The notes under the pieces were generated by a model. The model was not told where the DNA came from and did no database searches. It worked only from the letters and a program-made list of their open reading frames with translations. Of a DNA stretch of 64,000 nucleotides, positions 1 to 64,000 are shown one piece after another. A program made the position numbers and the translations under genes. The DNA is taken from contig NZ_AP025739.1 in assembly GCF_003574315.2 (NCBI RefSeq), forward strand, positions 558,001-622,000. The letters run 5' to 3'. Position 1 is the first letter of the stretch. Each line of letters opens with the position of its first letter. The DNA comes from Capsulimonas corticalis (GTDB lineage: Bacteria; Armatimonadota; Armatimonadia; Armatimonadales; Capsulimonadaceae).

Positions 1-85
1 CCTGCGCATCCGCCCCGTGAAGATAGTCCGCCACACGACTTAAGTATTGATCGATTTGCTCGCTGGATTCAAAGGATTCATTCAT
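1..85 (-). CDS. HAAS-like helical-domain protein, 5' part only
   Basis: Only the first 28 codons are in the window; the gene runs off the left edge. The reading starts at ATG 85 on the minus strand and gives MNESFESSEQIDQYLSRVAD and onward. It closely resembles the N-terminal segment of the next gene upstream (DHQIEQYLTRVASYLYGA), so both share the same small helical domain, of the HAAS/DUF1700 kind often encoded after PadR regulators. The start is 14 nt after the stop of that neighbour, so the two are probably cotranscribed tandem paralogues. The role is unknown. The family usually couples this domain to membrane segments, but the rest of this protein cannot be seen. Confidence 0.6.
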   Translation of the reverse strand, partial: MNESFESSEQIDQYLSRVADYLHGADAQ

Positions 86-99
86 GGAAAACTCTCTCG

Positions 100-786
100 C
101 TACGCCGAAATATTCGCGCCAATCCGCGACGCGGTTCTTCGAATAAGAACAAACTCGATGACGCTCGCGACGAATAATCCGAGGAGACCGTAGGCATGTT
201 CGTGAATATATCCGATGCTCATCAACGCCAATGTCATGAGACACTGGAAACGCCGAGAACCGGAGAGATTCACTATTCTCGCGATATTCGCTCTCTGCAT
301 CTCTCGCTGGATTCTTCCGATATGTCGATAGAATTCGGCGATGGATTTCGACCGAACCGTAAACCGCCGATCCTCTTCCAAGACGAGAACGAGCGTGTAT
401 ATGCACATGACGATAGCAGCCGCAGCCCAGAGAGGCAAAGCGAAAAATTGATGCATTCCGAGCACGCATGCGGCATATTGCATGAATTGGCAAACCCATA
501 ACGCCTGATACACCCTGACCGGAAAGGCATAGGGCGTCAGATGGCGAGCGAGGCTCGCGCCGATCTTGTCCGAAGAACCAAAGCGCTGGATGGCGCTTTG
601 CGCGGCTTGATCGGCGGAAAGGCCCGCGCGAATCCGCTCCTCGCTGCCCGTAAAGAGATGCTGGCGGATCTCTTCCAGGTTATCTTCGACAGCCTGACGG
701 CTCGCTCCGTACAAGTAGCTGGCGACGCGCGTCAAATATTGCTCGATTTGATGGTCCAGTATCTCTTTGTCAGGTCGGCTGTCCAT
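100..786 (-). CDS. HAAS-like domain membrane protein
   Basis: A 228-aa protein. Residues about 1-80 form a charged helical domain (EQYLTRVASYLYGA, NLEEIRQHLF) like the HAAS/DUF1700 domain found next to PadR regulators. Two hydrophobic regions follow, at roughly residues 88-135 and 185-220, separated by a basic cytoplasmic stretch. A longer open frame reaches 864, but ATG 786 is preceded by GGAGG at 8 nt and is chosen. The gene overlaps the end of the padR gene by 17 nt, which implies translational coupling. In the known arrangement PadR controls the synthesis of such a membrane partner; the molecular function is not established. Confidence 0.7.
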   Translation of the reverse strand: MDSRPDKEILDHQIEQYLTRVASYLYGASRQAVEDNLEEIRQHLFTGSEERIRAGLSADQAAQSAIQRFGSSDKIGASLARHLTPYAFPVRVYQALWVCQFMQYAACVLGMHQFFALPLWAAAAIVMCIYTLVLVLEEDRRFTVRSKSIAEFYRHIGRIQREMQRANIARIVNLSGSRRFQCLMTLALMSIGYIHEHAYGLLGLFVASVIEFVLIRRTASRIGANISA

Positions 787-1117
787 GGGGGGCGCCTCCG
801 ATGACGCTGTTGACGGCGTCGGAGAACTTTTGCCAGGCGCTGCGCTGCCGGGCGAGTTCCCCATGTCCCTTTCCCGTCAAGGTATACACTTTGCGGGCGG
901 GGCCGCTGATTTGCACTTCCCAGGCGCTGGAGATAAAACCGTCGGTTTCCAGGGCGCGCAGGGCGGGATAAAGAGCGCCTTCCCCCATCTTGAGCGCGGA
1001 GGCGCTGCGGCGCTCGATTTCGCGGGCGATGGCGTAGCCGTGCGAAGGCGAGTCGGAAAGCACGGCCAGAATCAATGTCTGCGTGCTTCCCTTCTTCAGT
1101 TCGTTTTGCTCTTTCAT
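770..1117 (-). CDS. PadR family transcriptional regulator
   Basis: A 115-aa regulator with the PadR winged-helix pattern: a helix with GSTQTLILAVL, then SPSHGYAIAREI, then the wing segment GEGALYPALRALETDGFI. Upstream in-frame codons reach 1138, but ATG 1117 has GAGGA at 7 nt and is the better start. The gene leads an operon with the HAAS-like membrane proteins downstream. The promoter contains an inverted repeat sitting between its -35 and -10 elements (1150-1178), which suggests autorepression. PadR proteins normally respond to small ligands through their C-terminal helix; the ligand here is unknown. Confidence 0.85.
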   Translation of the reverse strand: MKEQNELKKGSTQTLILAVLSDSPSHGYAIAREIERRSASALKMGEGALYPALRALETDGFISSAWEVQISGPARKVYTLTGKGHGELARQRSAWQKFSDAVNSVIGGAPHGQPT

Positions 1118-1149
1118 GGAAAGGTCCTCACAATACAACTCACGAATAT

Positions 1150-1178
1150 ATTATACATGAGATTCTGATGTATGTAAA
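1150..1178 (-). promoter_or_regulatory. Sigma-70 promoter with embedded palindrome before padR
   Basis: On the minus strand TTTACA (1178-1173) and TATAAT (1155-1150) are separated by exactly 17 bp. The spacer and both edges are occupied by the inverted repeat ATACAT-N9-ATGTAT (1153-1173), so a dimer bound there would block RNA polymerase. The start codon of padR is about 33 bp downstream. The promoter is read directly; PadR as the binding protein is inferred from position. Confidence 0.75.
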
Positions 1179-1189
1179 GATAGTCAGCG

Positions 1190-2080
1190 CTAAGGCCGCG
1201 CGGAGGCGTCGATTTCCTTTGCCAGATGCGCCGGAAGTTTGCTGGGAACCCGGTCGTGGCGGAAGATCGACCGGAATCGCGTGTCGTGGAAGAGCTTGGC
1301 GGTTGCGGGCATGGCGTGTCGATAAAGACCGAAGCGACGCGGCAGAACGGCAAGGAGGGAGCCGAGGCATGGCGCGAGCCAGTAGACCCAGCCAAGCCGC
1401 CAGTCGTCGGCGATTGCGGCGGGACCGAACCAACGGGCGGGGTTCATGCCCGCTCCGGAGACGGCGCCGTCCAGACATACCAGGACGCCGGACACCAGCA
1501 TCATGATCGCAGGGGTAAAACGCGCGACCCTGGGATGACTGACGCAGCAAAACAGGACCGACGCGAGTGCGAACGTGGCGGCCACCTCCGCGGTAAATGC
1601 GCCGCCGGCGCTGAGCCCCGCCGCTGGCGACAGAACGGCGCGGTGGATTTCGCGCGCCCAGCGGCCGAACGCCGCAATCCCGAGCGCGGCGCCCAGAAGC
1701 GCGCCGGCCATCTGCGCGGCGGCGTATCCCGCAAGATCATTGGCATGCATCTTTCCAAGCAGCCAGAAGCCCAGCGAGACCGCCGGATTGATATGGGCGC
1801 CGCTCAGCCGCCCCGGCGGTGAAATGGCGACCAGCCCTCCCGCGCCGCCGATCAGCAAACCGGCGCACAGAAGCCTCAGAGAGGACGATGGAAGTAGCGC
1901 GGGCATCGGCGATCCGGACGCAAACATCAGCGAGACGAATGCGACCACGCAGAACACAAGAAACGCCGCGCCCGCAAACTCGCTCGCGTACTCTTCCAGG
2001 TGGTGGCCGCAGCGCTTCCACTCGGCGTATAGAATTTCTTCCCGCGATGTCTCGACCAGTGTCAGCGACGGCCTCGGCAT
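1190..2080 (-). CDS. MIP family aquaporin/glycerol channel
   Basis: A 296-aa membrane channel of the major intrinsic protein family, which passes water or small neutral solutes. Both signature half-helix motifs are visible: GAHINPAVS in the first half and GAGMNPARWFG in the second, with about six hydrophobic segments between residues 30 and 250. The N-terminal 28 residues and C-terminal 45 residues are polar. An in-frame extension to 2164 runs through a hairpin and is rejected; ATG 2080 has GGGAGGGA just upstream. The aromatic/arginine filter cannot be assigned safely, so water versus glycerol selectivity is open. Confidence 0.85.
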   Translation of the reverse strand: MPRPSLTLVETSREEILYAEWKRCGHHLEEYASEFAGAAFLVFCVVAFVSLMFASGSPMPALLPSSSLRLLCAGLLIGGAGGLVAISPPGRLSGAHINPAVSLGFWLLGKMHANDLAGYAAAQMAGALLGAALGIAAFGRWAREIHRAVLSPAAGLSAGGAFTAEVAATFALASVLFCCVSHPRVARFTPAIMMLVSGVLVCLDGAVSGAGMNPARWFGPAAIADDWRLGWVYWLAPCLGSLLAVLPRRFGLYRHAMPATAKLFHDTRFRSIFRHDRVPSKLPAHLAKEIDASARP

Positions 2081-2116
2081 TTTGCGATCCCTCCCTCGCG
2101 CCTTTTCCCCAACAAA

Positions 2117-2150
2117 ATGGCCCGCCATCTGCATAGAGATGGCGGGCCAT
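2117..2150 (-). terminator. Strong hairpin terminator
   Basis: Perfect 14-bp arms (2117-2130 and 2137-2150) enclose a 6-nt loop. On the minus strand the hairpin is followed by TTTTGTT, so it works as a Rho-independent terminator. It lies directly after the decayed PfpI/DJ-1 remnant and was probably that gene's terminator. It now insulates the aquaporin gene from upstream transcription. Confidence 0.75.
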
Positions 2151-2185
2151 TCCGCGAATACCACAATTATGAACGATTTCGCGGA

Positions 2186-2335
2186 TTAACGCGCGTGCTT
2201 GCCTTCGGAAATCTCTTCGATCAGCTTCTGGCTGAAGGCGGGGATATCGTCGGGCTTACGGCTGGTGACGAGTCCCCTATCGGTCTTCGCGCACGACGAC
2301 ATCGACCGGGAAGCTGTCGCTCCACTGGCATCAAA
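2186..2335 (-). pseudogene. PfpI/DJ-1 family (type 1 glutamine amidotransferase-like) remnant
   Basis: The minus strand ends with an intact C-terminal tail, [20 protein letters not shown] then EISEGKHAR and a TAA stop at 2186. This matches the C-terminus of PfpI/YhbO-type proteins, where [13 protein letters not shown] is characteristic. Just upstream the matching reading ([16 protein letters not shown]) is in another frame and meets TAG, so a single-base shift separates the two parts. Nothing of the catalytic cysteine domain remains, and an AT-richer intergenic stretch follows. Truncation plus frameshift means this is a dead gene. Confidence 0.75.
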
Positions 2336-2377
2336 ATTGCAATAACATCTAACAGTCCCAAAATAAGGACGACTGGT

Positions 2378-3310
2378 TTACGCCAGACGCCCGAGCGACG
2401 CGATGAAATCCATCGCGGACGCCTGCTCAGGCAGCTGTGAGACCTGCGCGTCGCCCAGCTCCATCACCATCCACTCGCCGTCCCGCCGCTTCGCCACATC
2501 CATCGTGAAGAATCGGCTTTGCACATGCGACGCCAGGGCCGTGAACCGCTCCATCGGCGGACGCGCCGCGCCATAGTCTCCCTGATCCCAGTACTGGCTG
2601 ACGACAATGGGAGCGCCGTCCAGGAAGAAGAGACGAAACTCTTGCGTCAGGGGCATGCCGCTTTGAGAGTGCGTCGTCAGCGGCTCGAACTCCACGAACT
2701 CACGGAAGACAAGTCCTTCGTTCAGATCCGATCCCTGCAATTCCAGAAACCGATGGACGATCCGAGCGACGCCCGCCGCGTCCGAAGCATCGGGAATAAA
2801 ACACGCCTCCGCCCATTCGTGCTTGCGCGACTTCACATAGTCCTTCACGATCACCGGTCCCGCCCCGAACGGACTCAGCAGATCCATGACAGCGGGCATC
2901 GACGGCGCGCTTTCCAGCCGCATCCAGACCGTCTTCGGCGTTTGTCCTTCGATCACGGAGTAGGATTCGGGAAGATAGTGGCTCCGCCGATATTCCTCCG
3001 GGGAATTGACGAGCCGCACCCCGCGTCCCAGCAGCGCCGTAAAGAGCGACGCGTACTGCGCCGGCGTAATCATCCAGCCGCGATACACGCCGGTCTCTTC
3101 TTCGCCCGCCGGGATGACGCGGCTCACGGCGCGCGCCGAATCGTCTTCAGCCACCAGCGCTTCAAAATTGATCGTGGAGCATCGCAGACCCAGCGCCGCC
3201 GCTGCGGCCGCTTCCTCCAAATACGACGGATCGGGGCTGCGCGGATCCAGTGGATGCGCCGGAAAGAGCAGTCTTACAGAGGCGTTTTGGGAGCCGGAAA
3301 TTTTGTCCAT
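2378..3310 (-). CDS. ATP-grasp domain protein
   Basis: A 310-aa soluble protein. The C-terminal half reads as an ATP-grasp fold: a strand with the lysine stretch PVIVKDYVKSRKHEW (about residue 165), the segment GLVFREFVEFEP, then FRLFFLDGAPIVVSQYW, and a terminal acidic metal-binding motif WMVMELGDAQVSQLPE. The N-terminal half carries a conserved-looking substrate region (RGWMITPAQYASL). ATP-grasp enzymes ligate a carboxylate to an amine or thiol through an acyl phosphate; this subgroup (R2K/DUF4343-like) has no settled substrate. ATG 3310 is preferred to an upstream codon at 3349 because the latter lies inside the tRNA promoter region. There is no clear Shine-Dalgarno at either. Confidence 0.7.
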   Translation of the reverse strand: MDKISGSQNASVRLLFPAHPLDPRSPDPSYLEEAAAAAALGLRCSTINFEALVAEDDSARAVSRVIPAGEEETGVYRGWMITPAQYASLFTALLGRGVRLVNSPEEYRRSHYLPESYSVIEGQTPKTVWMRLESAPSMPAVMDLLSPFGAGPVIVKDYVKSRKHEWAEACFIPDASDAAGVARIVHRFLELQGSDLNEGLVFREFVEFEPLTTHSQSGMPLTQEFRLFFLDGAPIVVSQYWDQGDYGAARPPMERFTALASHVQSRFFTMDVAKRRDGEWMVMELGDAQVSQLPEQASAMDFIASLGRLA

Positions 3311-3343
3311 GAAAGATTTTAGCGCATGGACCCTCAAAAACCA

Positions 3344-3372
3344 TTGCACATTTTGGCGAGGTACGGTATAAT
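3344..3372 (+). promoter_or_regulatory. Promoter of tRNA-Thr
   Basis: TTGCAC (3344-3349) and TATAAT (3367-3372) with a 17-bp spacer, 42 bp before the mature tRNA. A good sigma-70 match, and the only gene it can serve on this strand is the tRNA and possibly the small gene behind it. Confidence 0.75.
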
Positions 3373-3414
3373 TACCTTCGCTAGCGCAATGAGAATTGCG
3401 CCGGTTTCACATTC

Positions 3415-3489
3415 GCCGATGTGGCTCAGGGGTAGAGCAGCTCTTTCGTAAAGAGCGGGTCGGGGGTTCGAATCCCTCCATCGGCCCCA
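3415..3489 (+). tRNA. tRNA-Thr (anticodon CGT)
   Basis: A full cloverleaf. The acceptor arms GCCGATG and CATCGGC pair perfectly, the anticodon stem GCTCT/AGAGC holds the loop TTCGTAA with anticodon CGT, and the T-loop TTCGAAT is standard. CCA is encoded (3487-3489). The discriminator base before CCA is C, which is uncommon. The tRNA reads threonine ACG codons. Confidence 0.95.
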
Positions 3490-3610
3490 TTTTTGTTTGC
3501 TTAAAGGATCCGTGCAGGATGAGAAGCAGGAGCTTCCCATATCAGCGCGGATCTTTTTCGTTTTGTCCATGCGGCGCGGCGCGGCGTTCGAGAAAGATTG
3601 TGAAATAGAT

Positions 3611-4009
3611 ATGGCCAAGCTCAATGAAGCAGACGATCCGGCGCAGTTCGCCTTACTCTCACCCGAAGAAAAGACCATCCTCATGGACTGGATCAAATCC
3701 TGGTTCGAGGCGTCAAAAACAGAATATAAGCACAACAGCTTTGCTCTGAAGAACTTCTTCGAGGAAGGCCCGACCGCCGCCGAGGGCGGTTTCTACATTA
3801 ACAACGGCGCCTTCAAAGGCGCGATGATCAAGTGCGGCTTCCGCCCCATCGACGCCAACCTCAAAAACTGGACGTTCGAGGTCAAAGTCATCCGTCCATG
3901 CCCGCGCACGCTGGTCACCAAGAACAAAGACGGCTCGCTCAAACAATGCCCCCGCGCCGCCGACTTCAAGACCGGCGAATGCAGCTTCCACTCCGCCCGC
4001 AAGGCGTAA
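3611..4009 (+). CDS. Unrecognised small Cys/His protein
   Basis: A 132-aa protein of no family I recognise. It starts MAKLNEADDPAQFALLSPEE, contains a short motif GGFYINNGAFKGAMIKCGF around residues 58-76, and ends with a cysteine/histidine cluster: CPRTL, then QCPRAADF, then TGECSFH. Those four Cys/His positions could bind zinc. The frame is open further upstream to 3497, but that would run from just after the tRNA; ATG 3611 gives the protein a compact start, although its Shine-Dalgarno is weak. A terminator follows at 4039-4060, so it is a monocistronic unit, possibly read from the tRNA promoter. Confidence 0.55.
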   Translation: MAKLNEADDPAQFALLSPEEKTILMDWIKSWFEASKTEYKHNSFALKNFFEEGPTAAEGGFYINNGAFKGAMIKCGFRPIDANLKNWTFEVKVIRPCPRTLVTKNKDGSLKQCPRAADFKTGECSFHSARKA

Positions 4010-4038
4010 GCAGCTCGCACATTGTTCTATCTTGCACA

Positions 4039-4060
4039 GGGGATCGCCTACGCGATCCCC
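4039..4060 (+). terminator. Rho-independent terminator
   Basis: The stem GGGGATCGC/GCGATCCCC with loop CTAC is followed by TTCTTCGTTT. It closes the unit of the small Cys/His gene. Confidence 0.7.
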
Positions 4061-4134
4061 TTCTTCGTTTGTCCCCCATCCTTTCCCAGTTTCTTCCCAA
4101 CGATGGGTAACCTTGTCGTACGGAGGATCCCCCA

Positions 4135-4788
4135 ATGACTATCGATCTTCGAGAAAGATGGCGCGCGTTCTGTGCGTCTTTGAATTTGGACGCTCGTCTA
4201 ACAGACGAGTATTACACGCTCATCGCCGCGAATATGAGCGAAGAGCATCGCGCCTATCACAACCTTGCCCACGTTCAGGCGCTGCTGCGCGATTTTGAGA
4301 GTGTCGCGCATTTGGTGCAAGACCGCGCGTCGTTCGAATGGAAGATCTGGCTCCACGATCTGATCTACCGGCCCGGCGCGCCGGACAATGAGCGGGAAAG
4401 CGCGGAAGTCGCGCGGCGATGGGCGCGGGAGGCGGGGCTAGATGAGGCGTTTGGCGCCGATGTGTACGAGGGGATCATGGCGACCAAGACGCATCTTGGG
4501 ACGACCGAGGATGACCGCCTGCTCGTCACGCTGGACCTGGCGATTTTGGCGGCGTCCGAAGAAGAGTTCGATCGATACGAGCGGCAAGTCGCGAGCGAGT
4601 TTCTCAGTAATCCCGAGATTTCCTGGGAAGCCTATCGGGCGGGACGCCTCGCGTGGGCCGAGGCGTTCAACCAGCGTGTTCCCATCTATCCGGCCCATTA
4701 CGGACAGGAAAATTTTGAAGCGGCGGCTCACAAGAATTTAGTGCGCTCGATGATCCGTTTGGAGCAAGGAATTGTAATAAAATTGTAA
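4135..4788 (+). CDS. HD-superfamily metal-dependent phosphohydrolase
   Basis: A 217-aa protein of the COG4339 type. The metal-binding HD pattern is visible as YHNLAHVQALL (about residues 42-52) and WLHDLIYRPG (about 73-82), with a further acidic helix downstream (NERESAEVARRW) and MATKTH at about residue 120. Members are predicted phosphohydrolases, but physiological substrates are unknown. The start has GGAGG 8 nt upstream. It is single-gene: a terminator precedes it, and a long GGDEF/HD-GYP gene follows after about 120 bp. Confidence 0.8.
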   Translation: MTIDLRERWRAFCASLNLDARLTDEYYTLIAANMSEEHRAYHNLAHVQALLRDFESVAHLVQDRASFEWKIWLHDLIYRPGAPDNERESAEVARRWAREAGLDEAFGADVYEGIMATKTHLGTTEDDRLLVTLDLAILAASEEEFDRYERQVASEFLSNPEISWEAYRAGRLAWAEAFNQRVPIYPAHYGQENFEAAAHKNLVRSMIRLEQGIVIKL

Positions 4789-4907
4789 CACGCGCCCAGC
4801 GAATTTTACAGTATAATGGAACCATCGTCCGCTTGGGAAGTTATAAAGATATTCCGCGGCAGCGCCGACAATGTTAAAGAGATTGCATAGAATTGTAGAA
4901 CGATTTC

Positions 4908-7343
4908 ATGACTTTGCTGATCCCTGACAATGAAGCGGCGCGATTAGATTGGCTTTTGGAAAGCCAAATCCTTGATACGCCTCCCGATGATGTATTTGAT
5001 GAAGTGACGCATATGGCCGCCGAGCTGTGCGGCGTCCCGATCGCCGCAATCTCGCTGATCGACGCCGAGCGCCAGTGGTTCAAATCCATCGTTGGGTATG
5101 AAAGCCAGGAAACCTCGCGAGCGGCGGCGTTTTGCGCGCAGACCATTCTTCAGCCTGAGATGCTGATCGTTCCCGATGCGCGCCTCGACGAGCGTTTCTC
5201 GCAAAATCCCTTTGTCACCGGAGACCCGAATATCCGCTTCTACGCCGGCGCTCCGCTGATCACTTCCGAGGGTTACGCCATTGGCTCCCTGTGCGTCATC
5301 GATCAAACCCCTCGCGAACTCAGTCCCGAAAAGCAGTTGATCCTGCAAATGCTGGCCCGCCAGGTGGCGTCGCGCATCGAGCTTCAGCGCCAGATCGTCG
5401 TGCAGAAGCAGCTCATCGAAGAGCGCGCGGCGACCCAGGCCGCCATGGAGCGCAGCGAAATGCGGCTGCGCGAGGCGCAGCGCCTCGCGCGCATCGGCAG
5501 TTGGGAATATGACGTCGTCACCGGGCGGATCTCCTGGTCGGAGCAGCTTTTCACGCTTCTGGAGCTGGACCGGGCGGAGGGAGAGCCTTCCCCGGAAAAG
5601 CTTCGGACATTTTATCATCCCGACGATGTCGCCATGCAGGCGGAGCTCGCCAAACAATCGATCGAGGATGGACAGCCGTTTGAATTCGATATCCGCGTGA
5701 TGCGGCGGGATGGTTCGCCGCGATGGATGCACTCCGTCGGCCGCGCCATGCGCGGGGACGACGGGACAGTCCACCGTCTCGTCGGCACGCTGGCCGATAT
5801 TCACGAGCGCCGTGTGGCGGAGGACGCGCTGCGGGAAAGCGAATGCCGGCTGCGCATGGTGCTGGAAAAGGGCCGCTTTACCACCCTCCATCTTGATCTC
5901 TCCACCAGTGAGTTTATCGATGTCTCACCCAAGGCCAAAGCGCTCTTCGGCTTGCCGGAGGATGCGGCGTTCACGCGCGAGGAATTTCTCCAGACCGTCC
6001 ATCCCGAAGATCGCGCGTTCGTCCAGGAAAGAATGCAGGCGACGCTGGATTCCACGCAGTATACGGAGGCGGAGTTTCGCATCGTTCAAAAGGACGGAAG
6101 CATCCGCTGGATCAGCGTTCATGGAAGCGCGGTGTTCGGCGCGGATGGGCAGCCCACCGGAGTAAACGGGGTGATGCATGAGATCACCGACCGCAAATGG
6201 GTCGAAGTCCAGCGGGAGCAGGCGCTGCGCGAGGCTCAGGAGCGAGCGGATCGGGATCCGCTGACAAACCTTTGGAACCACCGGGCGTTTCACAAGCGCC
6301 TGGAGGAAGAAACATCGCGGGCGCAGCGCGAAGGCGGCGCGCTAACCGTGGCGATGATCGATGTCGATAACTTCCAGTTCTTCAACGATGTCTACGGGCA
6401 TATTACGGGCGACGAAGTCCTGCGTGAAGTCGCGACGCGATTGCAGGCGATTTGCCGTCCTTATGACACCATTGCGCGATTCGGCGGCGATGAGTTCGCG
6501 CTGCTGCTGCCCAGCCCCGAGCATATCACGCGCTCCGAAATCGAAGATCGTCTTCAGCAAGGTCTTCGCGGCCTTGCCTACGCGCCTGCTGAATCTGAAG
6601 TCTCCATTCCGATCAGCTTCAGCATCGGCGTGTCGATCTATCCCCAGCATGGCTCCGACCGGCACGATGTCGTTCGGCTCGCCGACGAGCGCTTGCGCCG
6701 CGCGAAGTCGGGCGGGGAGATCGAATCGGGCGCGGACCAAGTCCGCGCCTCAATGACGGATAAGCTGGAAGGGTTTTCGATGCTCGATGCGCTGGTGACG
6801 GCGGTGGATAACAAAGACCGCTACACCCGCCGGCATTCCGAGGACGTGATGACATACTGCCTCATCATCGCGCGGGCGCTGGGGGTATCGGAGGCGGAGC
6901 AGCATACCATCGGCGTGGCGGCCCTGCTGCACGATGTCGGCAAGATCGGCGTTCCCGACGCCGTCCTGCGCAAACCCGGAAAGCTGACCGACGCGGAGTA
7001 CGACGCCATCAAGCACCATCCGCAGATGGGCGCCGCCATCGTCTCCACGGTGGCCGGCCTGGAAGCGACGCTCGACGCCGTGCGCCACCACCACGAACGC
7101 TGGGACGGCCGTGGATACCCAAGCGGCCTTCAGGGCGAGGAGATCCCGTTCATCGCCCGCATGATGGCGGTGGCCGACGCCTTCAGCGCCATGACCACGG
7201 ACCGCCCCTACCGCCTGGGCATGCCGATCCACAAAGCGCTCTCGATCTTGGAGGACGGGGCCGGTTCGCAATGGGACCCGGAGTGCGTGCGCGCCTTCGC
7301 CCAGTCATTTACTGCCCAGCAGGAAATCGACCGGGCGGCGTAG
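4908..7343 (+). CDS. GAF-PAS-PAS-GGDEF-HD-GYP c-di-GMP protein
   Basis: An 811-aa soluble sensor carrying both c-di-GMP synthesis and degradation modules. A GAF domain covers about residues 15-160, then two PAS folds (about 190-305 and 310-435), then GGDEF (about 445-600) with an intact GGDEF signature and an RPYD inhibitory I-site exactly five residues before it. The HD-GYP domain (about 620-805) has LLHDVGKIG, HHPQMGA and the DGRGYPSG signature. There are no membrane segments, so it acts in the cytoplasm. Having both active-looking motifs suggests a switchable cyclase/phosphodiesterase. No strong Shine-Dalgarno is seen before ATG 4908. Confidence 0.9.
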   Translation: MTLLIPDNEAARLDWLLESQILDTPPDDVFDEVTHMAAELCGVPIAAISLIDAERQWFKSIVGYESQETSRAAAFCAQTILQPEMLIVPDARLDERFSQNPFVTGDPNIRFYAGAPLITSEGYAIGSLCVIDQTPRELSPEKQLILQMLARQVASRIELQRQIVVQKQLIEERAATQAAMERSEMRLREAQRLARIGSWEYDVVTGRISWSEQLFTLLELDRAEGEPSPEKLRTFYHPDDVAMQAELAKQSIEDGQPFEFDIRVMRRDGSPRWMHSVGRAMRGDDGTVHRLVGTLADIHERRVAEDALRESECRLRMVLEKGRFTTLHLDLSTSEFIDVSPKAKALFGLPEDAAFTREEFLQTVHPEDRAFVQERMQATLDSTQYTEAEFRIVQKDGSIRWISVHGSAVFGADGQPTGVNGVMHEITDRKWVEVQREQALREAQERADRDPLTNLWNHRAFHKRLEEETSRAQREGGALTVAMIDVDNFQFFNDVYGHITGDEVLREVATRLQAICRPYDTIARFGGDEFALLLPSPEHITRSEIEDRLQQGLRGLAYAPAESEVSIPISFSIGVSIYPQHGSDRHDVVRLADERLRRAKSGGEIESGADQVRASMTDKLEGFSMLDALVTAVDNKDRYTRRHSEDVMTYCLIIARALGVSEAEQHTIGVAALLHDVGKIGVPDAVLRKPGKLTDAEYDAIKHHPQMGAAIVSTVAGLEATLDAVRHHHERWDGRGYPSGLQGEEIPFIARMMAVADAFSAMTTDRPYRLGMPIHKALSILEDGAGSQWDPECVRAFAQSFTAQQEIDRAA

Positions 7344-7365
7344 CCCAGGCTCCCGCGTCTTCCCG

Positions 7366-8463
7366 CTATGGGCGCGGCGGTCCCGTGCTTTCCCCGACCA
7401 GCAGATACGGCGCGAGGAATTCCTGGCGCTCTTCCCGGTCCCAGAGCAGATCGATGGCGCGACGCGCGAGGTCGGCGATCGGATGCGCAACGGTGGTCAG
7501 GGTGGGATGGGTGAACCGGCTGCGGCGCACGCCTTCAAAGCCAAGCACGGACAGCTCACCCGGCGCATCGACCCGATGCTCGGCGCACCATTTCAGGACA
7601 GCCCAGGCGCCGGGGTCGGAGACGGTGAAGACGGCGGTCGGATGAGACTCCTGCGCCCATACGGCGTCCATCGCGCCGCCGGCGGCGTCGAACGAGCTGT
7701 CCCCCGGCTTCGAGCCGCAGAGCACGACCCGCGCCTCCGCCATTCCCTGCGACCAGGTGATCCGCTCGAACGCTTCGATCTTCAGCCGCACGGATTCCAC
7801 CTCCGCCGGTTCGTTGACCAGCAGCGTGATCCTTCGGTGCCCGAGCTGCATCAAATGGTCCAGCCCGATCTGGATCGCCTGCGCGTTGTCCGTTCCCACA
7901 TACGAGCCGCGAAATCCGGGTCGGATCGCGTCGACAATCACCGCATGGTAGCCCCGGTCATGCAGCGCCCGGTAAAGCTGGCCCGTGAACCCCTCGGTCT
8001 CGCCCAAAATGATAATCCGCTGCTGATGCGGCGGGAGCGTGACGCGCTCGAACGCCTCGGAGATCTGCTCCCCGTTGTGCGTGTAGTACGGCTGCAATTG
8101 CAGGCCGCGCAGCGACGCCTCCGCCGCGCAGGCTTGAAGCAGCTCGCTTTGAAAGTCGGAATTGTACTGGTGAACGAACAGCCCCAGCAGAGTTGGGCTG
8201 GTCTTTTTCGTGACGGATGTCCCCAGCGCCGCCCGGCGCACCAGCAGCCCCTCGCGCGTCAGTTCCGACAGCGCCTTGCGCACCGTCGCGCGCGACACAT
8301 CCAGCTTGTCCATCAGCAAGGCTTCGGTCCAAAACGCCTGACCATCCTCGCAATGGTTCTCGATGACGTCACGCAGCGTCCCGCGCACCTGAAGGTGCAG
8401 AGGTATGCCTCGGTCCCGGCTGATCAATACGCGATCCAGAAGATCGGTCGATGGATAATTCAT
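7366..8463 (-). CDS. AraR-like regulator, copy 1 (GntR HTH + LacI-type sensor)
   Basis: A 365-aa transcription factor. Residues about 10-80 form a GntR-type winged helix ([34 protein letters not shown]). The rest is a periplasmic-binding-like effector domain of the LacI kind ([27 protein letters not shown]). This GntR-plus-LacI layout is that of AraR, the arabinose-responsive repressor. ATG 8463 is chosen over 8484 because it aligns with the start of the paralogue. The gene has its own promoter with an AraR-box-like site just downstream. It lies next to a closely related copy and upstream of GH43 genes, so arabinose or arabino-oligosaccharides are the likely signal (inference). Confidence 0.85.
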   Translation of the reverse strand: MNYPSTDLLDRVLISRDRGIPLHLQVRGTLRDVIENHCEDGQAFWTEALLMDKLDVSRATVRKALSELTREGLLVRRAALGTSVTKKTSPTLLGLFVHQYNSDFQSELLQACAAEASLRGLQLQPYYTHNGEQISEAFERVTLPPHQQRIIILGETEGFTGQLYRALHDRGYHAVIVDAIRPGFRGSYVGTDNAQAIQIGLDHLMQLGHRRITLLVNEPAEVESVRLKIEAFERITWSQGMAEARVVLCGSKPGDSSFDAAGGAMDAVWAQESHPTAVFTVSDPGAWAVLKWCAEHRVDAPGELSVLGFEGVRRSRFTHPTLTTVAHPIADLARRAIDLLWDREERQEFLAPYLLVGESTGPPRP

Positions 8464-8474
8464 AATTTCGCCCA

Positions 8475-8524
8475 ATGTACGCACAATAACAGTTTATTAT
8501 AACCTTCTGTCGAATCCCTGTCAA
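8475..8524 (-). promoter_or_regulatory. Promoter of AraR-like copy 1 with AraR-box-like operator
   Basis: On the minus strand TTGACA (8524-8519), a 17-bp spacer and TATAAT (8501-8496) make a consensus sigma-70 promoter. Ten bases after the -10, TTGTGCGTACAT (8486-8475) matches the AraR operator core TTGTACGTACAA at 10 of 12 positions. A repressor there would cover the transcription start, implying autoregulation or cross-regulation by the neighbouring copy. Confidence 0.75.
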
Positions 8525-8561
8525 TCACGAACTTTTGGTCCCGATTTCGCGCACAAAAAAA

Positions 8562-8590
8562 GCTCTGAGGACGGGTTTCGTCCTCAGAGC
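8562..8590 (-). terminator. Rho-independent terminator after AraR-like copy 2
   Basis: Perfect 12-bp arms (8562-8573, 8579-8590) with a 5-nt loop, followed on the minus strand by seven T. It separates the two regulator genes into independent transcripts. Confidence 0.9.
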
Positions 8591-8618
8591 AGGTTCCTTG
8601 CAACAAGCGACTTCGGGG

Positions 8619-9719
8619 TTACGGGCTGGGCGCGGGCCCGGTCGAGTCCCCCATAACCAGATGCGGCGGCAGCAGTTCTTGCTTCTCGTCTTTTTCCCAG
8701 AGCAGATCGATCGCGCGCTTCGCCAGGTCGACAATCGGGTGCGCGACGCTTGTGAGGGAGGGGTTCGTAAATCGGCTCGGCCGCACGCCTTCAAAACCAA
8801 GCACGGAGAGCTGCGCGGGGACTTCGATCCGGCGGCCGGCGCACCACTTTAGCGCCGCCCAGGCGCCGGGATCGGAAAGGGTGAAGAGCGCGGTTGGGCG
8901 CGGCTCCTGCATCCAGACTCTGTCCATCGATTGGTACGCGGCGTCGAACGAGCTTTCTCCCAGCTTCGTGCCGCACAGAAACACCCGGCTCTCGTCCAAA
9001 CCCTCTTCGCGACAGATCCGCTCGAATGTCCGGATCTTAACCTGTACGGATTCCACGGCGGCCGGCTCATTCACAAACAGCGTGATGCGCTTGTGTCCGA
9101 GCGAGCGCAGATGGTCCACGCCGAGGCGCACGACCTGTTCGTTATCAGTCCCCACATAAGCGCCCCGAAACCCGGGAAAGATGGCGTCGACCACAACGGC
9201 GCGGTAGCCACGATCCTGCAACGCCTTATAGAGCTGCGAGGTGAACCCCTCGGTCTCGCCCATGATAATGATGCGCTGCTGATGCGGCGGCAGCTTCACG
9301 CGCTCAAACGCTTCGGAAACCTGATCGCCGTTGTGCGTATAGTACGGCTGCATCTGGAAGCCGCGACGGCGGCATTCGTCGGCGCAGGCCTGCAAAAGCT
9401 CGCTCTGATAGTCCGAATTGTACTGATGCACGAACACGCCCAGCGTATTCGCGATAGTCTTCTTGCTGACCGTCGTTCCCAGCGCCGCCCGGCGCACCAG
9501 CAGCCCCTCGCGCGTCAGGTCCGACAGCGCCTTGCGCACCGTCGCGCGCGATACGCCCAGCTTCTGCATCAGCACCGTTTCGGTCCAGAACGGCTGCCCG
9601 TCCTCGCACTGGTGTTCAATGATGTCGCGCAGGATACCCCGCACTTGCAGATGCAGCGGAGCCCCTCGCTCTTTGCTGATCAAAACCCGGTCAAGTAAAT
9701 CGGTCGTTGGTTGGGCCAT
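8619..9719 (-). CDS. AraR-like regulator, copy 2 (GntR HTH + LacI-type sensor)
   Basis: A 366-aa paralogue of the neighbouring regulator, alignable end to end with long identical blocks (for example [42 protein letters not shown]). It has the same order: GntR helix-turn-helix (about 10-75), then LacI-type sugar-binding domain (about 90-360). The DNA-recognition helix ([10 protein letters not shown]) is unchanged between the copies, so both probably bind the same operator, while the effector domain has drifted more. It is the copy nearest the GH43 operon, transcribed divergently from it, with an AraR-box-like site between (9732-9743). A strong terminator ends it. Confidence 0.85.
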
Positions 9720-9731
9720 ATCGTTCGTTTA

Positions 9732-9743
9732 ATATTAGTACAA
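9732..9743 (-). promoter_or_regulatory. Weak AraR-box-like site before AraR-like copy 2
   Basis: The minus strand reads TTGTACTAATAT, keeping the TTGTAC half of the AraR operator but only 8 of 12 core positions. It sits about 13 bp before the ATG of copy 2. The match is modest and rests mainly on position and on better sites nearby. Confidence 0.45.
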
Positions 9744-10058
9744 TTGCCCGGCGGTGGACACAGGAAAACACGGAAAGCGCTGTTAGCGCCGAAACATGGC
9801 GGAAAATTGCCCGGAAACGCCCTCGATCGCCTTCGGCGCGGGGCGTTCTTCCTCACTACTCACTTTATACCATACCCGCCGTTCGATCGCTCTCTTTCCC
9901 CCATGCCCCGCATAATCTTGTCTCATTTCCATCGCAAAGAAACAGTTCGAAAAATACTGCTTGACAGACCTCCGAAGGTTTGGTATATTATACGTACAAA
10001 CCAATTAAGACCAGATGACTGCTCCCGGAGCAGCATCCGACCCAAAGGATCCATCATT
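9744..10058 (+). promoter_or_regulatory. Regulated promoter of the prepilin/GH43 operon
   Basis: TTGACA (9961-9966), a 17-bp spacer and TATATT (9984-9989) form a near-consensus promoter about 70 bp before the prepilin-type gene. Over and after the -10 lies TTATACGTACAA (9988-9999; minus strand TTGTACGTATAA), which matches 11 of 12 bases of the AraR operator core. The site is framed by the inverted hexamers GGTTTG (9978-9983) and CAAACC (9997-10002). A repressor there would block the promoter directly. The rest of this divergent region (about 9744-9950) holds nothing I can identify. Confidence 0.8.
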
Positions 10059-10820
10059 ATGCGTAAAGGTTTTACACTCATCGAGCTGCTAGTTGTTATC
10101 GCCATCATCGCGATTCTAGCCGCAATTCTCTTCCCCGTTTTCGCCAAGGCGCGCGAAAAAGCCCGTCAAGCCAGCTGCGCCAGCAACCTCAAGCAGCTTG
10201 GTCTGGGCGTGATGCAGTATGTTCAGGATAACGACGAAATCTATCCTGTCGGGCGCTCGTTTGCCTCAAATGACCGCAGCGTTCCTTTCGCGAACTGGGG
10301 ACAGCAAATTTATCCCTACGTGAAAAGCACCGGCGTTTATAAGTGCCCTGATGATAGCGCTTCCCCCAGCGTTATGGGCGAGCAAGGCGCGGCGGCGGGA
10401 ACCCCGGTTATCCCCGGTTCTTACCGCTACAATTTCGAGCTAGGCGCAACTTATGGTTCCGGCGGCACGGATTGGGGCGGTGCGCACTCGATCGCCAGCA
10501 TCAACGAGCCTGTCACTCGGATCCTGGTGTCGGACGCCAACCCGGGCGGCGAAGCAGGAATGGTTTGGGGGGACTGGGGAGCGAATCAGTTCCTGGACAC
10601 CGGCCGCGCTAACCACACCGGCCAGCTCAATCTGCTCTTCATGGACGGTCACGTCAAATCTGTGCGACCGATCCAGACAGTCTCAAACGGTTCTATGTGG
10701 GGTCAGATCAACGGCTCGACCTGTGACGCGGGCCCGGCGGGACGAGACGCCATCAATTGCAACGACACCAACGCCACGATCGTGTCGGATATGGCGCTTC
10801 TCGAACAGAAATACAAGTAA
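10059..10820 (+). CDS. Prepilin-type protein with H-X9-DG motif
   Basis: A 253-aa type II/IV pseudopilin-like protein. It begins with the classic leader [20 protein letters not shown], where prepilin peptidase cuts after the glycine and methylates the phenylalanine, followed by the hydrophobic helix and [16 protein letters not shown]. The C-terminal part contains [15 protein letters not shown], the H-X9-DG motif of the large DUF1559-type families of Planctomycetota and Armatimonadota. It is the first gene behind the AraR-box promoter, ahead of four GH43 genes, with a terminator after it. Surface capture or assembly linked to polysaccharide use is an inference; these proteins have no firm function. 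Confidence 0.85.
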
Positions 10821-10837
10821 ATACCCCAAGCAATCCG

Positions 10838-10872
10838 GCGGCTGTGCGCTCTCCAGCGCGCAGCCGCTTTTT
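10838..10872 (+). terminator. Intra-operon terminator after the prepilin gene
   Basis: A 13-bp stem (10838-10850 with 10855-10867, one G-U pair), loop CTCC, then five T. No new promoter is evident before the GH43 gene at 10924, so this may be a partial terminator that gives much more prepilin message than enzyme message. Confidence 0.8.
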
Positions 10873-10923
10873 AAGCCTCTCTCGTATTTTCCTCGCGCGC
10901 ATCATCGAGACCTGACAGCAGAT

Positions 10924-11955
10924 ATGACGACAATTGACGATTTCCATAACACTCTGCGGATAAACCCTCTTCCGTTTGCCTACAATGTCGACGGCGCCGC
11001 CTCGCATACCGAGCTGCGCGATCCGTGTATCACGCGTGAGGGCGATACTTATTACCTTGTCTTCACGGTCTGGCCGTTCGCGGGACGGATCGTCGAGCGG
11101 ATGGGATTGCCGGACAATGGGTCGTCGCCGGGGATCGCTTTGTATTCCTCGAAGGATCTGAAGGATTGGGCGTTTGTGACGTGGCTGGTGAAGTCTTCGG
11201 ATTTGGCCGAGGATTGCCCGTACAAGCATCGGTTCTGGGCGCCGGAGATCCATAAGATCCACGGAAGATTTTATCTCATTTTCACGGCCGACAACTGGAA
11301 TAAACTGGAGTACAATCCCGCAGGCGAGTGGTGCGATTCGGGCTACGCGTTTGTCGGAGTGGCGGATGAGATCACGGGACCGTACGAGCATATCACATAT
11401 ATTCATGGGGCCTGCTGCGACACATCGCTGTTCGAGGACAGCGACGGGCGCACATACGCGCTGATTCCACGGATGAATGTGGACGTGCAGGAGATCGATC
11501 TGACGCAGATCGACCGGGACATCGTGACGCTTCTCGGCAAGCCGGAGACGGTCATCACGGCGGATAACAGCGACATCGGCTTCGCGCCTCGGCCGGACTA
11601 TTTAGAAGCCCCCTGGGTCTTTCAGGCGAACGGCCGCTACTACTTTTTGTCCTCAGGGCCATATAAAGCAGACAAATTTCCCGACCACGCCGGATACTGG
11701 GCGGGGGTCGCGTATGCGGACAATATCCGGGGGCCGTGGCGCAAGGATCCGCGCGGGCAGGTCTTTTTGGGCGGACACATGGCGGTGTTCCAGGGGCCGG
11801 ACGGGCAGGATTGGTTTGCGTACCGGGGCGAAATGGAGGACGACAAACGCACGCATGGGCGGCTTTGCGTCGATCCGATCCAATTTGAAGTAGATGGACG
11901 CTTCGCGGCGATGACGCCGACGGCCGGCGCGGCGAAGAACGGAGACGACCAGTGA
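10924..11955 (+). CDS. Glycoside hydrolase family 43, cytoplasmic (GH43-A)
   Basis: A 343-aa five-bladed beta-propeller enzyme of GH43 (arabinofuranosidase/xylosidase family). The family's general-base aspartate lies in TELRDPCI (about residue 33), the second acidic site in HRFWAPEIHKI, and the catalytic acid is probably the glutamate of YLEAPW. No signal peptide is present, so it acts inside the cell on imported oligosaccharides. It is clearly paralogous to the secreted GH43 at 13705 (shared GLPDNGSSPGI-like and WLVKSSDLAE blocks). ATG 10924 is the first start after the terminator. The next gene overlaps its stop by 4 nt. Confidence 0.85.
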   Translation: MTTIDDFHNTLRINPLPFAYNVDGAASHTELRDPCITREGDTYYLVFTVWPFAGRIVERMGLPDNGSSPGIALYSSKDLKDWAFVTWLVKSSDLAEDCPYKHRFWAPEIHKIHGRFYLIFTADNWNKLEYNPAGEWCDSGYAFVGVADEITGPYEHITYIHGACCDTSLFEDSDGRTYALIPRMNVDVQEIDLTQIDRDIVTLLGKPETVITADNSDIGFAPRPDYLEAPWVFQANGRYYFLSSGPYKADKFPDHAGYWAGVAYADNIRGPWRKDPRGQVFLGGHMAVFQGPDGQDWFAYRGEMEDDKRTHGRLCVDPIQFEVDGRFAAMTPTAGAAKNGDDQ

Positions 11956-13379
11956 CAATGCAGATGACGGAGCGACGGACGGAATGCGCCGCCGACAGGC
12001 TGGAGCCGATCGTGCGCGGCGACTACCCCGATCCGACGATCATTCGCGTCGGGCAGGACTACTACCTGACGCACTCGGCCAACTCCTTCGCGCCGGCGCT
12101 GCTGATCTGGCATTCCACCGACCTGAAGAACTGGACGCCGCTGGCGCACGCGCTCACCGAGTATGACGGCGATGTCTGGGCTCCGGACCTCGCCTACCAT
12201 CAAGGCAAGTTTTACATCTACTATACAACTTCGGGAAAGAACCACGTCATCGTCGCCGACGATATTCGGGGACCGTGGAGCGAGCCCGTCGATCTGAATG
12301 TCCCGCATATCGATCCAGGGCACCACGCCCTGCCCGACGGGCGGCGGTTCCTGCATCTCTCCGGCGGACATCAGATTGAATTGACCGCGGACGGCCTTGC
12401 GACCAAGGGCGAGATGCGCAAGATCTACAACGGCTGGCCGATCCCCTTCCCCACACAGATCGAGGGCATGGCCGAGGAAAGCCCCAAAGCGTTCTTCCGA
12501 GACGGCTGGTATTATCTCATCACCGCGCAAGGCGGCACGGCCGGTCCCGCGACAGGCCATATGGTGGTCGCCGCCCGCTCGCGCCGCCATGACGGTCCTT
12601 ACGAGAACGCGCCGCACAATCCCTTGATCCGTACGGGACATCGCCGCGAGCGCTGGTGGTCGCGCGGCCACGCGACGCTGATCGAAGACGCCGTCGGCGA
12701 TTGGTGGATCGTCTACCACGCCTACGAGCGCGGCTACGTCAGCCTCGGCCGGCACACAATGCTTCAGCGCGTCGAGTGGCGGGACGGCTGGCCGTATGTG
12801 ACCGACGAATGCTTCGCCGCGCCCCCTCGCCAAACGCCGCTGTCCGACCGTTTCGATAGCCCGGAGCTTGGCTGGCAATGGCAGTTCAACGGCGAAATGG
12901 ATCGAACGCGCTTCCAGGCAGGCGGCGGCGCCCTGCGTCTCCAGGCACGCGGCGAATCGCCCTCGGACGGCAGCGCGCCGCTCTGCATCCGCCCGCAAGA
13001 TCGCGCCTATCAAGTCGAAGTCGATGTCGAAATCTCCGGCGACGGAACCGAAGCCGGCCTGCTCTTCTTCTACGACGCAACGGCCTACACGGGACTGGCG
13101 CTGACGGATTCGCACATTATGCTCCGACTGCGCAAGCATCACGAAAAGGCCGTGGATCTGCCGGTCCGCCGAGCCACGCTGCGCCTTGTCAACGATCACC
13201 ACGATGTCGAGTACTGGGTCCGAATCGCCGGCGGCGAATGGGAGCAGATCGCGCGCGGCAACGAAATCTCCGGCTGGAACCACAACGCCCTCGGCGGCTT
13301 CCTCGGCCTGCGCGTCGCTCTCTACGCAGCCGGACCCGGCGAAGCCGTGTTCCGTGATTTCCGGTATGAGGCGTTGTAA
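11952..13379 (+). CDS. Glycoside hydrolase family 43 with C-terminal beta-sandwich, cytoplasmic (GH43-B)
   Basis: A 475-aa enzyme. The GH43 propeller fills about residues 15-290, with RGDYPDPTIIRVGQDYY (general base), DVWAPDLAYHQGKFY, and MAEESPKAFFRDGWYY (probable acid). Residues about 300-475 are a concanavalin-like beta-sandwich, as in GH43 xylosidases/arabinofuranosidases. It starts with GTG overlapping the previous TGA (GTGA), with GGAG 7 nt upstream, so it is translationally coupled. It lacks a signal peptide. Exact specificity, xylose or arabinose, cannot be read from sequence alone. Confidence 0.85.
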   Translation: MTMQMTERRTECAADRLEPIVRGDYPDPTIIRVGQDYYLTHSANSFAPALLIWHSTDLKNWTPLAHALTEYDGDVWAPDLAYHQGKFYIYYTTSGKNHVIVADDIRGPWSEPVDLNVPHIDPGHHALPDGRRFLHLSGGHQIELTADGLATKGEMRKIYNGWPIPFPTQIEGMAEESPKAFFRDGWYYLITAQGGTAGPATGHMVVAARSRRHDGPYENAPHNPLIRTGHRRERWWSRGHATLIEDAVGDWWIVYHAYERGYVSLGRHTMLQRVEWRDGWPYVTDECFAAPPRQTPLSDRFDSPELGWQWQFNGEMDRTRFQAGGGALRLQARGESPSDGSAPLCIRPQDRAYQVEVDVEISGDGTEAGLLFFYDATAYTGLALTDSHIMLRLRKHHEKAVDLPVRRATLRLVNDHHDVEYWVRIAGGEWEQIARGNEISGWNHNALGGFLGLRVALYAAGPGEAVFRDFRYEAL

Positions 13380-13384
13380 GGGCA

Positions 13385-13690
13385 GTGTGTGACCTACCCC
13401 GGCCTTCGGGCGCCTCGGGCAAACCCACCTCGGTGGTTCGCGTACTCCCTTGCAAACCCACCCCCGGCCTTCGGCCGACCCCTCCCGCCGACGGGAAGGG
13501 TGATTTCAGAGTGTGTTATCGCAGGCGGCCTTCGTCAGAGGCAATCCTACGAACCCTTCCCGTCGGCGGGAGGGGTGGCCCGAAGGGCCGGGGTGGGTTT
13601 GCCCGAGGCGCCCGAAGTCCGGGGTGGGTTTGCAAGGGAGTACGCGAGGCGCCACGGCGGGTTTGCCAACAGCCGGCCATCAAAACAATG
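13385..13690. repeat. Large imperfect inverted repeat between GH43 genes
   Basis: About 300 bp of non-coding, very GC-rich sequence. The left half carries CGGGCGCCTCGGGCAAACCC, a second CAAACCCACC module, and CCTCCCGCCGACGGGAAGGG. The right half carries the reverse complements: CCCTTCCCGTCGGCGGGAGG, then GGTGGGTTTGCCCGAGGCGC and a further GGTGGGTTTGCAAGGGAGTA. The right half repeats the GGTGGGTTTGC module at least twice, so the element is built from iterated blocks and can fold into a long hairpin. It splits the GH43 operon and could stabilise or attenuate the transcript. Confidence 0.75.
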
Positions 13691-13704
13691 AAAGTCATCT
13701 TTCC

Positions 13705-14802
13705 ATGTCTAAAAATTTGCGCCCTATTTTAATCACTCTCGCGTTCCTGGCCGCCACCGCCGCCCACGCCGCGCCGAAGACGTTTACGTATTCCAATCCG
13801 CTGAATTTTCAGTACACGACAGAGAAGACGCCGGCGGAGCAGGAGCTGCGTGATCCGTGCATCATTCATGAGGGCGATACCTACTACACGATCTTCACGA
13901 TGTGGCCGTTCGCCAACAAAGAAGATGGGCGAATGGGGCTGACCGACAATGGATCGTCGCCGGGCATTCGCATCTACTCGTCGAAGGATCTGAAGAACTG
14001 GACGCCGGGGAAGTGGCTGGTGAAGTCTTCGGATTTGGCCGAGAATTGCCCGTACAAGCACCGGTTCTGGGCGCCGGAGATCCATAAGATCCAGGGCAAA
14101 TTCTATCTGATCTTCACGGCGGACAACTGGCTGAAGAAAGAATACAATTCGTCGGGCGAATGGGGTTATCACGCCTTTGTCGGCGTTGCGGACAAAGTGA
14201 CGGGGCCGTACAAGCACATCACCTATATCAAGGACAGCGCCTGCGACACGACCATCATGGACGGCGGCGACGGCAAGGTCTACGCGATCATGCCGTTTGG
14301 CGATCTCTTCGAGCAGCCGATCGATCTGAGCCAATTGGAGCAGGATAAGATCACGCTGGGCGAACGCAAAAAGATCTTCTCGAAGAACAGCGACGATCCC
14401 GCGCAGCCCAGCCCCGGCTATTGTGAAGGCCCCTGGGGCATGAAGATCGGCAAGCGATACTATCTATTTTACGCCGAGAACTTTGAAAACGGCGGATACT
14501 GGACCGGCGTCGCGTACGCCGACAACCCGCTTGGCCCCTGGCGCAAGGACCCGCGCATGAAGCTGTTCGAAGGCGGCCATCTGACCGTCTTCAAAGGCCC
14601 GGATTACCGCTACTGGTTTGGATATCGCGGCGAAAGCGGCGGCGCATCGGGGGGACGACTCTGCGCCGATCCATTCACGATCGCCGCCGACGGAACCGTC
14701 CAGCCGATCGCCCCCACGACCGGCCCGCAAACGGTCATCCTGCCGCCGCCTCTCCCGCACGCCCGGCCGGCGCATCCTCGGCTGGCGTATAAGAAACATT
14801 GA
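13705..14802 (+). CDS. Glycoside hydrolase family 43, secreted (GH43-C)
   Basis: A 365-aa enzyme with a cleavable signal peptide (MSKNLRPILITLAFLAATAA, cut after HAA). The propeller resembles GH43-A: ELRDPCI with the general base, LTDNGSSPGI, HRFWAPEIHKI, and a catalytic-acid candidate in YCEGPWGM. This is an exported version of the cytoplasmic GH43-A, suggesting that the same linkage is cut outside and again inside. An open frame extends upstream to 13513 through the inverted repeat; ATG 13705 is chosen because the signal peptide starts there. The C-terminal 30 residues are proline-rich. It overlaps the next gene by one base. Confidence 0.85.
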   Translation: MSKNLRPILITLAFLAATAAHAAPKTFTYSNPLNFQYTTEKTPAEQELRDPCIIHEGDTYYTIFTMWPFANKEDGRMGLTDNGSSPGIRIYSSKDLKNWTPGKWLVKSSDLAENCPYKHRFWAPEIHKIQGKFYLIFTADNWLKKEYNSSGEWGYHAFVGVADKVTGPYKHITYIKDSACDTTIMDGGDGKVYAIMPFGDLFEQPIDLSQLEQDKITLGERKKIFSKNSDDPAQPSPGYCEGPWGMKIGKRYYLFYAENFENGGYWTGVAYADNPLGPWRKDPRMKLFEGGHLTVFKGPDYRYWFGYRGESGGASGGRLCADPFTIAADGTVQPIAPTTGPQTVILPPPLPHARPAHPRLAYKKH

Positions 14803-16703
14803 TGAAACACCACAAGACACTCTTCGCATTGACTTGCGCCGCAGCGGCGCTCGCGCCCTTTGCCGCGTCCGCGCAGCGCGAGATCATTCTGCCGGCGGCG
14901 CGCGACGCCAACGCGCCCGGCGGCCTGCCGGGCCTGCGCCAGCTCGACATCCAGCCTGGAATGCGCGATCCGAATATCTGCCATTCCCCCGACGGCTTTT
15001 ATTATCTGACCGGCACCATCGATCCCGCCGACGGCCACACAAGCATGTGGGAGGCAAACGACGGGGTCCCCTTATGGCGCTCGAAGGATCTGATTCACTG
15101 GACATCGCTAGGGATCGTCTGGAGCCTGGAGCGCGACGCCACCTGGTCCAGGAAGTGGGTGAGCGAGGGCGGAGGCAAACCGCGCCGGGCCGTCTGGGCT
15201 CCGGAGATCCATTACTTCAACGGAACGTACTGGATCCCTTACAGCATGAACTACTACGAAATCGGCATCCTCAAGAGCCAGACCGGCAAGCCCGAGGGTC
15301 CATACCGCGACGTCAAGACGGACGGCCCGATCGTCAGCGGCATCGACCCTTCGCTGTTTCAGGATGACGACGGCAAGGTCTACCTGCTGCATGACAGCTT
15401 CAATATCGCGCGTCTCAAGCCCGATCTGAGCGCGCTGGACGAGCCCGACCGCAAGTTCACCTTCACGGACAATACATACGGCTGGGGCGAGGGGATCTAT
15501 CTGGTCAAGAACCACGGGCGATATATCTTCATCAACACGATCGATCCGATGCACAATACGGACGGCAAGCTGCCGGACACCTACGACAACACGTCCGCGG
15601 TGTCGACCGGCTCGATCTATGGGCCATACACGCCGCGCCGCCGCGCGATCCCGCATGACGGGCACAACAATCTGTTCCAGGACTCCCGGGGCGGCTGGTG
15701 GTCTACGTATTTCGGCTCCGGCCCGTTCGGCCCCTGGGCAATCCGCGCGAGCGTCCTCCCGGTCGCGTTCACGCCGGAAGGACGGCTTACGATCCGACGC
15801 ACGACGCCCCGCCCCGTCTGGCGCTACACCACGACCGCGCCCAAGGGCGCATGGACCACGGCCAGCTACGCCGCGAAGGATTGGAAATCGGGCGCCGGCG
15901 CCTTCGGCGATCCCGAAGTCTCCCAGTTCGGACAGTTCACGGATGTCGGCGCGATCTGGCGGACCTCCGACATCTGGATGCGTCAGACATTCACCCTGCG
16001 ATCCCATATCCTCGGGACGCCGCAGCTCTACATCCGTCATAACGGCCCGGCCGAGATCTGGCTGAACGGCAAAATCGCGGCGACGCTCGCCGGCGCGACC
16101 AGCGACTACGTTCAAGTCACGCTCCCGGACCCTCATTCGCTTCAGCCCGGCGCCAACACCCTCGCCGTCCACTGCCAGAGCGGCGGTCTCGGTTATATCG
16201 ACGTCGGCATTGTCTCCGACCCCAGCGTCCTCGCCGCCACCTCCGAAAGCGAAGCGCAGTCGTGGAAGTACACAACTCAAACGCCGGCGACAGATTGGAG
16301 CGCGCCCAAATTTCCGGCGGCAAATTGGCTGACCGGCGATGCGTTCTTCGGCAGCGGCCTGCCGGGCGTACGCACCCCCTGGACGACCAGCGACATCTGG
16401 ATGCGCCGTACATTCACCCTGACCCACGCGCCACGCGATCCCCGATTGCGCCAGTTCCATGATGACGACGCCGAAGTCTACATCGACGGCGTCGCCGCCG
16501 CGACGCTTACTGGCTACAACACGGCGTATGAGACATCGCCGATCGATGGCGCCGCTCGCCAGCGTTTGACGCCCGGCGTCCACACGCTCGCCGTACACTG
16601 CGGCCAGAAGACCGGCGGCCAGGGGATCGATGTGGGAATTGTGGATGCATGGACAGCTCCGCGCTCTGCAACACGGATCGCGGGGAGATCGAAAAGTCGC
16701 TGA
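14802..16703 (+). CDS. Secreted GH43 with two C-terminal beta-sandwich repeats (GH43-D)
   Basis: A 633-aa exported enzyme. The signal peptide is MKHHKTLFALTCAAAALAPF up to ASA. A GH43 propeller follows (about 25-345) with GMRDPNICHSPDG, RRAVWAPEIHYF, GIDPSLFQDDDG and a catalytic-acid candidate in WGEGIYL. After it come two similar modules of about 130 residues, marked by WRYTTTAPKGAW / WKYTTQTPATDW, TSDIWMRQTFTL / TSDIWMRRTFTL and NTLAVHC / HTLAVHC. They look like jelly-roll carbohydrate-binding modules duplicated in place. The ATG overlaps the preceding TGA (TGATG), so it is coupled to GH43-C. Confidence 0.85.
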   Translation: MKHHKTLFALTCAAAALAPFAASAQREIILPAARDANAPGGLPGLRQLDIQPGMRDPNICHSPDGFYYLTGTIDPADGHTSMWEANDGVPLWRSKDLIHWTSLGIVWSLERDATWSRKWVSEGGGKPRRAVWAPEIHYFNGTYWIPYSMNYYEIGILKSQTGKPEGPYRDVKTDGPIVSGIDPSLFQDDDGKVYLLHDSFNIARLKPDLSALDEPDRKFTFTDNTYGWGEGIYLVKNHGRYIFINTIDPMHNTDGKLPDTYDNTSAVSTGSIYGPYTPRRRAIPHDGHNNLFQDSRGGWWSTYFGSGPFGPWAIRASVLPVAFTPEGRLTIRRTTPRPVWRYTTTAPKGAWTTASYAAKDWKSGAGAFGDPEVSQFGQFTDVGAIWRTSDIWMRQTFTLRSHILGTPQLYIRHNGPAEIWLNGKIAATLAGATSDYVQVTLPDPHSLQPGANTLAVHCQSGGLGYIDVGIVSDPSVLAATSESEAQSWKYTTQTPATDWSAPKFPAANWLTGDAFFGSGLPGVRTPWTTSDIWMRRTFTLTHAPRDPRLRQFHDDDAEVYIDGVAAATLTGYNTAYETSPIDGAARQRLTPGVHTLAVHCGQKTGGQGIDVGIVDAWTAPRSATRIAGRSKSR

Positions 16704-16878
16704 AGCAGACGTGGGGCATTTTCTGGGGTTTTCGCCGTTGGGACGCAAATCGAAACGCTCCGACACTCCCCATTCGCGAGAATAACCTCGTTTCGTGTCA
16801 CAATAATGCAGAAGAGACCGGCCTGAGCGCGAGCGCGCCGGACGGCTCAAAACGACGATTGGATGCAACAGAATAGCC

Positions 16879-17916
16879 ATGACGCTACGCACAGATATTC
16901 CCCACCGGCGATTGAACGCGCTGACCGGTGAGTGGGTTCTCGTTTCCCCGCACCGCACGCTGCGGCCCTGGCAGGGCAAACAAGAAACGGCCGCGCGCGA
17001 GCAGCGCCCTCCGTACGATCCGAAATGCTATCTCTGCGCCGGCAACGAACGCGCCGGCGGCGAGAAGAACCCGGAGTACACCGGGACCTATGTCTTCCAG
17101 AATGATTACGCGGCGCTGCTGCCGCAGGCGCACGACGCCGACACGGCCGCCGACACGCTATTCCATACCCAGGCCGTTTCGGGCGAATGCCGCGTGATCT
17201 GCTTCTCGCCGCGCCACGACTGGACCCTGCCCGTCATGCCCGTGGAGGCGATCCGGGGCGTGGTGGATGTCTGGGCCGCGCAATCCGAAGAACTGGGCGT
17301 CCGATACCGATGGGTGCAGGTCTTCGAGAACAAGGGCGAGATCATGGGATGCTCCAACCCGCATCCCCACGGCCAGATCTGGGCGAGCGACTTCCTGCCC
17401 AACGAAGCCGCGATGGAAGACAAGCGCCAGCGCGAGTATCGCGCCACGCACGACGCGCCGCTGCTGCTCGATTATCTCGACGGCGAGTTGAAGGACGGCT
17501 CCCGCATCGTCGTACAGAACGAGCACTGGGTGACCGTAATCCCGTTCTGGGCCGTCTGGCCGTACGAGACGCTGCTGCTGCCGCGCCGCCACGTGCTGCG
17601 CCTTTCGGATCTGACGGACGCCGAGCGGGACAGCCTCGCCGATATCCTGAAACGGCATCTTTCGCGCTACGACAACCTGTTCGAAGTGTCATTCCCCTAC
17701 TCCATGGGCTGGCACGCCGCGCCGAATATCCCCGGCGAGGACCAATCGCACTGGCAGTTGCACGCGCACTTCTACCCGCCGCTGCTGCGCTCCGCCACGG
17801 TGAAGAAGTTCATGGTCGGCTACGAAATGCTCGCCGAAGCCCAGCGCGACCTCACCGCCGAACAGGCCGCGCAGACACTCGCCGCCCTGCCGGACCAGCA
17901 CTACACCGAACGTTGA
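16879..17916 (+). CDS. galT: Galactose-1-phosphate uridylyltransferase
   Basis: A 345-aa enzyme of the Leloir pathway that exchanges UMP between UDP-glucose and galactose-1-phosphate. The active-site motif NPHPHGQIW (about residues 157-165) includes the nucleophilic histidine. The zinc site CYLCAG lies near residue 50, and a second conserved region [11 protein letters not shown] is near residue 290. The length is normal. It stands 175 bp after the GH43 operon and 170 bp before a GH110-like enzyme and so fits the use of galactose released from plant arabinogalactan. No galK or galE is in the window. Confidence 0.93.
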
Positions 17917-17970
17917 TAGAGCTTTGATGATCGAATAGCGAACGGGACGATAACGAAAGCCAGCGAATTA

Positions 17971-18060
17971 GGAGCCGGCGGTTGAAAACCGCCGGTTCCG
18001 AGACTCTTACAGACTGGGCATCCCCAGGACGTTCAATTGCCGGATTCGAATTCGCCGGCC
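17971..18060. repeat. Palindromic intergenic element (cloverleaf-like family, degenerate copy)
   Basis: CCGGCGGTT-GAA-AACCGCCGG (17975-17995) is followed by CTGGG-CATC-CCCAG and ends GAATTCGCCGGCC. The GCCGGCG ends and inner hairpin resemble the elements at 42658 and 49124. It lies just before the GH110-like gene. Confidence 0.55.
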
Positions 18061-18088
18061 CTTTCCTACCTTGGAACCGAAAGACCGA

Positions 18089-19759
18089 ATGACTAATCTC
18101 GAAGACTTCTTTTTCTCCGTGGATACGGAAAACAACGACGCCACTCCGGCGGTGCGCGCGGCGCTGGCCGCCGCCCGCGCCGGCGGGGAGCGACGGCTGG
18201 TCTTTCCCAAAGCGCGCTACGACTTCTGGCCGGACCGCGCCTTCGAACAGTACTGGTTTATCTCGAACAACGACGAGGGCCTCAAGCGCATCGTGTTTCC
18301 GCTGGAGGGGCTGGAAGACTTCGAGATCGACGGGCAGGGATCGGAGTTCGTCTTTCACGGTTATGTCCTGCCGTTCACGCTGCGCGGCTGCAAAGAGATC
18401 ACGCTGAAGAACTTCTCCATCGACTGGGCGCGCACGTTCCATAGCGAGGCAGTGGTGCTCGCCGCGCGCGAGGGAAGTATCGACATCGAGATTCCCGAGC
18501 AGTTCCCCTACAAGATCCCGCACGATCGGCTGGTCTTCACGGGCGAAGGCGATATCACCTACGATATCTCTAATATGCTGGAGTTCGACACCAACAAGCG
18601 CGAGACCGCGTTCGGCGTCTTTGACAACTTCGCCGTCCACGACTGGCACACGGCCGAGGAGATCGGACCGCGCCAGGTGCGCGTCCACGCCAAGTTCAGC
18701 ACGCTGCCAACGCCCGGCAACACGATGGCGATCATGGACGGCGGACGGCTCTGCCCGACGATCACTATCGAACGCAGCCAGGGCGTCACGGTCCAGAATG
18801 TGACGCTCTACCACTCCGGCGGCATGGGGATCATCGCGCAGCACAGCTCGGATCTGCGCGTGGAGAATTTGACCGTCACGACGCCGCCCGAAAGCGGCCG
18901 CATGATCTCGCTCACCGCCGACGCCACGCACTTCGTCAACTGCGCCGGCGAGATCGTCCTTGAGAACTGCGTCTTCGAAAACCAGATGGACGACGCCACC
19001 AACGTCCACGGCATTTATGGGCAGATCAGCGCGATCGTTTCGCCCACGGAGATCGAGTTCGCGCTGGTCCATCCGCAGCAATTGGGGATCGATATCTTTG
19101 CGGCGGGAGATCCCATCGAGTTCGTGCGCAACACAACGCTGGAGACGTTCCATGAGAACACCGTCGCGCGCGTCGACCGTGTGAACAAACAGTTCACACG
19201 GCTGACACTGGAATCGCCGCTTCCCACGGACCTATCGCTGAAGGACGCGGTGGCGAACCTGCGCTGGATCCCCAATCTGACGGCGCGCGGCTGCCGGTCG
19301 CGCGGCAATCGGGCGCGAGGATTTTTGGTGACGACCGGCGGCAAGGCGCTGATCGAAAACAACCACTTCCATATCGCGGGCGCCGCCATCCTGATCGAAG
19401 GCGACGCGAACTACTGGTTCGAATCGGGCAAGGTGCGCGACGTCACGATCCGGGGCAACCACTTCGAGAACTGCAACTACGGTGTCTGGGGAACCGCCAC
19501 GATTGAAGTCAACCCCGGCGTCGCCGAGCCCTATCGCGCGCAGTCGCTCTACCACCACTCCATCCGGGTGGAGAACAACACGTTCGACGACTTCCACGGA
19601 CGGCTGCTGGCCGCGCACTGCGTGGACGGCCTGACCTTTACCGGCAACGTGATGCGGCCAAGCGGCGCCTATCCCAAACGGAGCGCCGGCGGCGAGCTGC
19701 TGGAGATCACGCACTGCGCCAATGTGGATATCCGCGACAACGATCTTTCGACCTCCTAG
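18089..19759 (+). CDS. GH110-like parallel beta-helix glycosidase (alpha-1,3-galactosidase type)
   Basis: A 556-aa right-handed beta-helix protein with repeated VENLTV/IENNHF/VENNTF-type rungs. The combination FPKARYDFWPD, DDATNVHGIYG and AAILIEGDANYWFESG followed by VRDVTIRGNHFENCNYGVWG is what I associate with GH110 alpha-galactosidases. No signal peptide is seen from MTNLEDFFFS; the start at 18089 is chosen over 18071, and neither has a good Shine-Dalgarno. Location beside galT fits a galactose-releasing enzyme acting in the cytoplasm. A general pectate-lyase-like beta-helix enzyme is the alternative. Confidence 0.7.
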   Translation: MTNLEDFFFSVDTENNDATPAVRAALAAARAGGERRLVFPKARYDFWPDRAFEQYWFISNNDEGLKRIVFPLEGLEDFEIDGQGSEFVFHGYVLPFTLRGCKEITLKNFSIDWARTFHSEAVVLAAREGSIDIEIPEQFPYKIPHDRLVFTGEGDITYDISNMLEFDTNKRETAFGVFDNFAVHDWHTAEEIGPRQVRVHAKFSTLPTPGNTMAIMDGGRLCPTITIERSQGVTVQNVTLYHSGGMGIIAQHSSDLRVENLTVTTPPESGRMISLTADATHFVNCAGEIVLENCVFENQMDDATNVHGIYGQISAIVSPTEIEFALVHPQQLGIDIFAAGDPIEFVRNTTLETFHENTVARVDRVNKQFTRLTLESPLPTDLSLKDAVANLRWIPNLTARGCRSRGNRARGFLVTTGGKALIENNHFHIAGAAILIEGDANYWFESGKVRDVTIRGNHFENCNYGVWGTATIEVNPGVAEPYRAQSLYHHSIRVENNTFDDFHGRLLAAHCVDGLTFTGNVMRPSGAYPKRSAGGELLEITHCANVDIRDNDLSTS

Positions 19760-19873
19760 CCCTCCATTTTAAACGCTATTCCCCAGCAAACGTCGCCCGC
19801 AAATCTCCGCGAGCGGCGTTTTCTTCTGAGGCTCGCCAGTTAGTCACGATTGTTACACACATATGCGCTATTG

Positions 19874-19907
19874 TTGTATGTACGCCGCCCATCCAAAATG
19901 TTATAAT
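19874..19907 (+). promoter_or_regulatory. Candidate AraR-like site and -10 before GH127
   Basis: TTGTATGTACGC (19874-19885) keeps 9 of 12 bases of the AraR operator core, and TATAAT is at 19902-19907. The best -35 at 17 bp spacing overlaps the operator and is poor, so the promoter may need an activator or use another -35. About 100 bp remain to the TTG start. The rest of 19760-20010 shows nothing else I can name. Confidence 0.5.
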
Positions 19908-20010
19908 TTTTGTATGACGACGTGCGGCGACTTTCCAATCGAGCGCCCTGTTCACGTCTTGCTATTATCGCGATATTTCACACGCCGATATCGCACGAAG
20001 GAGCTATTCA

Positions 20011-22488
20011 TTGAAGCGCAGGGATTTTCTCAAATTTGGACTGGCGACCGCCGGCGGCGCCGTTCTCGCCGCGCATGGAACGCAGAGCGCGGAAGCCGCT
20101 GCGGACGGCGCCCGGACGGTCGATGTCGCGGTGACGGACAAGGCCGCCGGCTTTTACACGCCGAACCGCGCGCCGCTGGCCCCCACGCAGTTCTTGAAGC
20201 TGCCGGTCGGCGCGGTGAAGCCCAAAGGTTGGCTGCGCCATCAGCTCGATCTGCAAGTCGACGGACTGTGCGGACGCTATCCCGAGGTCTCCGATTTTCT
20301 GAAGTATGACGGCAACGGCTGGGTGGACCCGACGTCGGGCTCCGGCTGGGAGGAAGTCACCTACTGGCTGCGCGGACTGGCCGATCTGGGTTATGTGACC
20401 GGAGACCCGCGCGTGACGGCGCTGGCGAATAAGTGGATCACGGGGATCATCGCCAGCCAGCAGCCCGACGGCTGGTTTGGCCCCAGCCGGGCGCGCACGA
20501 GCCTGGGCGGCGACCCGGATTTCTGGCCGCACATGCCGGTCTTGTATGCGATCCGCTCATACCAGGAAGTTACGGGCGATCCCAAGGTGATTCCGTTCTT
20601 GACGAAGTATTTCCAGTTCCAGGCAAAGCAGCGTCCCGAGACCTTCGGCAAGGACTGGGCGGGAGTGCGCTGGGGCGATAACATCGACAGCATCTACTGG
20701 CTCTATAACCGCACCGGCGACGCCTTCCTGATCGATCTGGTCAAGATGATCCACGCCAACTCCGCGAAGTGGACCGACGGCGTCGCCAGCCTGCACAACG
20801 TCAACTTCGCGCAGGGCTTCCGCGAGCCCGCCCAGTACGGCGCGATCGCTCAGGACGACAAATTCCTCAACGCCACGAAGCGCAACTACGCCGAGGTAAT
20901 GGGCGAGTTCGGCCAGATGGCCGGCGGCGGCTTCGCCGGCGATGAGAACGCCCGCCACGGCTACGGCGACCCGCGCCAGGGCTTCGAGACCTGCGGCATC
21001 GCCGAGTATATGCTGAGCTTCCAGATCCTGACCCGCCTCACCGGCGAGCCGATCTGGATGGACCGCTGCGAAGAACTCGCGTTCAATATGCTCCCGGCGT
21101 CCTACGATCCCGAGCAGAAGTCGATGCATTACATCACGACGATGAACTGCGTGCAGATCGACAATGACCTCAAGACCCACCATCAGTATCAGAACGACTT
21201 CCCGATGCTCGCCTATCAGCCGGGCGTGCACAACTACCGGTGCTGCCCGCACAACTACGGCATGGCGTGGCCGTACTACTCCGAAAACCTCTGGCATGCG
21301 ACGGCGGACAGGGGGCTTGCCGCGAACCTCTACGCCGCGTCCGAAGTCACGGCGAAGGTCGGCGACGGGACCACGGTCAGCGTCGCCCAGACCACCGAGT
21401 ATCCATTCGGCGACACCGTGAACTTCGCGATCGCCGCGCCCAAGCCGGTCGCGTTCCCGCTCTACCTGCGCATCCCCCGCTGGTGCGCGAACGCCACCGT
21501 CCGCGTCAACGGCAAGCCCGTCGCCGCGCACGCCAGGGCCAGCTCCTATTTGATCGTCCACCGTACTTGGAAGAGCGGCGACACCGTCACGCTGCATCTG
21601 CCGATGGACATCCATGTCCGCACCTGGACCGCCAACAAGAACGCCGTTTCGGTGGATCGCGGCCCGATCACCTATTCACTGGCGATCGGCGAGAAGTGGG
21701 ACCGCTACGCCGGAACCGAGCAGTGGCCGGAATACGCGGTCTATCCGCAAACGCCATGGAACTACGGCCTGGTTCTGGACAAATCCAATCCGGCCCACTC
21801 GTTCGATGTCGCGCAAAAGGGCGGCCCCGTCGCCGCGAACCCGTTTACGCATGGGACCACGCCCATCGAGCTGCGCGTCAAAGCGAAGAAGATACCCCAT
21901 TGGACCGCGGATTCGGAAAATGTGGTCACGCCCTTGCAGATGAGTCCGGCGAAGTCCGCGGAGCCGACGGAAACGGTGTCCCTGATCCCCATGGCCGCTG
22001 CCCGCCTGCGCATCACCTCGTTCCCAACCATCGGCTTCGGCCCCGACGCGCACGATTGGACCATTCCTCCCGCCGCGACCGTCAGCGCGTCCGCCTCGCA
22101 TGTCAACGACAGCCTTGACGCCCTGAACGACAATATCGAGCCGAAGCAGTCCTACGACATGGGCGTCCCGCGCTTCACCTGGTGGGACCACAAAGGAAGC
22201 CAGGAATGGGTTCAGTACGACTACAAAACCCCAAAAACCGTCTCCACCGCGTCCGTCTACTGGTTCGATGACACCGGCCACGGCGAATGCCGCGTCCCCA
22301 AGTCCTGGCGCCTGCTCTACAAAGACGGCAACGACTGGAAGCCCGTCGCCAATTCCTCCGACTACGGCGTCGCGCCCGACAAATACAACACCGTCGCATT
22401 CACCCCCGTAACCACGAGCGGCCTGCGAGTGGAAGTGCAGCTGCAGGACAACTTCTCGGGCGGGGTTCTGGAGTGGAAGGCAGGGTAG
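20011..22488 (+). CDS. GH127-family beta-L-arabinofuranosidase (DUF1680), Tat-exported
   Basis: An 825-aa enzyme. The N-terminus KRRDFLKFG followed by a hydrophobic stretch ending AEAA is a twin-arginine signal, so it is exported folded. The DUF1680/GH127 body has FETCGIAEY (about 324) and RCCPHNYGMAWPYYSE (about 409), matching the conserved Glu and zinc-binding cysteines of beta-L-arabinofuranosidases. The C-terminal 150 residues look like a beta-sandwich module. The start is TTG with GAAGGAG 7 nt upstream; no ATG fits the signal. It should remove beta-linked arabinofuranose from plant glycoproteins or pectin. Confidence 0.88.
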   Translation: MKRRDFLKFGLATAGGAVLAAHGTQSAEAAADGARTVDVAVTDKAAGFYTPNRAPLAPTQFLKLPVGAVKPKGWLRHQLDLQVDGLCGRYPEVSDFLKYDGNGWVDPTSGSGWEEVTYWLRGLADLGYVTGDPRVTALANKWITGIIASQQPDGWFGPSRARTSLGGDPDFWPHMPVLYAIRSYQEVTGDPKVIPFLTKYFQFQAKQRPETFGKDWAGVRWGDNIDSIYWLYNRTGDAFLIDLVKMIHANSAKWTDGVASLHNVNFAQGFREPAQYGAIAQDDKFLNATKRNYAEVMGEFGQMAGGGFAGDENARHGYGDPRQGFETCGIAEYMLSFQILTRLTGEPIWMDRCEELAFNMLPASYDPEQKSMHYITTMNCVQIDNDLKTHHQYQNDFPMLAYQPGVHNYRCCPHNYGMAWPYYSENLWHATADRGLAANLYAASEVTAKVGDGTTVSVAQTTEYPFGDTVNFAIAAPKPVAFPLYLRIPRWCANATVRVNGKPVAAHARASSYLIVHRTWKSGDTVTLHLPMDIHVRTWTANKNAVSVDRGPITYSLAIGEKWDRYAGTEQWPEYAVYPQTPWNYGLVLDKSNPAHSFDVAQKGGPVAANPFTHGTTPIELRVKAKKIPHWTADSENVVTPLQMSPAKSAEPTETVSLIPMAAARLRITSFPTIGFGPDAHDWTIPPAATVSASASHVNDSLDALNDNIEPKQSYDMGVPRFTWWDHKGSQEWVQYDYKTPKTVSTASVYWFDDTGHGECRVPKSWRLLYKDGNDWKPVANSSDYGVAPDKYNTVAFTPVTTSGLRVEVQLQDNFSGGVLEWKAG

Positions 22489-22500
22489 AAGACCCCGATC

Positions 22501-22538
22501 GCCCCCTTACTCCCCCAATTCGGTGGGAGTAAGGGGGC
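22501..22538 (+). terminator. Hairpin after GH127
   Basis: Perfect 14-bp arms (22501-22514 and 22525-22538) with a 10-nt loop. No T-run follows on the plus strand, so it may act as a 3'-end stabiliser or a weak terminator rather than a classical one. Confidence 0.55.
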
Positions 22539-22590
22539 AATCTTCTCGTGTCCAGAGTAAACTTTGACTGCGCCCCACACAAATCCCACA

Positions 22591-22619
22591 TTGACAACGC
22601 GCGCGGGAAATGCTAGAAT
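22591..22619 (+). promoter_or_regulatory. Promoter before the TM protein gene
   Basis: TTGACA (22591-22596), a 17-bp spacer and TAGAAT (22614-22619). The ATG of the next gene is only 18 nt after the -10 and has no Shine-Dalgarno, so the leader is very short. Confidence 0.75.
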
Positions 22620-22637
22620 CCTTTCGAGAATTTCCCT

Positions 22638-23231
22638 ATGCCCGCTTCCACATCACCCAACGCAAAACGCCCCGCCGAAGCGCCCGTCATCAATGAAGAA
22701 GCCGACCGAATACTTGGCCGGATTATCCTGCGCTATGGCGGCGTAACCTTCGCTCAGCTCTTCCTGATGACCTTCGCGATGGCGCCGATCAACATGAAGG
22801 GCAGTCCGGTTTTCAAGTGGCATCAAGCCATTGATGTTCTGTCGATCCTGCTGGTCTTCATCCCATTCTTATTGGGAATCAGCAAGCTGTTCGCCGCCCG
22901 CCTGCGCATCGGACGCGATCTGGTGGAGCGCGGCGTGTGGCGTCAGGCCATCGCGGCGCTCGATCCGTTCGAGGGATTCACGCAGCGCTTTCTGGACGGC
23001 TCCGGCGAGGCGCACTATCTGCTGTCGAAAGCCTATGCCGGCGCCGGTGAAAAGGCGAAGGCGGAACGCGCGCGGCAGTTCGTGCTGAAGCACCGCGCGG
23101 GCGTCTGGGCAGACAAGCTGCGCGATCCCGCGCCCATCGCCATCGGCGCGCTGAAGACGGCGCTGCGGCAGGAGAAGAGCGCGGAAAAGACCGTCACTGG
23201 GGTGAAAGGCAAGCGGAAACGACGCTTTTAG
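22638..23231 (+). CDS. Unrecognised protein with two membrane segments
   Basis: A 197-aa protein of no family I recognise. It has a polar N-terminus (about 1-30), two hydrophobic segments (YGGVTFAQLFLMTFAMA and AIDVLSILLVFIPFLLGI, about residues 33-50 and 64-84), a helical cytosolic part with YLLSKAYAGAGEKAKAER that resembles a single TPR-like hairpin, and a strongly basic tail (KGKRKRRF). It has its own promoter and starts a run of three small unknown genes. A membrane-anchored adaptor is possible, but this is a guess. Confidence 0.6.
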   Translation: MPASTSPNAKRPAEAPVINEEADRILGRIILRYGGVTFAQLFLMTFAMAPINMKGSPVFKWHQAIDVLSILLVFIPFLLGISKLFAARLRIGRDLVERGVWRQAIAALDPFEGFTQRFLDGSGEAHYLLSKAYAGAGEKAKAERARQFVLKHRAGVWADKLRDPAPIAIGALKTALRQEKSAEKTVTGVKGKRKRRF

Positions 23232-23246
23232 GTGTACAATAATCCC

Positions 23247-23567
23247 ATGGATATCACGGAACGGTATACGACACGCGGCGGCAAGCAGTATTTGATCCGC
23301 CTGTCTTACAACGAGCGGCTCAAAGACACGGACGGCATCACCAGTTTTATCAAAAATCTGGAAATTTTGGACGTCGACACCAACGAGCCGATCTCGCTGC
23401 CCGTCAACTCCTCCCGGTTCTCGACCTACGAACGGTTCAAAACCTTCGGAGGCTACACCACGATCAACTATTTCGGCGTGCGGGAGACGGCCATCGAAGC
23501 GCTGCGCCTGAAGGTGCTGACGCGCGTGGAAGACCACCTGGAAACTCTTGAGCCGGCGTATGTCTAA
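23247..23567 (+). CDS. Unrecognised 106-aa protein
   Basis: A small soluble protein starting MDITERYTTRGGKQYLIRLS, with no family I recognise and no membrane segment. TACAAT (23235-23240) lies 6 nt before the ATG and there is no Shine-Dalgarno, suggesting a leaderless transcript starting at or beside the ATG. The frame extends five codons upstream, through the -10, and those are rejected. Its end overlaps the next start by 8 nt (ATGTCTAA), so the two proteins are probably made together. Confidence 0.6.
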   Translation: MDITERYTTRGGKQYLIRLSYNERLKDTDGITSFIKNLEILDVDTNEPISLPVNSSRFSTYERFKTFGGYTTINYFGVRETAIEALRLKVLTRVEDHLETLEPAYV

Positions 23568-23913
23568 CGAACCCACGGATCCCTCGTTCATCGAGCAGAC
23601 CGTCACCTTCGGACAGACTCTCAAAGACTTCGCGGACCGTGATCCGAGCGGCGTTCCCACCAACACGGCCGCCGCCGTTTTCGCCGAGTGGCTTGTGATC
23701 GCCGGGCCGCTCAGCCGCCAGCCGGGTTACTTCCAGGATGTCGCCGACAACTATGTCGTTCAGGACAACTCCAACCGGAACCTGTTTGACCTGTTCGAGT
23801 TATTGGGAACGCATATCGATATCGAAGAGGAAGACCTGGAGGAAGAGGACCTCGGTCCGCGCACCTTCATCGGCCTTCCCATGATCGGCGGGAGCGGCGA
23901 CAAGTCCTCCTGA
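23560..23913 (+). CDS. Unrecognised acidic 117-aa protein
   Basis: A small protein starting MSNEPTDPSFIEQTVTFGQT, with an acidic patch IDIEEEDLEEEDLG near residues 88-101 and no membrane segment. No family is recognised. It overlaps the previous gene by 8 nt and is followed after 16 nt by the AI-2E-type transporter, suggesting one operon. The acidic patch could mediate a protein contact; there is no direct evidence for function. Confidence 0.55.
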   Translation: MSNEPTDPSFIEQTVTFGQTLKDFADRDPSGVPTNTAAAVFAEWLVIAGPLSRQPGYFQDVADNYVVQDNSNRNLFDLFELLGTHIDIEEEDLEEEDLGPRTFIGLPMIGGSGDKSS

Positions 23914-23929
23914 GAACGGCTTACTCGCT

Positions 23930-25174
23930 GTGATTCCCCCGGCGCCACCATCCTTCGATCAGAAAAAGGTCGTTTCCCTCTTTACGATTCTCGCTTACCT
24001 TGGCGCTATCGGCGTCGTCCTCTGGCTGCTCTACGATCTCCGGACACTGATCCCTCCCTTTTTGGTGGCGACCATCTTCGCCATGACTTTGATCCCGGAA
24101 GTGGACCGCATGGAGCGACGCGGCTACCGGCGGGGACTGGCGATCGGGATCATCTACGTCCTTTTTCTGGGAATCTGCGGCCTGATCGCGCGCAGCTTGA
24201 ACCAGCTCGCCAGCGGCCAGATGACGCAGCTGCTCAATTTGCTTCCCGACAAAGTCCTGCACGGAACCCCGCAGCAGGTCGCCGAGTACGCTTCCGCCTG
24301 GATGAAGCTGCACCATGTGCCGGAGGTGATGCGGCCGCCGGTGATCAATCAGGCCAAGCATCTCCCGGAGCTGATCGGTCAGGGGATGGGCTGGCTCAGC
24401 GCCAACCTGCCGCTCTGGGCGGAAAACCTGGTGTGGGTCGTGATCGTGCCGATCATGACCTTCTTCCTCCTGCTCGATTTCCACAAGATTCTCGGCAAGC
24501 TGCTGATCCTCGCGCCGCGCGAGCGCCGGGAGGATATCCTGACGGTCGTCACGGAGATCATCGCGGTCTTCGGCAACTATGTGCGCGGCATGATGCTGGT
24601 GATGCTGCTGGACATCACGGTCATTTACATCGTGCTGCGCGTGGCGGGTCTCTCGGATTACGCCCTTTCGCTGGCCGTAACCGCCGGGATTCTGTACACG
24701 ATCCCCTACTTCGGCGCCGTGGTTTCGACGATTATGATCGGCGGCGTCGCGCTCGTCTCGCACGGCGCCACGGCGGCGCTGATCGTGACCGCCGTGATGA
24801 TCCTGATCCATCAGGTCGTCTTTGACAACATCGTGGCGCCCCGGATCATCGGCGGCAGCGTCAACCTGCATCCCCTGCTGACGCTCGGCGCGCTGATGGC
24901 GGGCGGAACGCTGATGGGCATTCCCGGCACGCTGCTCGCGGTGCCAATCGCGGCCGCGCTTCAGGTGGTGCTGGTCCACATCTTCCCGCAGCTCAAGGCC
25001 GATGTCGTCTCCATCCGCCGCGCCGAGCGGGTCGTCAAGGCGTCGATCTCCACGGAGACTGAGCAGAACAAACCCGCCTCGCGCAAATCCGGCGACGGCG
25101 AGGCGATGATTCAGGAAGAAAAAGACGCCAAAAGCGACGCCCAGGAACCTCCCTCCATTCTGCCTCAGACATAA
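23930..25174 (+). CDS. AI-2E family transporter (PerM/UPF0118)
   Basis: A 414-aa integral membrane protein. It has an N-terminal pair of helices (about 12-55), a soluble central part with an amphipathic stretch (LNLLPDKVLHG), and five or more C-terminal helices. Family-typical motifs include VIVPIMTFFLLLDFHKI, SLAVTAGILYTIPYFGAVV and NIVAPRIIGGSVNLHPLL. Family members export a range of small molecules or ions; autoinducer-2 export is shown for only some. The C-terminal 55 residues are a charged cytoplasmic tail. The start is GTG 23930, with no strong Shine-Dalgarno, shortly after the preceding gene. Confidence 0.88.
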   Translation: MIPPAPPSFDQKKVVSLFTILAYLGAIGVVLWLLYDLRTLIPPFLVATIFAMTLIPEVDRMERRGYRRGLAIGIIYVLFLGICGLIARSLNQLASGQMTQLLNLLPDKVLHGTPQQVAEYASAWMKLHHVPEVMRPPVINQAKHLPELIGQGMGWLSANLPLWAENLVWVVIVPIMTFFLLLDFHKILGKLLILAPRERREDILTVVTEIIAVFGNYVRGMMLVMLLDITVIYIVLRVAGLSDYALSLAVTAGILYTIPYFGAVVSTIMIGGVALVSHGATAALIVTAVMILIHQVVFDNIVAPRIIGGSVNLHPLLTLGALMAGGTLMGIPGTLLAVPIAAALQVVLVHIFPQLKADVVSIRRAERVVKASISTETEQNKPASRKSGDGEAMIQEEKDAKSDAQEPPSILPQT

Positions 25175-25329
25175 GCCTCCTCCGCCATTCTCCTGTCGCA
25201 AATATCGGTTATGGGATTCGCCTAAATATTCCGGCATATCCCACAGTTAAATTTGATCGTCGCTTTCCGCCATAATCTCATTAGAATATCAAGCAGTTTC
25301 CTAGTCATGAAAGTGAGCGAGCTATTTTA

Positions 25330-26082
25330 ATGGGACTTAATCCACGCGCGGCTCTTGCGATCGGTTTGCTGGCGGCCGCACATCCGGCGATGGCCGCGAA
25401 TGGCGTAGCGACAAATAATATTACATTTCTGGACGCCTCCAGCTCCTCGAATGTCACGATCACGTATTTCAACGGCAGCCGGTACGTCTCGGAAGCGACC
25501 GCGGCGGGATTTTACCGAATCGCCGACTCGAAGGGCGCACAGTTCAACGCCTTCTGCACCGACCCGTTCGATTCAATCTACAATGGCGAATCCTGGAAGG
25601 TCACCAGCGCGCTGACAAGTTCGACGCTCGGCCTCTCCTCCGCAACCTATCCGTACGGCCCATACAACGTCCGCGCGATCGACTACATCGGCCAGAACTT
25701 CACCAACAAGGGCTCTCAGCCCGCCGCACAGGTGGCCGTGTGGGATCTTGTCCTCGGCGGCCACGTGTCCTACAACGCCGCGCAAGACCTGTACTACTAC
25801 GACAGCGGCGTATTTACGGCGACGGGCGTCTCGGCGAAAGATGTTTATAACGTCGAGCAGAAGGCGCTCAAGAGTAAAGGCAGCTCCGGCTCCCTGTTCC
25901 TGCGCCAGGTCAACGGTTCGCAGCCCTCGCAGTACGGCCGTCCGCAGGATTTGGTCACGCACAACCCCAGCATCGCGGCCGTCCCGGAACCCTCCGCGCC
26001 CCAGATGGCGATCTGCATGATGATCGGCCTCGCGGCGGTTTGGGGATTTGGGCGAAAGAAAAACAGCTCTCCTGGGCGTTAG
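25330..26082 (+). CDS. PEP-CTERM sorting-domain protein, secreted
   Basis: A 250-aa exported protein. The signal peptide runs to HPAMA (about residue 23). The middle has no recognised fold, is rich in Ser/Thr/Tyr and contains one cysteine (NAFCTDPF). The C-terminus is a complete PEP-CTERM signal: VPEPS, a hydrophobic helix (MAICMMIGLAAVWGFG) and a basic end (RKK). Such proteins are cut and sorted to the cell surface or matrix by an exosortase, which is not encoded in this window. The context is a single gene between the transporter and recQ. Confidence 0.8.
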   Translation: MGLNPRAALAIGLLAAAHPAMAANGVATNNITFLDASSSSNVTITYFNGSRYVSEATAAGFYRIADSKGAQFNAFCTDPFDSIYNGESWKVTSALTSSTLGLSSATYPYGPYNVRAIDYIGQNFTNKGSQPAAQVAVWDLVLGGHVSYNAAQDLYYYDSGVFTATGVSAKDVYNVEQKALKSKGSSGSLFLRQVNGSQPSQYGRPQDLVTHNPSIAAVPEPSAPQMAICMMIGLAAVWGFGRKKNSSPGR

Positions 26083-26095
26083 GCTCGATGAATTA

Positions 26096-26130
26096 CGCTC
26101 TGTTCCCCCACGCGCTGGGGGAATAGAGCG
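26096..26130. repeat. Intergenic hairpin with CTATTCCCCC core
   Basis: Arms CGCTCTGTTCCCCC and GGGGGAATAGAGCG (14 bp, one G-U pair) around the loop ACGCGCT. The same TATTCCCCC(A/G)CGCGCT core appears in the arms of the large inverted repeat at 54049-54310, so both belong to one repeat family. It may also end the PEP-CTERM transcript. Confidence 0.65.
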
Positions 26131-26190
26131 CGAAGCCTCAAAGCCCTCAAACGCGCAGGAAATCCCCTTTCCTGCGCCGAACTATTCCCC

Positions 26191-28137
26191 ATGCCGCCCA
26201 CACCCCGAGAGCTCCTCAAAACGTACTTTGGATTCGATGAATTCCGTCCCGGTCAGGAAGATGTCATCCATGGCTTGATCGAACATAACGCCGCGCTGGC
26301 GGTGTTTCCTACCGGCGGGGGCAAATCCCTTTGCTACCAGCTGCCGGCGCTGATGTTTGACGGCGTGACGATTGTCGTCTCCCCCTTGATCGCCTTAATG
26401 AAGGATCAGATCGATTTCCTGGTGCGTCATGGCGTTTCGGCGGCGCGGCTCGACTCCACGCTCAGCGCGGACGAAGCGCGGACGATCTCCGAGCGTGTGC
26501 TCAGCAACGATCTTAAGATTCTTTATGTCTCACCCGAACGGTTCAACAATGAACGTTTTTTGGGGCTGATCGAACGGGCGAAGATCTCGCTGTTTGCCGT
26601 GGATGAGGCGCACTGTATCTCTGAGTGGGGCCATAACTTCCGTCCCGACTACTTGAAGCTCGCGGATGTCGCTCGACGGGCGCAGGTCGAGCGCGTGCTG
26701 GCGCTAACGGCGACGGCCACGCCGAGCGTCGTCTCGGATATCTGCAAGGCGTTCAAGATTCCCGAGGCCGGATCGACCGTCACAGGATTTTACCGCGAGA
26801 ATCTGGACCTGCTGACAACGGCGGTCGTCCCGGAAGACCGCGATGGGATTCTGCAAAAGCGGCTGACGACCCGCAAGCCGGGATCGACCATCGTTTATGT
26901 CACCTTGCAGCGCACGGCTGAAGAGGTCGCCGCGCGGCTGGAGCGCGCCGGGCTTCCCGCGAAGGCGTACCACGCGGGGATGGATGAGCCGACGCGGACC
27001 TCCACGCAGGACTGGTGGATGGCGATGGACGACGGTATTGTCGTCGCGACCATCGCCTTCGGCATGGGGATCGATAAGTCCGCCGTGCGTTATGTCTACC
27101 ACTACAATCTGCCAAAGAGCCTGGAGAGCTACAGCCAGGAGATCGGCCGCGCGGGCCGGGACGGGCAGCGTTCGGTGGTGGAGATGCTCGCCTGCTCCAC
27201 GGACATTCCGACGCTGGAGAACTTCGCCTTCGGCGATACGCCCACCAAAAGCGCGCTCGGCGGTTTGCTGGACGAGCTGTTTTCCCTCGGTCCCGAGTTC
27301 GACATCAGCGTCTTCGATCTTTCCTCGCGGCACGATATCCGGATTCTCGTTCTGCGCACGATCCTGACGTACTTAGAGCTCAGCGGATATCTGCGCCAAA
27401 CAACGCCGTTTTACGCCGCGTATGACGTCAAGCCGGCCGTCTCGATGCAGGAGATTCTCGCGCAGTTCCCGGGCGAGCCGGGACGCTTCGTCGAAGCGCT
27501 GTTTCGCGGGGCCAAGCAGGGACGCCTCTGGTATACGATCAATCCCGACGAGGCGGCGGCCGGTCTTGGGCAGGAACGCCGGCGCGTGGTGCGCGCGCTG
27601 GAGCTGCTACAGGAGCGATCGCTCGTGGAGCTCAAAGTCAGCGACGCGCGCCTGCGCTACATCCGTCAGGAAAAAGAACCGGACATGAGCGAGCTATCCT
27701 CCACCCTCCAGGAGCGGTTCGTGCGCCGCGAGTCCCAGGAGCAGGAGCGCCTGGGCAATGTCCTGGATCTTGTGAACCAGGAAGGCTGTCAGACAAACCG
27801 ATTGGTCGCTTACTTTGGCGAGATCCGCGAGGAGCCCTGCGGGCACTGCGGTTTCTGCCGCACCGGTCGCGTCCGGCCCATGGCGCCGATCCCGGAGATC
27901 TTCCCGGAGCTGGATCCCGAGGAGCAGGACCAATTCGACGCTCTCGTCCAAACGCACACCGCCCTCGCCGAGCCGCGCCAGCGCGCGCGCTTCCTCTGCG
28001 GTCTCGCCAGCCCCGCCCTCACGCGCCAGAAGCTGGCCCGGCACGCGCTCTTTGGACGCCTGGAAGCCTGCCGCTTCGCCGACGTACTCGAATGGTGCTC
28101 GCTCGATGAACCGGAATTCGACGATTTCGCGGAATAG
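26191..28137 (+). CDS. recQ: RecQ family ATP-dependent DNA helicase
   Basis: A 648-aa SF2 helicase that unwinds DNA 3' to 5' in repair and recombination. Walker A is PTGGGKSLCYQ (about 38-48), motif II is DEAH in FAVDEAHCISEWGH (about 143), and motif VI is QEIGRAGRDGQ (about 315). The zinc region is RVLALTATAT-distal, with PCGHCGFCRTG near residue 550, showing three clustered cysteines. A C-terminal helical part follows, but the standard HRDC domain is not evident, so it resembles shorter RecQ forms. Translation starts at ATG 26191, with no Shine-Dalgarno. Confidence 0.9.
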   Translation: MPPTPRELLKTYFGFDEFRPGQEDVIHGLIEHNAALAVFPTGGGKSLCYQLPALMFDGVTIVVSPLIALMKDQIDFLVRHGVSAARLDSTLSADEARTISERVLSNDLKILYVSPERFNNERFLGLIERAKISLFAVDEAHCISEWGHNFRPDYLKLADVARRAQVERVLALTATATPSVVSDICKAFKIPEAGSTVTGFYRENLDLLTTAVVPEDRDGILQKRLTTRKPGSTIVYVTLQRTAEEVAARLERAGLPAKAYHAGMDEPTRTSTQDWWMAMDDGIVVATIAFGMGIDKSAVRYVYHYNLPKSLESYSQEIGRAGRDGQRSVVEMLACSTDIPTLENFAFGDTPTKSALGGLLDELFSLGPEFDISVFDLSSRHDIRILVLRTILTYLELSGYLRQTTPFYAAYDVKPAVSMQEILAQFPGEPGRFVEALFRGAKQGRLWYTINPDEAAAGLGQERRRVVRALELLQERSLVELKVSDARLRYIRQEKEPDMSELSSTLQERFVRRESQEQERLGNVLDLVNQEGCQTNRLVAYFGEIREEPCGHCGFCRTGRVRPMAPIPEIFPELDPEEQDQFDALVQTHTALAEPRQRARFLCGLASPALTRQKLARHALFGRLEACRFADVLEWCSLDEPEFDDFAE

Positions 28138-28170
28138 CGTGGCTCACCAGCGGCCGGCGGCGCCATTCTC

Positions 28171-28199
28171 TTGACGACGCCGTTCCCGTGTGCTACACT
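28171..28199 (+). promoter_or_regulatory. Promoter of the LacI-family gene
   Basis: TTGACG (28171-28176), a 17-bp spacer and TACACT (28194-28199). About 31 nt of leader with AGGA precede the ATG. No clear LacI-type palindrome is seen here. Confidence 0.65.
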
Positions 28200-28230
28200 T
28201 TGAGATCACCCGCCCGCTTTTAGGACACTT

Positions 28231-29232
28231 ATGGCCACTATCACCGATGTTGCGCGCGCGAGCGGAGTCTCCGTCGCGACCGTTTCGTATGTCATCAATA
28301 ACGGCCCCAAGAATGTCCTGCCGGAAACGCGCGAGCGCGTACTCAAAGCCGTGGAGGCGCTGGGTTACCGGCCCAATCTGCTGGCGCGCGGCCTGGTGCG
28401 CCGGCGCACGGACATGATCGGCCTGCTGATCTATCATCTGAGCAGCCCGTTCTTCGCGACCGTCGCCGCCACCGTCGAAGCGCAGGGGCACGACGTGGGC
28501 CTGCATACCATTGTCGATGGCGAACGGCGTTTCCGCACGGACGGGAAACATCAGGGCAAGCTTTCGGCGTGGCCGCTGGACGGGGCACTCATCTGGGCGG
28601 ACACGGGCGAGGACCTTTCCGGCTATCTGGGCGAGGCGGCCAGCCGCCTGCCGATCGTCTACATCGGCCACGACCGCGCCGACGCGGACTGTGTCGCCAT
28701 CGATTTTTATGACGGCGCCCAGCAGGCGCTGACTCACCTGGCGAGTCGCGGCCGGCGGCGGATCGGGTTCCTGACGACTCAGACTCCCGCCCAGCTCGCG
28801 GCGAATACGGAGGGACGCACGCGCGCTTACCGGGACCACTGCGCCGCCACCGGCGCGGAGCCGTGGATCGCGCATGTCGCCGAAACGCCTTCTCTGCGCG
28901 ACGCGGGCCTCGCCGTCGGCGCGGAAGTGGCCGCCCTACCTCCGGACCAGCGCCCCGACGCCTTGTTCTGCTACAACGACCTCGTCGCCGTCGGAGTCTT
29001 CCGCGGTCTGCGCCGCGCCGGGATCCGAGTCCCGGAAGACATCGCCGTAGTCGGATTCGACGGCATCGAAGAGGGCCGATTCCTCGACACCCCGCTGACG
29101 ACCGTGCGGAGTCCGGTCGGCGACCTCTGCCATGAGGCGCTGACTCTGCTGCAAAAACGAATCGCCGAGCACGACGGGACTCCGGAACAGCACGTGCTGA
29201 AGGCCGTTTTGACCGTCGGCGGGACCAGCTGA
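28231..29232 (+). CDS. LacI family transcriptional regulator
   Basis: A 333-aa repressor. Residues 1-60 hold the LacI helix-turn-helix and hinge (ITDVARASGVSVATVSYVIN, then ALGYRPNLLARGL). The remaining part is a periplasmic-binding-like sugar-sensing domain (GLLIYHLSSPFF, YIGHDRADADCVAIDF, ALFCYNDLVAVGVFRGL, VVGFDGIEEGRFLDTPLTTV). It is monocistronic, with no sugar genes beside it, so its regulon must lie elsewhere; the GH genes 6 kb upstream or the GH35 gene are possible but unproven targets. Confidence 0.88.
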   Translation: MATITDVARASGVSVATVSYVINNGPKNVLPETRERVLKAVEALGYRPNLLARGLVRRRTDMIGLLIYHLSSPFFATVAATVEAQGHDVGLHTIVDGERRFRTDGKHQGKLSAWPLDGALIWADTGEDLSGYLGEAASRLPIVYIGHDRADADCVAIDFYDGAQQALTHLASRGRRRIGFLTTQTPAQLAANTEGRTRAYRDHCAATGAEPWIAHVAETPSLRDAGLAVGAEVAALPPDQRPDALFCYNDLVAVGVFRGLRRAGIRVPEDIAVVGFDGIEEGRFLDTPLTTVRSPVGDLCHEALTLLQKRIAEHDGTPEQHVLKAVLTVGGTS

Positions 29233-29314
29233 GGCGACGCTTTTGTGGGCCGTGTGCGCTCGTTGCAAGCCGTTGCTAAAAGCCAAAAAAGTCACGCTTT
29301 TTCGAAAAAATATT

Positions 29315-29361
29315 GAGTCGATTCTTGTTGAGAATCGACTCGGATTCCCGCTCGGAATCCG
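29315..29361. other. Two adjacent hairpins after the LacI gene
   Basis: GAGTCGATTCT / AGAATCGACTC (11-bp arms, 29315-29325 and 29331-29341, loop TGTTG) runs straight into CGGATTCC / GGAATCCG (8-bp arms, 29341-29348 and 29354-29361). No clear T-run follows. The region between the LacI gene and the next CDS (29233-29503) otherwise holds only AT-rich sequence with a possible -10 near 29374. Confidence 0.5.
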
Positions 29362-29503
29362 GATTTCGTTGGGTATTATATTACCCACCAGCGCGGTGGA
29401 GTCGTTCGCCGTACCCCGCGTTGATCCGCAGCGCCGCTGTCGATACGCCAAAAAAATTGAGCAAATTGGAACGAGCCACATGCAGGAAATAGGAGTCGAC
29501 TGA

Positions 29504-30073
29504 ATGGACGATGGATCAACAAATTCTAAAGAAAATAAGAAGGAATCGCAGGATCGAATCGCAAGCGGCTCGGACATGGAGCAGCGCGTCCGCAGTCACT
29601 TTTCCCGGTACACGCTGACACATTACACGGTGACGGAGCTGATCACCATGGCGTCCGCGATCGAGCGGATGGCTCCGGGCAAGAATCCGATGGACCTGGC
29701 GGGCTTCATGGACTGGGCGACAGGCCGCCTGCTTGGCCGCCTGGAGCAGCTGCCGGGCATGCCCAACGAAAGTGAGCTCTTCCCCCTCGGGCTCATGGGC
29801 ATCAACGAGACCAGCAAGAATTACTATGGCAGCCAGTTTCACGAACTGGCGCCGGCGCAGCGCGACGTCGTTCTGCGCTCCATCGAAGACGGAGTCGCGC
29901 CGGGAAGCATCTGGCAGCGCATCCCGTCCGATTATTTTTACCGCCGGTTTTACACCAAGGTTCTGCACGGGCTTTTCGCCGAGCAGAAAGAGTGGACCCG
30001 CATCGGAATTCTCCGCAGCGCCGACCCGACCGACCGGAAGCGCAGCGCCCAGCCGTTCCTCCAGATCACCTAA
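29504..30073 (+). CDS. Gluconate 2-dehydrogenase subunit 3-like protein
   Basis: A 189-aa protein. The region TVTELITMASAIERMAP through LHGLFAEQKEWTRIGI follows the pattern of the small (subunit 3) chains of membrane-bound gluconate/sugar dehydrogenases: a helix with the proline after the first segment, then an FHELAPAQRDVVL helix and a closing W-x-x-I-G. No Tat signal is seen, and the N-terminal 30 residues are polar. The partner FAD subunit and cytochrome are not nearby, so it is an orphan here. AGGAG precedes ATG 29504. A strong terminator follows. The family assignment is moderate. Confidence 0.55.
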   Translation: MDDGSTNSKENKKESQDRIASGSDMEQRVRSHFSRYTLTHYTVTELITMASAIERMAPGKNPMDLAGFMDWATGRLLGRLEQLPGMPNESELFPLGLMGINETSKNYYGSQFHELAPAQRDVVLRSIEDGVAPGSIWQRIPSDYFYRRFYTKVLHGLFAEQKEWTRIGILRSADPTDRKRSAQPFLQIT

Positions 30074-30103
30074 ACGCGCTTGTCATACAGTCAGAATCAA
30101 AAA

Positions 30104-30139
30104 CACCCCGCGCCGAGACCCGGCGCGGGGTGTTTTTTT
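30104..30139. terminator. Bidirectional terminator
   Basis: Perfect 12-bp arms CACCCCGCGCCG (30104-30115) and CGGCGCGGGGTG (30121-30132), then seven T on the plus strand and an A-run on the other side. It serves both the subunit-3-like gene and the convergent FAD oxidase gene. Confidence 0.9.
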
Positions 30140-30165
30140 GTTTTCGAGCGCAACGAACACGCATA

Positions 30166-31596
30166 TTACTCCATGGAAGCTACCGGCCGGATGTTCTGGT
30201 TCACCCGGAATAGATTCTCCGGGTCGTATCGCCGCTTCACATCTTGAAGCCGTGGGTAATTTTCACCATACGACGCCTGGACCCGGTCTTGCCCTTCCTC
30301 CATCAAGAAGTTCATGTAGGCGCCGCCGGCGGAGTGCGGGTGCAGCGCTTCCCAGTAGTTTCGGGTCCATGTGATTAGGCTCTCGTTGTTGGCCGGGTCC
30401 GAATCCACGCCGACCATCACCTGCGCCCATTTTGCGTCGCGATAACGGAACGCCGTGTCCCCGGCGCCGACGCGGTGCGCGGCGCCGTCGATGGGATAGA
30501 GATGCATCGTCGACTGCCAACTGGGCATCTCGGCGGCGAATTCGATGTGCCGCTCGATCGCCTTGTCGCTGAGCTCCTTCACGAAGTCCGCGCGCCAGTA
30601 CCACTGGAGCCCGGCGGGGTAGATCGGGTCGAACGCGCTTTGCAGAGCCGGGAATGGCATGGGCTGGACGCCGTGCATCGCCGGCGGGCCGAACTCGCGG
30701 ATGGGGCGGAAGACTTCGTCCGCAAGCTCCTCCGGACCGGTGTAGCACCAGACGACGCCGCAAACCTTCTTCATATGCAGGTGCTCCGGGAAGGGCGGGC
30801 CGGGGGGCACGGTGAGGAAGGCGAAGAAGCCGTTCAGGTCTTCCGGCGCCGTCGCGATGAACTCGCGGTACCAGCGCAGAACATCGCGGGACTGCTCGAT
30901 CGGCCAGAACGTCGGCCCGGCGTGCACTGTCGAGATCGGGTGCGCGCGAAACAGGAACGAACAGACGACGCCGAAGTTTCCGCCGCCGCCGCGCACTCCC
31001 CAGAAGAGATCGGGGTATTCCGTGGCGCTCGCCGTCACCCGGCTTCCGTCGGCGAGTACGATATCGACGGCGAGCAGGTTATCGATGGTCAGCCCGTACT
31101 TGCGAGTTAGGTGCCCGATGCCGCCGCCCAGCGTCAATCCGCCCACGCCCGTGGAGGCGATAACGCCGCAGGGGACCGCCAGCCCGTATGGATGGGTGGC
31201 CTGGTCTACTTCGCTCCACAAGCAGCCGCCCCCAACGCGGACCGTCTGTTCGCGGGCGTCCACATCGACGCCGCGTATTCGGGACAGGTCGATCACCAGG
31301 CCGCCGTCACAGACTCCCAGGCCGCCCGCGTTGTGTCCGCCGCCCCGCACCGAGACGAGCATGTCGCTGCGGCGAGCGTAGTTCACACAGGCAATCACAT
31401 CGTCAGCATCGGCGCAGCGGACGATCAGCGCCGGCCACCGGTCGATCATCCCGTTGTACACGGCGCGGGCCGTGTCATATTCGTCGTCCCCAGGCTGAAT
31501 CAACTCGCCCTTCAGACTGCTGGAAAATTCCTCGACTTCCGCCGCTTCCAGGGATCGATCGACGCCGCTGAGCGTCCTTACCAATATTTCTGGCAT
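30166..31596 (-). CDS. FAD-binding oxidoreductase of the berberine-bridge type
   Basis: A 476-aa flavin oxidase/dehydrogenase of the VAO/PCMH family. The FAD domain has SVRGGGHNAGGLG (about 83-95), whose histidine is the usual covalent flavin attachment site, and VIASTGVGGLTLGGGIGHLT (about 145-165). The C-terminal BBE segment ends NYPRLQDVKRRYDPENLFRVNQNI, the family hallmark. The cysteine for a second covalent bond is not in the usual position, so single covalent linkage is likelier. Substrates in this family include sugars and alkaloids. AAGGA lies 7 nt before the ATG. It is divergent from an HxlR regulator, its probable controller. Confidence 0.88.
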   Translation of the reverse strand: MPEILVRTLSGVDRSLEAAEVEEFSSSLKGELIQPGDDEYDTARAVYNGMIDRWPALIVRCADADDVIACVNYARRSDMLVSVRGGGHNAGGLGVCDGGLVIDLSRIRGVDVDAREQTVRVGGGCLWSEVDQATHPYGLAVPCGVIASTGVGGLTLGGGIGHLTRKYGLTIDNLLAVDIVLADGSRVTASATEYPDLFWGVRGGGGNFGVVCSFLFRAHPISTVHAGPTFWPIEQSRDVLRWYREFIATAPEDLNGFFAFLTVPPGPPFPEHLHMKKVCGVVWCYTGPEELADEVFRPIREFGPPAMHGVQPMPFPALQSAFDPIYPAGLQWYWRADFVKELSDKAIERHIEFAAEMPSWQSTMHLYPIDGAAHRVGAGDTAFRYRDAKWAQVMVGVDSDPANNESLITWTRNYWEALHPHSAGGAYMNFLMEEGQDRVQASYGENYPRLQDVKRRYDPENLFRVNQNIRPVASME

Positions 31597-31910
31597 TCGT
31601 TTTTCCTTTTCTCAGACGCCGCAATGCGTCCGCGTGTATTACGCGTTCGCCGGTCCACATCGACCGGCGAACAGCGTGTATTGTTGTATCACCAAACGGA
31701 GTTTTCCTTCAAGTACAATATCTGTACCTAATGGAACAAACTTATCGCGGGATAATCCGCGATTAGTATTTGGGGCGGGACGCCGACGCTGGCGATATCC
31801 TCCCAAAAGCAGCCTGGGCCGCCGCGCGTATCGCTTCGCGCGTCCGGAATCGAGAAGAGTGGCGCCCATATTGCAGTGTATAACATATTCTATTGCGGAG
31901 GGAAGAAATT
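31597..31910. promoter_or_regulatory. Divergent regulatory region with GTACA-N5-TGTAC operator
   Basis: The intergenic space between the FAD oxidase and the HxlR gene contains the perfect inverted repeat GTACA (31713-31717), N5, TGTAC (31723-31727). HxlR-type regulators bind palindromes of this kind in divergent regions, so this is the likely operator (inference). Exact promoter elements for either gene are not clear to me. Confidence 0.6.
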
Positions 31911-32600
31911 ATGGCCCGAAGAATCAGCTACGGGCAGTTCTGCCCGGTCGCCAAAGCCTGCGAAGTATTTGCCGAACGGTGGACACCGCTCATTATCCGA
32001 GAGATGTTCATGGGGAGTCAGCGATTCAGCGATATCCACCGAGGGGTGCCGCTGATGTCGCGAAGTCTGCTGTCGAAGCGTTTGGACGAACTTGAAATCG
32101 CCGGGGTGATCGAACGGACCGACGCGGGCGGCTGCGTCTCATACTGCCTGACGCCCGCCGGGGAGGACCTGGGCCCGATCGTCGTTCAGCTTGGGAACTG
32201 GGGAAAGCAGTGGACGCGCAGCGAGATGACGCCCCGCGATCTGGACGTCAGTCTCTTAATGTGGGATATGCGGCGGCGCATTGACCATCAGCAGCTGCCC
32301 GAAGGACGCATCGTGGTTCATTTTCAGTACCACGATGCGCCGATTGCCCGCAGACGATGGTGGCTGGTGCTGGATCGCGGGGAAGTCGACCTGTGTCTGG
32401 TCGATCCCGGCCTGGAGCCGGATCTGTGTCTAACCACCAGCGTCCAAACAATGACCAGCATCTGGATGGGCGATCTCTCCTACGGGACGGCCCTTCAAAC
32501 GCGTGACTTGACACTGGACGGTCCCGCCAACCTTCGCCCCCGCCTATCGGCGTGGCTGCGCCTCAGCGTGTTCGCCGAAGTCGAGCGCCAGTTAAACTGA
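31911..32600 (+). CDS. HxlR family regulator with C-terminal SCP2-like domain
   Basis: A 229-aa regulator. Residues about 1-105 form the HxlR winged helix (CPVAKACEVFAERWTPLIIR, then SDIHRGVPLMSRSLLSKRLDEL). Ordinary HxlR proteins stop here; this one continues with about 120 residues (HFQYHDAPIARRRWWLVLD, VDLCLVDPGLEPDLCLTT) like the SCP2/sterol-carrier-type domain found in larger HxlR proteins, perhaps a ligand sensor. The start at ATG 31911 has GGAGG upstream. Its 3' end overlaps the convergent SPFH gene by 9 nt. Confidence 0.85.
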   Translation: MARRISYGQFCPVAKACEVFAERWTPLIIREMFMGSQRFSDIHRGVPLMSRSLLSKRLDELEIAGVIERTDAGGCVSYCLTPAGEDLGPIVVQLGNWGKQWTRSEMTPRDLDVSLLMWDMRRRIDHQQLPEGRIVVHFQYHDAPIARRRWWLVLDRGEVDLCLVDPGLEPDLCLTTSVQTMTSIWMGDLSYGTALQTRDLTLDGPANLRPRLSAWLRLSVFAEVERQLN

Positions 32601-33587
32601 GGGCGGAGGAGGCCACGCTCCCGCCGGCGCGACCGGGACGGGAGGCTGGGCCTTCGGTCCAAGTGCGTTCTTGAGGAAGTGATAGCAGTTCGTGATGATA
32701 TACACCGGCGCTAGCACGAGGCCGATGTATCCCCACCAGCCGCAGATCAGCATCACGACGTTATAGAACAGACTGACCTTGGCCGCGCACGGAAGGCAGA
32801 AGTTACCTTTCTTCTCCACCCCGTATCGCACATATAAGAGGCTGATCGTTCTTCGGAAGATGCTGTAGGCGACCGGCTTATGGGTGGCCTTGCATTCGAC
32901 ACAGGGCGCGGGCAGCACGTCGGAGACCGAATCGAGATCGAAGGTGAGGCACTCGACGCCCGCGCCCGCCAGCCATTGCGAGACGGCGAGGGACGCGGAG
33001 TTGCGCACGCTGTCGCGCATCGCGGGGTTCCCCGAGTACGCCGCCGGCGAAAGCGCCGGCGTATTTTCCAGAGCGTAGGAGATGCTCAGTTTCAGATACT
33101 GGTTCGTCTGCGCGGCGATGGGCATTCCGGCGACCATTGCCTTGCTTTCCTTCGTCAGCTTCTTCATGAACTCACGCAGATTCGACTGCATGGTATTGAA
33201 GTACACCACGGGATGGGCGACACGAACGCTGGATCGTCCCGAAAGCTGATACGTCAAATGCGCGCCGGCGCTCACCGCGATCGGATCGGCCTTCCAGCTG
33301 ATATTCGCAGGCGCACCCCAAGGCATCAGATACAAACTCAGCGCCAGCGGCTTGCGCGGCTGCTCCCCCGGCTTTAGCCGCGCCTTGAGCGCCAGCTGCG
33401 GGAGCGTCGCGGCGTCGGCGACATACTGCCCCGCGCCCACGCAATCCGTCGCCTCATTTTTGAGCGTGATCAGCCCGACCCAGCCTTCCGGAACGGAAAA
33501 CGGCGCGCCGTACTGGAACCCATTGGCGGCGGTCGCGTGCAGAGTGATCAGCGGCGGCCCTGTCGGCGCGGTATTCTCTTGCAGCAT
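32592..33587 (-). CDS. SPFH-like protein with zinc ribbon and C-terminal membrane segments
   Basis: A 331-aa protein in an unusual order. Residues about 20-230 look like an SPFH/band-7 domain of the virion-core-like/YdjL branch (SVPEGWVGLITLKNEATDCV, then ISVKADP-like AGAHLTYQLSGRSSVRVAHPV). Next comes a four-cysteine ribbon (PCVECKATHKP and NFCLPCAAK, about 236-275), then hydrophobic helices (LFYNVVMLICGWWGYIGLVL and VYIITNCY), and a proline-rich tail. SPFH proteins scaffold membrane microdomains; here membrane attachment is at the C-terminus. The role is unknown. It is followed convergently by the HxlR gene. Confidence 0.6.
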   Translation of the reverse strand: MLQENTAPTGPPLITLHATAANGFQYGAPFSVPEGWVGLITLKNEATDCVGAGQYVADAATLPQLALKARLKPGEQPRKPLALSLYLMPWGAPANISWKADPIAVSAGAHLTYQLSGRSSVRVAHPVVYFNTMQSNLREFMKKLTKESKAMVAGMPIAAQTNQYLKLSISYALENTPALSPAAYSGNPAMRDSVRNSASLAVSQWLAGAGVECLTFDLDSVSDVLPAPCVECKATHKPVAYSIFRRTISLLYVRYGVEKKGNFCLPCAAKVSLFYNVVMLICGWWGYIGLVLAPVYIITNCYHFLKNALGPKAQPPVPVAPAGAWPPPPSV

Positions 33588-33678
33588 AAAGGAAATTCAT
33601 CTTTCTCAAATTGGGATAAGCGCGTCTACACTATATCCTATCCTTGTCTGCTTGGCAAGACAAATTCGCGCTGCCGGC

Positions 33679-34257
33679 CTAAGCATCGGAAAGTCCAATC
33701 TCCCAGCCCTGCGCCTCCGCCCAAACCTCCGCCCCGGCCATGAGAATATCACAAACGGGATCCTTCACATCATAGTAGGCGTCCTCATCATCGGGATGAT
33801 AGCGCGCCAATTGCCGTTTGACCTCCGCGTAGCCGCCCGCCGCCAAAGGGTTAGCGCGCAAGTAATCGCGAAAGAGAAGCGCATATCGCTGATTGGGATT
33901 TCCCGCGACACGAATATGAACATTGGCGCGGCGTCGACCGGGCTTGCTTCGAAAAAACAGCTTCACCCATGCCTCGGGCAACGTATCCGCGCCTTGAGGA
34001 AGATGATCTCCGGTAATATGCTCCAGGTAAACATATTCCAGCGCCTGGAACGCGTCGACGATCCTCTCCACCGGTTCCAGCGCCGCCACGGAAATCTGCG
34101 CGTCAATCACATCCTTGGCCGGCAGCCCGGGAACCGACGTGGAGCCGATATGGTCGAGCCGCAGGGCGACGTGTCCCAAAGCGTCCCGTATTGGCTGAGC
34201 AATCGCCTGAAACTCGTCCGGCCAACGATCTGTGTAAGGAACGATTTCGATCTTCAT
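33679..34257 (-). CDS. GrpB family protein (nucleotidyltransferase fold)
   Basis: A 192-aa protein of the GrpB/UPF0157 family. The family signature is plain: LRLDHIGSTSVPGLPAKDVI (about 33-52), then an aspartate-containing strand DAQISV, then VHIRVAGNPNQRYALLFRDY (about 113-132). It has the nucleotidyltransferase fold, but a physiological reaction is not established for most members. The length is normal. It lies between the SPFH gene and the rRNA operon terminator on the same strand. Confidence 0.88.
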   Translation of the reverse strand: MKIEIVPYTDRWPDEFQAIAQPIRDALGHVALRLDHIGSTSVPGLPAKDVIDAQISVAALEPVERIVDAFQALEYVYLEHITGDHLPQGADTLPEAWVKLFFRSKPGRRRANVHIRVAGNPNQRYALLFRDYLRANPLAAGGYAEVKRQLARYHPDDEDAYYDVKDPVCDILMAGAEVWAEAQGWEIGLSDA

Positions 34258-34286
34258 GCCAACACTTTACCACATGCCCAGCACGC

Positions 34287-34325
34287 AAGAAAGCCCTTGA
34301 GGATTACATCCTCAAGGGCTTTCTT
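34287..34325 (-). terminator. rRNA operon terminator
   Basis: Perfect 17-bp arms (34287-34303, 34309-34325) with a 5-nt loop. The hairpin lies about 60 nt after the 5S gene on the transcribed strand. The stem itself carries CTTTCTT at its 3' side, so it should stop transcription before grpB. Confidence 0.8.
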
Positions 34326-34386
34326 GTTTCTGTTTCATCACTGTTCGTGATTGATTATTAATCACTGTTCGTGATTGATGTTTTAA

Positions 34387-34501
<115 letters not shown>

Positions 34502-34539
34502 AATCTGTAGAGATCGAGTTAGGATCTCAAATTGTATGT

Positions 34540-34569
34540 CTTCTGTTCTTAGACAACTTCATATTGCGC
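34540..34569 (-). other. Pre-23S processing stem, 3' arm
   Basis: This 30-nt stretch is nearly complementary to 37723-37752 on the other side of 23S (both read CTTCTGTTCTT...CTTCATATTGCGC when one is reverse-complemented, with three mismatches). The two flanks would pair in the primary transcript and form the RNase III-type stem that frees 23S rRNA. Confidence 0.75.
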
Positions 34570-34637
34570 TTTGTATTGGATAAACAACGTACTATTTCTA
34601 TAATAGCATTTGTGAATGTGTTTATTGTAGTTTATTT

Positions 34638-37571
<2,934 letters not shown>

Positions 37572-37920
37572 AAATAAACACAAAGTGTTCGCTAAGAGTA
37601 CTATGCACAATGATAAATCAAAGTCATAGCCACTCAGCAAAATTGTACGCTATTTACCCACACACAACATGCTCTTGCACATGTTATGTGTATTCGTGAT
37701 ACGCAGTTTGAAAACGTATCACGCGCAATATGAAGTTATCAAAGAACAGAAGTTTGAACAAGCACTTTGGCTTGAACAATTTTGCAGCCCCATTCGCTGA
37801 TGGCTCGCTGCATCTGAGGTAAGTATCTTACCTTAGAAATCTTTAGTTTGTCAAGTGTTTTCGTGAAAATTATTTACAATAACTCTCAGCGACTATCAAC
37901 ACTTAACACGTTATCAAGAC
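37572..37920 (-). other. tRNA-Ala to 23S spacer
   Basis: A 349-nt transcribed spacer. It holds the 5' arm of the pre-23S processing stem (37723-37752), which includes a boxA-like TGTTCTTTGATA, and a further inverted repeat GTGATACG / CGTATCAC near 37697-37722. No gene is present. Confidence 0.7.
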
Positions 37921-37996
37921 TGGTGGAGGATAGGAGATTCGAACTCCTGACATCTACTTTGCAAAAGTAGCGCTCTACCAACTGAGCTAATCCCCC
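37921..37996 (-). tRNA. tRNA-Ala (anticodon TGC)
   Basis: The cloverleaf on the minus strand begins GGGGGATTAGCTCAG. The anticodon stem CTACT/AGTAG holds loop TTTGCAA with TGC, and the 3' end is encoded as ACCA. It is embedded in the 16S-23S spacer, as usual. Confidence 0.96.
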
Positions 37997-38046
37997 ACGG
38001 CGTCACACAGAACCAACTTGCATCGCTCTGTATATCAGAACAAAGA

Positions 38047-38123
38047 TGGTGGGCGCAACAGGACTCGAACCTGTGACCTCTCGGTTATCAGCCGAGTGCT
38101 CTAACCAACTGAGCTATGCGCCC
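38047..38123 (-). tRNA. tRNA-Ile (anticodon GAT)
   Basis: The cloverleaf on the minus strand begins GGGCGCATAGCTCAG. The anticodon stem CTCGG/CCGAG holds loop CTGATAA with GAT, and CCA is encoded. It is first of the two spacer tRNAs. Confidence 0.96.
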
Positions 38124-39997
<1,874 letters not shown>

Positions 39998-40616
39998 TAA
40001 TATTTAAAGACTGAAGCCGAAGCCCCAGATCCTAAAATCATGAGATGCGTTTGAGATACTATGGCCGGCTAGGTCCATAGTTCCAATAGTTTTGCTAAGT
40101 TTCCGCGAATATATGCTATAGTAAACTACACCAATATATCCATTATGCAGAAACCGCGGACTATCCCTGACCCCTTATTCGTTATTCGTTCCTCTCCAGA
40201 AGACTACAGAATTCTATAAATAGAAAGCCTTAGCCCTAGTATGAGGAGTACGCACTCAAAGGTTGTTGTTTACACGATTTCACTATTTAGTTATCAATGT
40301 GCATCGCCGTCCCGGACACTGCCCTATTCGGCACCCTGTCCAGGTTTCCAGAGTAAAGCTTGACAAATATCAAGATCAACCCCAGATTTCGAGCAATAAA
40401 AAACCACGCTACCCTGAGGATAGGCCTTGCGGTCATAGGTAAGAAAAGCGTGACTATAATTCAGATCGCTCTGAAATTCAGATTGCTCTGAAGCCAAACT
40501 CTGCTCACCCCCACTCGGTTACCCTTGCAGCGCGGAGGTTCGTTCTTGCTCTTATCGGCTCCGAAGTCTTCGCTTTACTCTCGTAAAGTTCGCTCTTCGG
40601 CTGACTGACGAGGGAT
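39998..40616 (-). other. rRNA leader region
   Basis: About 620 nt between the nearest promoter and 16S. It contains the 5' arm of the pre-16S stem (40275-40306), several small hairpins, and TATA-rich tracts, but no gene I can support. An antiterminator-like boxA may be present but is not clear-cut. Confidence 0.6.
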
Positions 40617-40646
40617 ATTATACACTCGCTTTGCAGCGTTTGTCAA
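40617..40646 (-). promoter_or_regulatory. rRNA promoter, first upstream of 16S
   Basis: Minus strand TTGACA (40646-40641), an 18-bp spacer and TATAAT (40622-40617): both hexamers are full consensus. Confidence 0.9.
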
Positions 40647-40767
40647 CCCCTGATCAGAAATCTTTTCAAATCTTGTTTTCGAAGCTTGCGATTTTCATCC
40701 AGCAAACTCTCGATCGAAGCATTCTTCGCTTCTCGTCGCCAGCGACTTTGGCTGAGCGGCGAGGAGT

Positions 40768-40797
40768 AGTATACTTGACTTTCGAAGTGTTTGTCAA
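40768..40797 (-). promoter_or_regulatory. rRNA promoter, second
   Basis: Minus strand TTGACA (40797-40792), an 18-bp spacer and TATACT (40773-40768), followed by ACTCCTCGCCGCTCAGCC, a stretch repeated at the third promoter. Confidence 0.9.
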
Positions 40798-40916
40798 CCC
40801 TTCGGGAAATCTTTTTTAGCAGCCTTTCTCAGGATTGCTTCGTATACGAGAAGGAGCTTCGGGGAAGCGGTCTTCGCTTCGTCACCGTCAGCGACTTTGG
40901 CTGAGCGGCGAGGAGT

Positions 40917-40946
40917 AGTATACGCTTTCTCGCTTGAGTTTGTCAA
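40917..40946 (-). promoter_or_regulatory. rRNA promoter, third
   Basis: Minus strand TTGACA (40946-40941), an 18-bp spacer and TATACT (40922-40917), with the same downstream ACTCCTCGCCGCTCAGCC as the second. Confidence 0.9.
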
Positions 40947-41041
40947 CCCTTGGAGAAAGTTTTTTAGCATACTTGGGAAGGAGCTTCGCTGGAGCCTTGC
41001 GGCTCCTTCGCTGCTGGCTCTTTGGCCCGGCAACGAGACGT

Positions 41042-41071
41042 AGTATACGGCATGCGGGCGTGCAGAGTCAA
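41042..41071 (-). promoter_or_regulatory. rRNA promoter, fourth and most distal
   Basis: Minus strand TTGACT (41071-41066), an 18-bp spacer and TATACT (41047-41042). The downstream part (ACGTCTCGTTGCC) has drifted from the other copies. Confidence 0.85.
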
Positions 41072-41121
41072 GTGATTCCCGAGGATTCTTGTGATTCTTT
41101 TCGAATATTTTTGTGAGTCGC

Positions 41122-41161
41122 AAAAACAGGGGCCGCGCTGTTGAGCGCGGCCCCTGTTTTT
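41122..41161. terminator. Bidirectional terminator upstream of the rRNA promoters
   Basis: An 18-bp perfect stem (41122-41139, 41144-41161) with loop GTTG, flanked by A5 and T5. It ends the small His-rich gene transcribed toward the rRNA promoters and so shields the rRNA operon from read-through. Confidence 0.9.
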
Positions 41162-41165
41162 ACTC

Positions 41166-41459
41166 TTATTCGTGCGGCGCTTCGCCGTGATGATGGTGGT
41201 CATGATCGTGGTGATCGTCTTCTCGCGGCTTCAGTCCGCCGCCGAGAACCGTTCCCATGGTCGCCAGCACTAGCAGCGCAACAAACGTCATTGTATTGCG
41301 CGCGTCCCCGTGGCCGGGAGCGACGCGGGCCAGGAGTGGGATAAACGCCAGCAGCAGTCCCAGCGCCAGGGCGTTGAAACCTGGGCGCGCATTGAATTTG
41401 GCGAGGGCGAAGAAGACCGCGACGATCGCGACGCTTATTGTTATTGCCGACGTAGTCAT
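41166..41459 (-). CDS. Small membrane protein with histidine-rich tail
   Basis: A 97-aa protein with three hydrophobic segments (about residues 4-22, 27-46, 56-75) and a C-terminal tail DDHHDHDHHHHGEAPHE. The tail has nine histidines plus acidic residues and should bind metal ions such as zinc, nickel or copper. No family is recognised. GGGAGGG precedes the ATG at 8 nt, and a TATAAT on the minus strand (41485-41480) is upstream. A possible metal partner, a YHS-like protein, is encoded just upstream on the same strand. Confidence 0.7.
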   Translation of the reverse strand: MTTSAITISVAIVAVFFALAKFNARPGFNALALGLLLAFIPLLARVAPGHGDARNTMTFVALLVLATMGTVLGGGLKPREDDHHDHDHHHHGEAPHE

Positions 41460-41516
41460 AAGGCGACCCTCCCGCCTCTATTATACCCCGGCGACCAAGC
41501 GGCGTTCTGGAACGAG

Positions 41517-41738
41517 TTATTCGTCCGCCACCGGAGTGAGCGAGGACGAGCTGAGCGAAGCGTGCGGCGTCGAGATCCAGAGCTGGGGATCCTCTTTGAA
41601 CGTGCGCAAATTCGTCAGATTGGCGAAGTAGTACATGTGGTCATTGTAAAAGACGTGCCCGGCGTTGCTGTTCGGATCCACGGCTTCATGCGACACGGGA
41701 TCCACATAGACATCACGATCGTCGGCATAGGATGACAT
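41517..41738 (-). CDS. YHS-like small protein
   Basis: A 73-aa protein. The segment VYVDPVSHEAVDPNSNAGHVFYNDHMYYFANLTNLRTFKEDP follows the YHS layout (DPV...G..FYN...YYF....F..DP), a small fold often linked to metal proteins. The usual cysteines are replaced (VSHEAV instead of VCGM), so metal binding would have to use the histidines. ATG 41738 has GGAG 7 nt upstream; the longer TTG start is less likely. Confidence 0.55.
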   Translation of the reverse strand: MSSYADDRDVYVDPVSHEAVDPNSNAGHVFYNDHMYYFANLTNLRTFKEDPQLWISTPHASLSSSSLTPVADE

Positions 41739-41801
41739 GGGCAGGCTCCATTCCCTCAAGAGGACGGTTGATACCTTGAGTATGCCCAGCGAAGCAAGCG
41801 G

Positions 41802-42623
41802 CTAAACGGCGGCGGGGAGGGTTTGTCGGGGATGGCGCCAGTCGGTGACGCTGGCGAGGAGAGATTGGGTGTAAGGATGCTGGGGCGACGAAAAGACCTG
41901 GCGCGTCGGTCCGCTTTCAACGATCTGCCCCCGGTACATGACCGCGACTTCATCGCAGCGCTCGGCGACAACTCCCAGATCGTGCGTGATTAAGAGGATC
42001 CCCGTACCGGTTTCGCGCTCCAGCTCGTCCACCAGATCCAGGATCTGCGCCTGTACAGTGACGTCCAGGGCCGTCGTCGGCTCATCGGCGATCAGCAGTT
42101 TGGGATGGCACGAAAAGGCCATGGCGATCATCACGCGCTGACGCATGCCGCCGGACAGCTCCATCGGGTACTGGCGCAGGCGGCGTTCGGGAAGCGTGAT
42201 GCGCACGCGCCCCAGCCAGTGCGCCGCCTCGACCAGCGCCTCCCGGCGCGACAATCGGCGATGGGCGTGCAGCACATCGGTCATCTGCTGGCCGATCGTG
42301 AGCGTCGGGCTCAGCGCCGTCAAGGGATCCTGAAAGACCATGGCGATCTGCGATCCGCGCACCGCCCGCAGCGCGCGTTCGTTTTCCTTCAGCAGATCGC
42401 GCCCTTCAAACAGAATCCTCCCGGCCGTGACGCGGCCGGGAGGGGAGATCAAACCGGGAATCGCGAGCGCGCTGACGCTCTTGCCGGACCCGCTTTCGCC
42501 GACCAGACCCAGCGTCTTGCCGGCTTCCGCCGTAAAGGACACGCCGCGCACCGCCTGCACGGCGCCGGGGCCGGCGCCGAATTGCACGTGTAGGTCTTCC
42601 ACCCGCAGCAGGGGTTCCGGCAT
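41802..42623 (-). CDS. ABC transporter ATP-binding protein, OppD/DppD type
   Basis: A 273-aa ATPase of peptide/oligosaccharide importers. Walker A is [11 protein letters not shown] (about 39-49), the Q-loop is [15 protein letters not shown], the ABC signature is [15 protein letters not shown], Walker B is [13 protein letters not shown], and the H-loop is ITHDLG. The C-terminus stops soon after [12 protein letters not shown], so the oligopeptide C-terminal extension with cysteines seen in full OppD/DppD (about 320 aa) is missing or cut short. No permease or binding protein is adjacent, so its transporter partners must be elsewhere. Confidence 0.85.
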
Positions 42624-42657
42624 TCCAAGTACTCCAAAGAGAGATCAGAGACGAAGA

Positions 42658-42766
42658 AAGCCGGCGAATGAATTCGCGCCTAAAAGTACGGTCACCCACC
42701 TGCGTGGGTTCAGAAGTCCGCGAAGGCGGACGGCCGTGTTATAGACGCGAATTCATTCGCCGGCTT
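42658..42766. repeat. Cloverleaf-like palindromic repeat
   Basis: Perfect 21-bp outer arms (42658-42678 and 42746-42766; core GCCGGCGAATGAATTCGCG) enclose two inner hairpins, CCCAC-CTGC-GTGGG and GTCCGC-GAAG-GCGGAC. The whole 109-bp unit can fold into a three-way or four-way junction. Similar elements are at 49124-49228 and, degenerate, at 17971-18060. Confidence 0.8.
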
Positions 42767-42808
42767 CTTTGACGGCTACAACGCGATACAAACGCCAGGG
42801 GCAATTTG

Positions 42809-43759
42809 TTAATCGAACAGACTCGTGATACTCTCGCCCTGATTGATGCGGCGGATCGCTTCCGCGAACATGGGGGCGGCGCTCAAGACCTTGATCTTCG
42901 AGCGTTCCTTCTCACGCGCCAGCGGGACGCTGTCTGTGATGACGATCTCGGCGATGGCGGGGTGATCGTTCAGGCGGTCGACGGCGTTCGCGGCCAGCAC
43001 GCCGTGGGACGCGGCGACGTAGATCTCAGGATTCGCGCCGTTGGCGATCAGCGCGTTGACGCATTCGATGATCGAGCCGCCGGTCGTGATCATATCTTCC
43101 AAAATGATGGGAGTTTTGCCCTTGACGTCGCCGGCAAGCTGCGTGATCTCGGTGTGCCCGTGATGCTCGTGGTGCTTGTAGCCGACGGCGAGGGGGGCGT
43201 CGAGGATTCGGACGAGCTTGCGCGCCTGCTTGACGCGGCCTTCATCCGGGGAGACGATCACCAGGTTCTCAAGGTTTTTCGCCTGGAAGTACTCCGCGAA
43301 CATCCCCAGCGCCGTCAAGTGATCGACGGGGATATTGAAGAAGCCCTGGATCGCGTCGGCGTGCAGGTCCATCGTCACCACCCGGTCGGCGCCGGCGGCG
43401 GAAAGGACGTCGGCGATCAGCTTGGCGGTGATCGCTTCGCGCGGCTTATCTTTCTTTTCCTGACGCGCATAACCGAAGTACGGCAGCACTGCCGTGATCC
43501 GGTCGGCGCTCGCGCGCCGCATGGCGTCGATCAGGATCAGCAGCTCGACAAGGTTGCTGTCCACGGGAGGCCCTGTCGGCTGGATGATAAAGGCATCCGC
43601 GCCGCGCACGCTCTCCTTATATTGTACGTATGTCTCACCGTCGGCGAAGCGAGAGATCTTCACTTCCCCCAGCGGCATCTCTAATGCGTCGGCGATCGCC
43701 TGGCAAAGCGCCGGGTTGCCGGTGCCCGCGAAAAGTTTCATCTCGGAATTGTCGTTCAA
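42809..43759 (-). CDS. prs: Ribose-phosphate pyrophosphokinase
   Basis: A 316-aa enzyme making PRPP from ribose-5-phosphate and ATP, the precursor of nucleotides and histidine. Typical segments: FADGETYVQYKESVRGADAF, LPYFGYARQEKKDKPREAIT, the divalent-metal/catalytic region VTMDLHADAIQGFF, and the PRPP-binding loop ILEDMITTGGSI. The length is normal. The best start is TTG 43759 with GGAGAG 7 nt upstream; ATG 43741 lies six codons later without a Shine-Dalgarno. A promoter sits 35 bp upstream. Confidence 0.95.
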   Translation of the reverse strand: MNDNSEMKLFAGTGNPALCQAIADALEMPLGEVKISRFADGETYVQYKESVRGADAFIIQPTGPPVDSNLVELLILIDAMRRASADRITAVLPYFGYARQEKKDKPREAITAKLIADVLSAAGADRVVTMDLHADAIQGFFNIPVDHLTALGMFAEYFQAKNLENLVIVSPDEGRVKQARKLVRILDAPLAVGYKHHEHHGHTEITQLAGDVKGKTPIILEDMITTGGSIIECVNALIANGANPEIYVAASHGVLAANAVDRLNDHPAIAEIVITDSVPLAREKERSKIKVLSAAPMFAEAIRRINQGESITSLFD

Positions 43760-43793
43760 ACAGGGTCTCTCCTCAAAGCATCATCCGAAAGGA

Positions 43794-43822
43794 ATTATAG
43801 CAGACAATATGGCCGCGCGCAA
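43794..43822 (-). promoter_or_regulatory. Promoter of prs
   Basis: Minus strand TTGCGC (43822-43817), a 17-bp spacer and TATAAT (43799-43794), about 35 bp before the TTG start codon of prs. Confidence 0.75.
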
Positions 43823-44149
43823 GTGACTCCCTGCCGATCACGCTCTCTTCCAGTATCTTGCACAGGGCGCGGCCGGCCGGCGCTTCATGATCCAAATTCC
43901 AATGCTCGCATCCAGTCTACATCTAAGAAACGCCCAGGACACGAACAAACGATTGCGAAAGAATATCCGTAAAAGTTATACAATTTTAGATTAATCTGTC
44001 AACAACAAAAAATTATTGATACGAATGCTTGATTTTGTGGTAATAAGATACTAATTGGTGAAATAATCGTTGTATAATACAAAAGGCGGCAAGTATCTAC
44101 AGCGAGCTTGCAATCCAGTGTGAATAGCACTATTCCCGGAGAGCCCACG
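43823..44149. other. AT-rich divergent region
   Basis: Between prs and the next gene. Most of it (43960-44080) is unusually AT-rich for this genome. TATAAT at 44073-44078 could serve the plus-strand gene, but no good -35 is paired with it. I see no gene or repeat here. Confidence 0.5.
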
Positions 44150-44638
44150 ATGACAATGCATCGGTCCGAACTCAAAGAGATGCTGCGTAAGGCGACGAGC
44201 GGCGTCCAGCTGACTGTCAGCGAATCGAACTACATCAAAAGCACTTATAAAGAGCTGCGTGAAGAGTACGAGAAGGTCCTGGAAGACAGCGCGGAAGATG
44301 AAGTGAAAGTTCTGGCGATCAGCCAGGCGCTCAGTTCCCTGGAAGCGAAGAAGATCAGCGGCCCCGAGTTCGTCTCGGAAGTGATCTACTCCGTCTACGT
44401 TCTGAAGGACAAGCGAAAGCGCGACCGGATGCTGCGTTCGGAGATCGCCTACCGCATGGCGCTGGCGGCGTACTTCTACGATCACGTCAAAGCGATCAAG
44501 AAGATCCCGGCCAATGTCCCCGTCACCTCGGAGTTCCTGTTCCAGATCAACGAGCTGGACTCGTCTCTGAAGGACTACCAGAAGTACAAAGCGCATAGCG
44601 AAGTGCGCGAGCTTTCCAGCCGCAAGGCGGTCGCATAG
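44150..44638 (+). CDS. Unrecognised helical 162-aa protein
   Basis: A charged, mostly alpha-helical protein starting MTMHRSELKEMLRKATSG, with stretches such as YKELREEYEKVLEDSAEDE and LKDKRKRDRMLRSEIAYRM that suggest a coiled-coil or helical bundle. There is no signal peptide or membrane segment, and no family I recognise. ATG 44150 has GGAGAG 7 nt upstream; a longer frame from 44108 is rejected. It is a single gene between prs and sua5. Confidence 0.65.
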   Translation: MTMHRSELKEMLRKATSGVQLTVSESNYIKSTYKELREEYEKVLEDSAEDEVKVLAISQALSSLEAKKISGPEFVSEVIYSVYVLKDKRKRDRMLRSEIAYRMALAAYFYDHVKAIKKIPANVPVTSEFLFQINELDSSLKDYQKYKAHSEVRELSSRKAVA

Positions 44639-44727
44639 TTTTTGCTTGACCGTGTTGCGGCTTTGTCGTAACTCCCCCGATCGGCGCGCCATTCTGCACG
44701 TCTGCTCCCTCCGACGCTCCAACTGGG

Positions 44728-44733
44728 TATAAT
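44728..44733 (+). promoter_or_regulatory. -10 element 7 nt before sua5 (leaderless)
   Basis: TATAAT ends 7 nt before ATG 44741, placing the transcription start at or beside the A of the ATG. No Shine-Dalgarno is present. No convincing -35 is paired with it. Confidence 0.65.
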
Positions 44734-44740
44734 CCCCACC

Positions 44741-45703
44741 ATGGAGCGTATTGTTTCCGCCGACCCACACGCCATTGAACGCGCCGCGCGGCATCTTCGC
44801 GAGGGCCGCCTCGTCGCCTTTCCCACTGAGACCGTCTACGGCCTTGGCGCGAACGCGCTGGACGCCGACGCCGTCGCGCGCATCTTCGCCGCGAAAGGCC
44901 GCCCGGCGACCAACCCGCTGATCGTCCATATCGCCGATGTCGCCGCTCTGGATCAAATCGCCCGCCCCAACGAAGACGCCCTGCGCCTCGCCCAGATCTT
45001 TTGGCCTGGACCGCTGACGATCGTGCTTCCCAAACAGCCCGGCGTCCCGGACATCGTCACCGCCGGCGGCGACACGGTGGCGGTGCGCATCCCGCGCCAC
45101 CCCGTCGCGCTCGCCCTGCTGCGCGCCGTGGGCTTGCCCATCGCCGCCCCCAGCGCCAACCGCTCCGAGTCGATCTCGCCCACCCGCGCCGAACACGTCG
45201 CCCGCAGCCTCGGCGCCGACGTGGCGATGATCCTCGACGGCGGCCCCTGTGATGTCGGATTAGAGTCGACCGTTCTGGACCTCAGCGGTGACTCGCCGGC
45301 CATCCTGCGCCCCGGCATGGTGTCCGCCGAGGAGATCGCCGCCGTCCTCGGCTTTCCTATCGCCCTCGGACAAACCGCAAGCGGCGCCGTCGCCAAATCG
45401 CCGGGGCAGATGCTGCGCCACTACGCACCCACGTCGCCTTTGCGGCTTTCCAAAAATGTCTGGGCCGACATTCCCCCCATCGGCCGCATCTCCGTCCTCG
45501 CCTACGCGCCGCCGCCGGAGCCGCTCCCGCCCCACGTCCGCACTCTGTTTCTTTCGGATGAGTCCAATAGCTATGCATCAAACTTATACAGTTCACTGCA
45601 TCTCTTGGACGCCGAGCGACCGGACTTAATCCTGGTGCAGGCGCCGCCGGAAACGGACGCATGGACCGCCGTGCGGGACCGCCTCCAGCGGGCGGCGGCG
45701 TAG
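44741..45703 (+). CDS. L-threonylcarbamoyladenylate synthase, Sua5 type
   Basis: A 320-aa enzyme making the threonylcarbamoyl-AMP used for the t6A modification of tRNA. The YrdC domain (about 1-200) shows LVAFPTETVYGLGANA, the KGRP-containing FAAKGRPATNPLIVH and PIAAPSANRSESISPT. A linker with SPGQMLRHYAPTSPL and a C-terminal Sua5 domain follow, so this is the long Sua5 form rather than the short TsaC. It appears to be translated from a leaderless message. Confidence 0.93.
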   Translation: MERIVSADPHAIERAARHLREGRLVAFPTETVYGLGANALDADAVARIFAAKGRPATNPLIVHIADVAALDQIARPNEDALRLAQIFWPGPLTIVLPKQPGVPDIVTAGGDTVAVRIPRHPVALALLRAVGLPIAAPSANRSESISPTRAEHVARSLGADVAMILDGGPCDVGLESTVLDLSGDSPAILRPGMVSAEEIAAVLGFPIALGQTASGAVAKSPGQMLRHYAPTSPLRLSKNVWADIPPIGRISVLAYAPPPEPLPPHVRTLFLSDESNSYASNLYSSLHLLDAERPDLILVQAPPETDAWTAVRDRLQRAAA

Positions 45704-45744
45704 GAAACGCCTCATCACCACACAAGCGCCTCACATCATCACAA

Positions 45745-45773
45745 TTGACTCCCCTCCCCCCACCGGGTAAACT
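45745..45773 (+). promoter_or_regulatory. Promoter of hisD (leaderless)
   Basis: TTGACT (45745-45750), a 17-bp spacer and TAAACT (45768-45773), only 8 nt before the ATG and with no Shine-Dalgarno. This predicts a leaderless hisD transcript. Confidence 0.75.
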
Positions 45774-45781
45774 CATTACCC

Positions 45782-47092
45782 ATGCGCGAATTTGACACAG
45801 CCACTATCAGCCGGGCCGAAATCGAGCGCAAGCTCACTGTCCGCACCGACGAAAACACCTCCACTGTCGAAGCCACCGTCCGCGACATTCTGCACGACGT
45901 CCGCACGCAAGGCGATGCGGGTCTTCTGGCACACACCCAGCGGCTTCATTGGCCGGGCGCGACCGCCGAGACGCTGCTTGCATCCCAAGATGAGCGGGAT
46001 GCGGCGAGCGACGCGCTGGACGCTCAGGTCGCGGGGTCATTGCGCGCGGCCGCCGCGAATATCGATGCGTTCCATCGCGCGGAGCGCGGACAGCTGCAAT
46101 CGTGGATGCACACCGAATCCGGTGGCCGCGTGCTGGGGCAGCTGCTTCAGCCGGTCCAGCGGGTGGGATTGTATGTGCCGGGCGGCAAGGCGTTTTATCC
46201 GAGCACGGTCTTGATGACGGCGATCCCCGCCGTCGCCGCCGGAGTGGCCGAGATTATCTTGTGCACGCCCGCCGGCGCGGATGGGTCGATCAACCCCGCC
46301 ATTTACGCGGCCGCCGCGCCCTATGTCCAGAAGATCTTCAAGATCGGCGGCGCGCAGGCGATCGGCGCGATGGCTTATGGGACCGAGACGGTGCCGAAGG
46401 TGGACGTGATCGTCGGCCCCGGCAATCAGTATGTCAATATCGCCAAGCGATTGGTTTACGGCGAGGTCGGGATCGATATGCTCGCGGGACCATCGGAAGT
46501 CGCGGTCATCGCGGACGCCGACGCCAATCCGGCGTTTGTCGCCGCCGATATCCTGGCCCAGATCGAGCACTCGCAGGACAACCGTGGGTTCCTCTTCTCC
46601 CCGTCGCAACCCTTGCTCGATCGCGTGAAGGCTGAAGTATTGCGTCAGGCCGCGCTGCTGTCGCGCGGAGAGATCCTGGCGCACACGATCGAACATTTGA
46701 CGGTCGTCAAGACGCGGACTCTCGACGAGGCGATTGAGCTGTCCAATATTCTCGCGCCCGAGCACCTGGAGCTGTGCGTGCGCGAGCCGCTGGCGGCGCT
46801 GCCGAAGATCAAGAACGCCGGCGCGGTGCTGCTCGGGGAGCACACCTCGGCGCCCATCGGCGACTATATCGCCGGACCGTCGCACACCCTCCCGACCGCC
46901 GGGGCCGCGCGCTTCTCGTCGCCGCTCTCGGTCGCCACCTTTATGAAGCGCACCAGCGTTATCTATTACTCCGCCGAAGCCGCGCGATCGGCCGCGCCCG
47001 ATGTCGCGCGCATCGCCGATGTCGAAGGCTTCGACGCCCATGGCGCGGCCGCATTGCTGCGCGCGTCCACAAGTCCAAAGGAACCATCGTGA
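45782..47092 (+). CDS. hisD: Histidinol dehydrogenase
   Basis: A 436-aa zinc enzyme that oxidises histidinol twice to histidine with NAD. Typical segments: VGLYVPGGKAFYPSTVLM, IGGAQAIGAMAYGTE, VIVGPGNQYVNIAKR (the family has this glycine-rich motif), DMLAGPSEVAVIAD, and ILAPEHLELCV. Catalytic residues lie around AQIEHSQDN and EHTSAPIGDYIAGPSH. The length is normal. It overlaps the following HAD phosphatase gene by 4 nt, so the pair is coupled, which may link the last steps of histidine synthesis. Confidence 0.96.
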   Translation: MREFDTATISRAEIERKLTVRTDENTSTVEATVRDILHDVRTQGDAGLLAHTQRLHWPGATAETLLASQDERDAASDALDAQVAGSLRAAAANIDAFHRAERGQLQSWMHTESGGRVLGQLLQPVQRVGLYVPGGKAFYPSTVLMTAIPAVAAGVAEIILCTPAGADGSINPAIYAAAAPYVQKIFKIGGAQAIGAMAYGTETVPKVDVIVGPGNQYVNIAKRLVYGEVGIDMLAGPSEVAVIADADANPAFVAADILAQIEHSQDNRGFLFSPSQPLLDRVKAEVLRQAALLSRGEILAHTIEHLTVVKTRTLDEAIELSNILAPEHLELCVREPLAALPKIKNAGAVLLGEHTSAPIGDYIAGPSHTLPTAGAARFSSPLSVATFMKRTSVIYYSAEAARSAAPDVARIADVEGFDAHGAAALLRASTSPKEPS

Positions 47093-48045
47093 TCACTCTC
47101 TCTCCCCGCGCCGAAGAACTGCGACCGCAGCTCAAGGCCATCCTGTTCGATATGGACGGCGTTCTCCTCGACATCACGCAGTCGATTCGTGTCGCCAATA
47201 TCCTGGCCGTGCCCTTTTTCCTGCGTGAGCGCCTCGGATGGCCGGTCGGCGACGATCTCATTACCTCCGAAGATATCGAGAAGTTCAAGAACGCCGGCGG
47301 TTTCAATGACGACCGCGATCTGACCTGCGCCATCGTGCTGCACTACATCGTGCGCGGCCACGAGAACCCAACCGCCTCCCCGGAAACGCTCAGCGTCCTT
47401 CAGCCAAACCTCACGCGCTACGCGGCGCGGATCGCGCAGCGCGGCGGCGGCCTCAAAGCCGCCGAGGACCTCGCGCTGGAGCACTTCACCCGCGAAGACA
47501 AGTTCGACATCGAGATCCAGTACCGCAAGAAGGAGATCTCCCAGATCTTCCTGGAGCTCTTCGCCGGCGAGCACAGCGAGCGGCTTTACGGCAAGCCCGC
47601 GGCCTATTATACGGGGCCGGGACTGGTCAACAACGACAAAGTCATCATCGATCCCGCGCTGATCCCCGCCGGCCGCGCCCTTGGCGTGCTGACCGGGCGC
47701 AGCCGCGAGGAAACGCAGTTCGGACTGGAGCTGGCGAATCTGATCGAGGCGATCCCGGAAGCCTACCGCGTCACGCAGAAAGAGGGCTTCTACAAACCCG
47801 ACATGCGCGGCCTCAAACTCTTGCTGGAGCGAGTCGGCGGCGGCCCCGCGATTTACATCGGCGACACGCTCGACGATCACAAGACCGTCGCCCGACTGCT
47901 CGCCAAGATCCCCGACGCGCCCGTCCTCTCGGCGCTCGTCCTGACCGGCCCGATGGGCGCGGCGAATACGGGTCTGTTCAAGCGTTCCGGCGCGGACATC
48001 GTCGCCGAGGACGTCAACGAAGTCCTGCGCTGGATCGCCGGATAG
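47089..48045 (+). CDS. HAD family phosphatase, candidate histidinol-phosphate phosphatase
   Basis: A 318-aa HAD hydrolase. Motif I is LFDMDGVLLD (about 22-31), motif II the threonine in LGVLTGRSREET, motif III around KPDMRG, and motif IV IYIGDTLDD (about 259-267). A helical cap of about 150 residues sits between motifs I and II. The start GTG overlaps the hisD stop (GTGA) with AAGGAA upstream. HAD phosphatases of this subfamily occur next to or fused with histidine genes, so removal of phosphate from histidinol-phosphate is a reasonable but unproven role. Confidence 0.75.
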   Translation: MITLSPRAEELRPQLKAILFDMDGVLLDITQSIRVANILAVPFFLRERLGWPVGDDLITSEDIEKFKNAGGFNDDRDLTCAIVLHYIVRGHENPTASPETLSVLQPNLTRYAARIAQRGGGLKAAEDLALEHFTREDKFDIEIQYRKKEISQIFLELFAGEHSERLYGKPAAYYTGPGLVNNDKVIIDPALIPAGRALGVLTGRSREETQFGLELANLIEAIPEAYRVTQKEGFYKPDMRGLKLLLERVGGGPAIYIGDTLDDHKTVARLLAKIPDAPVLSALVLTGPMGAANTGLFKRSGADIVAEDVNEVLRWIAG

Positions 48046-48098
48046 AGTCCGGCGGGCAATCGACACACATGACACATCATCGGCGCAAGGAGTGAAGA

Positions 48099-49085
48099 AT
48101 GCAGTACGGTTCGATTGCGGGGCTCTCCAAGTCCGTCTCACGTTTGATCCATGGCGCCATCGCGCTGAATAATGAGACCGCCGAGCGCGAGTTTCCCCTG
48201 CTCGACAAGGTCTTCGAATATGGCTGCACGACATTCGACACCGCTTATATCTACGGCGGCGGCCAGACGGATGTCCAGCTCGGCCGCTGGATCCGCGAGC
48301 GCGGTATTCGCGACAAAGTGGTAATCCTGGCGAAGGGCGCCCACCCCGGCCCGCAGGGCGCCAAGGTCACGCCCGAAGACATCACCTCGGATCTGAACGA
48401 GACGCTGGAGCGAATGCAACTGGACAATGTCGATCTGTATGTCCTGCACCGCGACGACGAGTCCGTTCCGGTCGGTCCCATCGTCGAGATTTTGAACCAG
48501 CATCTGAAGGCCGGCAAGATCAGCGCCTTCGGCGGCTCCAACTGGACGCACGAGCGTATCGGCGAAGCGAACGCCTACGCCCTGGCGCATGGCCTGGTTC
48601 CGTTCGCCGCCACGAACCCGAACTACAGCCTAGCGGCGCAGATCGTTCCGCCGTGGGAAGGCTGTGTGACGGTCAGCGGCCCCGAGAACGCCGAGGCCCG
48701 CGCCTGGTACGCCGAACAGAAGATCTCCGTGCTCGCCTGGTCCAGCCTCGCCAGCGGCTTCTTCTCGGGCCGCATCAGCCGCAATTCGCTCAACCCGCCA
48801 TCGGAACTGGGCGGCACGCAGGAGTTTCTCAATGAAACCTGCCGCCGCAGCTACTGCTCGGAAGAGAACTTCCAGCGCCTCGACCGCGTGAAGCAGCTCG
48901 CGCACGACAACGGCGCCACGATCCCGCAAGTCGCTCTGGCGTATATCTTCCATTCGCCCATGAACGTCTTCGCCCTGACCGCCAGCGCCAACGCCGACGA
49001 GTTCCTCTCGAACATCGACGCGCTGGACCTGACCCTATCCGCCGCGGAAGTCGCCTGGCTTGACAACGGTACGCCGATTCCTTAG
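48099..49085 (+). CDS. Aldo/keto reductase
   Basis: A 328-aa (beta/alpha)8 NAD(P)H-dependent reductase. The catalytic tetrad can be placed: Asp and Tyr in FDTAYIYGGGQTD (about 47-59), Lys in VVILAKGAH (about 79), His in LYVLHRDDES (about 118). A cofactor-binding region is near VLAWSSLASGFFSGR. It starts at ATG 48099 with AAGGAG upstream. It separates the his genes. Substrate unknown; sugar-derived aldehydes are possible given the GH35 gene behind it. Confidence 0.88.
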   Translation: MQYGSIAGLSKSVSRLIHGAIALNNETAEREFPLLDKVFEYGCTTFDTAYIYGGGQTDVQLGRWIRERGIRDKVVILAKGAHPGPQGAKVTPEDITSDLNETLERMQLDNVDLYVLHRDDESVPVGPIVEILNQHLKAGKISAFGGSNWTHERIGEANAYALAHGLVPFAATNPNYSLAAQIVPPWEGCVTVSGPENAEARAWYAEQKISVLAWSSLASGFFSGRISRNSLNPPSELGGTQEFLNETCRRSYCSEENFQRLDRVKQLAHDNGATIPQVALAYIFHSPMNVFALTASANADEFLSNIDALDLTLSAAEVAWLDNGTPIP

Positions 49086-49123
49086 ACTTTGAAGACTTGT
49101 CAGTCGACGTTAAAGAACAATAT

Positions 49124-49228
49124 GGCCGGCGGTTAAAACCGCGCCTGCAAAAGCATGTCACCCGCGCAGGCGGGTTTCGGCGCTCTTTCAGGCCGGGCGC
49201 CCTTTGGGCGTTTAACCGCCAGCCGGCT
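49124..49228. repeat. Cloverleaf-like palindromic repeat
   Basis: The ends GGCCGGC and GCCGGC carry GCGGTTAAAAC and GTTTAACCGC arms, enclosing CCCGC-GCAG-GCGGG and CGCCC-TTT-GGGCG. The same plan as the element at 42658: an outer stem with two inner hairpins. It lies directly before the GH35 gene and generates a false N-terminal extension of that frame. Confidence 0.75.
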
Positions 49229-49240
49229 TGGAGCCTCCCT

Positions 49241-52204
49241 TTGAATATCAAAACACTCGGTCTCGCCGCCTGCGCTCTGCTGAGCGGAGCTGCTTTGTTC
49301 CCAACTCTCGCGCACGCGAACGACGGCATCTTTCCTTCCGCGACGAAAGCTAAGCAAGCCATCGACTTCGACGGACGAGGCTTCCTCATCAACGGCAAGC
49401 GCACCTTCATCGCCAGCGCCGGAATGGAGTACGCGCGAGTTCCGCGCGCGCTCTGGCGCGACCGGCTCCTGCGCTTCAAGCGCGCGGGAATGAACTGCGT
49501 CGAAGTCTACAACTTCTGGGACTTCCATGAGCCGCAGGAGGGTAAGTTCAACTTCTCCGGCGACGCGGACCTGGACGCATTCTTCAAACTCGTCCACTCC
49601 CTCGGAATGTACGCCATCGCCCGTGTCGGTCCCTACTACTGCGCCGAATGGGACAACGGTGGTTATCCGGTCTGGCTGCGCAACAAGCCCGGCGTCCGCG
49701 TGCGTGAGGACAGCCCGGAGTTCGAGAAGTATGTGGATCGGTATTTCGACAAACTGATCCCCATCGTCGCCGCCAATCAAATCAACCGGGGCGGCTGCGT
49801 CGTGCTGGTTCAGCTGGAGAACGAGCATCCACAGGGATGGGGCACGGAAATGCCCAACGCCTACTTCCGTCATCTGCAAAGCAAGGCTCTCGCGCTCGGC
49901 CTGGAAGTCCCTTACTTCTTCAGCGGCCTGCATCATGGCAGCGATCCCGCTGGCGATGTCGGCCACTCCTGGGACAGCGTGGGGCGAACGAACCCATGGA
50001 TGACGACGGAGTTCTGGTCGATATGGTACGATCGCTACGGACAGAGCCTGGACGCCGCGAACGAATACGATCGGCGCACCATGAAGATATTGGCCTACGG
50101 CGGCAATGGCTACAATTACTACATGATGCACGGCGGCACGAACTTCGCCTACTGGAACAATGACGAGGACGCAGCCAGCTACGACTACGGCGCCGCCGTC
50201 GGCCAGGGCGGAGATCTGCGTTCGATCTACTATCGCAACAAGCGGGCCGCGTGGTTCGCGCGCAGTTTCCAGAGCATTCTGGAGGACAGCACAAACGCGG
50301 ATGCGGACTTCTCCGCCGCCGCGAGCGATCCCGCCGTCAAAGTCACCGCGCGGCGCAGCCCGGCGGGAACCCTGGTCTTTCTGGATAACCCCGGCAAATC
50401 TCCCGTTCAGACGTCCGTCGGCGGACCGAACGGGTCCGCGGAAATGGGCATTGGGTCTGTGACGCTGGAGCCGGGCGAAATTGCGGGCTTCGTGCGAGAC
50501 TATCAGATCGCGCCGGGCGTAACGATCACGCGCACGTCATCGCGGATCATGGGGATCTTCGATCAAGACGGCGTCACAACCATGGTGATTCACGGAGAGC
50601 CGGGATCGATGGGCCAGGTGCTGATGAAAACGAACTCGCAGGCGGCGATCGCCGCAGGCGCGTCCGACTTCAAAAGCAGCGGCAACACGCTCACGCTGGA
50701 CGCCAAATTCCCGCAAAGCGGCGTGGATGAGTACACCTTCGCCGCAGGCGCCACTCATGTGCGAATCCTTGCGGTCGGCACGGCGCGCGCGGATCGGACC
50801 TGGTTTGTGGAAGCGGGCGGCAAGAACTATATTGTGAGCGGACCGGAGTACATCTCGGACGCCGCCATTCAAAACGGCCGTCTGCGCCTTACTTACGAAA
50901 AGCCCTGGATTCCGATCCCGGAAGCCGAACCCAGCCTTGAGACCGTGATCTACAGCAGCGGCGACGCGCCGCAGCGCTTCCCCGCCAACGATTATCAAGC
51001 CAAGCGAAAAACGACGCTGGAAGTCAGCCAATGGGAGACTAAGAGTGGATCGGACGAAGCCGCCGTCAATTATGACGATCACGGATGGCTGGCGAGCGCG
51101 GCTCCCTCCCAGATGGGCGCCGACAACGATATCACGGCGGACGCCTGGTATCGCAGCGCGATTCCGGTCCCTAAGACAGGCGACTACACGATCAAGATCG
51201 ACTCGGCGCAGGACCGCTGGCTGCCGTTTGTGGACGGCGCGCCCGCAGGCCCGAAGTTCGTTCACGGAAACTCCGTGAACGTCCATCTGACAGCCGGAAC
51301 GCACGCATTCGCCGCCTTCACCGCGCATGATGGACGCCAGAAAATGCCCGGATACGTCGGTTTGATTGAAAGCAGCGCGCCCAAAGGGCTTTTCGGCGCC
51401 GCAAGTCTCACCCAGCAAGCGGGCGAAGACATCGCGCTGACTCCATGGCGCGTACTGAAATCCGACGACCACACCGCGCCTCCGGCCTCGGACGCCGCCG
51501 GCTGGAGCGCCTACGCCATCGGCCAGGACCCGTTTGGCGGCCAGAGCGGGTTCGTCTGGCTCCAAACGACGCTTCCAGACACGGCCCCCAACCTGAAGAG
51601 CCACAGCGTCTTGTTTCCCACCGTGGACGACAACGCCACCGTCTTCCTGAACGGCCAGAAGCTCACGACGCATGAAGGCTGGAATGAGCAGTTCAACGTC
51701 AGCCTCGATAGCGCCTGGCGCGCGGGCGGCCCCAACATCCTTTCCGTCCTGGTGGAAAACACCGCCGGCGCCGGCGGCATGTCGGCGGCGCCCTCTCTGT
51801 CCAGTGTGATTTTCTCGCAGCCGATTACCGGCTGGAAACTGCGCGGCGGCCCCGGCGATCCCTTCGACGCCAAAGGCTGGACCGCCTTCCAAAAAGCCGA
51901 GGCGAATGGTCCGCGCTTCTATCGCGCCAAAATCTCCGCCCCCGGCGGCGTCGCCCCCGGCCAGGTCTGGCGCGTCCTCACCCACGGGCTCTCCCACGGC
52001 TCCGTCTGGGTCAACGGACAGAACCTCGGACGCTACCCGGAGAAGATCCCGATAGAGGGCATGTATATCCCGCCTGTCTGGCTCAAGCCCGGCGACAACT
52101 CTCTGGTGATCTACGATGAGAGCGGAAACGCCCCCGATCAAGTCGAAGTTCAAGTGGAAGCCGCCGCGAGCCGCGATCTGCTGACGATTGAGGCGAAGGG
52201 GTAA
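49241..52204 (+). CDS. Secreted beta-galactosidase, GH35
   Basis: A 987-aa exported enzyme. The signal peptide is LNIKTLGLAACALLSGAALF up to AHA. The GH35 barrel follows, with FIASAGMEYARVPRALWRDR, NCVEVYNFWDFHEP, the proton donor in VLVQLENEHPQG, and the nucleophile in WMTTEFWSIWYDRYG. Several beta-sandwich modules fill the C-terminal 500 residues. The frame is open to 49097 through the repeat, but TTG 49241 with GGAG 7 nt upstream starts the signal peptide. It releases terminal beta-galactose, for example from plant galactan. Confidence 0.9.
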   Translation: MNIKTLGLAACALLSGAALFPTLAHANDGIFPSATKAKQAIDFDGRGFLINGKRTFIASAGMEYARVPRALWRDRLLRFKRAGMNCVEVYNFWDFHEPQEGKFNFSGDADLDAFFKLVHSLGMYAIARVGPYYCAEWDNGGYPVWLRNKPGVRVREDSPEFEKYVDRYFDKLIPIVAANQINRGGCVVLVQLENEHPQGWGTEMPNAYFRHLQSKALALGLEVPYFFSGLHHGSDPAGDVGHSWDSVGRTNPWMTTEFWSIWYDRYGQSLDAANEYDRRTMKILAYGGNGYNYYMMHGGTNFAYWNNDEDAASYDYGAAVGQGGDLRSIYYRNKRAAWFARSFQSILEDSTNADADFSAAASDPAVKVTARRSPAGTLVFLDNPGKSPVQTSVGGPNGSAEMGIGSVTLEPGEIAGFVRDYQIAPGVTITRTSSRIMGIFDQDGVTTMVIHGEPGSMGQVLMKTNSQAAIAAGASDFKSSGNTLTLDAKFPQSGVDEYTFAAGATHVRILAVGTARADRTWFVEAGGKNYIVSGPEYISDAAIQNGRLRLTYEKPWIPIPEAEPSLETVIYSSGDAPQRFPANDYQAKRKTTLEVSQWETKSGSDEAAVNYDDHGWLASAAPSQMGADNDITADAWYRSAIPVPKTGDYTIKIDSAQDRWLPFVDGAPAGPKFVHGNSVNVHLTAGTHAFAAFTAHDGRQKMPGYVGLIESSAPKGLFGAASLTQQAGEDIALTPWRVLKSDDHTAPPASDAAGWSAYAIGQDPFGGQSGFVWLQTTLPDTAPNLKSHSVLFPTVDDNATVFLNGQKLTTHEGWNEQFNVSLDSAWRAGGPNILSVLVENTAGAGGMSAAPSLSSVIFSQPITGWKLRGGPGDPFDAKGWTAFQKAEANGPRFYRAKISAPGGVAPGQVWRVLTHGLSHGSVWVNGQNLGRYPEKIPIEGMYIPPVWLKPGDNSLVIYDESGNAPDQVEVQVEAAASRDLLTIEAKG

Positions 52205-52234
52205 GAGGTCTCCCCTGAGTCCCCAAGTCGAAGA

Positions 52235-52273
52235 GGCTGTCCCCCGGCCCCCACATGGGGTCGGGGGGCAGCC
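52235..52273 (+). terminator. Hairpin after GH35
   Basis: 17-bp arms (52235-52251, 52257-52273) with two G-U pairs, followed by TATTTC. A GC-rich 3'-end hairpin, probably a terminator or stabiliser. Confidence 0.6.
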
Positions 52274-52313
52274 TATTTCTGAAGGGACCGAGAGCTCAGC
52301 GCCCACCTTACCC

Positions 52314-52342
52314 TAGACAAACCCCCGCCCCTCTGGTACAAT
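52314..52342 (+). promoter_or_regulatory. Promoter of hisB (leaderless)
   Basis: TAGACA (52314-52319), a 17-bp spacer and TACAAT (52337-52342), 7 nt before ATG 52350 and with no Shine-Dalgarno. This predicts a leaderless hisB transcript. Confidence 0.75.
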
Positions 52343-52349
52343 CCACGAT

Positions 52350-52943
52350 ATGACACAGGCACGAACCGCCGTCGTTGCGCGCAAAACGCGGGAGACGGAC
52401 ATACAGTTATCGGTCACGCTGGACGGCGATGGTGAAAGCGAAATCGTCACCGGCGTCGGCTTCTTCGACCACATGCTCACCCACATCGCCCGGCATGGAT
52501 TGCTGCACCTGACGGTGCAGGCCGAGGGCGATCTGCACATCGACGATCACCATACCGTGGAAGATATCGGCATCGCGCTGGGAACGGCGCTGCGCGAGGC
52601 GTCGGGCGACAAAAAGGGCATCGTACGCTACGGGCACGCCGTTGTGCCCATGGACGAGGCGCTCGTTACCTGCGCTCTGGACTGGAGCGGCCGGGGGCTG
52701 CTGGTCTCGGATTTCGCTTTTCCGTCGGATAAGATCGGGACTTTTGATACGGAGCTCGTCGCGGAGTTCTTTCGGGCCGTCGCGGCGAACGCCGGCCTGA
52801 CGCTGCACTTTGAGCAGCGGCGCGGCTCCAACTCGCACCATATCGCCGAAGCGGCGTTCAAGGCCTTTGGGCGCGCGCTGGACGCCGCCAAGCGTCACGA
52901 CGCCCGTGTCCAGGGCATTCCCAGCACGAAGGGAAGCCTGTAA
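52350..52943 (+). CDS. hisB: Imidazoleglycerol-phosphate dehydratase
   Basis: A 197-aa monofunctional enzyme of histidine biosynthesis, without a fused phosphatase domain. Two manganese-binding motifs are present: GFFDHMLTHIARHG and DIHIDDHHTVEDIG-like LHIDDHHTVED in the first half; GSNSHHIAEAAFKAFGRAL in the second half. The length is standard. It leads a small operon with an unknown PH-like membrane protein and hisH. Confidence 0.96.
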   Translation: MTQARTAVVARKTRETDIQLSVTLDGDGESEIVTGVGFFDHMLTHIARHGLLHLTVQAEGDLHIDDHHTVEDIGIALGTALREASGDKKGIVRYGHAVVPMDEALVTCALDWSGRGLLVSDFAFPSDKIGTFDTELVAEFFRAVAANAGLTLHFEQRRGSNSHHIAEAAFKAFGRALDAAKRHDARVQGIPSTKGSL

Positions 52944-52948
52944 ACGCC

Positions 52949-53413
52949 ATGGCGATCAAAGAACTTCCGCCCATCACCTTCCCGCACACATTCGCCGCCG
53001 GCAACACTTACCGCTGGGGAATGGGGCTATTCTCGGCCATGGGCTTGTTCGCGACGGGAAACGCGCTGTCGCACCACCAGCCAAGCAACGCCTTCGTCGC
53101 CGGCGTGCTGACGGCGGGCTTTGTCTTCCTTCTGTTCGCGGTCCTCTCGTTTCGCATCCGCGTGGATGGAACCGGGATGACACAGAGCTGGCTGATCGGG
53201 AAGTCGGCGATTACCTGGCCGCAAGTCGCGCGCGTCGATCGGTCGCGCCGGGTGTACTCGATCCATATCGCCGATGGGACCGAGCCGATCATGATCTCAT
53301 TCCTGTCCACGCCCGCCCAGATCGCGGTGGCGCAGGAATCGATCCGCTGCGCGGGCCTCACCCCAACGCGCGGCAAGATCCCGCTCCCGGCCGTGGAGCG
53401 ATGGGACCGCTAA
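52949..53413 (+). CDS. Unrecognised membrane protein with PH-like C-terminal part
   Basis: A 154-aa protein between hisB and hisH. Residues about 20-70 form two hydrophobic helices (MGLFSAMGLFATGNAL, AFVAGVLTAGFVFLLFAVLSF). The remainder reads as a small beta-rich domain (RIRVDGTGMTQSWLIGKSAI, then WPQVARVDRSRRVYSIHIAD), like bacterial PH-type domains (DUF304 style). There is no known link to histidine synthesis. Its stop overlaps the hisH start (TAATG), so it is cotranscribed. Confidence 0.65.
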   Translation: MAIKELPPITFPHTFAAGNTYRWGMGLFSAMGLFATGNALSHHQPSNAFVAGVLTAGFVFLLFAVLSFRIRVDGTGMTQSWLIGKSAITWPQVARVDRSRRVYSIHIADGTEPIMISFLSTPAQIAVAQESIRCAGLTPTRGKIPLPAVERWDR

Positions 53414-54027
53414 TGAAAATCGCCATTATTGATTACGGCATGGGCAACCTGCGCAGCGTCGAAAAAGCCTTCCACAAGATCGGCGCCGCCGGCGCGTTCG
53501 TCACCAGCGACCCGGCGGAGATCTTCGCCTCCGACAAAGCCGTTCTGCCCGGCGACGGCGCGTTCGACTCCACCATGCACTCGCTGCGCGAATCGGGCAT
53601 CGACAAGATCTCCCTCGACTTCATCGCCTCCGGACGCCCTTTCTTAGGCATCTGCGTCGGCATGCAGGTGCTACTCACAACCAGCGAAGAGGGCGAGCCC
53701 GGCGTCCGCGGCCTCGACGTCGTCCCCGGCCAGGTCAAGCGCTTCACCGGCGACGGCCTTAAAGTCCCGCAGATCGGCTGGAACAACATCAATTTCACGC
53801 CCGGCGCGCCGCTCGCCCACGGCCAGCCCGCCGGCGACCCGATGGCCTACTTCCTGAACTCCTACTACTGCGCCCCCGACGATCCCGCCGACATCGCCGC
53901 AACCACCGACTACGGCGTGACCTTCTGCTCCGCGATCCATCGCGGAAACGTGTGGGCGACTCAGTTCCACCCAGAGAAGTCGGGGTTAGTGGGGCTGGCG
54001 ATTTTGGAGAGCTTTTCGGAGGTGTGA
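53413..54027 (+). CDS. hisH: Imidazole glycerol phosphate synthase, glutaminase subunit
   Basis: A 204-aa class I glutamine amidotransferase that feeds ammonia to HisF. Motifs: IDYGMGNLRSVEKA at the start, the nucleophilic cysteine in FLGICVGMQVLL (about 77-88), and the His/Glu pair in ATQFHPEKSGLVG (about 184-196). ATG 53413 overlaps the previous stop (TAATG). hisF and hisA are not in the window; they may follow elsewhere. Confidence 0.95.
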   Translation: MKIAIIDYGMGNLRSVEKAFHKIGAAGAFVTSDPAEIFASDKAVLPGDGAFDSTMHSLRESGIDKISLDFIASGRPFLGICVGMQVLLTTSEEGEPGVRGLDVVPGQVKRFTGDGLKVPQIGWNNINFTPGAPLAHGQPAGDPMAYFLNSYYCAPDDPADIAATTDYGVTFCSAIHRGNVWATQFHPEKSGLVGLAILESFSEV

Positions 54028-54048
54028 GGGACCTATCCCCCGCGTAAT

Positions 54049-54310
54049 CCCTATTCCCCCGCGCTTTAGCGCGCTTCCCCCTTTTTCCCAACAAGCTGTT
54101 GCGCAGGGGAAAACGGGAGCCACTCATTGGTTTCCATTCACTCGTGTCGTAGCCGGCAAAGACAAAGCATAGCATGTGAAAAAACGATCAGCCCATTCAC
54201 TCTTGACACAATCAAGAGTGAATGGGCTGTAGTTATTTGCTCCCCTTTTCCCCCGCGCAGCGGCTTGTTGGGAAAAAGGGGGAAAGCGCTTTAGCGCCGG
54301 GGGAATAGGG
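54049..54310. repeat. Large inverted repeat with about 72-bp arms
   Basis: Left arm 54049-54120 and right arm 54239-54310 are imperfect reverse complements. Shared cores include CCCTATTCCCCC, GCGCTTTAGCGC and CTTTTTCCCAACAAGC. Between them lies the ftsZ terminator hairpin (54189-54229). The core also appears as a small hairpin at 26096-26130. The region separates the convergent hisH and ftsZ genes and contains no gene. Confidence 0.8.
54189..54229 (-). terminator. Terminator of the dcw cluster after ftsZ
   Basis: Perfect 18-bp arms (54189-54206, 54212-54229), 5-nt loop CACAA. On the minus strand it is followed by ATCG and six T. It ends the ftsA-ftsZ transcript. Confidence 0.85.
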
Positions 54311-54317
54311 CCTTCCC

Positions 54318-55484
54318 CTACCGCCGCCGCAGGAACGCCGGGATGTCCACATCTTGGTCCGGCGAGGGCCGGGGCGCGGGGGCCGGGGCGGCGGGAGCAG
54401 GAGCGGGCTGCTGCTGAGTCTGCGCGGCGGCGGGCTGGGGCTGCGCGGGCGCGGGGGCCGGAGCGGGCTGCTGCGCGGGGGCAGGCTGGGTGTTGATCGA
54501 TTGGCGGGCGTTCACGGACGCGGGGAGGCGCTGGTCGAAGCCGGTGGCGAGCACCGTGATGCGCACTTCGTTTTCCATGCGCGGGTCCTGGACGACGCCG
54601 AAGATGATGTTCGCGTCGTCGTGATCCGTCGCCTGCTGGATCAGCTCGGTGGCCTCGGTCACTTCAGCGAGGGTCAGGTCCGCGCCGCCGGTGATGTTGA
54701 TCAATGCGGCGCGCGCGCCTTCGATGCTGGTTTCGAGCAGCGGGGAGGCGATGGCGGCCTGCGCGGCGTCCACGGCGCGGTTTTCGCCGCTCGCGACGCC
54801 GATGCCCATCAGCGCCGTGCCGGCGTTCAGCATGATCGCGCGGACGTCGGCGAAGTCCACGTTGATGATGCCGGGGATCGTGATGATGTCGGAGATGCCC
54901 TGCACGCCCTGGCGCAGCACGTCGTCCGCCTCACGGAAGGCGTCCACCAGAGTGGCGCGCTTTTCGACGACGCCGAGCAATCGGTCGTTCGGGATGATAA
55001 TCACCGTATCGACTTTATCGCGCAGCGCGTCCACGCCCTCTTCCGCCAGACGGTACCGGCGCGGGCCTTCGAACTTAAAGGGCTTGGTGACCACGGCGAC
55101 CGTGAGTATGCCAAGGTCTTTGGCGATCTCGGCGATCACGGGCGCGGAGCCGGTGCCGGTGCCGCCGCCCATGCCGGCGGTGATGAACACCATATCGGCG
55201 CCTTCCAGCGCCTTCTTGATGTCGCCTTTGGACTCTTCAGCCGCCGCCTTGCCGACTTCCGGGTTGCCGCCGGCGCCAAGGCCGCGCGTCAGGTTTTCGC
55301 CCAGCTGCAGCTTATAGTCCGCCGCGCTGATATCCAGGACCTGGCTGTCGGTGTTCATCGCGATGAACTCGACTCCCGTCAGGCCGGCGTCAATCATCCG
55401 GTTGACGGCGTTCGTGCCGCCGCCGCCGCAGCCGATCACCTTGATGCGGGCGAACGGGGTTTCGTCGCGTAATCCGAGCGCCAT
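54318..55484 (-). CDS. ftsZ: Cell division protein FtsZ
   Basis: A 388-aa tubulin-like GTPase forming the division ring. Motifs: the N-terminal [14 protein letters not shown] (about 18-31), the tubulin signature [15 protein letters not shown] (about 103-117), and the T7-loop [12 protein letters not shown] linker of about 50 residues rich in Ala, Pro and Gln comes next, and the conserved FtsA-binding tail [11 protein letters not shown] is at the C-terminus. ATG 55484 is preferred to 55496, because the Shine-Dalgarno AGGAG abuts the latter with no spacing. It is the last gene of the cluster. Confidence 0.97.
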
Positions 55485-55536
55485 ATGTGAAACCATCTCC
55501 TCTAGTATAAAACCGCCGCGTTCTGGAGCACGGCGT

Positions 55537-56784
55537 TTAATGGTCGAAAATCGATCCGGTAATTCGGGCGAAGAAGTTTTGTATCTTCTTCATGTACTTA
55601 CCCATCGGCGCTTGTTCGCGAACGATCTCGCGATGCTGCTGATGGTAGTGCGCCCCGTACTGCACTAATCCCACGGCCGTTGAGTAAATCGGAGAGCGCA
55701 GCGTGTCCGCCACGCCGCCCACGTCGCGCGGGCTTCCCACGCGCGTCGGCATCCCCGTCACCTGTCGGCAAAGCTCGGTCGCGCCGCGCAATTGCGCGCC
55801 TCCGCCCGACAAAATAATCCCCGCCGGCAGCATATTGTAGTAGCCGGACCGCATGATCTCCTGCTTCACCATCGTGAACAGCTCATGCATGCGCGGCTCG
55901 ACGATCTCGGCCAGAATGCGCTTTGGCAGGATGCGCGGCTCGTCGCTGCCCAGGCTCAAGACTTCAAAGAGCTCATCGCCGGCGGTCATTCCGACCATCG
56001 CGACGGCCTCGGACAATTTGATCCGCTCCGATTCGTCGTGCGAGGTGCGCAGGCCGACACTGATGTCGCGGGTCACATGGTTTCCGCCGACCGGAATAGC
56101 CGACGAGTAGTAAATATCGCCGTCCACAAAGATCGCGATATCGGTCGTGCCGCCGCCGATATCGGCGATGCAGACGCCTAAATTCTTCTCATCCGGCAGC
56201 GTCACGGCCTCGGCGGTCGCGATCGGCTCCAGAACGGTCGCCTCGATCGTCAGACCCGCTTTGTGCACGCACTTCGCGACATTTTGAAGGAACGTCACGG
56301 CCCCGGTAACCACGTGCGTCTCCACTTCGAGACGCGTTCCGGACATCCCCACGGGGAACCGAATGCCGTTCTGCCCATCGATCGAGTAGGACCGGGGGAT
56401 CGCGTGAATGATCTCGCGGTCCGGCGGCAGCACGATCACGCGGCTCTGGTCCTGGACGCGCTCCACGTCCTCCTCGGTGATCTCCCGGTTCGGATGGGTG
56501 ATCGCGACGACTCCGCGCGAGTTCAGGGACGCCACATGCTCGCCGGTCACGCCGACGATCACGCGGTGGATCTCATAACCGGACATCGCGCGGGCTTTTT
56601 CCACACTCTCGGAGATCGCCTGGGCCGCGCTGTCGATATCAATGACAACGCCCTTGCGAATCCCGGAGGAGATGCTGTTGCCGACACCAACAATGTTGAT
56701 GCGTCCCCGCTCTTCGATTTCAGCGACAATCGTGCAGACTTTCGTCGTGCCGATGTCGAGTCCGATCACGCAGTCCCTCGCCAC
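55537..56784 (-). CDS. ftsA: Cell division protein FtsA
   Basis: A 415-aa actin-like protein that tethers FtsZ to the membrane. The ATPase motifs are [10 protein letters not shown] (phosphate 1), [15 protein letters not shown] (phosphate 2) and [13 protein letters not shown] (adenosine). The C-terminus [13 protein letters not shown] is an amphipathic membrane-targeting helix. The start is GTG 56784 with GGAGG 8 nt upstream. It lies 52 bp before ftsZ in the same direction. Confidence 0.96.
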
Positions 56785-56837
56785 CTCCTACGCCTCCCCA
56801 TTCGACGCCGCTTATACGCGGCGCGATCCTCTTCCGA

Positions 56838-57284
56838 CTATTCGCGCGCCGCGCCGCCGCCATGTTCGCCGTCCATTGACGGGTCGCCCGCATACTGCGG
56901 GGATTTCGCCGCCAACTGCGCCGCGCGACGCGTGGAGGAAAGGTCCGCCCGGTGATCGAGCCATTGACGCCGAGTGATCGACAGATTGACAAAAATACGA
57001 CCGCCAAGAACCACGAACAAGGCGAGCGACAAATTCTGTCCCAGGCGATCGCCCAGGTACGCAAGAAACGCCGCCAGCATCGTATTCACGACAAAACCGG
57101 AGACAAAGATGCTTCCGCGAAACTTGCCTTCGGAGCCGGCCCGAACTCCGCCGATCAGCGAATCGATTCCGGCCAGCGCCGCCAGCGAAAGATAAGAAGC
57201 GTCCGCGATCGGGATGTGAGCCCCGGGCGTGAACCAGATCGCCGCGAACCCCAAGAGGCCTGACGCCAGCGCTAACCAGATCAT
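56838..57284 (-). CDS. sbp: Small basic protein Sbp (DUF1290)
   Basis: A 148-aa membrane protein of the DUF1290 family, found in division clusters of Firmicutes and Actinobacteria. Typical segments are HIPIADASYLSLAALAGIDS, GGVRAGSEGKF, and VVLGGRIFVNLSITRR. Four hydrophobic segments occupy about residues 1-105. The C-terminal 40 residues are a polar extension absent from the shorter classical versions. It has no proven biochemical role; location ties it to division. The start lies 7 nt after the DUF881 gene. Confidence 0.85.
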   Translation of the reverse strand: MIWLALASGLLGFAAIWFTPGAHIPIADASYLSLAALAGIDSLIGGVRAGSEGKFRGSIFVSGFVVNTMLAAFLAYLGDRLGQNLSLALFVVLGGRIFVNLSITRRQWLDHRADLSSTRRAAQLAAKSPQYAGDPSMDGEHGGGAARE

Positions 57285-57291
57285 ATTTTTC

Positions 57292-58095
57292 TTAATTCTT
57301 GTCCGCTTCGCCGCCCGCGTTCGCCGTCACCGGCTGCGCGTATTTCGGCTGAGTCGCGCCGGAATAGGCGGGAATGACGAGCTTGTCGGCGTGGGCGATC
57401 CGCATCATCGCGGCGTCCATGCCCTGCAATTGATCGTACGCTCCCCCGGGAAGCTTCAGCGCCGTATCCAGAGTCTTCGAATCGCCGATCGCCTGAATCA
57501 CATAAGGCGGCGTCTGCGGCGTATTGTTGACATAAATCGTCGGTCCCGCGCAGCGGATCGGGCTGCTCGCCACCAAACGCTGATCGTTCACGGCGATCGC
57601 CTCGGCGCCCGCCGCCTTCAGCTCATTGACGATCTGGTTGATGTCCGTATCGTGAATGATGCCGACCATCTGCACGGCCAGCGGCGCGTCCGGAAAGCGC
57701 TTCTTGCTGTCGTTCAGCGTCACGGTCACGCCCGGTCCTTTGACCGCCGTCAACCCCGCGAGCGTCTTTGCCCGGTTCAGGTCGTCGGTCAGCACCTGGA
57801 ACTGCTTGTTGTGCGACGGCACGCTGTTCTCAAGGCGGCTGATATTTTCCTGCAGCGCCGCGATGGTGCGTTCGTCGTCCCCCGCCTTTTTCTTGAGGAT
57901 CAAGTACTGATCCGCGAGCGCCTCGTAGTTGGAGGCCGGCAGTGAAGTTTGACGGATCTGGTTCTGGGTCTTGAACGAGAGGGCCAGCAGCGCGCCTAAA
58001 ATGGCGCACAGCGTGCAGAGGCTGATCGCCCAGGACCGCTGATGGTCACTCGGCGAAGCGGCGGTGTGCGGAGGCGAGTTCAGAGTCAATCCCAT
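57292..58095 (-). CDS. DUF881 family division-cluster protein
   Basis: A 267-aa single-pass membrane protein. One membrane helix near the N-terminus (WAISLCTLCAILGALLALSF, about 22-41) is followed by a coiled coil (about 55-110, LKKKAGDDERTIAALQENIS) and the DUF881 domain (GPGVTVTLNDSK, then IVNELKAAGAEAIAVNDQRL, then NNTPQTPPYVIQAIGD). The family lies beside sbp and ftsQ in Gram-positive clusters. It has an extracytoplasmic C-terminal domain; function unknown. Cotranscribed with sbp. Confidence 0.85.
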   Translation of the reverse strand: MGLTLNSPPHTAASPSDHQRSWAISLCTLCAILGALLALSFKTQNQIRQTSLPASNYEALADQYLILKKKAGDDERTIAALQENISRLENSVPSHNKQFQVLTDDLNRAKTLAGLTAVKGPGVTVTLNDSKKRFPDAPLAVQMVGIIHDTDINQIVNELKAAGAEAIAVNDQRLVASSPIRCAGPTIYVNNTPQTPPYVIQAIGDSKTLDTALKLPGGAYDQLQGMDAAMMRIAHADKLVIPAYSGATQPKYAQPVTANAGGEADKN

Positions 58096-58130
58096 CGCTG
58101 TTTTTTCGATCCTTTACGCCCTGAGCGGTA

Positions 58131-58958
58131 TCAACGCTTCGCCGGCCGGGACTGCTGACGCGGCATCAACGCTGGCTGGCTAGGGCAACTGACATCGATA
58201 TACGCGATTCTGGCGCCCGCATTTTCGCCGGCGGCTGTGACCGTCTCCTGCGCGACTGCGAGTTTTTCCGGCAATTCCTCGGGTTGACCTAGCTTAATCT
58301 GCAGATTATCCTTTCTATTTAAGCATAAATTCGCGTTTTGGTCAACCTTTATGCTTTGGGCCTCCAGATTCTTTTTGGCTCCGAGCAGCGCGATCAGCTT
58401 GTACGCCTGGGTCAGCCAGTCGGCCCGAATCGGCTTGCCGAGGGCCAGGGCGCCGGGGTCCATGTCTCCCTGCAAGGCGAGCACCGGGATCCCCTTCGGA
58501 GGCTCATCCACCAGACGGAACGGAACCTGCTTGCGGTCCAGGACATAATAACCGCCGTTGGCCGAAAGCACCGTGTAAGGCTGCCGCTCGGCGACCGTCA
58601 GCACCAGCGTGCGCGGCAGCTCGATCGCCCGCGACACATGATCGATGACGGGATCTTTCTGAAGGCGCTTGACGAACGGCTGCCGCGCGGCCATCAGAAA
58701 GATATTGGTCTTATTGGGAACCTGCGCCTCGGCGAAGACTTGATCGCCGGGCAGAGTCTGAAGCCCCTCGATGCGCACATGCGTCACGCGCAGATACGGG
58801 TTCGCCAGCAAAAGTCCCAGCGCTTCCGCCACGAGCAGCACGGCGCAGCAGCGCCGGATGATCCTATGCCAGTTGCGGCGGCGGCGATTGGCGCGGCGCT
58901 TGCCGGGCGGCGTCACCCCGATCCGTCCCGACCGTGATGTGTGCGTAGGCTTGTGCAA
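58131..58958 (-). CDS. ftsQ: Cell division protein FtsQ/DivIB
   Basis: A 275-aa bitopic membrane protein. A highly basic N-terminus (GKRRANRRRRNWHRIIRR), one helix (CCAVLLVAEALGLLLANPYL, about 37-56), and a POTRA domain (VTHVRIEGLQTLPGDQV, about 58-75) precede the FtsQ beta domain (ELPRTLVLTVAERQPYTVL, YYVLDRKQVPFRLV). It links early and late division proteins. The start codon appears to be TTG 58958, and no close Shine-Dalgarno is seen; a start further inside is possible. Confidence 0.88.
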   Translation of the reverse strand: MHKPTHTSRSGRIGVTPPGKRRANRRRRNWHRIIRRCCAVLLVAEALGLLLANPYLRVTHVRIEGLQTLPGDQVFAEAQVPNKTNIFLMAARQPFVKRLQKDPVIDHVSRAIELPRTLVLTVAERQPYTVLSANGGYYVLDRKQVPFRLVDEPPKGIPVLALQGDMDPGALALGKPIRADWLTQAYKLIALLGAKKNLEAQSIKVDQNANLCLNRKDNLQIKLGQPEELPEKLAVAQETVTAAGENAGARIAYIDVSCPSQPALMPRQQSRPAKR

Positions 58959-59010
58959 CGGGGTCCGACGTCCTTCCCGTGGTTCGATCCGCGCGGAGCG
59001 CGGGATTCGA

Positions 59011-60057
59011 TCAGCGTGGCTCCAGCGCCAGCTCGATCAGCCGGTCCAGCAGTTTCGGAAACGCGATGCCGGCCGCCTGCGCGGAGCGCGGCAGCAGGCT
59101 CGTGGTCGTCATACCGGGAATGGTGTTCGTTTCCAGCGTATAGATAGCGCCATCGGAAGTGACGATCATATCCGTGCGCGACATCCCCCGGCAGCCCAGC
59201 GTCTCATGACAGAGCGCCGCGATGCGCCGCGCCTCGGCGGCGATGCTGTCGGACACGCGCGCCGGCACGATCTCGTCCGTCGCGCCCGGCGTGTACTTCG
59301 CCGCGAAGTCATAGAAGCCGCTCGCGGGGACGATCTCGACAATCGGCAGGATCTCCAGATCTCGGTTACCGATCACCGGGACCGTGATCTCCGTTCCCGT
59401 GACGAACTGCTCGATCAAAGCCGCATCGTCATACTCGAACGCCGTTTTGATCGCGCCTTCCAATTGATCCGCTTCCGTCACGCGAGTCACGCCGAAGGTC
59501 GATCCCTGCGCGCTCGGCTTCACGATCACCGGCAGCGGCATGGCGCGCAGCGTGTCCCAGTCGATCGGGCGGCCCCGGCGGACGGTTTCGCCCGCCGGCA
59601 TCAGCACGCCGGCGCCGGTCAGCACGCGCTTGGACATCGCCTTGTCCATCGCGAGCGCGCTCGCCAGAACGCCGCTGCCCGTATAGGGGATTCCCAGCAC
59701 TTCGAGCATTCCCTGCACCGTGCCGTCCTCGCCACCCGGGCCATGCAGCGCGATAAAGACGACGTCGGGTTTGTCCTCGGCGCGCACGCGCGAAAGCTCC
59801 GGCAGCGCTTCAATCGCCGCGCCGCCCCCGACCGGCGTCAGTGCATGTACATCCGCAGTCAGGCTGACGATGGGAAGCGTACGCCCTTCAGCCGCCGGCG
59901 CGGCCGGGAGCAGGCGGTTGCCCGTCGCCGTATCGATCGCCGAAACGATGTATTGATTGGGGTCCAGCGCATTGAGGATCTGCTTCCCCGTGGAAAGAGA
60001 AACGTCGCGCTCCGCGCTGGAGCCGCCCATCAGGACGGCCACTTTGATTCGACTCAA
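59011..60057 (-). CDS. ddl: D-alanine--D-alanine ligase
   Basis: A 348-aa ATP-grasp ligase of peptidoglycan precursor synthesis. Motifs: VLMGGSSAERDVSLSTG at the N-terminus, FIALHGPGGEDGTVQGMLE, VKPSAQGSTFGVTRV, and the C-terminal metal-binding TLETNTIPGMTTTSLLPRSA. The start is TTG overlapping the murC stop (TTGA). The length is normal. A YSI-like region near GVTGTEITVP cannot be used to decide D-Ala versus D-Lac specificity. Confidence 0.95.
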   Translation of the reverse strand: MSRIKVAVLMGGSSAERDVSLSTGKQILNALDPNQYIVSAIDTATGNRLLPAAPAAEGRTLPIVSLTADVHALTPVGGGAAIEALPELSRVRAEDKPDVVFIALHGPGGEDGTVQGMLEVLGIPYTGSGVLASALAMDKAMSKRVLTGAGVLMPAGETVRRGRPIDWDTLRAMPLPVIVKPSAQGSTFGVTRVTEADQLEGAIKTAFEYDDAALIEQFVTGTEITVPVIGNRDLEILPIVEIVPASGFYDFAAKYTPGATDEIVPARVSDSIAAEARRIAALCHETLGCRGMSRTDMIVTSDGAIYTLETNTIPGMTTTSLLPRSAQAAGIAFPKLLDRLIELALEPR

Positions 60058-61451
60058 TGCGCCACCGCCATACTCTCGCGGCCCTGCGCAACAAACGCTT
60101 CGGCGACGGTGCGGACATCGTGTCCCGCGCCAAGCGCGATCACGACGTCGCCAGGATGGGTGTATTCGCCCAGACGCGCCGGGATCATCGCCTTGTCCGC
60201 CACATAGGTGACGTGCGAAGCGCCGCGCCGGTCGGCGGTCAGCGCCGCGAGGGCCGCGCCGGTGACGCCTTCGATGGGCTGTTCGCGCGCCAGATAGATA
60301 TCGGTCAGGAAGACGTGGTCGGCGTCCCGGAAGCTCTCCGCGAACTGCTCCTTGAAGTCGTTCGTGCGGCTCGGCAGGTGCGGCTGGAAGACAGCAACCA
60401 GCCGCCGGTTCGGATAGCCGTGGCGGGCGGCGGCCAGCGTCGCTCGGATCTCCGTCGGGTGGTGCGCGTAGTCGTCGATGACCAGCACTCCGCCCGGCGT
60501 TTCCCCCAGACGCTCAAAGCGCCGGCCGGTTCCGGTGAAGTTCGCGAGGCCCACCGCGATGTCCTCAAACGCGATCCCAAGCTCCAGTCCCACCGACACC
60601 GCCGCCAGAGAGTTGGCGACATTGTGGATTCCCGGCACGCTCAGCGTGATCACGCCCAGGCGCTCGCCTTTGTAAGTCACGGCGTAAGAGGGGTTAAGGC
60701 CGTCCAGGGTGACCTCGGTCGCCCGGACGTTGACGTGCTCGTAGAGACCGTAGTTCATGGTCTCCGGCAGCCCCGTTCTGTCCATCAGCATCGTGCGGAC
60801 GTTCTCGTCGTAGCCGCAGACGATCGCCTTTTCCGACACCTGTGTCAGAAATCGGCGGAAGGAGCGCAGCACGTTGGCGAGATCGCCGTAGTAATCGAGG
60901 TGATCGGCTTCGATGTTTGTAATGACGGCGTAGCGCGGATTGAGCTCTAGAAAAGAGTCGTACGCCTCGCAGGCTTCGGTCAGGAAGACATCGCTTTTGC
61001 CGAGGCGCGCATTGCCGCCATAGGCCGGCAGGTCGCCGCCGATCAGCACGGTCGGATCGAGACCGGCCTGCTCCAGCACCATCGCGATCATGCCCGTCGT
61101 GGTCGTCTTGCCGTGCGTTCCCGTCACGGCGATGCTGCGCTTGTAGTTATCCATCAGTCGTCCGAGCATCTGCGCTCGGGAGATGACCGGAATGCCCTGC
61201 GCGCGCGCCGCGACGACTTCCGGGTTGTCCTTTTTGACCGCCGCCGACACGACCACCAGGGTCGCGCCGTTCACATTGTCGGCATGGTGCCCCGCCACGG
61301 CGCGAATCCCATGCTCTTTTCGCAGTGCTTCCAGCGTTTCAGAATCCCGTGCGTCGGACCCCGTCACCGCGCCTCCTTGCGCGGCGACGATGCGCGCGAG
61401 GCCACTCATGCCCACGCCCCCGACGCCCACAAAATGAATCGTTTCGCTCAC
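60054..61451 (-). CDS. murC: UDP-N-acetylmuramate--L-alanine ligase
   Basis: A 465-aa Mur ligase adding the first amino acid to UDP-MurNAc. Motifs: the N-terminal Rossmann FVGVGGVGMSGLARI, the ATP loop AVTGTHGKTTTTGM (about 108-121), NIEADHLDYYGD, and IDDYAHHPTEI with the C-terminal VVIALGAGHDV. The start is GTG 61451. It overlaps ddl by 4 nt; in many bacteria murB lies between them, but none is present here. Confidence 0.96.
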   Translation of the reverse strand: MSETIHFVGVGGVGMSGLARIVAAQGGAVTGSDARDSETLEALRKEHGIRAVAGHHADNVNGATLVVVSAAVKKDNPEVVAARAQGIPVISRAQMLGRLMDNYKRSIAVTGTHGKTTTTGMIAMVLEQAGLDPTVLIGGDLPAYGGNARLGKSDVFLTEACEAYDSFLELNPRYAVITNIEADHLDYYGDLANVLRSFRRFLTQVSEKAIVCGYDENVRTMLMDRTGLPETMNYGLYEHVNVRATEVTLDGLNPSYAVTYKGERLGVITLSVPGIHNVANSLAAVSVGLELGIAFEDIAVGLANFTGTGRRFERLGETPGGVLVIDDYAHHPTEIRATLAAARHGYPNRRLVAVFQPHLPSRTNDFKEQFAESFRDADHVFLTDIYLAREQPIEGVTGAALAALTADRRGASHVTYVADKAMIPARLGEYTHPGDVVIALGAGHDVRTVAEAFVAQGRESMAVAH

Positions 61452-61626
61452 AGTAATCCCCAGTTTCTAAATTCTTCCGGCCGCGCACGACGCCGGACAA
61501 AGCCGCCCCGCTCTGTAGCCCGCGCGATATGCTCCGCGCTTCATTCGTCCCTTTAGTTTACCCGGTTAGCGATACTGAAATGGCCCCTGGCCTCAATCGA
61601 TTCGACTCATCCGCAATTCCCACACT

Positions 61627-62826
61627 TCATTTGCGCCCCTGCGCCAGCCCGATCACCGCCTCGGCGAGATCCTGCGCGGCGCGAGGGCGCGCGAGGGCCA
61701 ATGTCGCCTTTCCCATCCGCGCCAATCGCTCGGGATCGCCAACCAACGCCAGGATCTCATGAGCCAATCGCGCTCCGTCCAGGTCCACGTTCGGCAGCAG
61801 CGCCGCCGCGCCCGCTTCGACCAGCCGGCGCGCGTTGCGGTTCTGCTCGTCGCCGCCTGTGGGAACCAGCGGGATCAGCAGCGCCGGCTTCCCCAGCGCC
61901 GAAACTTCCGTCACCGTACCGGCGCCGCTGCGTCCAACCACCACGTCCGCCAGCGCGTAGATATCGCCGATCTCACTCCCGAGAAACGGCGTCACAAAAA
62001 CACGGCGAACCAAGTGATCTTTAAGTTCCTGAACGCGCGCCGTCACCGTCTCAAAGTCCGAATTCTGGCCGCACTGCAAAATCACGCGGCACTGAGTCAG
62101 TAATTCCGGCATCGCTTCCAGTAAAGATAAGTTAAGCTTGCGCGCGCCCCGCGCCCCGCCCGTCACATACACCGTCGGCAGCGCGTCGTCCGCCGGATCG
62201 AAGCCGCAAAACTCCCGCGCCCGGTCTCGGTCGCCGCCAAAGATCACCTTGCGCACCGGATTCCCCGTGACAAAGGCGCGGGGCCGAATGCGCGGCGGCA
62301 GCTCCTCCAGAGCGCCCTCAAAGCTCAGCGCGATCCGCGCCGCGAAGCGCGCGTTGATCTGGTTCGCCAGCCCCACCTGCACCGTCTGCTCGTGCGTGAG
62401 CACCGGCGCGCGCAGCGACCATCCGGCGATCACCGGCGGCACGCTCACATACCCGCCCGTCGCGAAGACCACATCGGGACGAAACTTTCGCACTTCGCCC
62501 AGCGCCTGCCCGACGCCCACCGGAATCCGAAACAGATCCATCAGGTTCTGAAGCGACAGCATCTTGTACCAGCGCGACGCGCGGCGCAGCTTGCCGCTCT
62601 GGACGCCCGCGAAGGGCACGCCTGCGCTCGCCGCCAGCCCCTTCTCCACGCCGCCCTCACTGCCCACGTACAAAAAGGTCGGAGTCCAATCGGCGCTCTC
62701 GGATTGCTCCCGAATCGTCTGGATCACCGCGAGCGCCGGGGCGACATGGCCGCCGGTCCCGCCGCCCGTCACCAAAATGCGCAGCTCGCGCTTGCCCGTG
62801 TCCTGAGCCTTGCTTTGTTTCGTCAT
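61627..62826 (-). CDS. murG: UDP-GlcNAc:undecaprenyl-PP-MurNAc-pentapeptide transferase MurG
   Basis: A 399-aa membrane-associated GT-B glycosyltransferase that makes lipid II. Motifs: LVTGGGTGGHVAPALAVI (about 18-35), VFATGGYVSVPPVIAG, LTHEQTVQVGLANQ, TGGARGARKLN and the C-terminal GRSGAGTVTEVSALGKPALL. It starts with an ATG overlapping the ftsW stop (ATGA). A 175-nt gap without a gene follows before murC. Confidence 0.95.
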   Translation of the reverse strand: MTKQSKAQDTGKRELRILVTGGGTGGHVAPALAVIQTIREQSESADWTPTFLYVGSEGGVEKGLAASAGVPFAGVQSGKLRRASRWYKMLSLQNLMDLFRIPVGVGQALGEVRKFRPDVVFATGGYVSVPPVIAGWSLRAPVLTHEQTVQVGLANQINARFAARIALSFEGALEELPPRIRPRAFVTGNPVRKVIFGGDRDRAREFCGFDPADDALPTVYVTGGARGARKLNLSLLEAMPELLTQCRVILQCGQNSDFETVTARVQELKDHLVRRVFVTPFLGSEIGDIYALADVVVGRSGAGTVTEVSALGKPALLIPLVPTGGDEQNRNARRLVEAGAAALLPNVDLDGARLAHEILALVGDPERLARMGKATLALARPRAAQDLAEAVIGLAQGRK

Positions 62827-64000
62827 TCGTCGCGATCGACCGTCAGGTGACGCTTCTTTGCGCGGTCCACCCGGCGCGGCGCGGGGCCGGTACGCGGGCG
62901 ACGCCGGTCGATCTCCGCGCCGCGCGTCAGGCGCGACGCCTCGCGGCTGTACGCGGTCAGCGTGTCGGGCGTCACGCGCGGCGCATAGGGCGCGCGGTCC
63001 CAGCGGCGCTCAAAGGCTTCCTCGCCCGGCGACACGGCGCGCTCCTCGGGCTTGCCGCGCCCTTCCGGATACTTCGAGATATTGAGCAGGATCCCGATGC
63101 CGATCATATTGAGCACCAGCGACGATCCGCCGTAAGAGATAAACGGCAGCGGCACGCCGGTGTTCGGAATGGACGACGTCGCGACGGCGATATTGATCAC
63201 CGATTGCAGGCACACCAGCGTCGTCAGGCCCACCGCAAGCAGCGCGCCGAACGGGTCTTTGGTTCCATGCGCGATCGAATAACCGCGCGCGGCGAGCAGG
63301 GTGAAGACGATCAGCAGGGCCATCGTCCCGATCATCCCCCACTCCTCCGCGATCACCGCGAAGATAAAGTCCGTCGGCGCCATCGGCAGGAAGAACTTCT
63401 CACGCCCCTCGCCCAGCCCGACGCCCGCCAGACCGCCGGAGCCGAGCGCGAGCAGCGCGTGCCAGACTTGATAGCCATTGTTGAACTGATCGGCCTTGGG
63501 ATTGAGAAAGGCCGTCATCCGGTCCATGCGATACTGCTTGCTGAAGACGTAACCTGTGACGATCACGCCGACCACGCCGAGCACGCCGCCCATATACTTG
63601 GGGCGCGCGCCGGCGACAAAGAGCATCACCAGTCCTGTTCCGCACAGCACGATCGCCGTGCCCAGGTCCGGCTCCTTGGCGATCAGCCCGCAGACCACCG
63701 CCATCACGATCAGCGGCGGCAGCACGCCCAGCTTGAAGTTGCGCATGATCTTGGGGCCGGCCGAGCAGATCTGCGCCAGATAGATCACCAGCGTCAGCTT
63801 CGCCAGCTCCGACGGCTGGAACTGAAACGGGCCGACGCCCAGCCAGCGCCGCGCGCCGTTGAGCGAGTGACCGATGTGCGGCACGAAGACCGCGATCAGC
63901 AGGATCACGGAGACGCAGACCGCCGGGAAGGCGTTGCGCCGCCAGCGCCAGAACGGGATGTACGCCGTCAGGACCATCGCCAGCGCGCCGATGCCGCCGA
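62823..64000 (-). CDS. ftsW: Lipid II polymerase/flippase-like FtsW, N-terminus outside window
   Basis: The SEDS-family glycosyltransferase of septal peptidoglycan synthesis. The gene continues past the right edge, so the first helix or helices are missing. Motifs seen: GARRWLGVGPFQFQPSELAK, AKEPDLGTAIVL, FLNPKADQFNNGYQ, GVGLGEGREKFFLPMAPTDF and the C-terminal PNTGVPLPFISYGGSSL. About 80 charged C-terminal residues (RRWDRAP... to DRDE) form an unusually long cytoplasmic tail. RodA is the alternative, but the dcw location favours FtsW. Confidence 0.93.
   Translation of the reverse strand, partial: GGIGALAMVLTAYIPFWRWRRNAFPAVCVSVILLIAVFVPHIGHSLNGARRWLGVGPFQFQPSELAKLTLVIYLAQICSAGPKIMRNFKLGVLPPLIVMAVVCGLIAKEPDLGTAIVLCGTGLVMLFVAGARPKYMGGVLGVVGVIVTGYVFSKQYRMDRMTAFLNPKADQFNNGYQVWHALLALGSGGLAGVGLGEGREKFFLPMAPTDFIFAVIAEEWGMIGTMALLIVFTLLAARGYSIAHGTKDPFGALLAVGLTTLVCLQSVINIAVATSSIPNTGVPLPFISYGGSSLVLNMIGIGILLNISKYPEGRGKPEERAVSPGEEAFERRWDRAPYAPRVTPDTLTAYSREASRLTRGAEIDRRRPRTGPAPRRVDRAKKRHLTVDRDE

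Follow-up and report, generated by a model that had tools for sequence, protein, structure and literature searches.

The locus

The window (the whole 64,000-nt stretch of Capsulimonas DNA that was analysed) contains two adjacent regulator genes, reg1 and reg2, and, reading away from them, a carbohydrate gene cluster headed by a prepilin gene. Site identities below refer to the AraR consensus operator, TTGTACGTACAA, taken as the original prediction gave it.

7366..8463, minus strand: reg1, GntR helix-turn-helix (HTH) and LacI-type sensor, 365 aa, ATG at 8463; orthologue in a second Capsulimonas (G001)
8475..8486, minus: predicted reg1 operator, TTGTGCGTACAT (also given as ATGTACGCACAA), 10/12
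8496..8524, minus: reg1 promoter, TTGACA (8519-8524), 17 bp, TATAAT (8496-8501); G001 retains both hexamers
8562..8590, minus: terminator hairpin between reg2 and reg1, 12-bp stem followed by a T run
8619..9719, minus: reg2, sister of reg1 with 72% identity and the same domain pair
9732..9743, minus: degenerate reg2 site, ATATTAGTACAA, 8/12; only the half CAATTGTA kept in G001
9865..9875, minus: possible reg2 promoter, TATGGTATAA, extended -10 type, with the -10 read by eye; block conserved in G001
9961..9989, plus: prepilin promoter, TTGACA-17-TATATT
9988..9999, plus: operator-like site, TTATACGTACAA, 11/12, overlapping the -10 of the prepilin promoter
10059..10820, plus: DUF1559 prepilin, H-X9-DG-type C terminus
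10924..11955, plus: GH43 (A)
11952..13379, plus: GH43 (B), with a GH43_C2 domain; closest solved relatives arabinofuranosidase/xylosidase
13705..14802, plus: GH43 (C), 57% identical to A; start uncertain, set at a signal-peptide-like stretch
14799..16703, plus: GH43 (D), 634 aa
16879..17916, plus: galT, galactose-1-phosphate uridylyltransferase; directly after reg2 in G001
18071..19759, plus: GH110 alpha-1,3-galactosidase, E=1.3e-122
19874..19885, plus: site claimed for GH127, TTGTATGTACGC, 9/12; chance-level, rejected
20011..22488, plus: GH127-type enzyme; adjoins galT in G001

Both regulators carry PF00392 (GntR) and PF13377 (Peripla_BP_3), which bears out the GntR-HTH plus LacI-sensor layout originally proposed for them. 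This is the architecture—an N-terminal GntR winged helix and a C-terminal GalR/LacI-type domain—by which the available text of PMC4494728 defines the AraR subfamily. The counterparts of AraR residues E30, R41, and R45 are E/R/R in reg1 and reg2, and likewise in a 51%-identical regulator from another genus (G005) and in a third relative in the host genome (37% identity across residues 59-363 and 47% in the HTH part). An alternative GTG start of reg1 at 8484 would place the operator within the frame.

The prepilin possesses an N-methylation motif, the DUF1559 domain, and an H-X9-DG end (22.0 bits, cut-off 19). G001 has reg1, reg2, galT, and GH127 in that order; galT and GH127 are thus the downstream neighbours that have been kept, and the prepilin/GH43 part is missing between reg2 and galT. 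Of GH43 A, B, and D, A alone served as query; it returned no relative at E<=1e-30 from either G001 (69% complete) or G005, which leaves the prepilin site without a counterpart for comparison between species. Arabinan had been named as the substrate, for which the GH43 and GH127 enzymes do speak; with galT and an alpha-1,3-galactosidase linked alongside them, it becomes only one of the possible substrates.

Operator-like sites

The four matches at 9988, 8475, 19874, and 9732 were all found at the identities originally given. As a set they are not unusual, since the window holds nine matches with up to three mismatches against 7.6 expected, a count reached by 37 of 100 shuffles. Matches at 11214 and 14046 were discarded, being identical coding matches within paralogous GH43 genes. 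When each intergenic region was instead compared with 5000 dinucleotide shuffles of itself, the reg2/prepilin region (one mismatch) gave P=0.0004, the reg1 upstream region (two mismatches) P=0.0038, and the GH127 upstream region (three mismatches) P=0.10, values that are somewhat generous because the motif was picked after the sequence had been seen. The GH127 site, which is also not conserved in the second Capsulimonas, was rejected as an operator; upstream of galT there is no site, the best match having five mismatches.

The two best sites lie where they had been said to lie, following or overlapping consensus promoters. The reg1 site is positioned after TTGACA-17-TATAAT and, with one base on each side, is identical at 14/14 positions in G001 (AATGTACGCACAAT), where TGTCAA and ATTATA are also kept amid diverged DNA. 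The prepilin site has the same geometry relative to its promoter. The reg2 site stands at about the same distance from its ATG as the reg1 site, with only its half conserved. Of the four proposed operators, then, those of reg1 and the prepilin stand, reg2 retains a conserved half, and that of GH127 falls to chance level.

Between its own TATAAT and ATG, the G005 regulator has TTGTCCTACTGTACGTACAATAGGACAA, which forms a palindrome of 28 bp that shares the core of the reg1 site and has arms matching at 13/14 (P=0.0006, shuffles), and the third relative in the host genome has CTATTGTTCGTAAAATAG upstream of its start (P=0.009, shuffles). A GT...AC palindrome at the regulator's own promoter is accordingly found for reg1, where it is conserved, and for the G005 relative; reg2 has the half-site only. 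In none of the five relatives tabulated with another residue (Q, L, or K) at the R41 position does the best match have fewer than four mismatches, which fits the contact between AraR R41 and operator base G5 described in the available part of PMC4218819. A simple R41/R45 rule for site presence was nonetheless discarded, as four E/R/R relatives in G005 (C6, C44a, C44b, and C44c) do not fit: they have no site with up to two mismatches, their best matches having three to five. At two promoters, then, the sequence supports a predicted operator with an AraR-like core.

A proposed local repressor pair

The reading we favour, with a probability of about 0.58, is that reg1 and reg2 are a self-repressing, locally acting repressor pair of AraR architecture serving a single carbohydrate cassette whose first gene encodes a DUF1559 prepilin. 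They would be tandem-duplicated chimeric repressors, each joining a GntR winged helix to a LacI-type sugar sensor, whose dimer would bind a palindrome with the core TTGTnCGTACAW just downstream of or over the sigma-70 -10 and so block transcription. At reg1, where both site and promoter are present and conserved, binding would amount to self-repression; at 9988, the site suggests repression of the divergent DUF1559 prepilin and GH43 operon. The repressor would leave the DNA in response to a sugar freed from the polymer, for which galactose or an arabinose/galactose oligosaccharide is the likeliest candidate, and control would be confined to this cassette. The reg2 operator appears to have decayed, and thus reg2 may be under other control.

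Alternative readings

It is quite conceivable, at somewhat less than even odds, that the pair responds to galactose or galactosides, with galT as the ancestral partner and a later gain or loss of the GH43/prepilin cassette. The gene order in G001 and the strong GH110 match argue for this, as do LacI ancestors with bound D-fucose or methyl-galactoside among the closest folds of a reg2 structure prediction. That prediction, built from six sequences, has a mean pLDDT of 72.8 and is too weak for the sugar pocket to be read; LacI-type sensors share one common fold, and the top match is ribose-bound RbsR. Nor does galT itself have a site in the window or, with up to three mismatches, in G001.

Use of the 9988 site by another GntR-family regulator, with reg1 and reg2 regulating only themselves, is unlikely. 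At least 75 sensor-type regulators occur in the host genome, and another of its GTAC-type GntR proteins could use the prepilin site. A small GntR gene there has its own TTGTAC-type operator-like sequence, TTGTACTAGTGAACTAGTACAA, conserved in the relative, so that the TTGTAC half-site is not AraR-specific, and a comparable site accompanies the related regulator at 1243956. Against such a regulator, reg2 directly adjoins the divergent prepilin promoter, and the 9988 site resembles the conserved reg1 operator.

A true AraR regulon, in which L-arabinose would be the effector and arabinan and arabinose genes would be controlled across the genome, was the substance of the original prediction and now looks decidedly improbable. 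It draws on the AraR architecture, the core operator at two promoters, and the GH43 and GH127 enzymes; galT does not speak against it, since AraR in Firmicutes also controls xylose and galactose genes according to the accessible text of PMC4494728. The genome scan that had been proposed as its check showed no enrichment: sites with up to two mismatches number 51, against 109 for the reversed pattern, itself an imperfect control. Before araA (only one was found), an FGGY kinase taken as araB, and the adjacent GH51, there is no site with up to three mismatches, the best having four, and the 10 GH127 genes that pass the Pfam cut-off have no site with up to two mismatches within 3.5 kb (comparison with 50 of the 51). 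Three of eight GH51 matches do have such sites nearby, by way of two sites, the first inside a GH51 domain and the second (1943693) 850 bp before one and probably within its frame. Sites were thus not found ahead of araA, the araB-like kinase, and the arabinose-polymer genes covered (GH51 and GH127) as AraR proper would have them, and the genome-wide regulon is rejected.

Longer patterns did no better. The extended pattern TATTGTNCGTAMAATA has 13, 4, and 7 matches with up to two mismatches in the host genome (G000), G001, and G005, against 10, 5, and 7 for its reversed form, and was dropped as a genome-wide signal; TTGTRCGTACAW has 18 matches in the G001 contig against 19.0 expected. A composite of promoter plus GTACAW gave 6, 4, and 2 hits in the three genomes and none when reversed, an enrichment that was only apparent and vanished under a promoter-plus-SWWSAW control, in which GTACAW accounts for 6 of 69 in the host genome (4.3 expected) and 12 of 150 in all three (9.4 expected).

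The sensor also departs from AraR. The AraR sensor 3tb6 ranks 48th among the 60 matches listed in a single-sequence search and 46th among the 60 listed in a profile search—many of those above it being variant entries for a handful of proteins—and does not appear in the list of the 50 best folds for the reg2 model. The closest solved sensor domains are instead those of LacI, CcpA, and RbsR.

That all four sites are random matches, as the window count and the missing genome-wide enrichment might suggest, is very unlikely given the 14/14 conservation at reg1, the palindrome at a relative from another genus, and P=0.0004 at the prepilin promoter.

Possible prepilin modules and related loci

The host genome has about 150 DUF1559 matches. 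Within 1.5 kb of such a match lie 32 of 75 sensor-type regulators, against 4.9 expected, and promoters of regulators and prepilins have more sequence in common than swapped pairs; the window's own reg1/prepilin pair scored 11/14 in the shared-motif test, with swapped pairs (11.1) no worse.

At G000:3570210, TTGACA-17-TATAAT-GTTCGTACAATA precedes a beta-helix gene, a target candidate by its sequence, which resembles the site of the regulator at 1243956 more than the reg1/reg2 site. At G000:5620884, TTGACA-17-TATTAT-GAGTACAA precedes the prepilin most like that of the window among 50 others compared (62% identity over 256 residues); two others reach 65-66% but over about 107 residues, and the rest among the matches listed have 39-51%. 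This locus was rejected as a second reg1/reg2 target because a LacI regulator of its own is encoded there (5624130-5625143) and the promoters of its GH35 and prepilin genes have a 16/16 stretch in common, seen as GATTATCACGTGTA.

Capsulimonas may, we tentatively suggest, use polysaccharides through dozens of small modules, each repressed individually and comprising a dedicated LacI- or GntR/LacI-type repressor, an operator by the -10, enzymes, and a DUF1559 prepilin. The prepilins would be components of a pilus- or type II secretion-like fibre, each specific to a sugar and exchanged to suit the polymer present. Bacteroidota use SusCD-type loci, to which this scheme, if true, would be an alternative; it is also a more novel theme than AraR. 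In the portions of the literature seen on AraR, Capsulimonas, DUF1559, and Armatimonadota prepilins, no description of this system was found, nor any function assigned to DUF1559 prepilins, which form a very large family both here and in Planctomycetes. If many of them sit under a neighbouring sugar repressor, their part in polymer use could be tested one gene at a time. Besides correcting the arabinose-regulon idea, the favoured local repressor pair would extend chimeric GntR/LacI repressors with AraR-like operators, and a conserved self-repression site, to Armatimonadota.

Comparison with known systems

Like AraR of Bacillus subtilis, reg1 and reg2 fuse a GntR HTH to a LacI-type sensor, have counterparts of E30/R41/R45, and are associated with a palindrome of GTAC halves close to a promoter. 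They differ in a sensor nearer LacI/CcpA/RbsR by sequence profile, in the lack of sites ahead of araA or the araB-like kinase, in a cluster containing galT and GH110, and in a likely first target gene that is a prepilin. For the N-terminal 87 residues of reg2, the best solved match is YvoA/NagR of the HutC subfamily (E=1.9e-7; AraR, E=5e-6), whose sensor is of UTRA type, whereas that of reg2 is LacI-type. The LacI, CcpA, and RbsR proteins, nearest in their sensor domains, bind DNA through a LacI HTH and not a GntR winged helix. The prepilin shares its Pfam domain and large paralogue family with the DUF1559/H-X9-DG prepilins of Planctomycetes, of which P. limnophila has 68 paralogues (PMC10632474); the available parts of PMC10632474 and PMC4807772 confine the family to Planctomycetes or the PVC group, whereas here it occurs in an armatimonad, often beside sugar-type regulators.

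Regulators and gene order

The genome of Capsulimonas corticalis (7.65 Mb, a single contig) carries, within the window, two sister regulators designated reg1 and reg2, which share 72% identity and flank a terminator:

7366-8463, minus strand: reg1, GntR domain and Peripla_BP_3 sensor
8562-8590: terminator between reg2 and reg1
8619-9719, minus strand: reg2, GntR domain and Peripla_BP_3 sensor

Divergent from reg2 are genes for a DUF1559 prepilin, four GH43 proteins, galT (assigned by NCBIfam equivalog), a GH110 enzyme (E=1.3e-122), and a GH127-type enzyme. The order in a second Capsulimonas genome (G001, 69% complete) is a GAF/PAS/GGDEF gene, reg1, reg2, and then immediately galT and GH127. 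Prepilin and GH43 genes are absent between reg2 and galT in this 69% complete genome, and the first of the four GH43 proteins, used as query, has no relative at E≤1e-30 either there or in G005, which belongs to another genus of the same family.

Candidate operator sites

Four AraR-like operators had been predicted, at 8475 (reg1), 9732 (reg2), 9988 (prepilin/GH43 promoter), and 19874 (GH127). Each is present with the identity claimed; however, only those of reg1 and the prepilin stand as real sites. The whole window holds nine matches with up to three mismatches against 7.6 expected, but 5000 shuffles of each site's own region gave P=0.0004 for the prepilin site, P=0.0038 for the reg1 site, and P=0.10 for the GH127 site. 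The prepilin site overlaps the −10 element of TTGACA-17-TATATT, and the reg1 site is placed behind TTGACA-17-TATAAT. When the reg1 upstream regions of the window and G001 are aligned, the operator is the longest identical run (14 bases), with the promoter −35 and −10 likewise retained. The GH127 site is not conserved in G001, though the GH127 −10 is, and galT has no operator site of its own. Just half of the reg2 site, CAATTGTA, is retained in G001; as it lies 24 and 26 bases from the ATG in the two copies, versus 23 for the reg1 site, this suggests a decayed copy left by duplication.

A regulator from G005 (51% identical) has TTGTCCTACTGTACGTACAATAGGACAA between its own TATAAT and ATG, the arms matching at 13/14, and CTATTGTTCGTAAAATAG precedes the gene of a further C. 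corticalis relative that is 37% identical over residues 59-363. Upstream of reg2, a block strongly conserved with G001 (window 9865-9905) holds TATGGTATAA on the minus strand and is perhaps the reg2 promoter.

Probable local repression and the proposed arabinose regulon

The regulators and sites are best explained by ordinary local repression, with a probability of just under 0.6. The analysis shows the sites, the promoters, and conservation of the reg1 operator. We infer that the repressor binds, that an effector releases it, and that the prepilin operon is controlled, as follows: a repressor dimer at the reg1 operator would close reg1's own promoter, an identical dimer at 9988 would mask the −10 of the prepilin/GH43 operon, and a polymer-derived sugar would relieve repression at both. 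The terminator at 8562-8590 should stop the reg2 transcript, so reg1 would rely on its own promoter.

The original prediction placed these sites in an AraR-type arabinose regulon. The GntR/LacI architecture and the local operator agree with AraR, but the regulon is unsupported, with no genome-wide enrichment of matches. A genome-wide scan returned 51 sites with up to two mismatches versus 109 for the reversed pattern, itself an imperfect control. Upstream of the sole araA match (665484), the FGGY kinase taken as araB, and the neighbouring GH51, the best match has four mismatches. Sites with two mismatches or fewer are absent from the 3.5 kb around each of the ten GH127 genes above the cut-off. 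By the same measure, three of eight GH51 matches have one, through two sites: one within a GH51 domain, the other 850 bp ahead of a GH51 domain and probably inside the reading frame of that gene. The sensor is nearest in a profile search to LacI, CcpA, and RbsR, with the AraR sensor 46th among the best 60, and galT together with GH110 adds galactose to the sugars in play.

A small GntR gene present in both Capsulimonas genomes has an operator-like palindrome that is likewise built of TTGTAC halves, consistent with the general GntR operator consensus GT...AC as stated in PMC4494728. This element, TTGTACTAGTGAACTAGTACAA, is conserved before the gene (G000:4022227-4022273 in C. corticalis; G001:C169:10545-10591), whose product is 137 aa in G001 and YtrA-like by eye. 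Near a GH127 gene (G000:4345959-4345998), the near-palindrome TATCATTAATGGTA (arms 6/7) lies over the −10 of TTGACA-17-TATCAT.

AraR residues in the DNA-binding domain

Aligned to AraR, in which R41 contacts G5 of the operator (PMC4218819), the helix-turn-helix (HTH) has counterparts of E30, R41, and R45. Nineteen regulators were found at E≤1e-40, in 4 of 41 genomes, and 16 were tabulated (omitting matches without an HTH at G000 7575680, G001 C225, and G011 C306). Q, L, or K replaces R41 in five of the 16, and their sites all have at least four mismatches. Sites with one or two mismatches accompany E/R/R regulators: both reg1 copies, G005 C34, and the relative at 1243956. The two reg2 copies, also E/R/R, have half-sites with four and five mismatches. 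G005 C6, C44a, C44b, and C44c (all E/R/R) have no site within two mismatches, nor does the L065 regulator (SRGTVRRA; start uncertain, E30 counterpart untabulated), and thus the correspondence between residues and site appears suggestive, an imperfect rule.

Candidate regulator–prepilin modules

A DUF1559 search of C. corticalis gave 152 matches, 150 of which were used. Sensor-type regulators (reg2 query; 78 matches) merged to 75, with reg1 and reg2 counted as one; the list is incomplete, as it lacks the LacI regulator at 5624130. Many of the DUF1559 matches neighbour regulators of LacI or GntR/LacI type: for 32 of the 75, the nearest prepilin gene is no more than 1.5 kb away, against a mean of 4.9 and a maximum of 14 in 5000 rotations (≥50 kb). 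Promoters were compared in 20 regions, which the author chose from among the 40 regulators lying 3 kb or less from a DUF1559 gene. These regions yielded 23 regulator–prepilin pairs, some with a common prepilin; one was excluded because its pilin motif was a variant, and four divergent pairs were left out. Across the other 18, the best 14-mer common to the regulator and prepilin promoters averaged 11.72 matches versus 11.10 in swapped pairs (P=0.00015). With the window pair included (19), P was 0.02, 0.00015, and 0.005 for 12-, 14-, and 16-mers, and the reversed-sequence control gave no signal (P=0.95, 0.83, and 0.43). The window's own pair scores 11, not above swapped pairs.

A telling example is G000:5616920-5625143, comprising a LacI regulator, GH35, a prepilin 62% identical to that of the window, and a beta-helix/ricin-lectin protein; GH35 and the prepilin are each preceded by a shared 16/16 stretch, GATTATCACGTGTA, that follows the promoter. 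At about 474.4 kb (L078), a long palindrome, GGAACCGTTACCATG-ATT-CATGGTAACGGTTCC, lies directly behind a promoter-like TTGACA and before a prepilin. Elsewhere (G000:3570185-3570223, L112), TTGACA-17-TATAAT-GTTCGTACAATA precedes a beta-helix protein and is a possible target of the 1243956 regulator. The protein encoded divergently next to that regulator has 1024 aa, ricin-lectin domains, and a CBM35 match under the cut-off, and by eye its N-terminus is like that of the beta-helix protein.

These regulator–prepilin modules are the part of the finding worth following. Statements in PMC10632474 and PMC4807772 confine DUF1559 to Planctomycetes or to the PVC group; it was found here in all seven genomes examined of the window's family.

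Follow-up and report, generated by a model that had tools for sequence, protein, structure and literature searches.

Transcription of one rRNA operon from several promoters is an established arrangement. The rrnA operon is preceded by four promoters in M. fortuitum and by five in M. chelonae, the number differing by species (PMC2904383, PMC10218544). The arrays of Capsulimonas corticalis described here resemble the mycobacterial ones in having several tandem promoters ahead of one rrn operon with one leader, but they belong to another phylum, precede all three rrn operons of the genome and, in a comparison with the published descriptions, stand out by uniform promoters with 18-bp spacers and a CTCG element. 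With the rrn P1-P2 promoters of E. coli they share the tandem order, A-tracts at the UP position, the absence of G beside the -10 box and a boxA downstream (PMC4696680, PMC4496709, PMC10250234); however, E. coli has two promoters where Capsulimonas has three or four, and Capsulimonas differs also by its 18-bp spacers and by a search for DksA that returned no match. Initiation at rRNA promoters of Firmicutes (Bacillus subtilis) is GTP-dependent, and the likeness to Capsulimonas extends to the presence of Rel, the lack of a match to DksA and the conservation of a G at the expected start (PMC9304144), whereas in Capsulimonas both the start site and the GTP dependence are predictions. Thus, the Capsulimonas arrays are a known arrangement in a new group, distinguished by their uniform build and by their occurrence at all operons. 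A literature search for work on the rRNA promoters of Armatimonadota found none.

The window (the whole stretch of 64,000 nucleotides that was analyzed) contains an rrn operon of the order 16S-Ile-Ala-23S-5S, toward which four upstream promoters point (Table 1), i.e. it carries an array in the sense of at least two tandem same-strand promoters upstream of 16S. Inspection of the minus strand confirmed what the preliminary description had reported for the four promoters, namely their coordinates, spacers that are all 18 bp long and start-to-start distances of 125 bp (P1-P2), 149 bp (P2-P3) and 151 bp (P3-P4), as well as a stretch common to the second and the third promoter, which reads ACTCCTCGCCGCTCAGCC. 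Every unit is built of an A-tract (UP-element-like), a promoter and a CTCG start element.

Table 1. Predicted elements of the window operon (window coordinates) and positions of the -35 boxes at the three rrn operons of the genome
Feature	Position	Strand	Remark
Promoter P1, TTGACT-18-TATACT	41042..41071	-	outermost; counterpart in rrn3, none in rrn2
Promoter P2, TTGACA-18-TATACT	40917..40946	-	
Promoter P3, TTGACA-18-TATACT	40768..40797	-	
Promoter P4, TTGACA-18-TATAAT	40617..40646	-	innermost; conserved across the family
P1 discriminator/start element ACGTCTCG	41034..41041	-	
P2 discriminator/start element ACTCCTCG	40909..40916	-	
P3 discriminator/start element ACTCCTCG	40760..40767	-	
P4 discriminator/start element ATCCCTCG	40609..40616	-	
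P1 A-tracts	41098..41112	-	5' of the -35 box, at -30 and -41
P2 A-tract, UP-element-like	40960..40965	-	~19 nt 5' of the -35 box
P3 A-tract, UP-element-like	40812..40817	-	~20 nt 5' of the -35 box
P4 A-tract, UP-element-like	40663..40666	-	~20 nt 5' of the -35 box
18-bp perfect inverted repeat, terminator-like	41122..41161		flanked by runs of A and T; sets the promoter array apart from the gene upstream
P1 transcript start-site hairpin	41008..41036	-	
P2 transcript start-site hairpin	40882..40911	-	
P3 transcript start-site hairpin	40732..40763	-	
Leader hairpin CTATCCTCAGGGTAG (CTATCC/GGGTAG), then CGTGGTTTTTT / CGTGGTTTTTTATTGCTC	40409..40423	-	in rrn1-3 and in G006
boxA-like antitermination element CACATTGATAACTAAATAGTG	40281..40301	-	downstream of all four promoters
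16S rRNA	38489..39997	-	
tRNA-Ile (GAT)	38047..38123	-	
tRNA-Ala (TGC)	37921..37996	-	
23S rRNA	34636..37571	-	
5S rRNA	34386..34501	-	
rrn1 -35 boxes, from 16S 5' end	-1074/-949/-800/-649		
rrn2 -35 boxes, from 16S 5' end	-937/-800/-649		
rrn3 -35 boxes, from 16S 5' end	-1077/-949/-800/-649		

The genome (7.65 Mb, single contig) possesses three rrn operons with four (rrn1), three (rrn2) and four (rrn3) promoters, and the spacer is 18 bp in 11/11 of them. An extended motif, TTGACN{19}TATANTANNYCTCG, which adds the downstream A-NN-YCTCG element, matched 11 times in 7.65 Mb, each time 5' of an rrn operon and nowhere else, while the reversed pattern used as a control gave 0 matches genome-wide; the promoter matches are far beyond chance. 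Absence of the array from the other operons had been named beforehand as the observation that would speak against it, and 3/3 operons were found to carry one. The identification of the elements as rRNA promoters is backed by where they lie, by their strand and by the fact that they recur at every rrn operon of the genome and in relatives.

Growth of the array by duplication of a unit of ~150 bp, as originally proposed, agrees with the alignments of the inner units (P2-P3: z 16.9 over 150 bp; P2-P4 and P3-P4: z 8.5), and by their sequence the middle units are clear duplicates; it does not clearly apply to the outermost unit, since P1 aligns to the others with z 3-4, mostly over the promoter itself, and appears barely related to them. 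The length of ~150 bp does not hold for relatives either, where units range from 105 to 188 bp. Whole units within the window operon have diverged to 42-63% identity. The most conserved promoter is P4 (99% identity among the three operons, 79% with a Capsulimonas MAG, 62% with the same-family genome G006). A comparison of rrn1 with rrn3 gives 92-96% identity for P2 and P3, from which we infer that these two operons have probably been homogenised. We propose that P4 would be the ancestral promoter and that the array would have grown as its middle units underwent unequal duplication several times.

The strict motif scan over 85k genomes identified a MAG of Capsulimonas, besides which two unrelated genomes gave a single match each, taken as probable chance. 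The sibling MAG has three such promoters, and the gene ahead of them matches, by eye, the gene upstream of rrn2. The same-family genome G006 has four promoters (spacers 17, 18, 18, 18) in units of 105-117 bp. Four promoters were also found in a sister-family genome (G017; units of 188, 122 and 148 bp), where a different start region suggests a separate expansion. There are 2 to 4 promoter matches, some of them overlapping, in families f15 and f21, and most other Armatimonadota sampled show 0-2 at the stringency used. When the regions upstream of 16S were sampled across the phylum (67 regions), all 85 promoter matches had the orientation of the rRNA genes and 0 the opposite one. Comparison of copy number among related genomes, suggested in the preliminary description, thus reveals variation from 0 to 4 promoters.

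The same description had singled out the 18-bp spacing. As a statistic this stands: the spacer is 18 bp in 7/7 distinct rrn promoters (naive probability 2.6e-6, though the promoters are related by descent), as opposed to 14 of 88 other near-consensus promoters (17 bp in 72, 16 bp in 2), a background drawn from among the matches listed in pattern searches covering part of the genome. Promoters of tRNA genes have 18 bp in 12/32 cases vs 14/88 in the background among the matches listed (p 0.013, related promoters being treated as independent). In relatives, however, rrn promoters use 17 bp about equally often (41 with 17 bp vs 34 with 18 bp across the phylum sample), so 18 bp is not essential. 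The spacer of E. coli rrn P1 is 16 bp.

The discriminator separates the promoter classes further. Compared with the background among the matches listed, tRNA promoters rarely have G at the first (1/32 vs 29/88) or the second base after the -10 box (1/32 vs 28/88, p 4e-4) and often have C at position 7 (16/32 vs 11/88, p 4e-5), with p values that again treat related promoters as independent. At the rrn promoters the second base is C or T, never G, and a G located 8 nt after the -10 box is conserved in 11/11; that this G is the transcript start is a guess from its conservation. In an order-wide search for non-rrn promoters with a YYTYG start element, using a pattern that took 16-17-bp spacers, 12 of the 20 examined sites lie directly 5' of tRNA genes. 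Together with the trends at the 32 tRNA promoters, this argues that the lack of G after the -10 box, CG near the start and more frequent 18-bp spacers are a sequence signature that marks stable-RNA promoters; as tRNA promoters carry it too, the 18-bp spacing belongs to the stable-RNA promoter design. In E. coli, C as the second base after the -10 box shortens the life of the open complex and matters for rRNA control (PMC4496709). In Capsulimonas, the discriminator appears to be a stronger pointer to regulated promoters than the spacer. Two further observations concern small RNA genes: at L168 (G004:C274:1700-3600) a sequence resembling, by eye, small SRP RNA (GGGTCAAGGAAGACAGCAACCC) follows a promoter that has the stable-RNA start element, and the C. 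corticalis genome has a cluster of 17 tRNA genes that spans ~9 kb and is separate from the rrn operons (G000:C1 1204505-1213169).

We consider it very likely that the four elements are rRNA promoters of the housekeeping (sigma70) type arranged as a tandem array. Each would combine near-consensus -35 and -10 boxes at 18 bp with a CTCG start element and a pyrimidine-rich discriminator that lacks G beside the -10 box, and the upstream A-tract of each unit may serve the C-terminal domains of the RNA polymerase alpha subunits. All of the promoters would be active and, independently of one another, would feed a common leader from positions 5' of the boxA antitermination site, so that initiation from several promoters would sum to a high rRNA output. 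Short-lived open complexes may result from the 18-bp spacing together with the discriminator, because of which rRNA output would track nucleotide supply, perhaps through the GTP level where transcripts begin with G, in the manner of Bacillus subtilis. What counts against this reading is that some relatives do without an array, having a single promoter and 17-bp spacers.

Regarding the regulators of the predicted GTP/ppGpp control, the genome encodes one RelA/SpoT protein, while a search for the DksA/TraR family gave no match in this 95.7% complete genome, with positive controls detected. The single match to a CarD-type domain lies inside a 1252-aa frame that is Mfd-like, as expected of Mfd, and a stand-alone CarD, on which rRNA promoters of mycobacteria depend, was not found in the genome search. 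Since Rel is present and neither DksA nor stand-alone CarD was found, GTP-level control at a G start, similar to B. subtilis, is tentatively the likeliest route, though we hold it with much less confidence than the array itself. A literature search found no doubling time for the organism.

A refinement of the tandem-array reading, rather than its opposite, is that the promoters are regulated differently, e.g. P4 being basal and the TATACT promoters P1-P3 growth-regulated. This is plausible, if somewhat doubtful: only P4 has TATAAT, it is the most conserved in the family and it is without a clear start hairpin, and there are precedents in M. fortuitum, where promoter usage varies by condition (PMC2443159), and in E. 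coli, where P1 and P2 are regulated differently (PMC4696680). However, the spacing and the start element are common to all units, and the differential use is a prediction from sequence.

An explanation of the 18-bp spacing as a device for supercoiling control appears unlikely. Spacers other than 17 bp can confer supercoiling sensitivity, and 18 bp is found in all rrn promoters of the genome vs 16% of the others among the matches listed, but rrn spacers of the phylum are 17 bp about as often as 18 bp, and the contrast between stable-RNA and other promoters is stronger at the discriminator than at the spacer.

The leader transcribed from the proposed array contains a boxA-like site with a score of 17/19, compared with 13-18 in most sampled leaders of the phylum and 9-13 on the reverse strand. 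It lies between the promoters and 16S, and its counterparts recur as CTTGAAAACTRAATAGYG upstream of 16S in most sampled Armatimonadota leaders, hence the predicted role in antitermination. The leader hairpin at 40409-40423 is near-identical in G006 and shows a change of a T-G to a T-A pair in rrn3; it was considered as an intrinsic terminator and rejected, the fold being unsupportive (z -0.68). At 40458-40491 the leader carries AATTCAGATYGCTCTGA as two tandem 17-nt copies, none of which was seen in the G006 leader.

The transcripts of most units are predicted to open with a hairpin, P4 being without a clear version. In a set of 13 units from the window genome and three relatives, 93% of the cells pair and both sides have changed in 4/9 pairs; this covariation score was reached by 0/500 shuffles and slid structures scored lower, in a test that leans in favor of the hairpin, as the structure was derived from the same sequences. 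In the phylum as a whole, folding is somewhat better in start regions than in the rest of the leader (p 1e-4 naive, 0.005 by family). We speculate, while regarding it as improbable, that duplication multiplied each promoter together with a regulatory RNA hairpin at the 5' end of the rRNA precursor; if so, a 5' hairpin kept by compensatory changes would control promoter escape, antitermination or precursor decay. That only the innermost promoter matters, tandem duplication having left the outer copies as neutral by-products, is very unlikely, for although promoter number varies between operons and relatives and the outer units are less conserved, neutral copies would be expected to decay, whereas the -35 box, 18-bp spacer, -10 box and CTCG are kept in every copy despite 42-63% unit identity, with compensatory changes in the start hairpins.

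The signature shared by rRNA and tRNA promoters is a testable candidate for growth control in an organism in whose genome DksA and stand-alone CarD were not found. Furthermore, the 11 near-uniform promoters, together with relatives that have 0 to 4 copies, provide a natural series, which could be used to ask whether rRNA output is set by how many promoters there are and not by how many operons.
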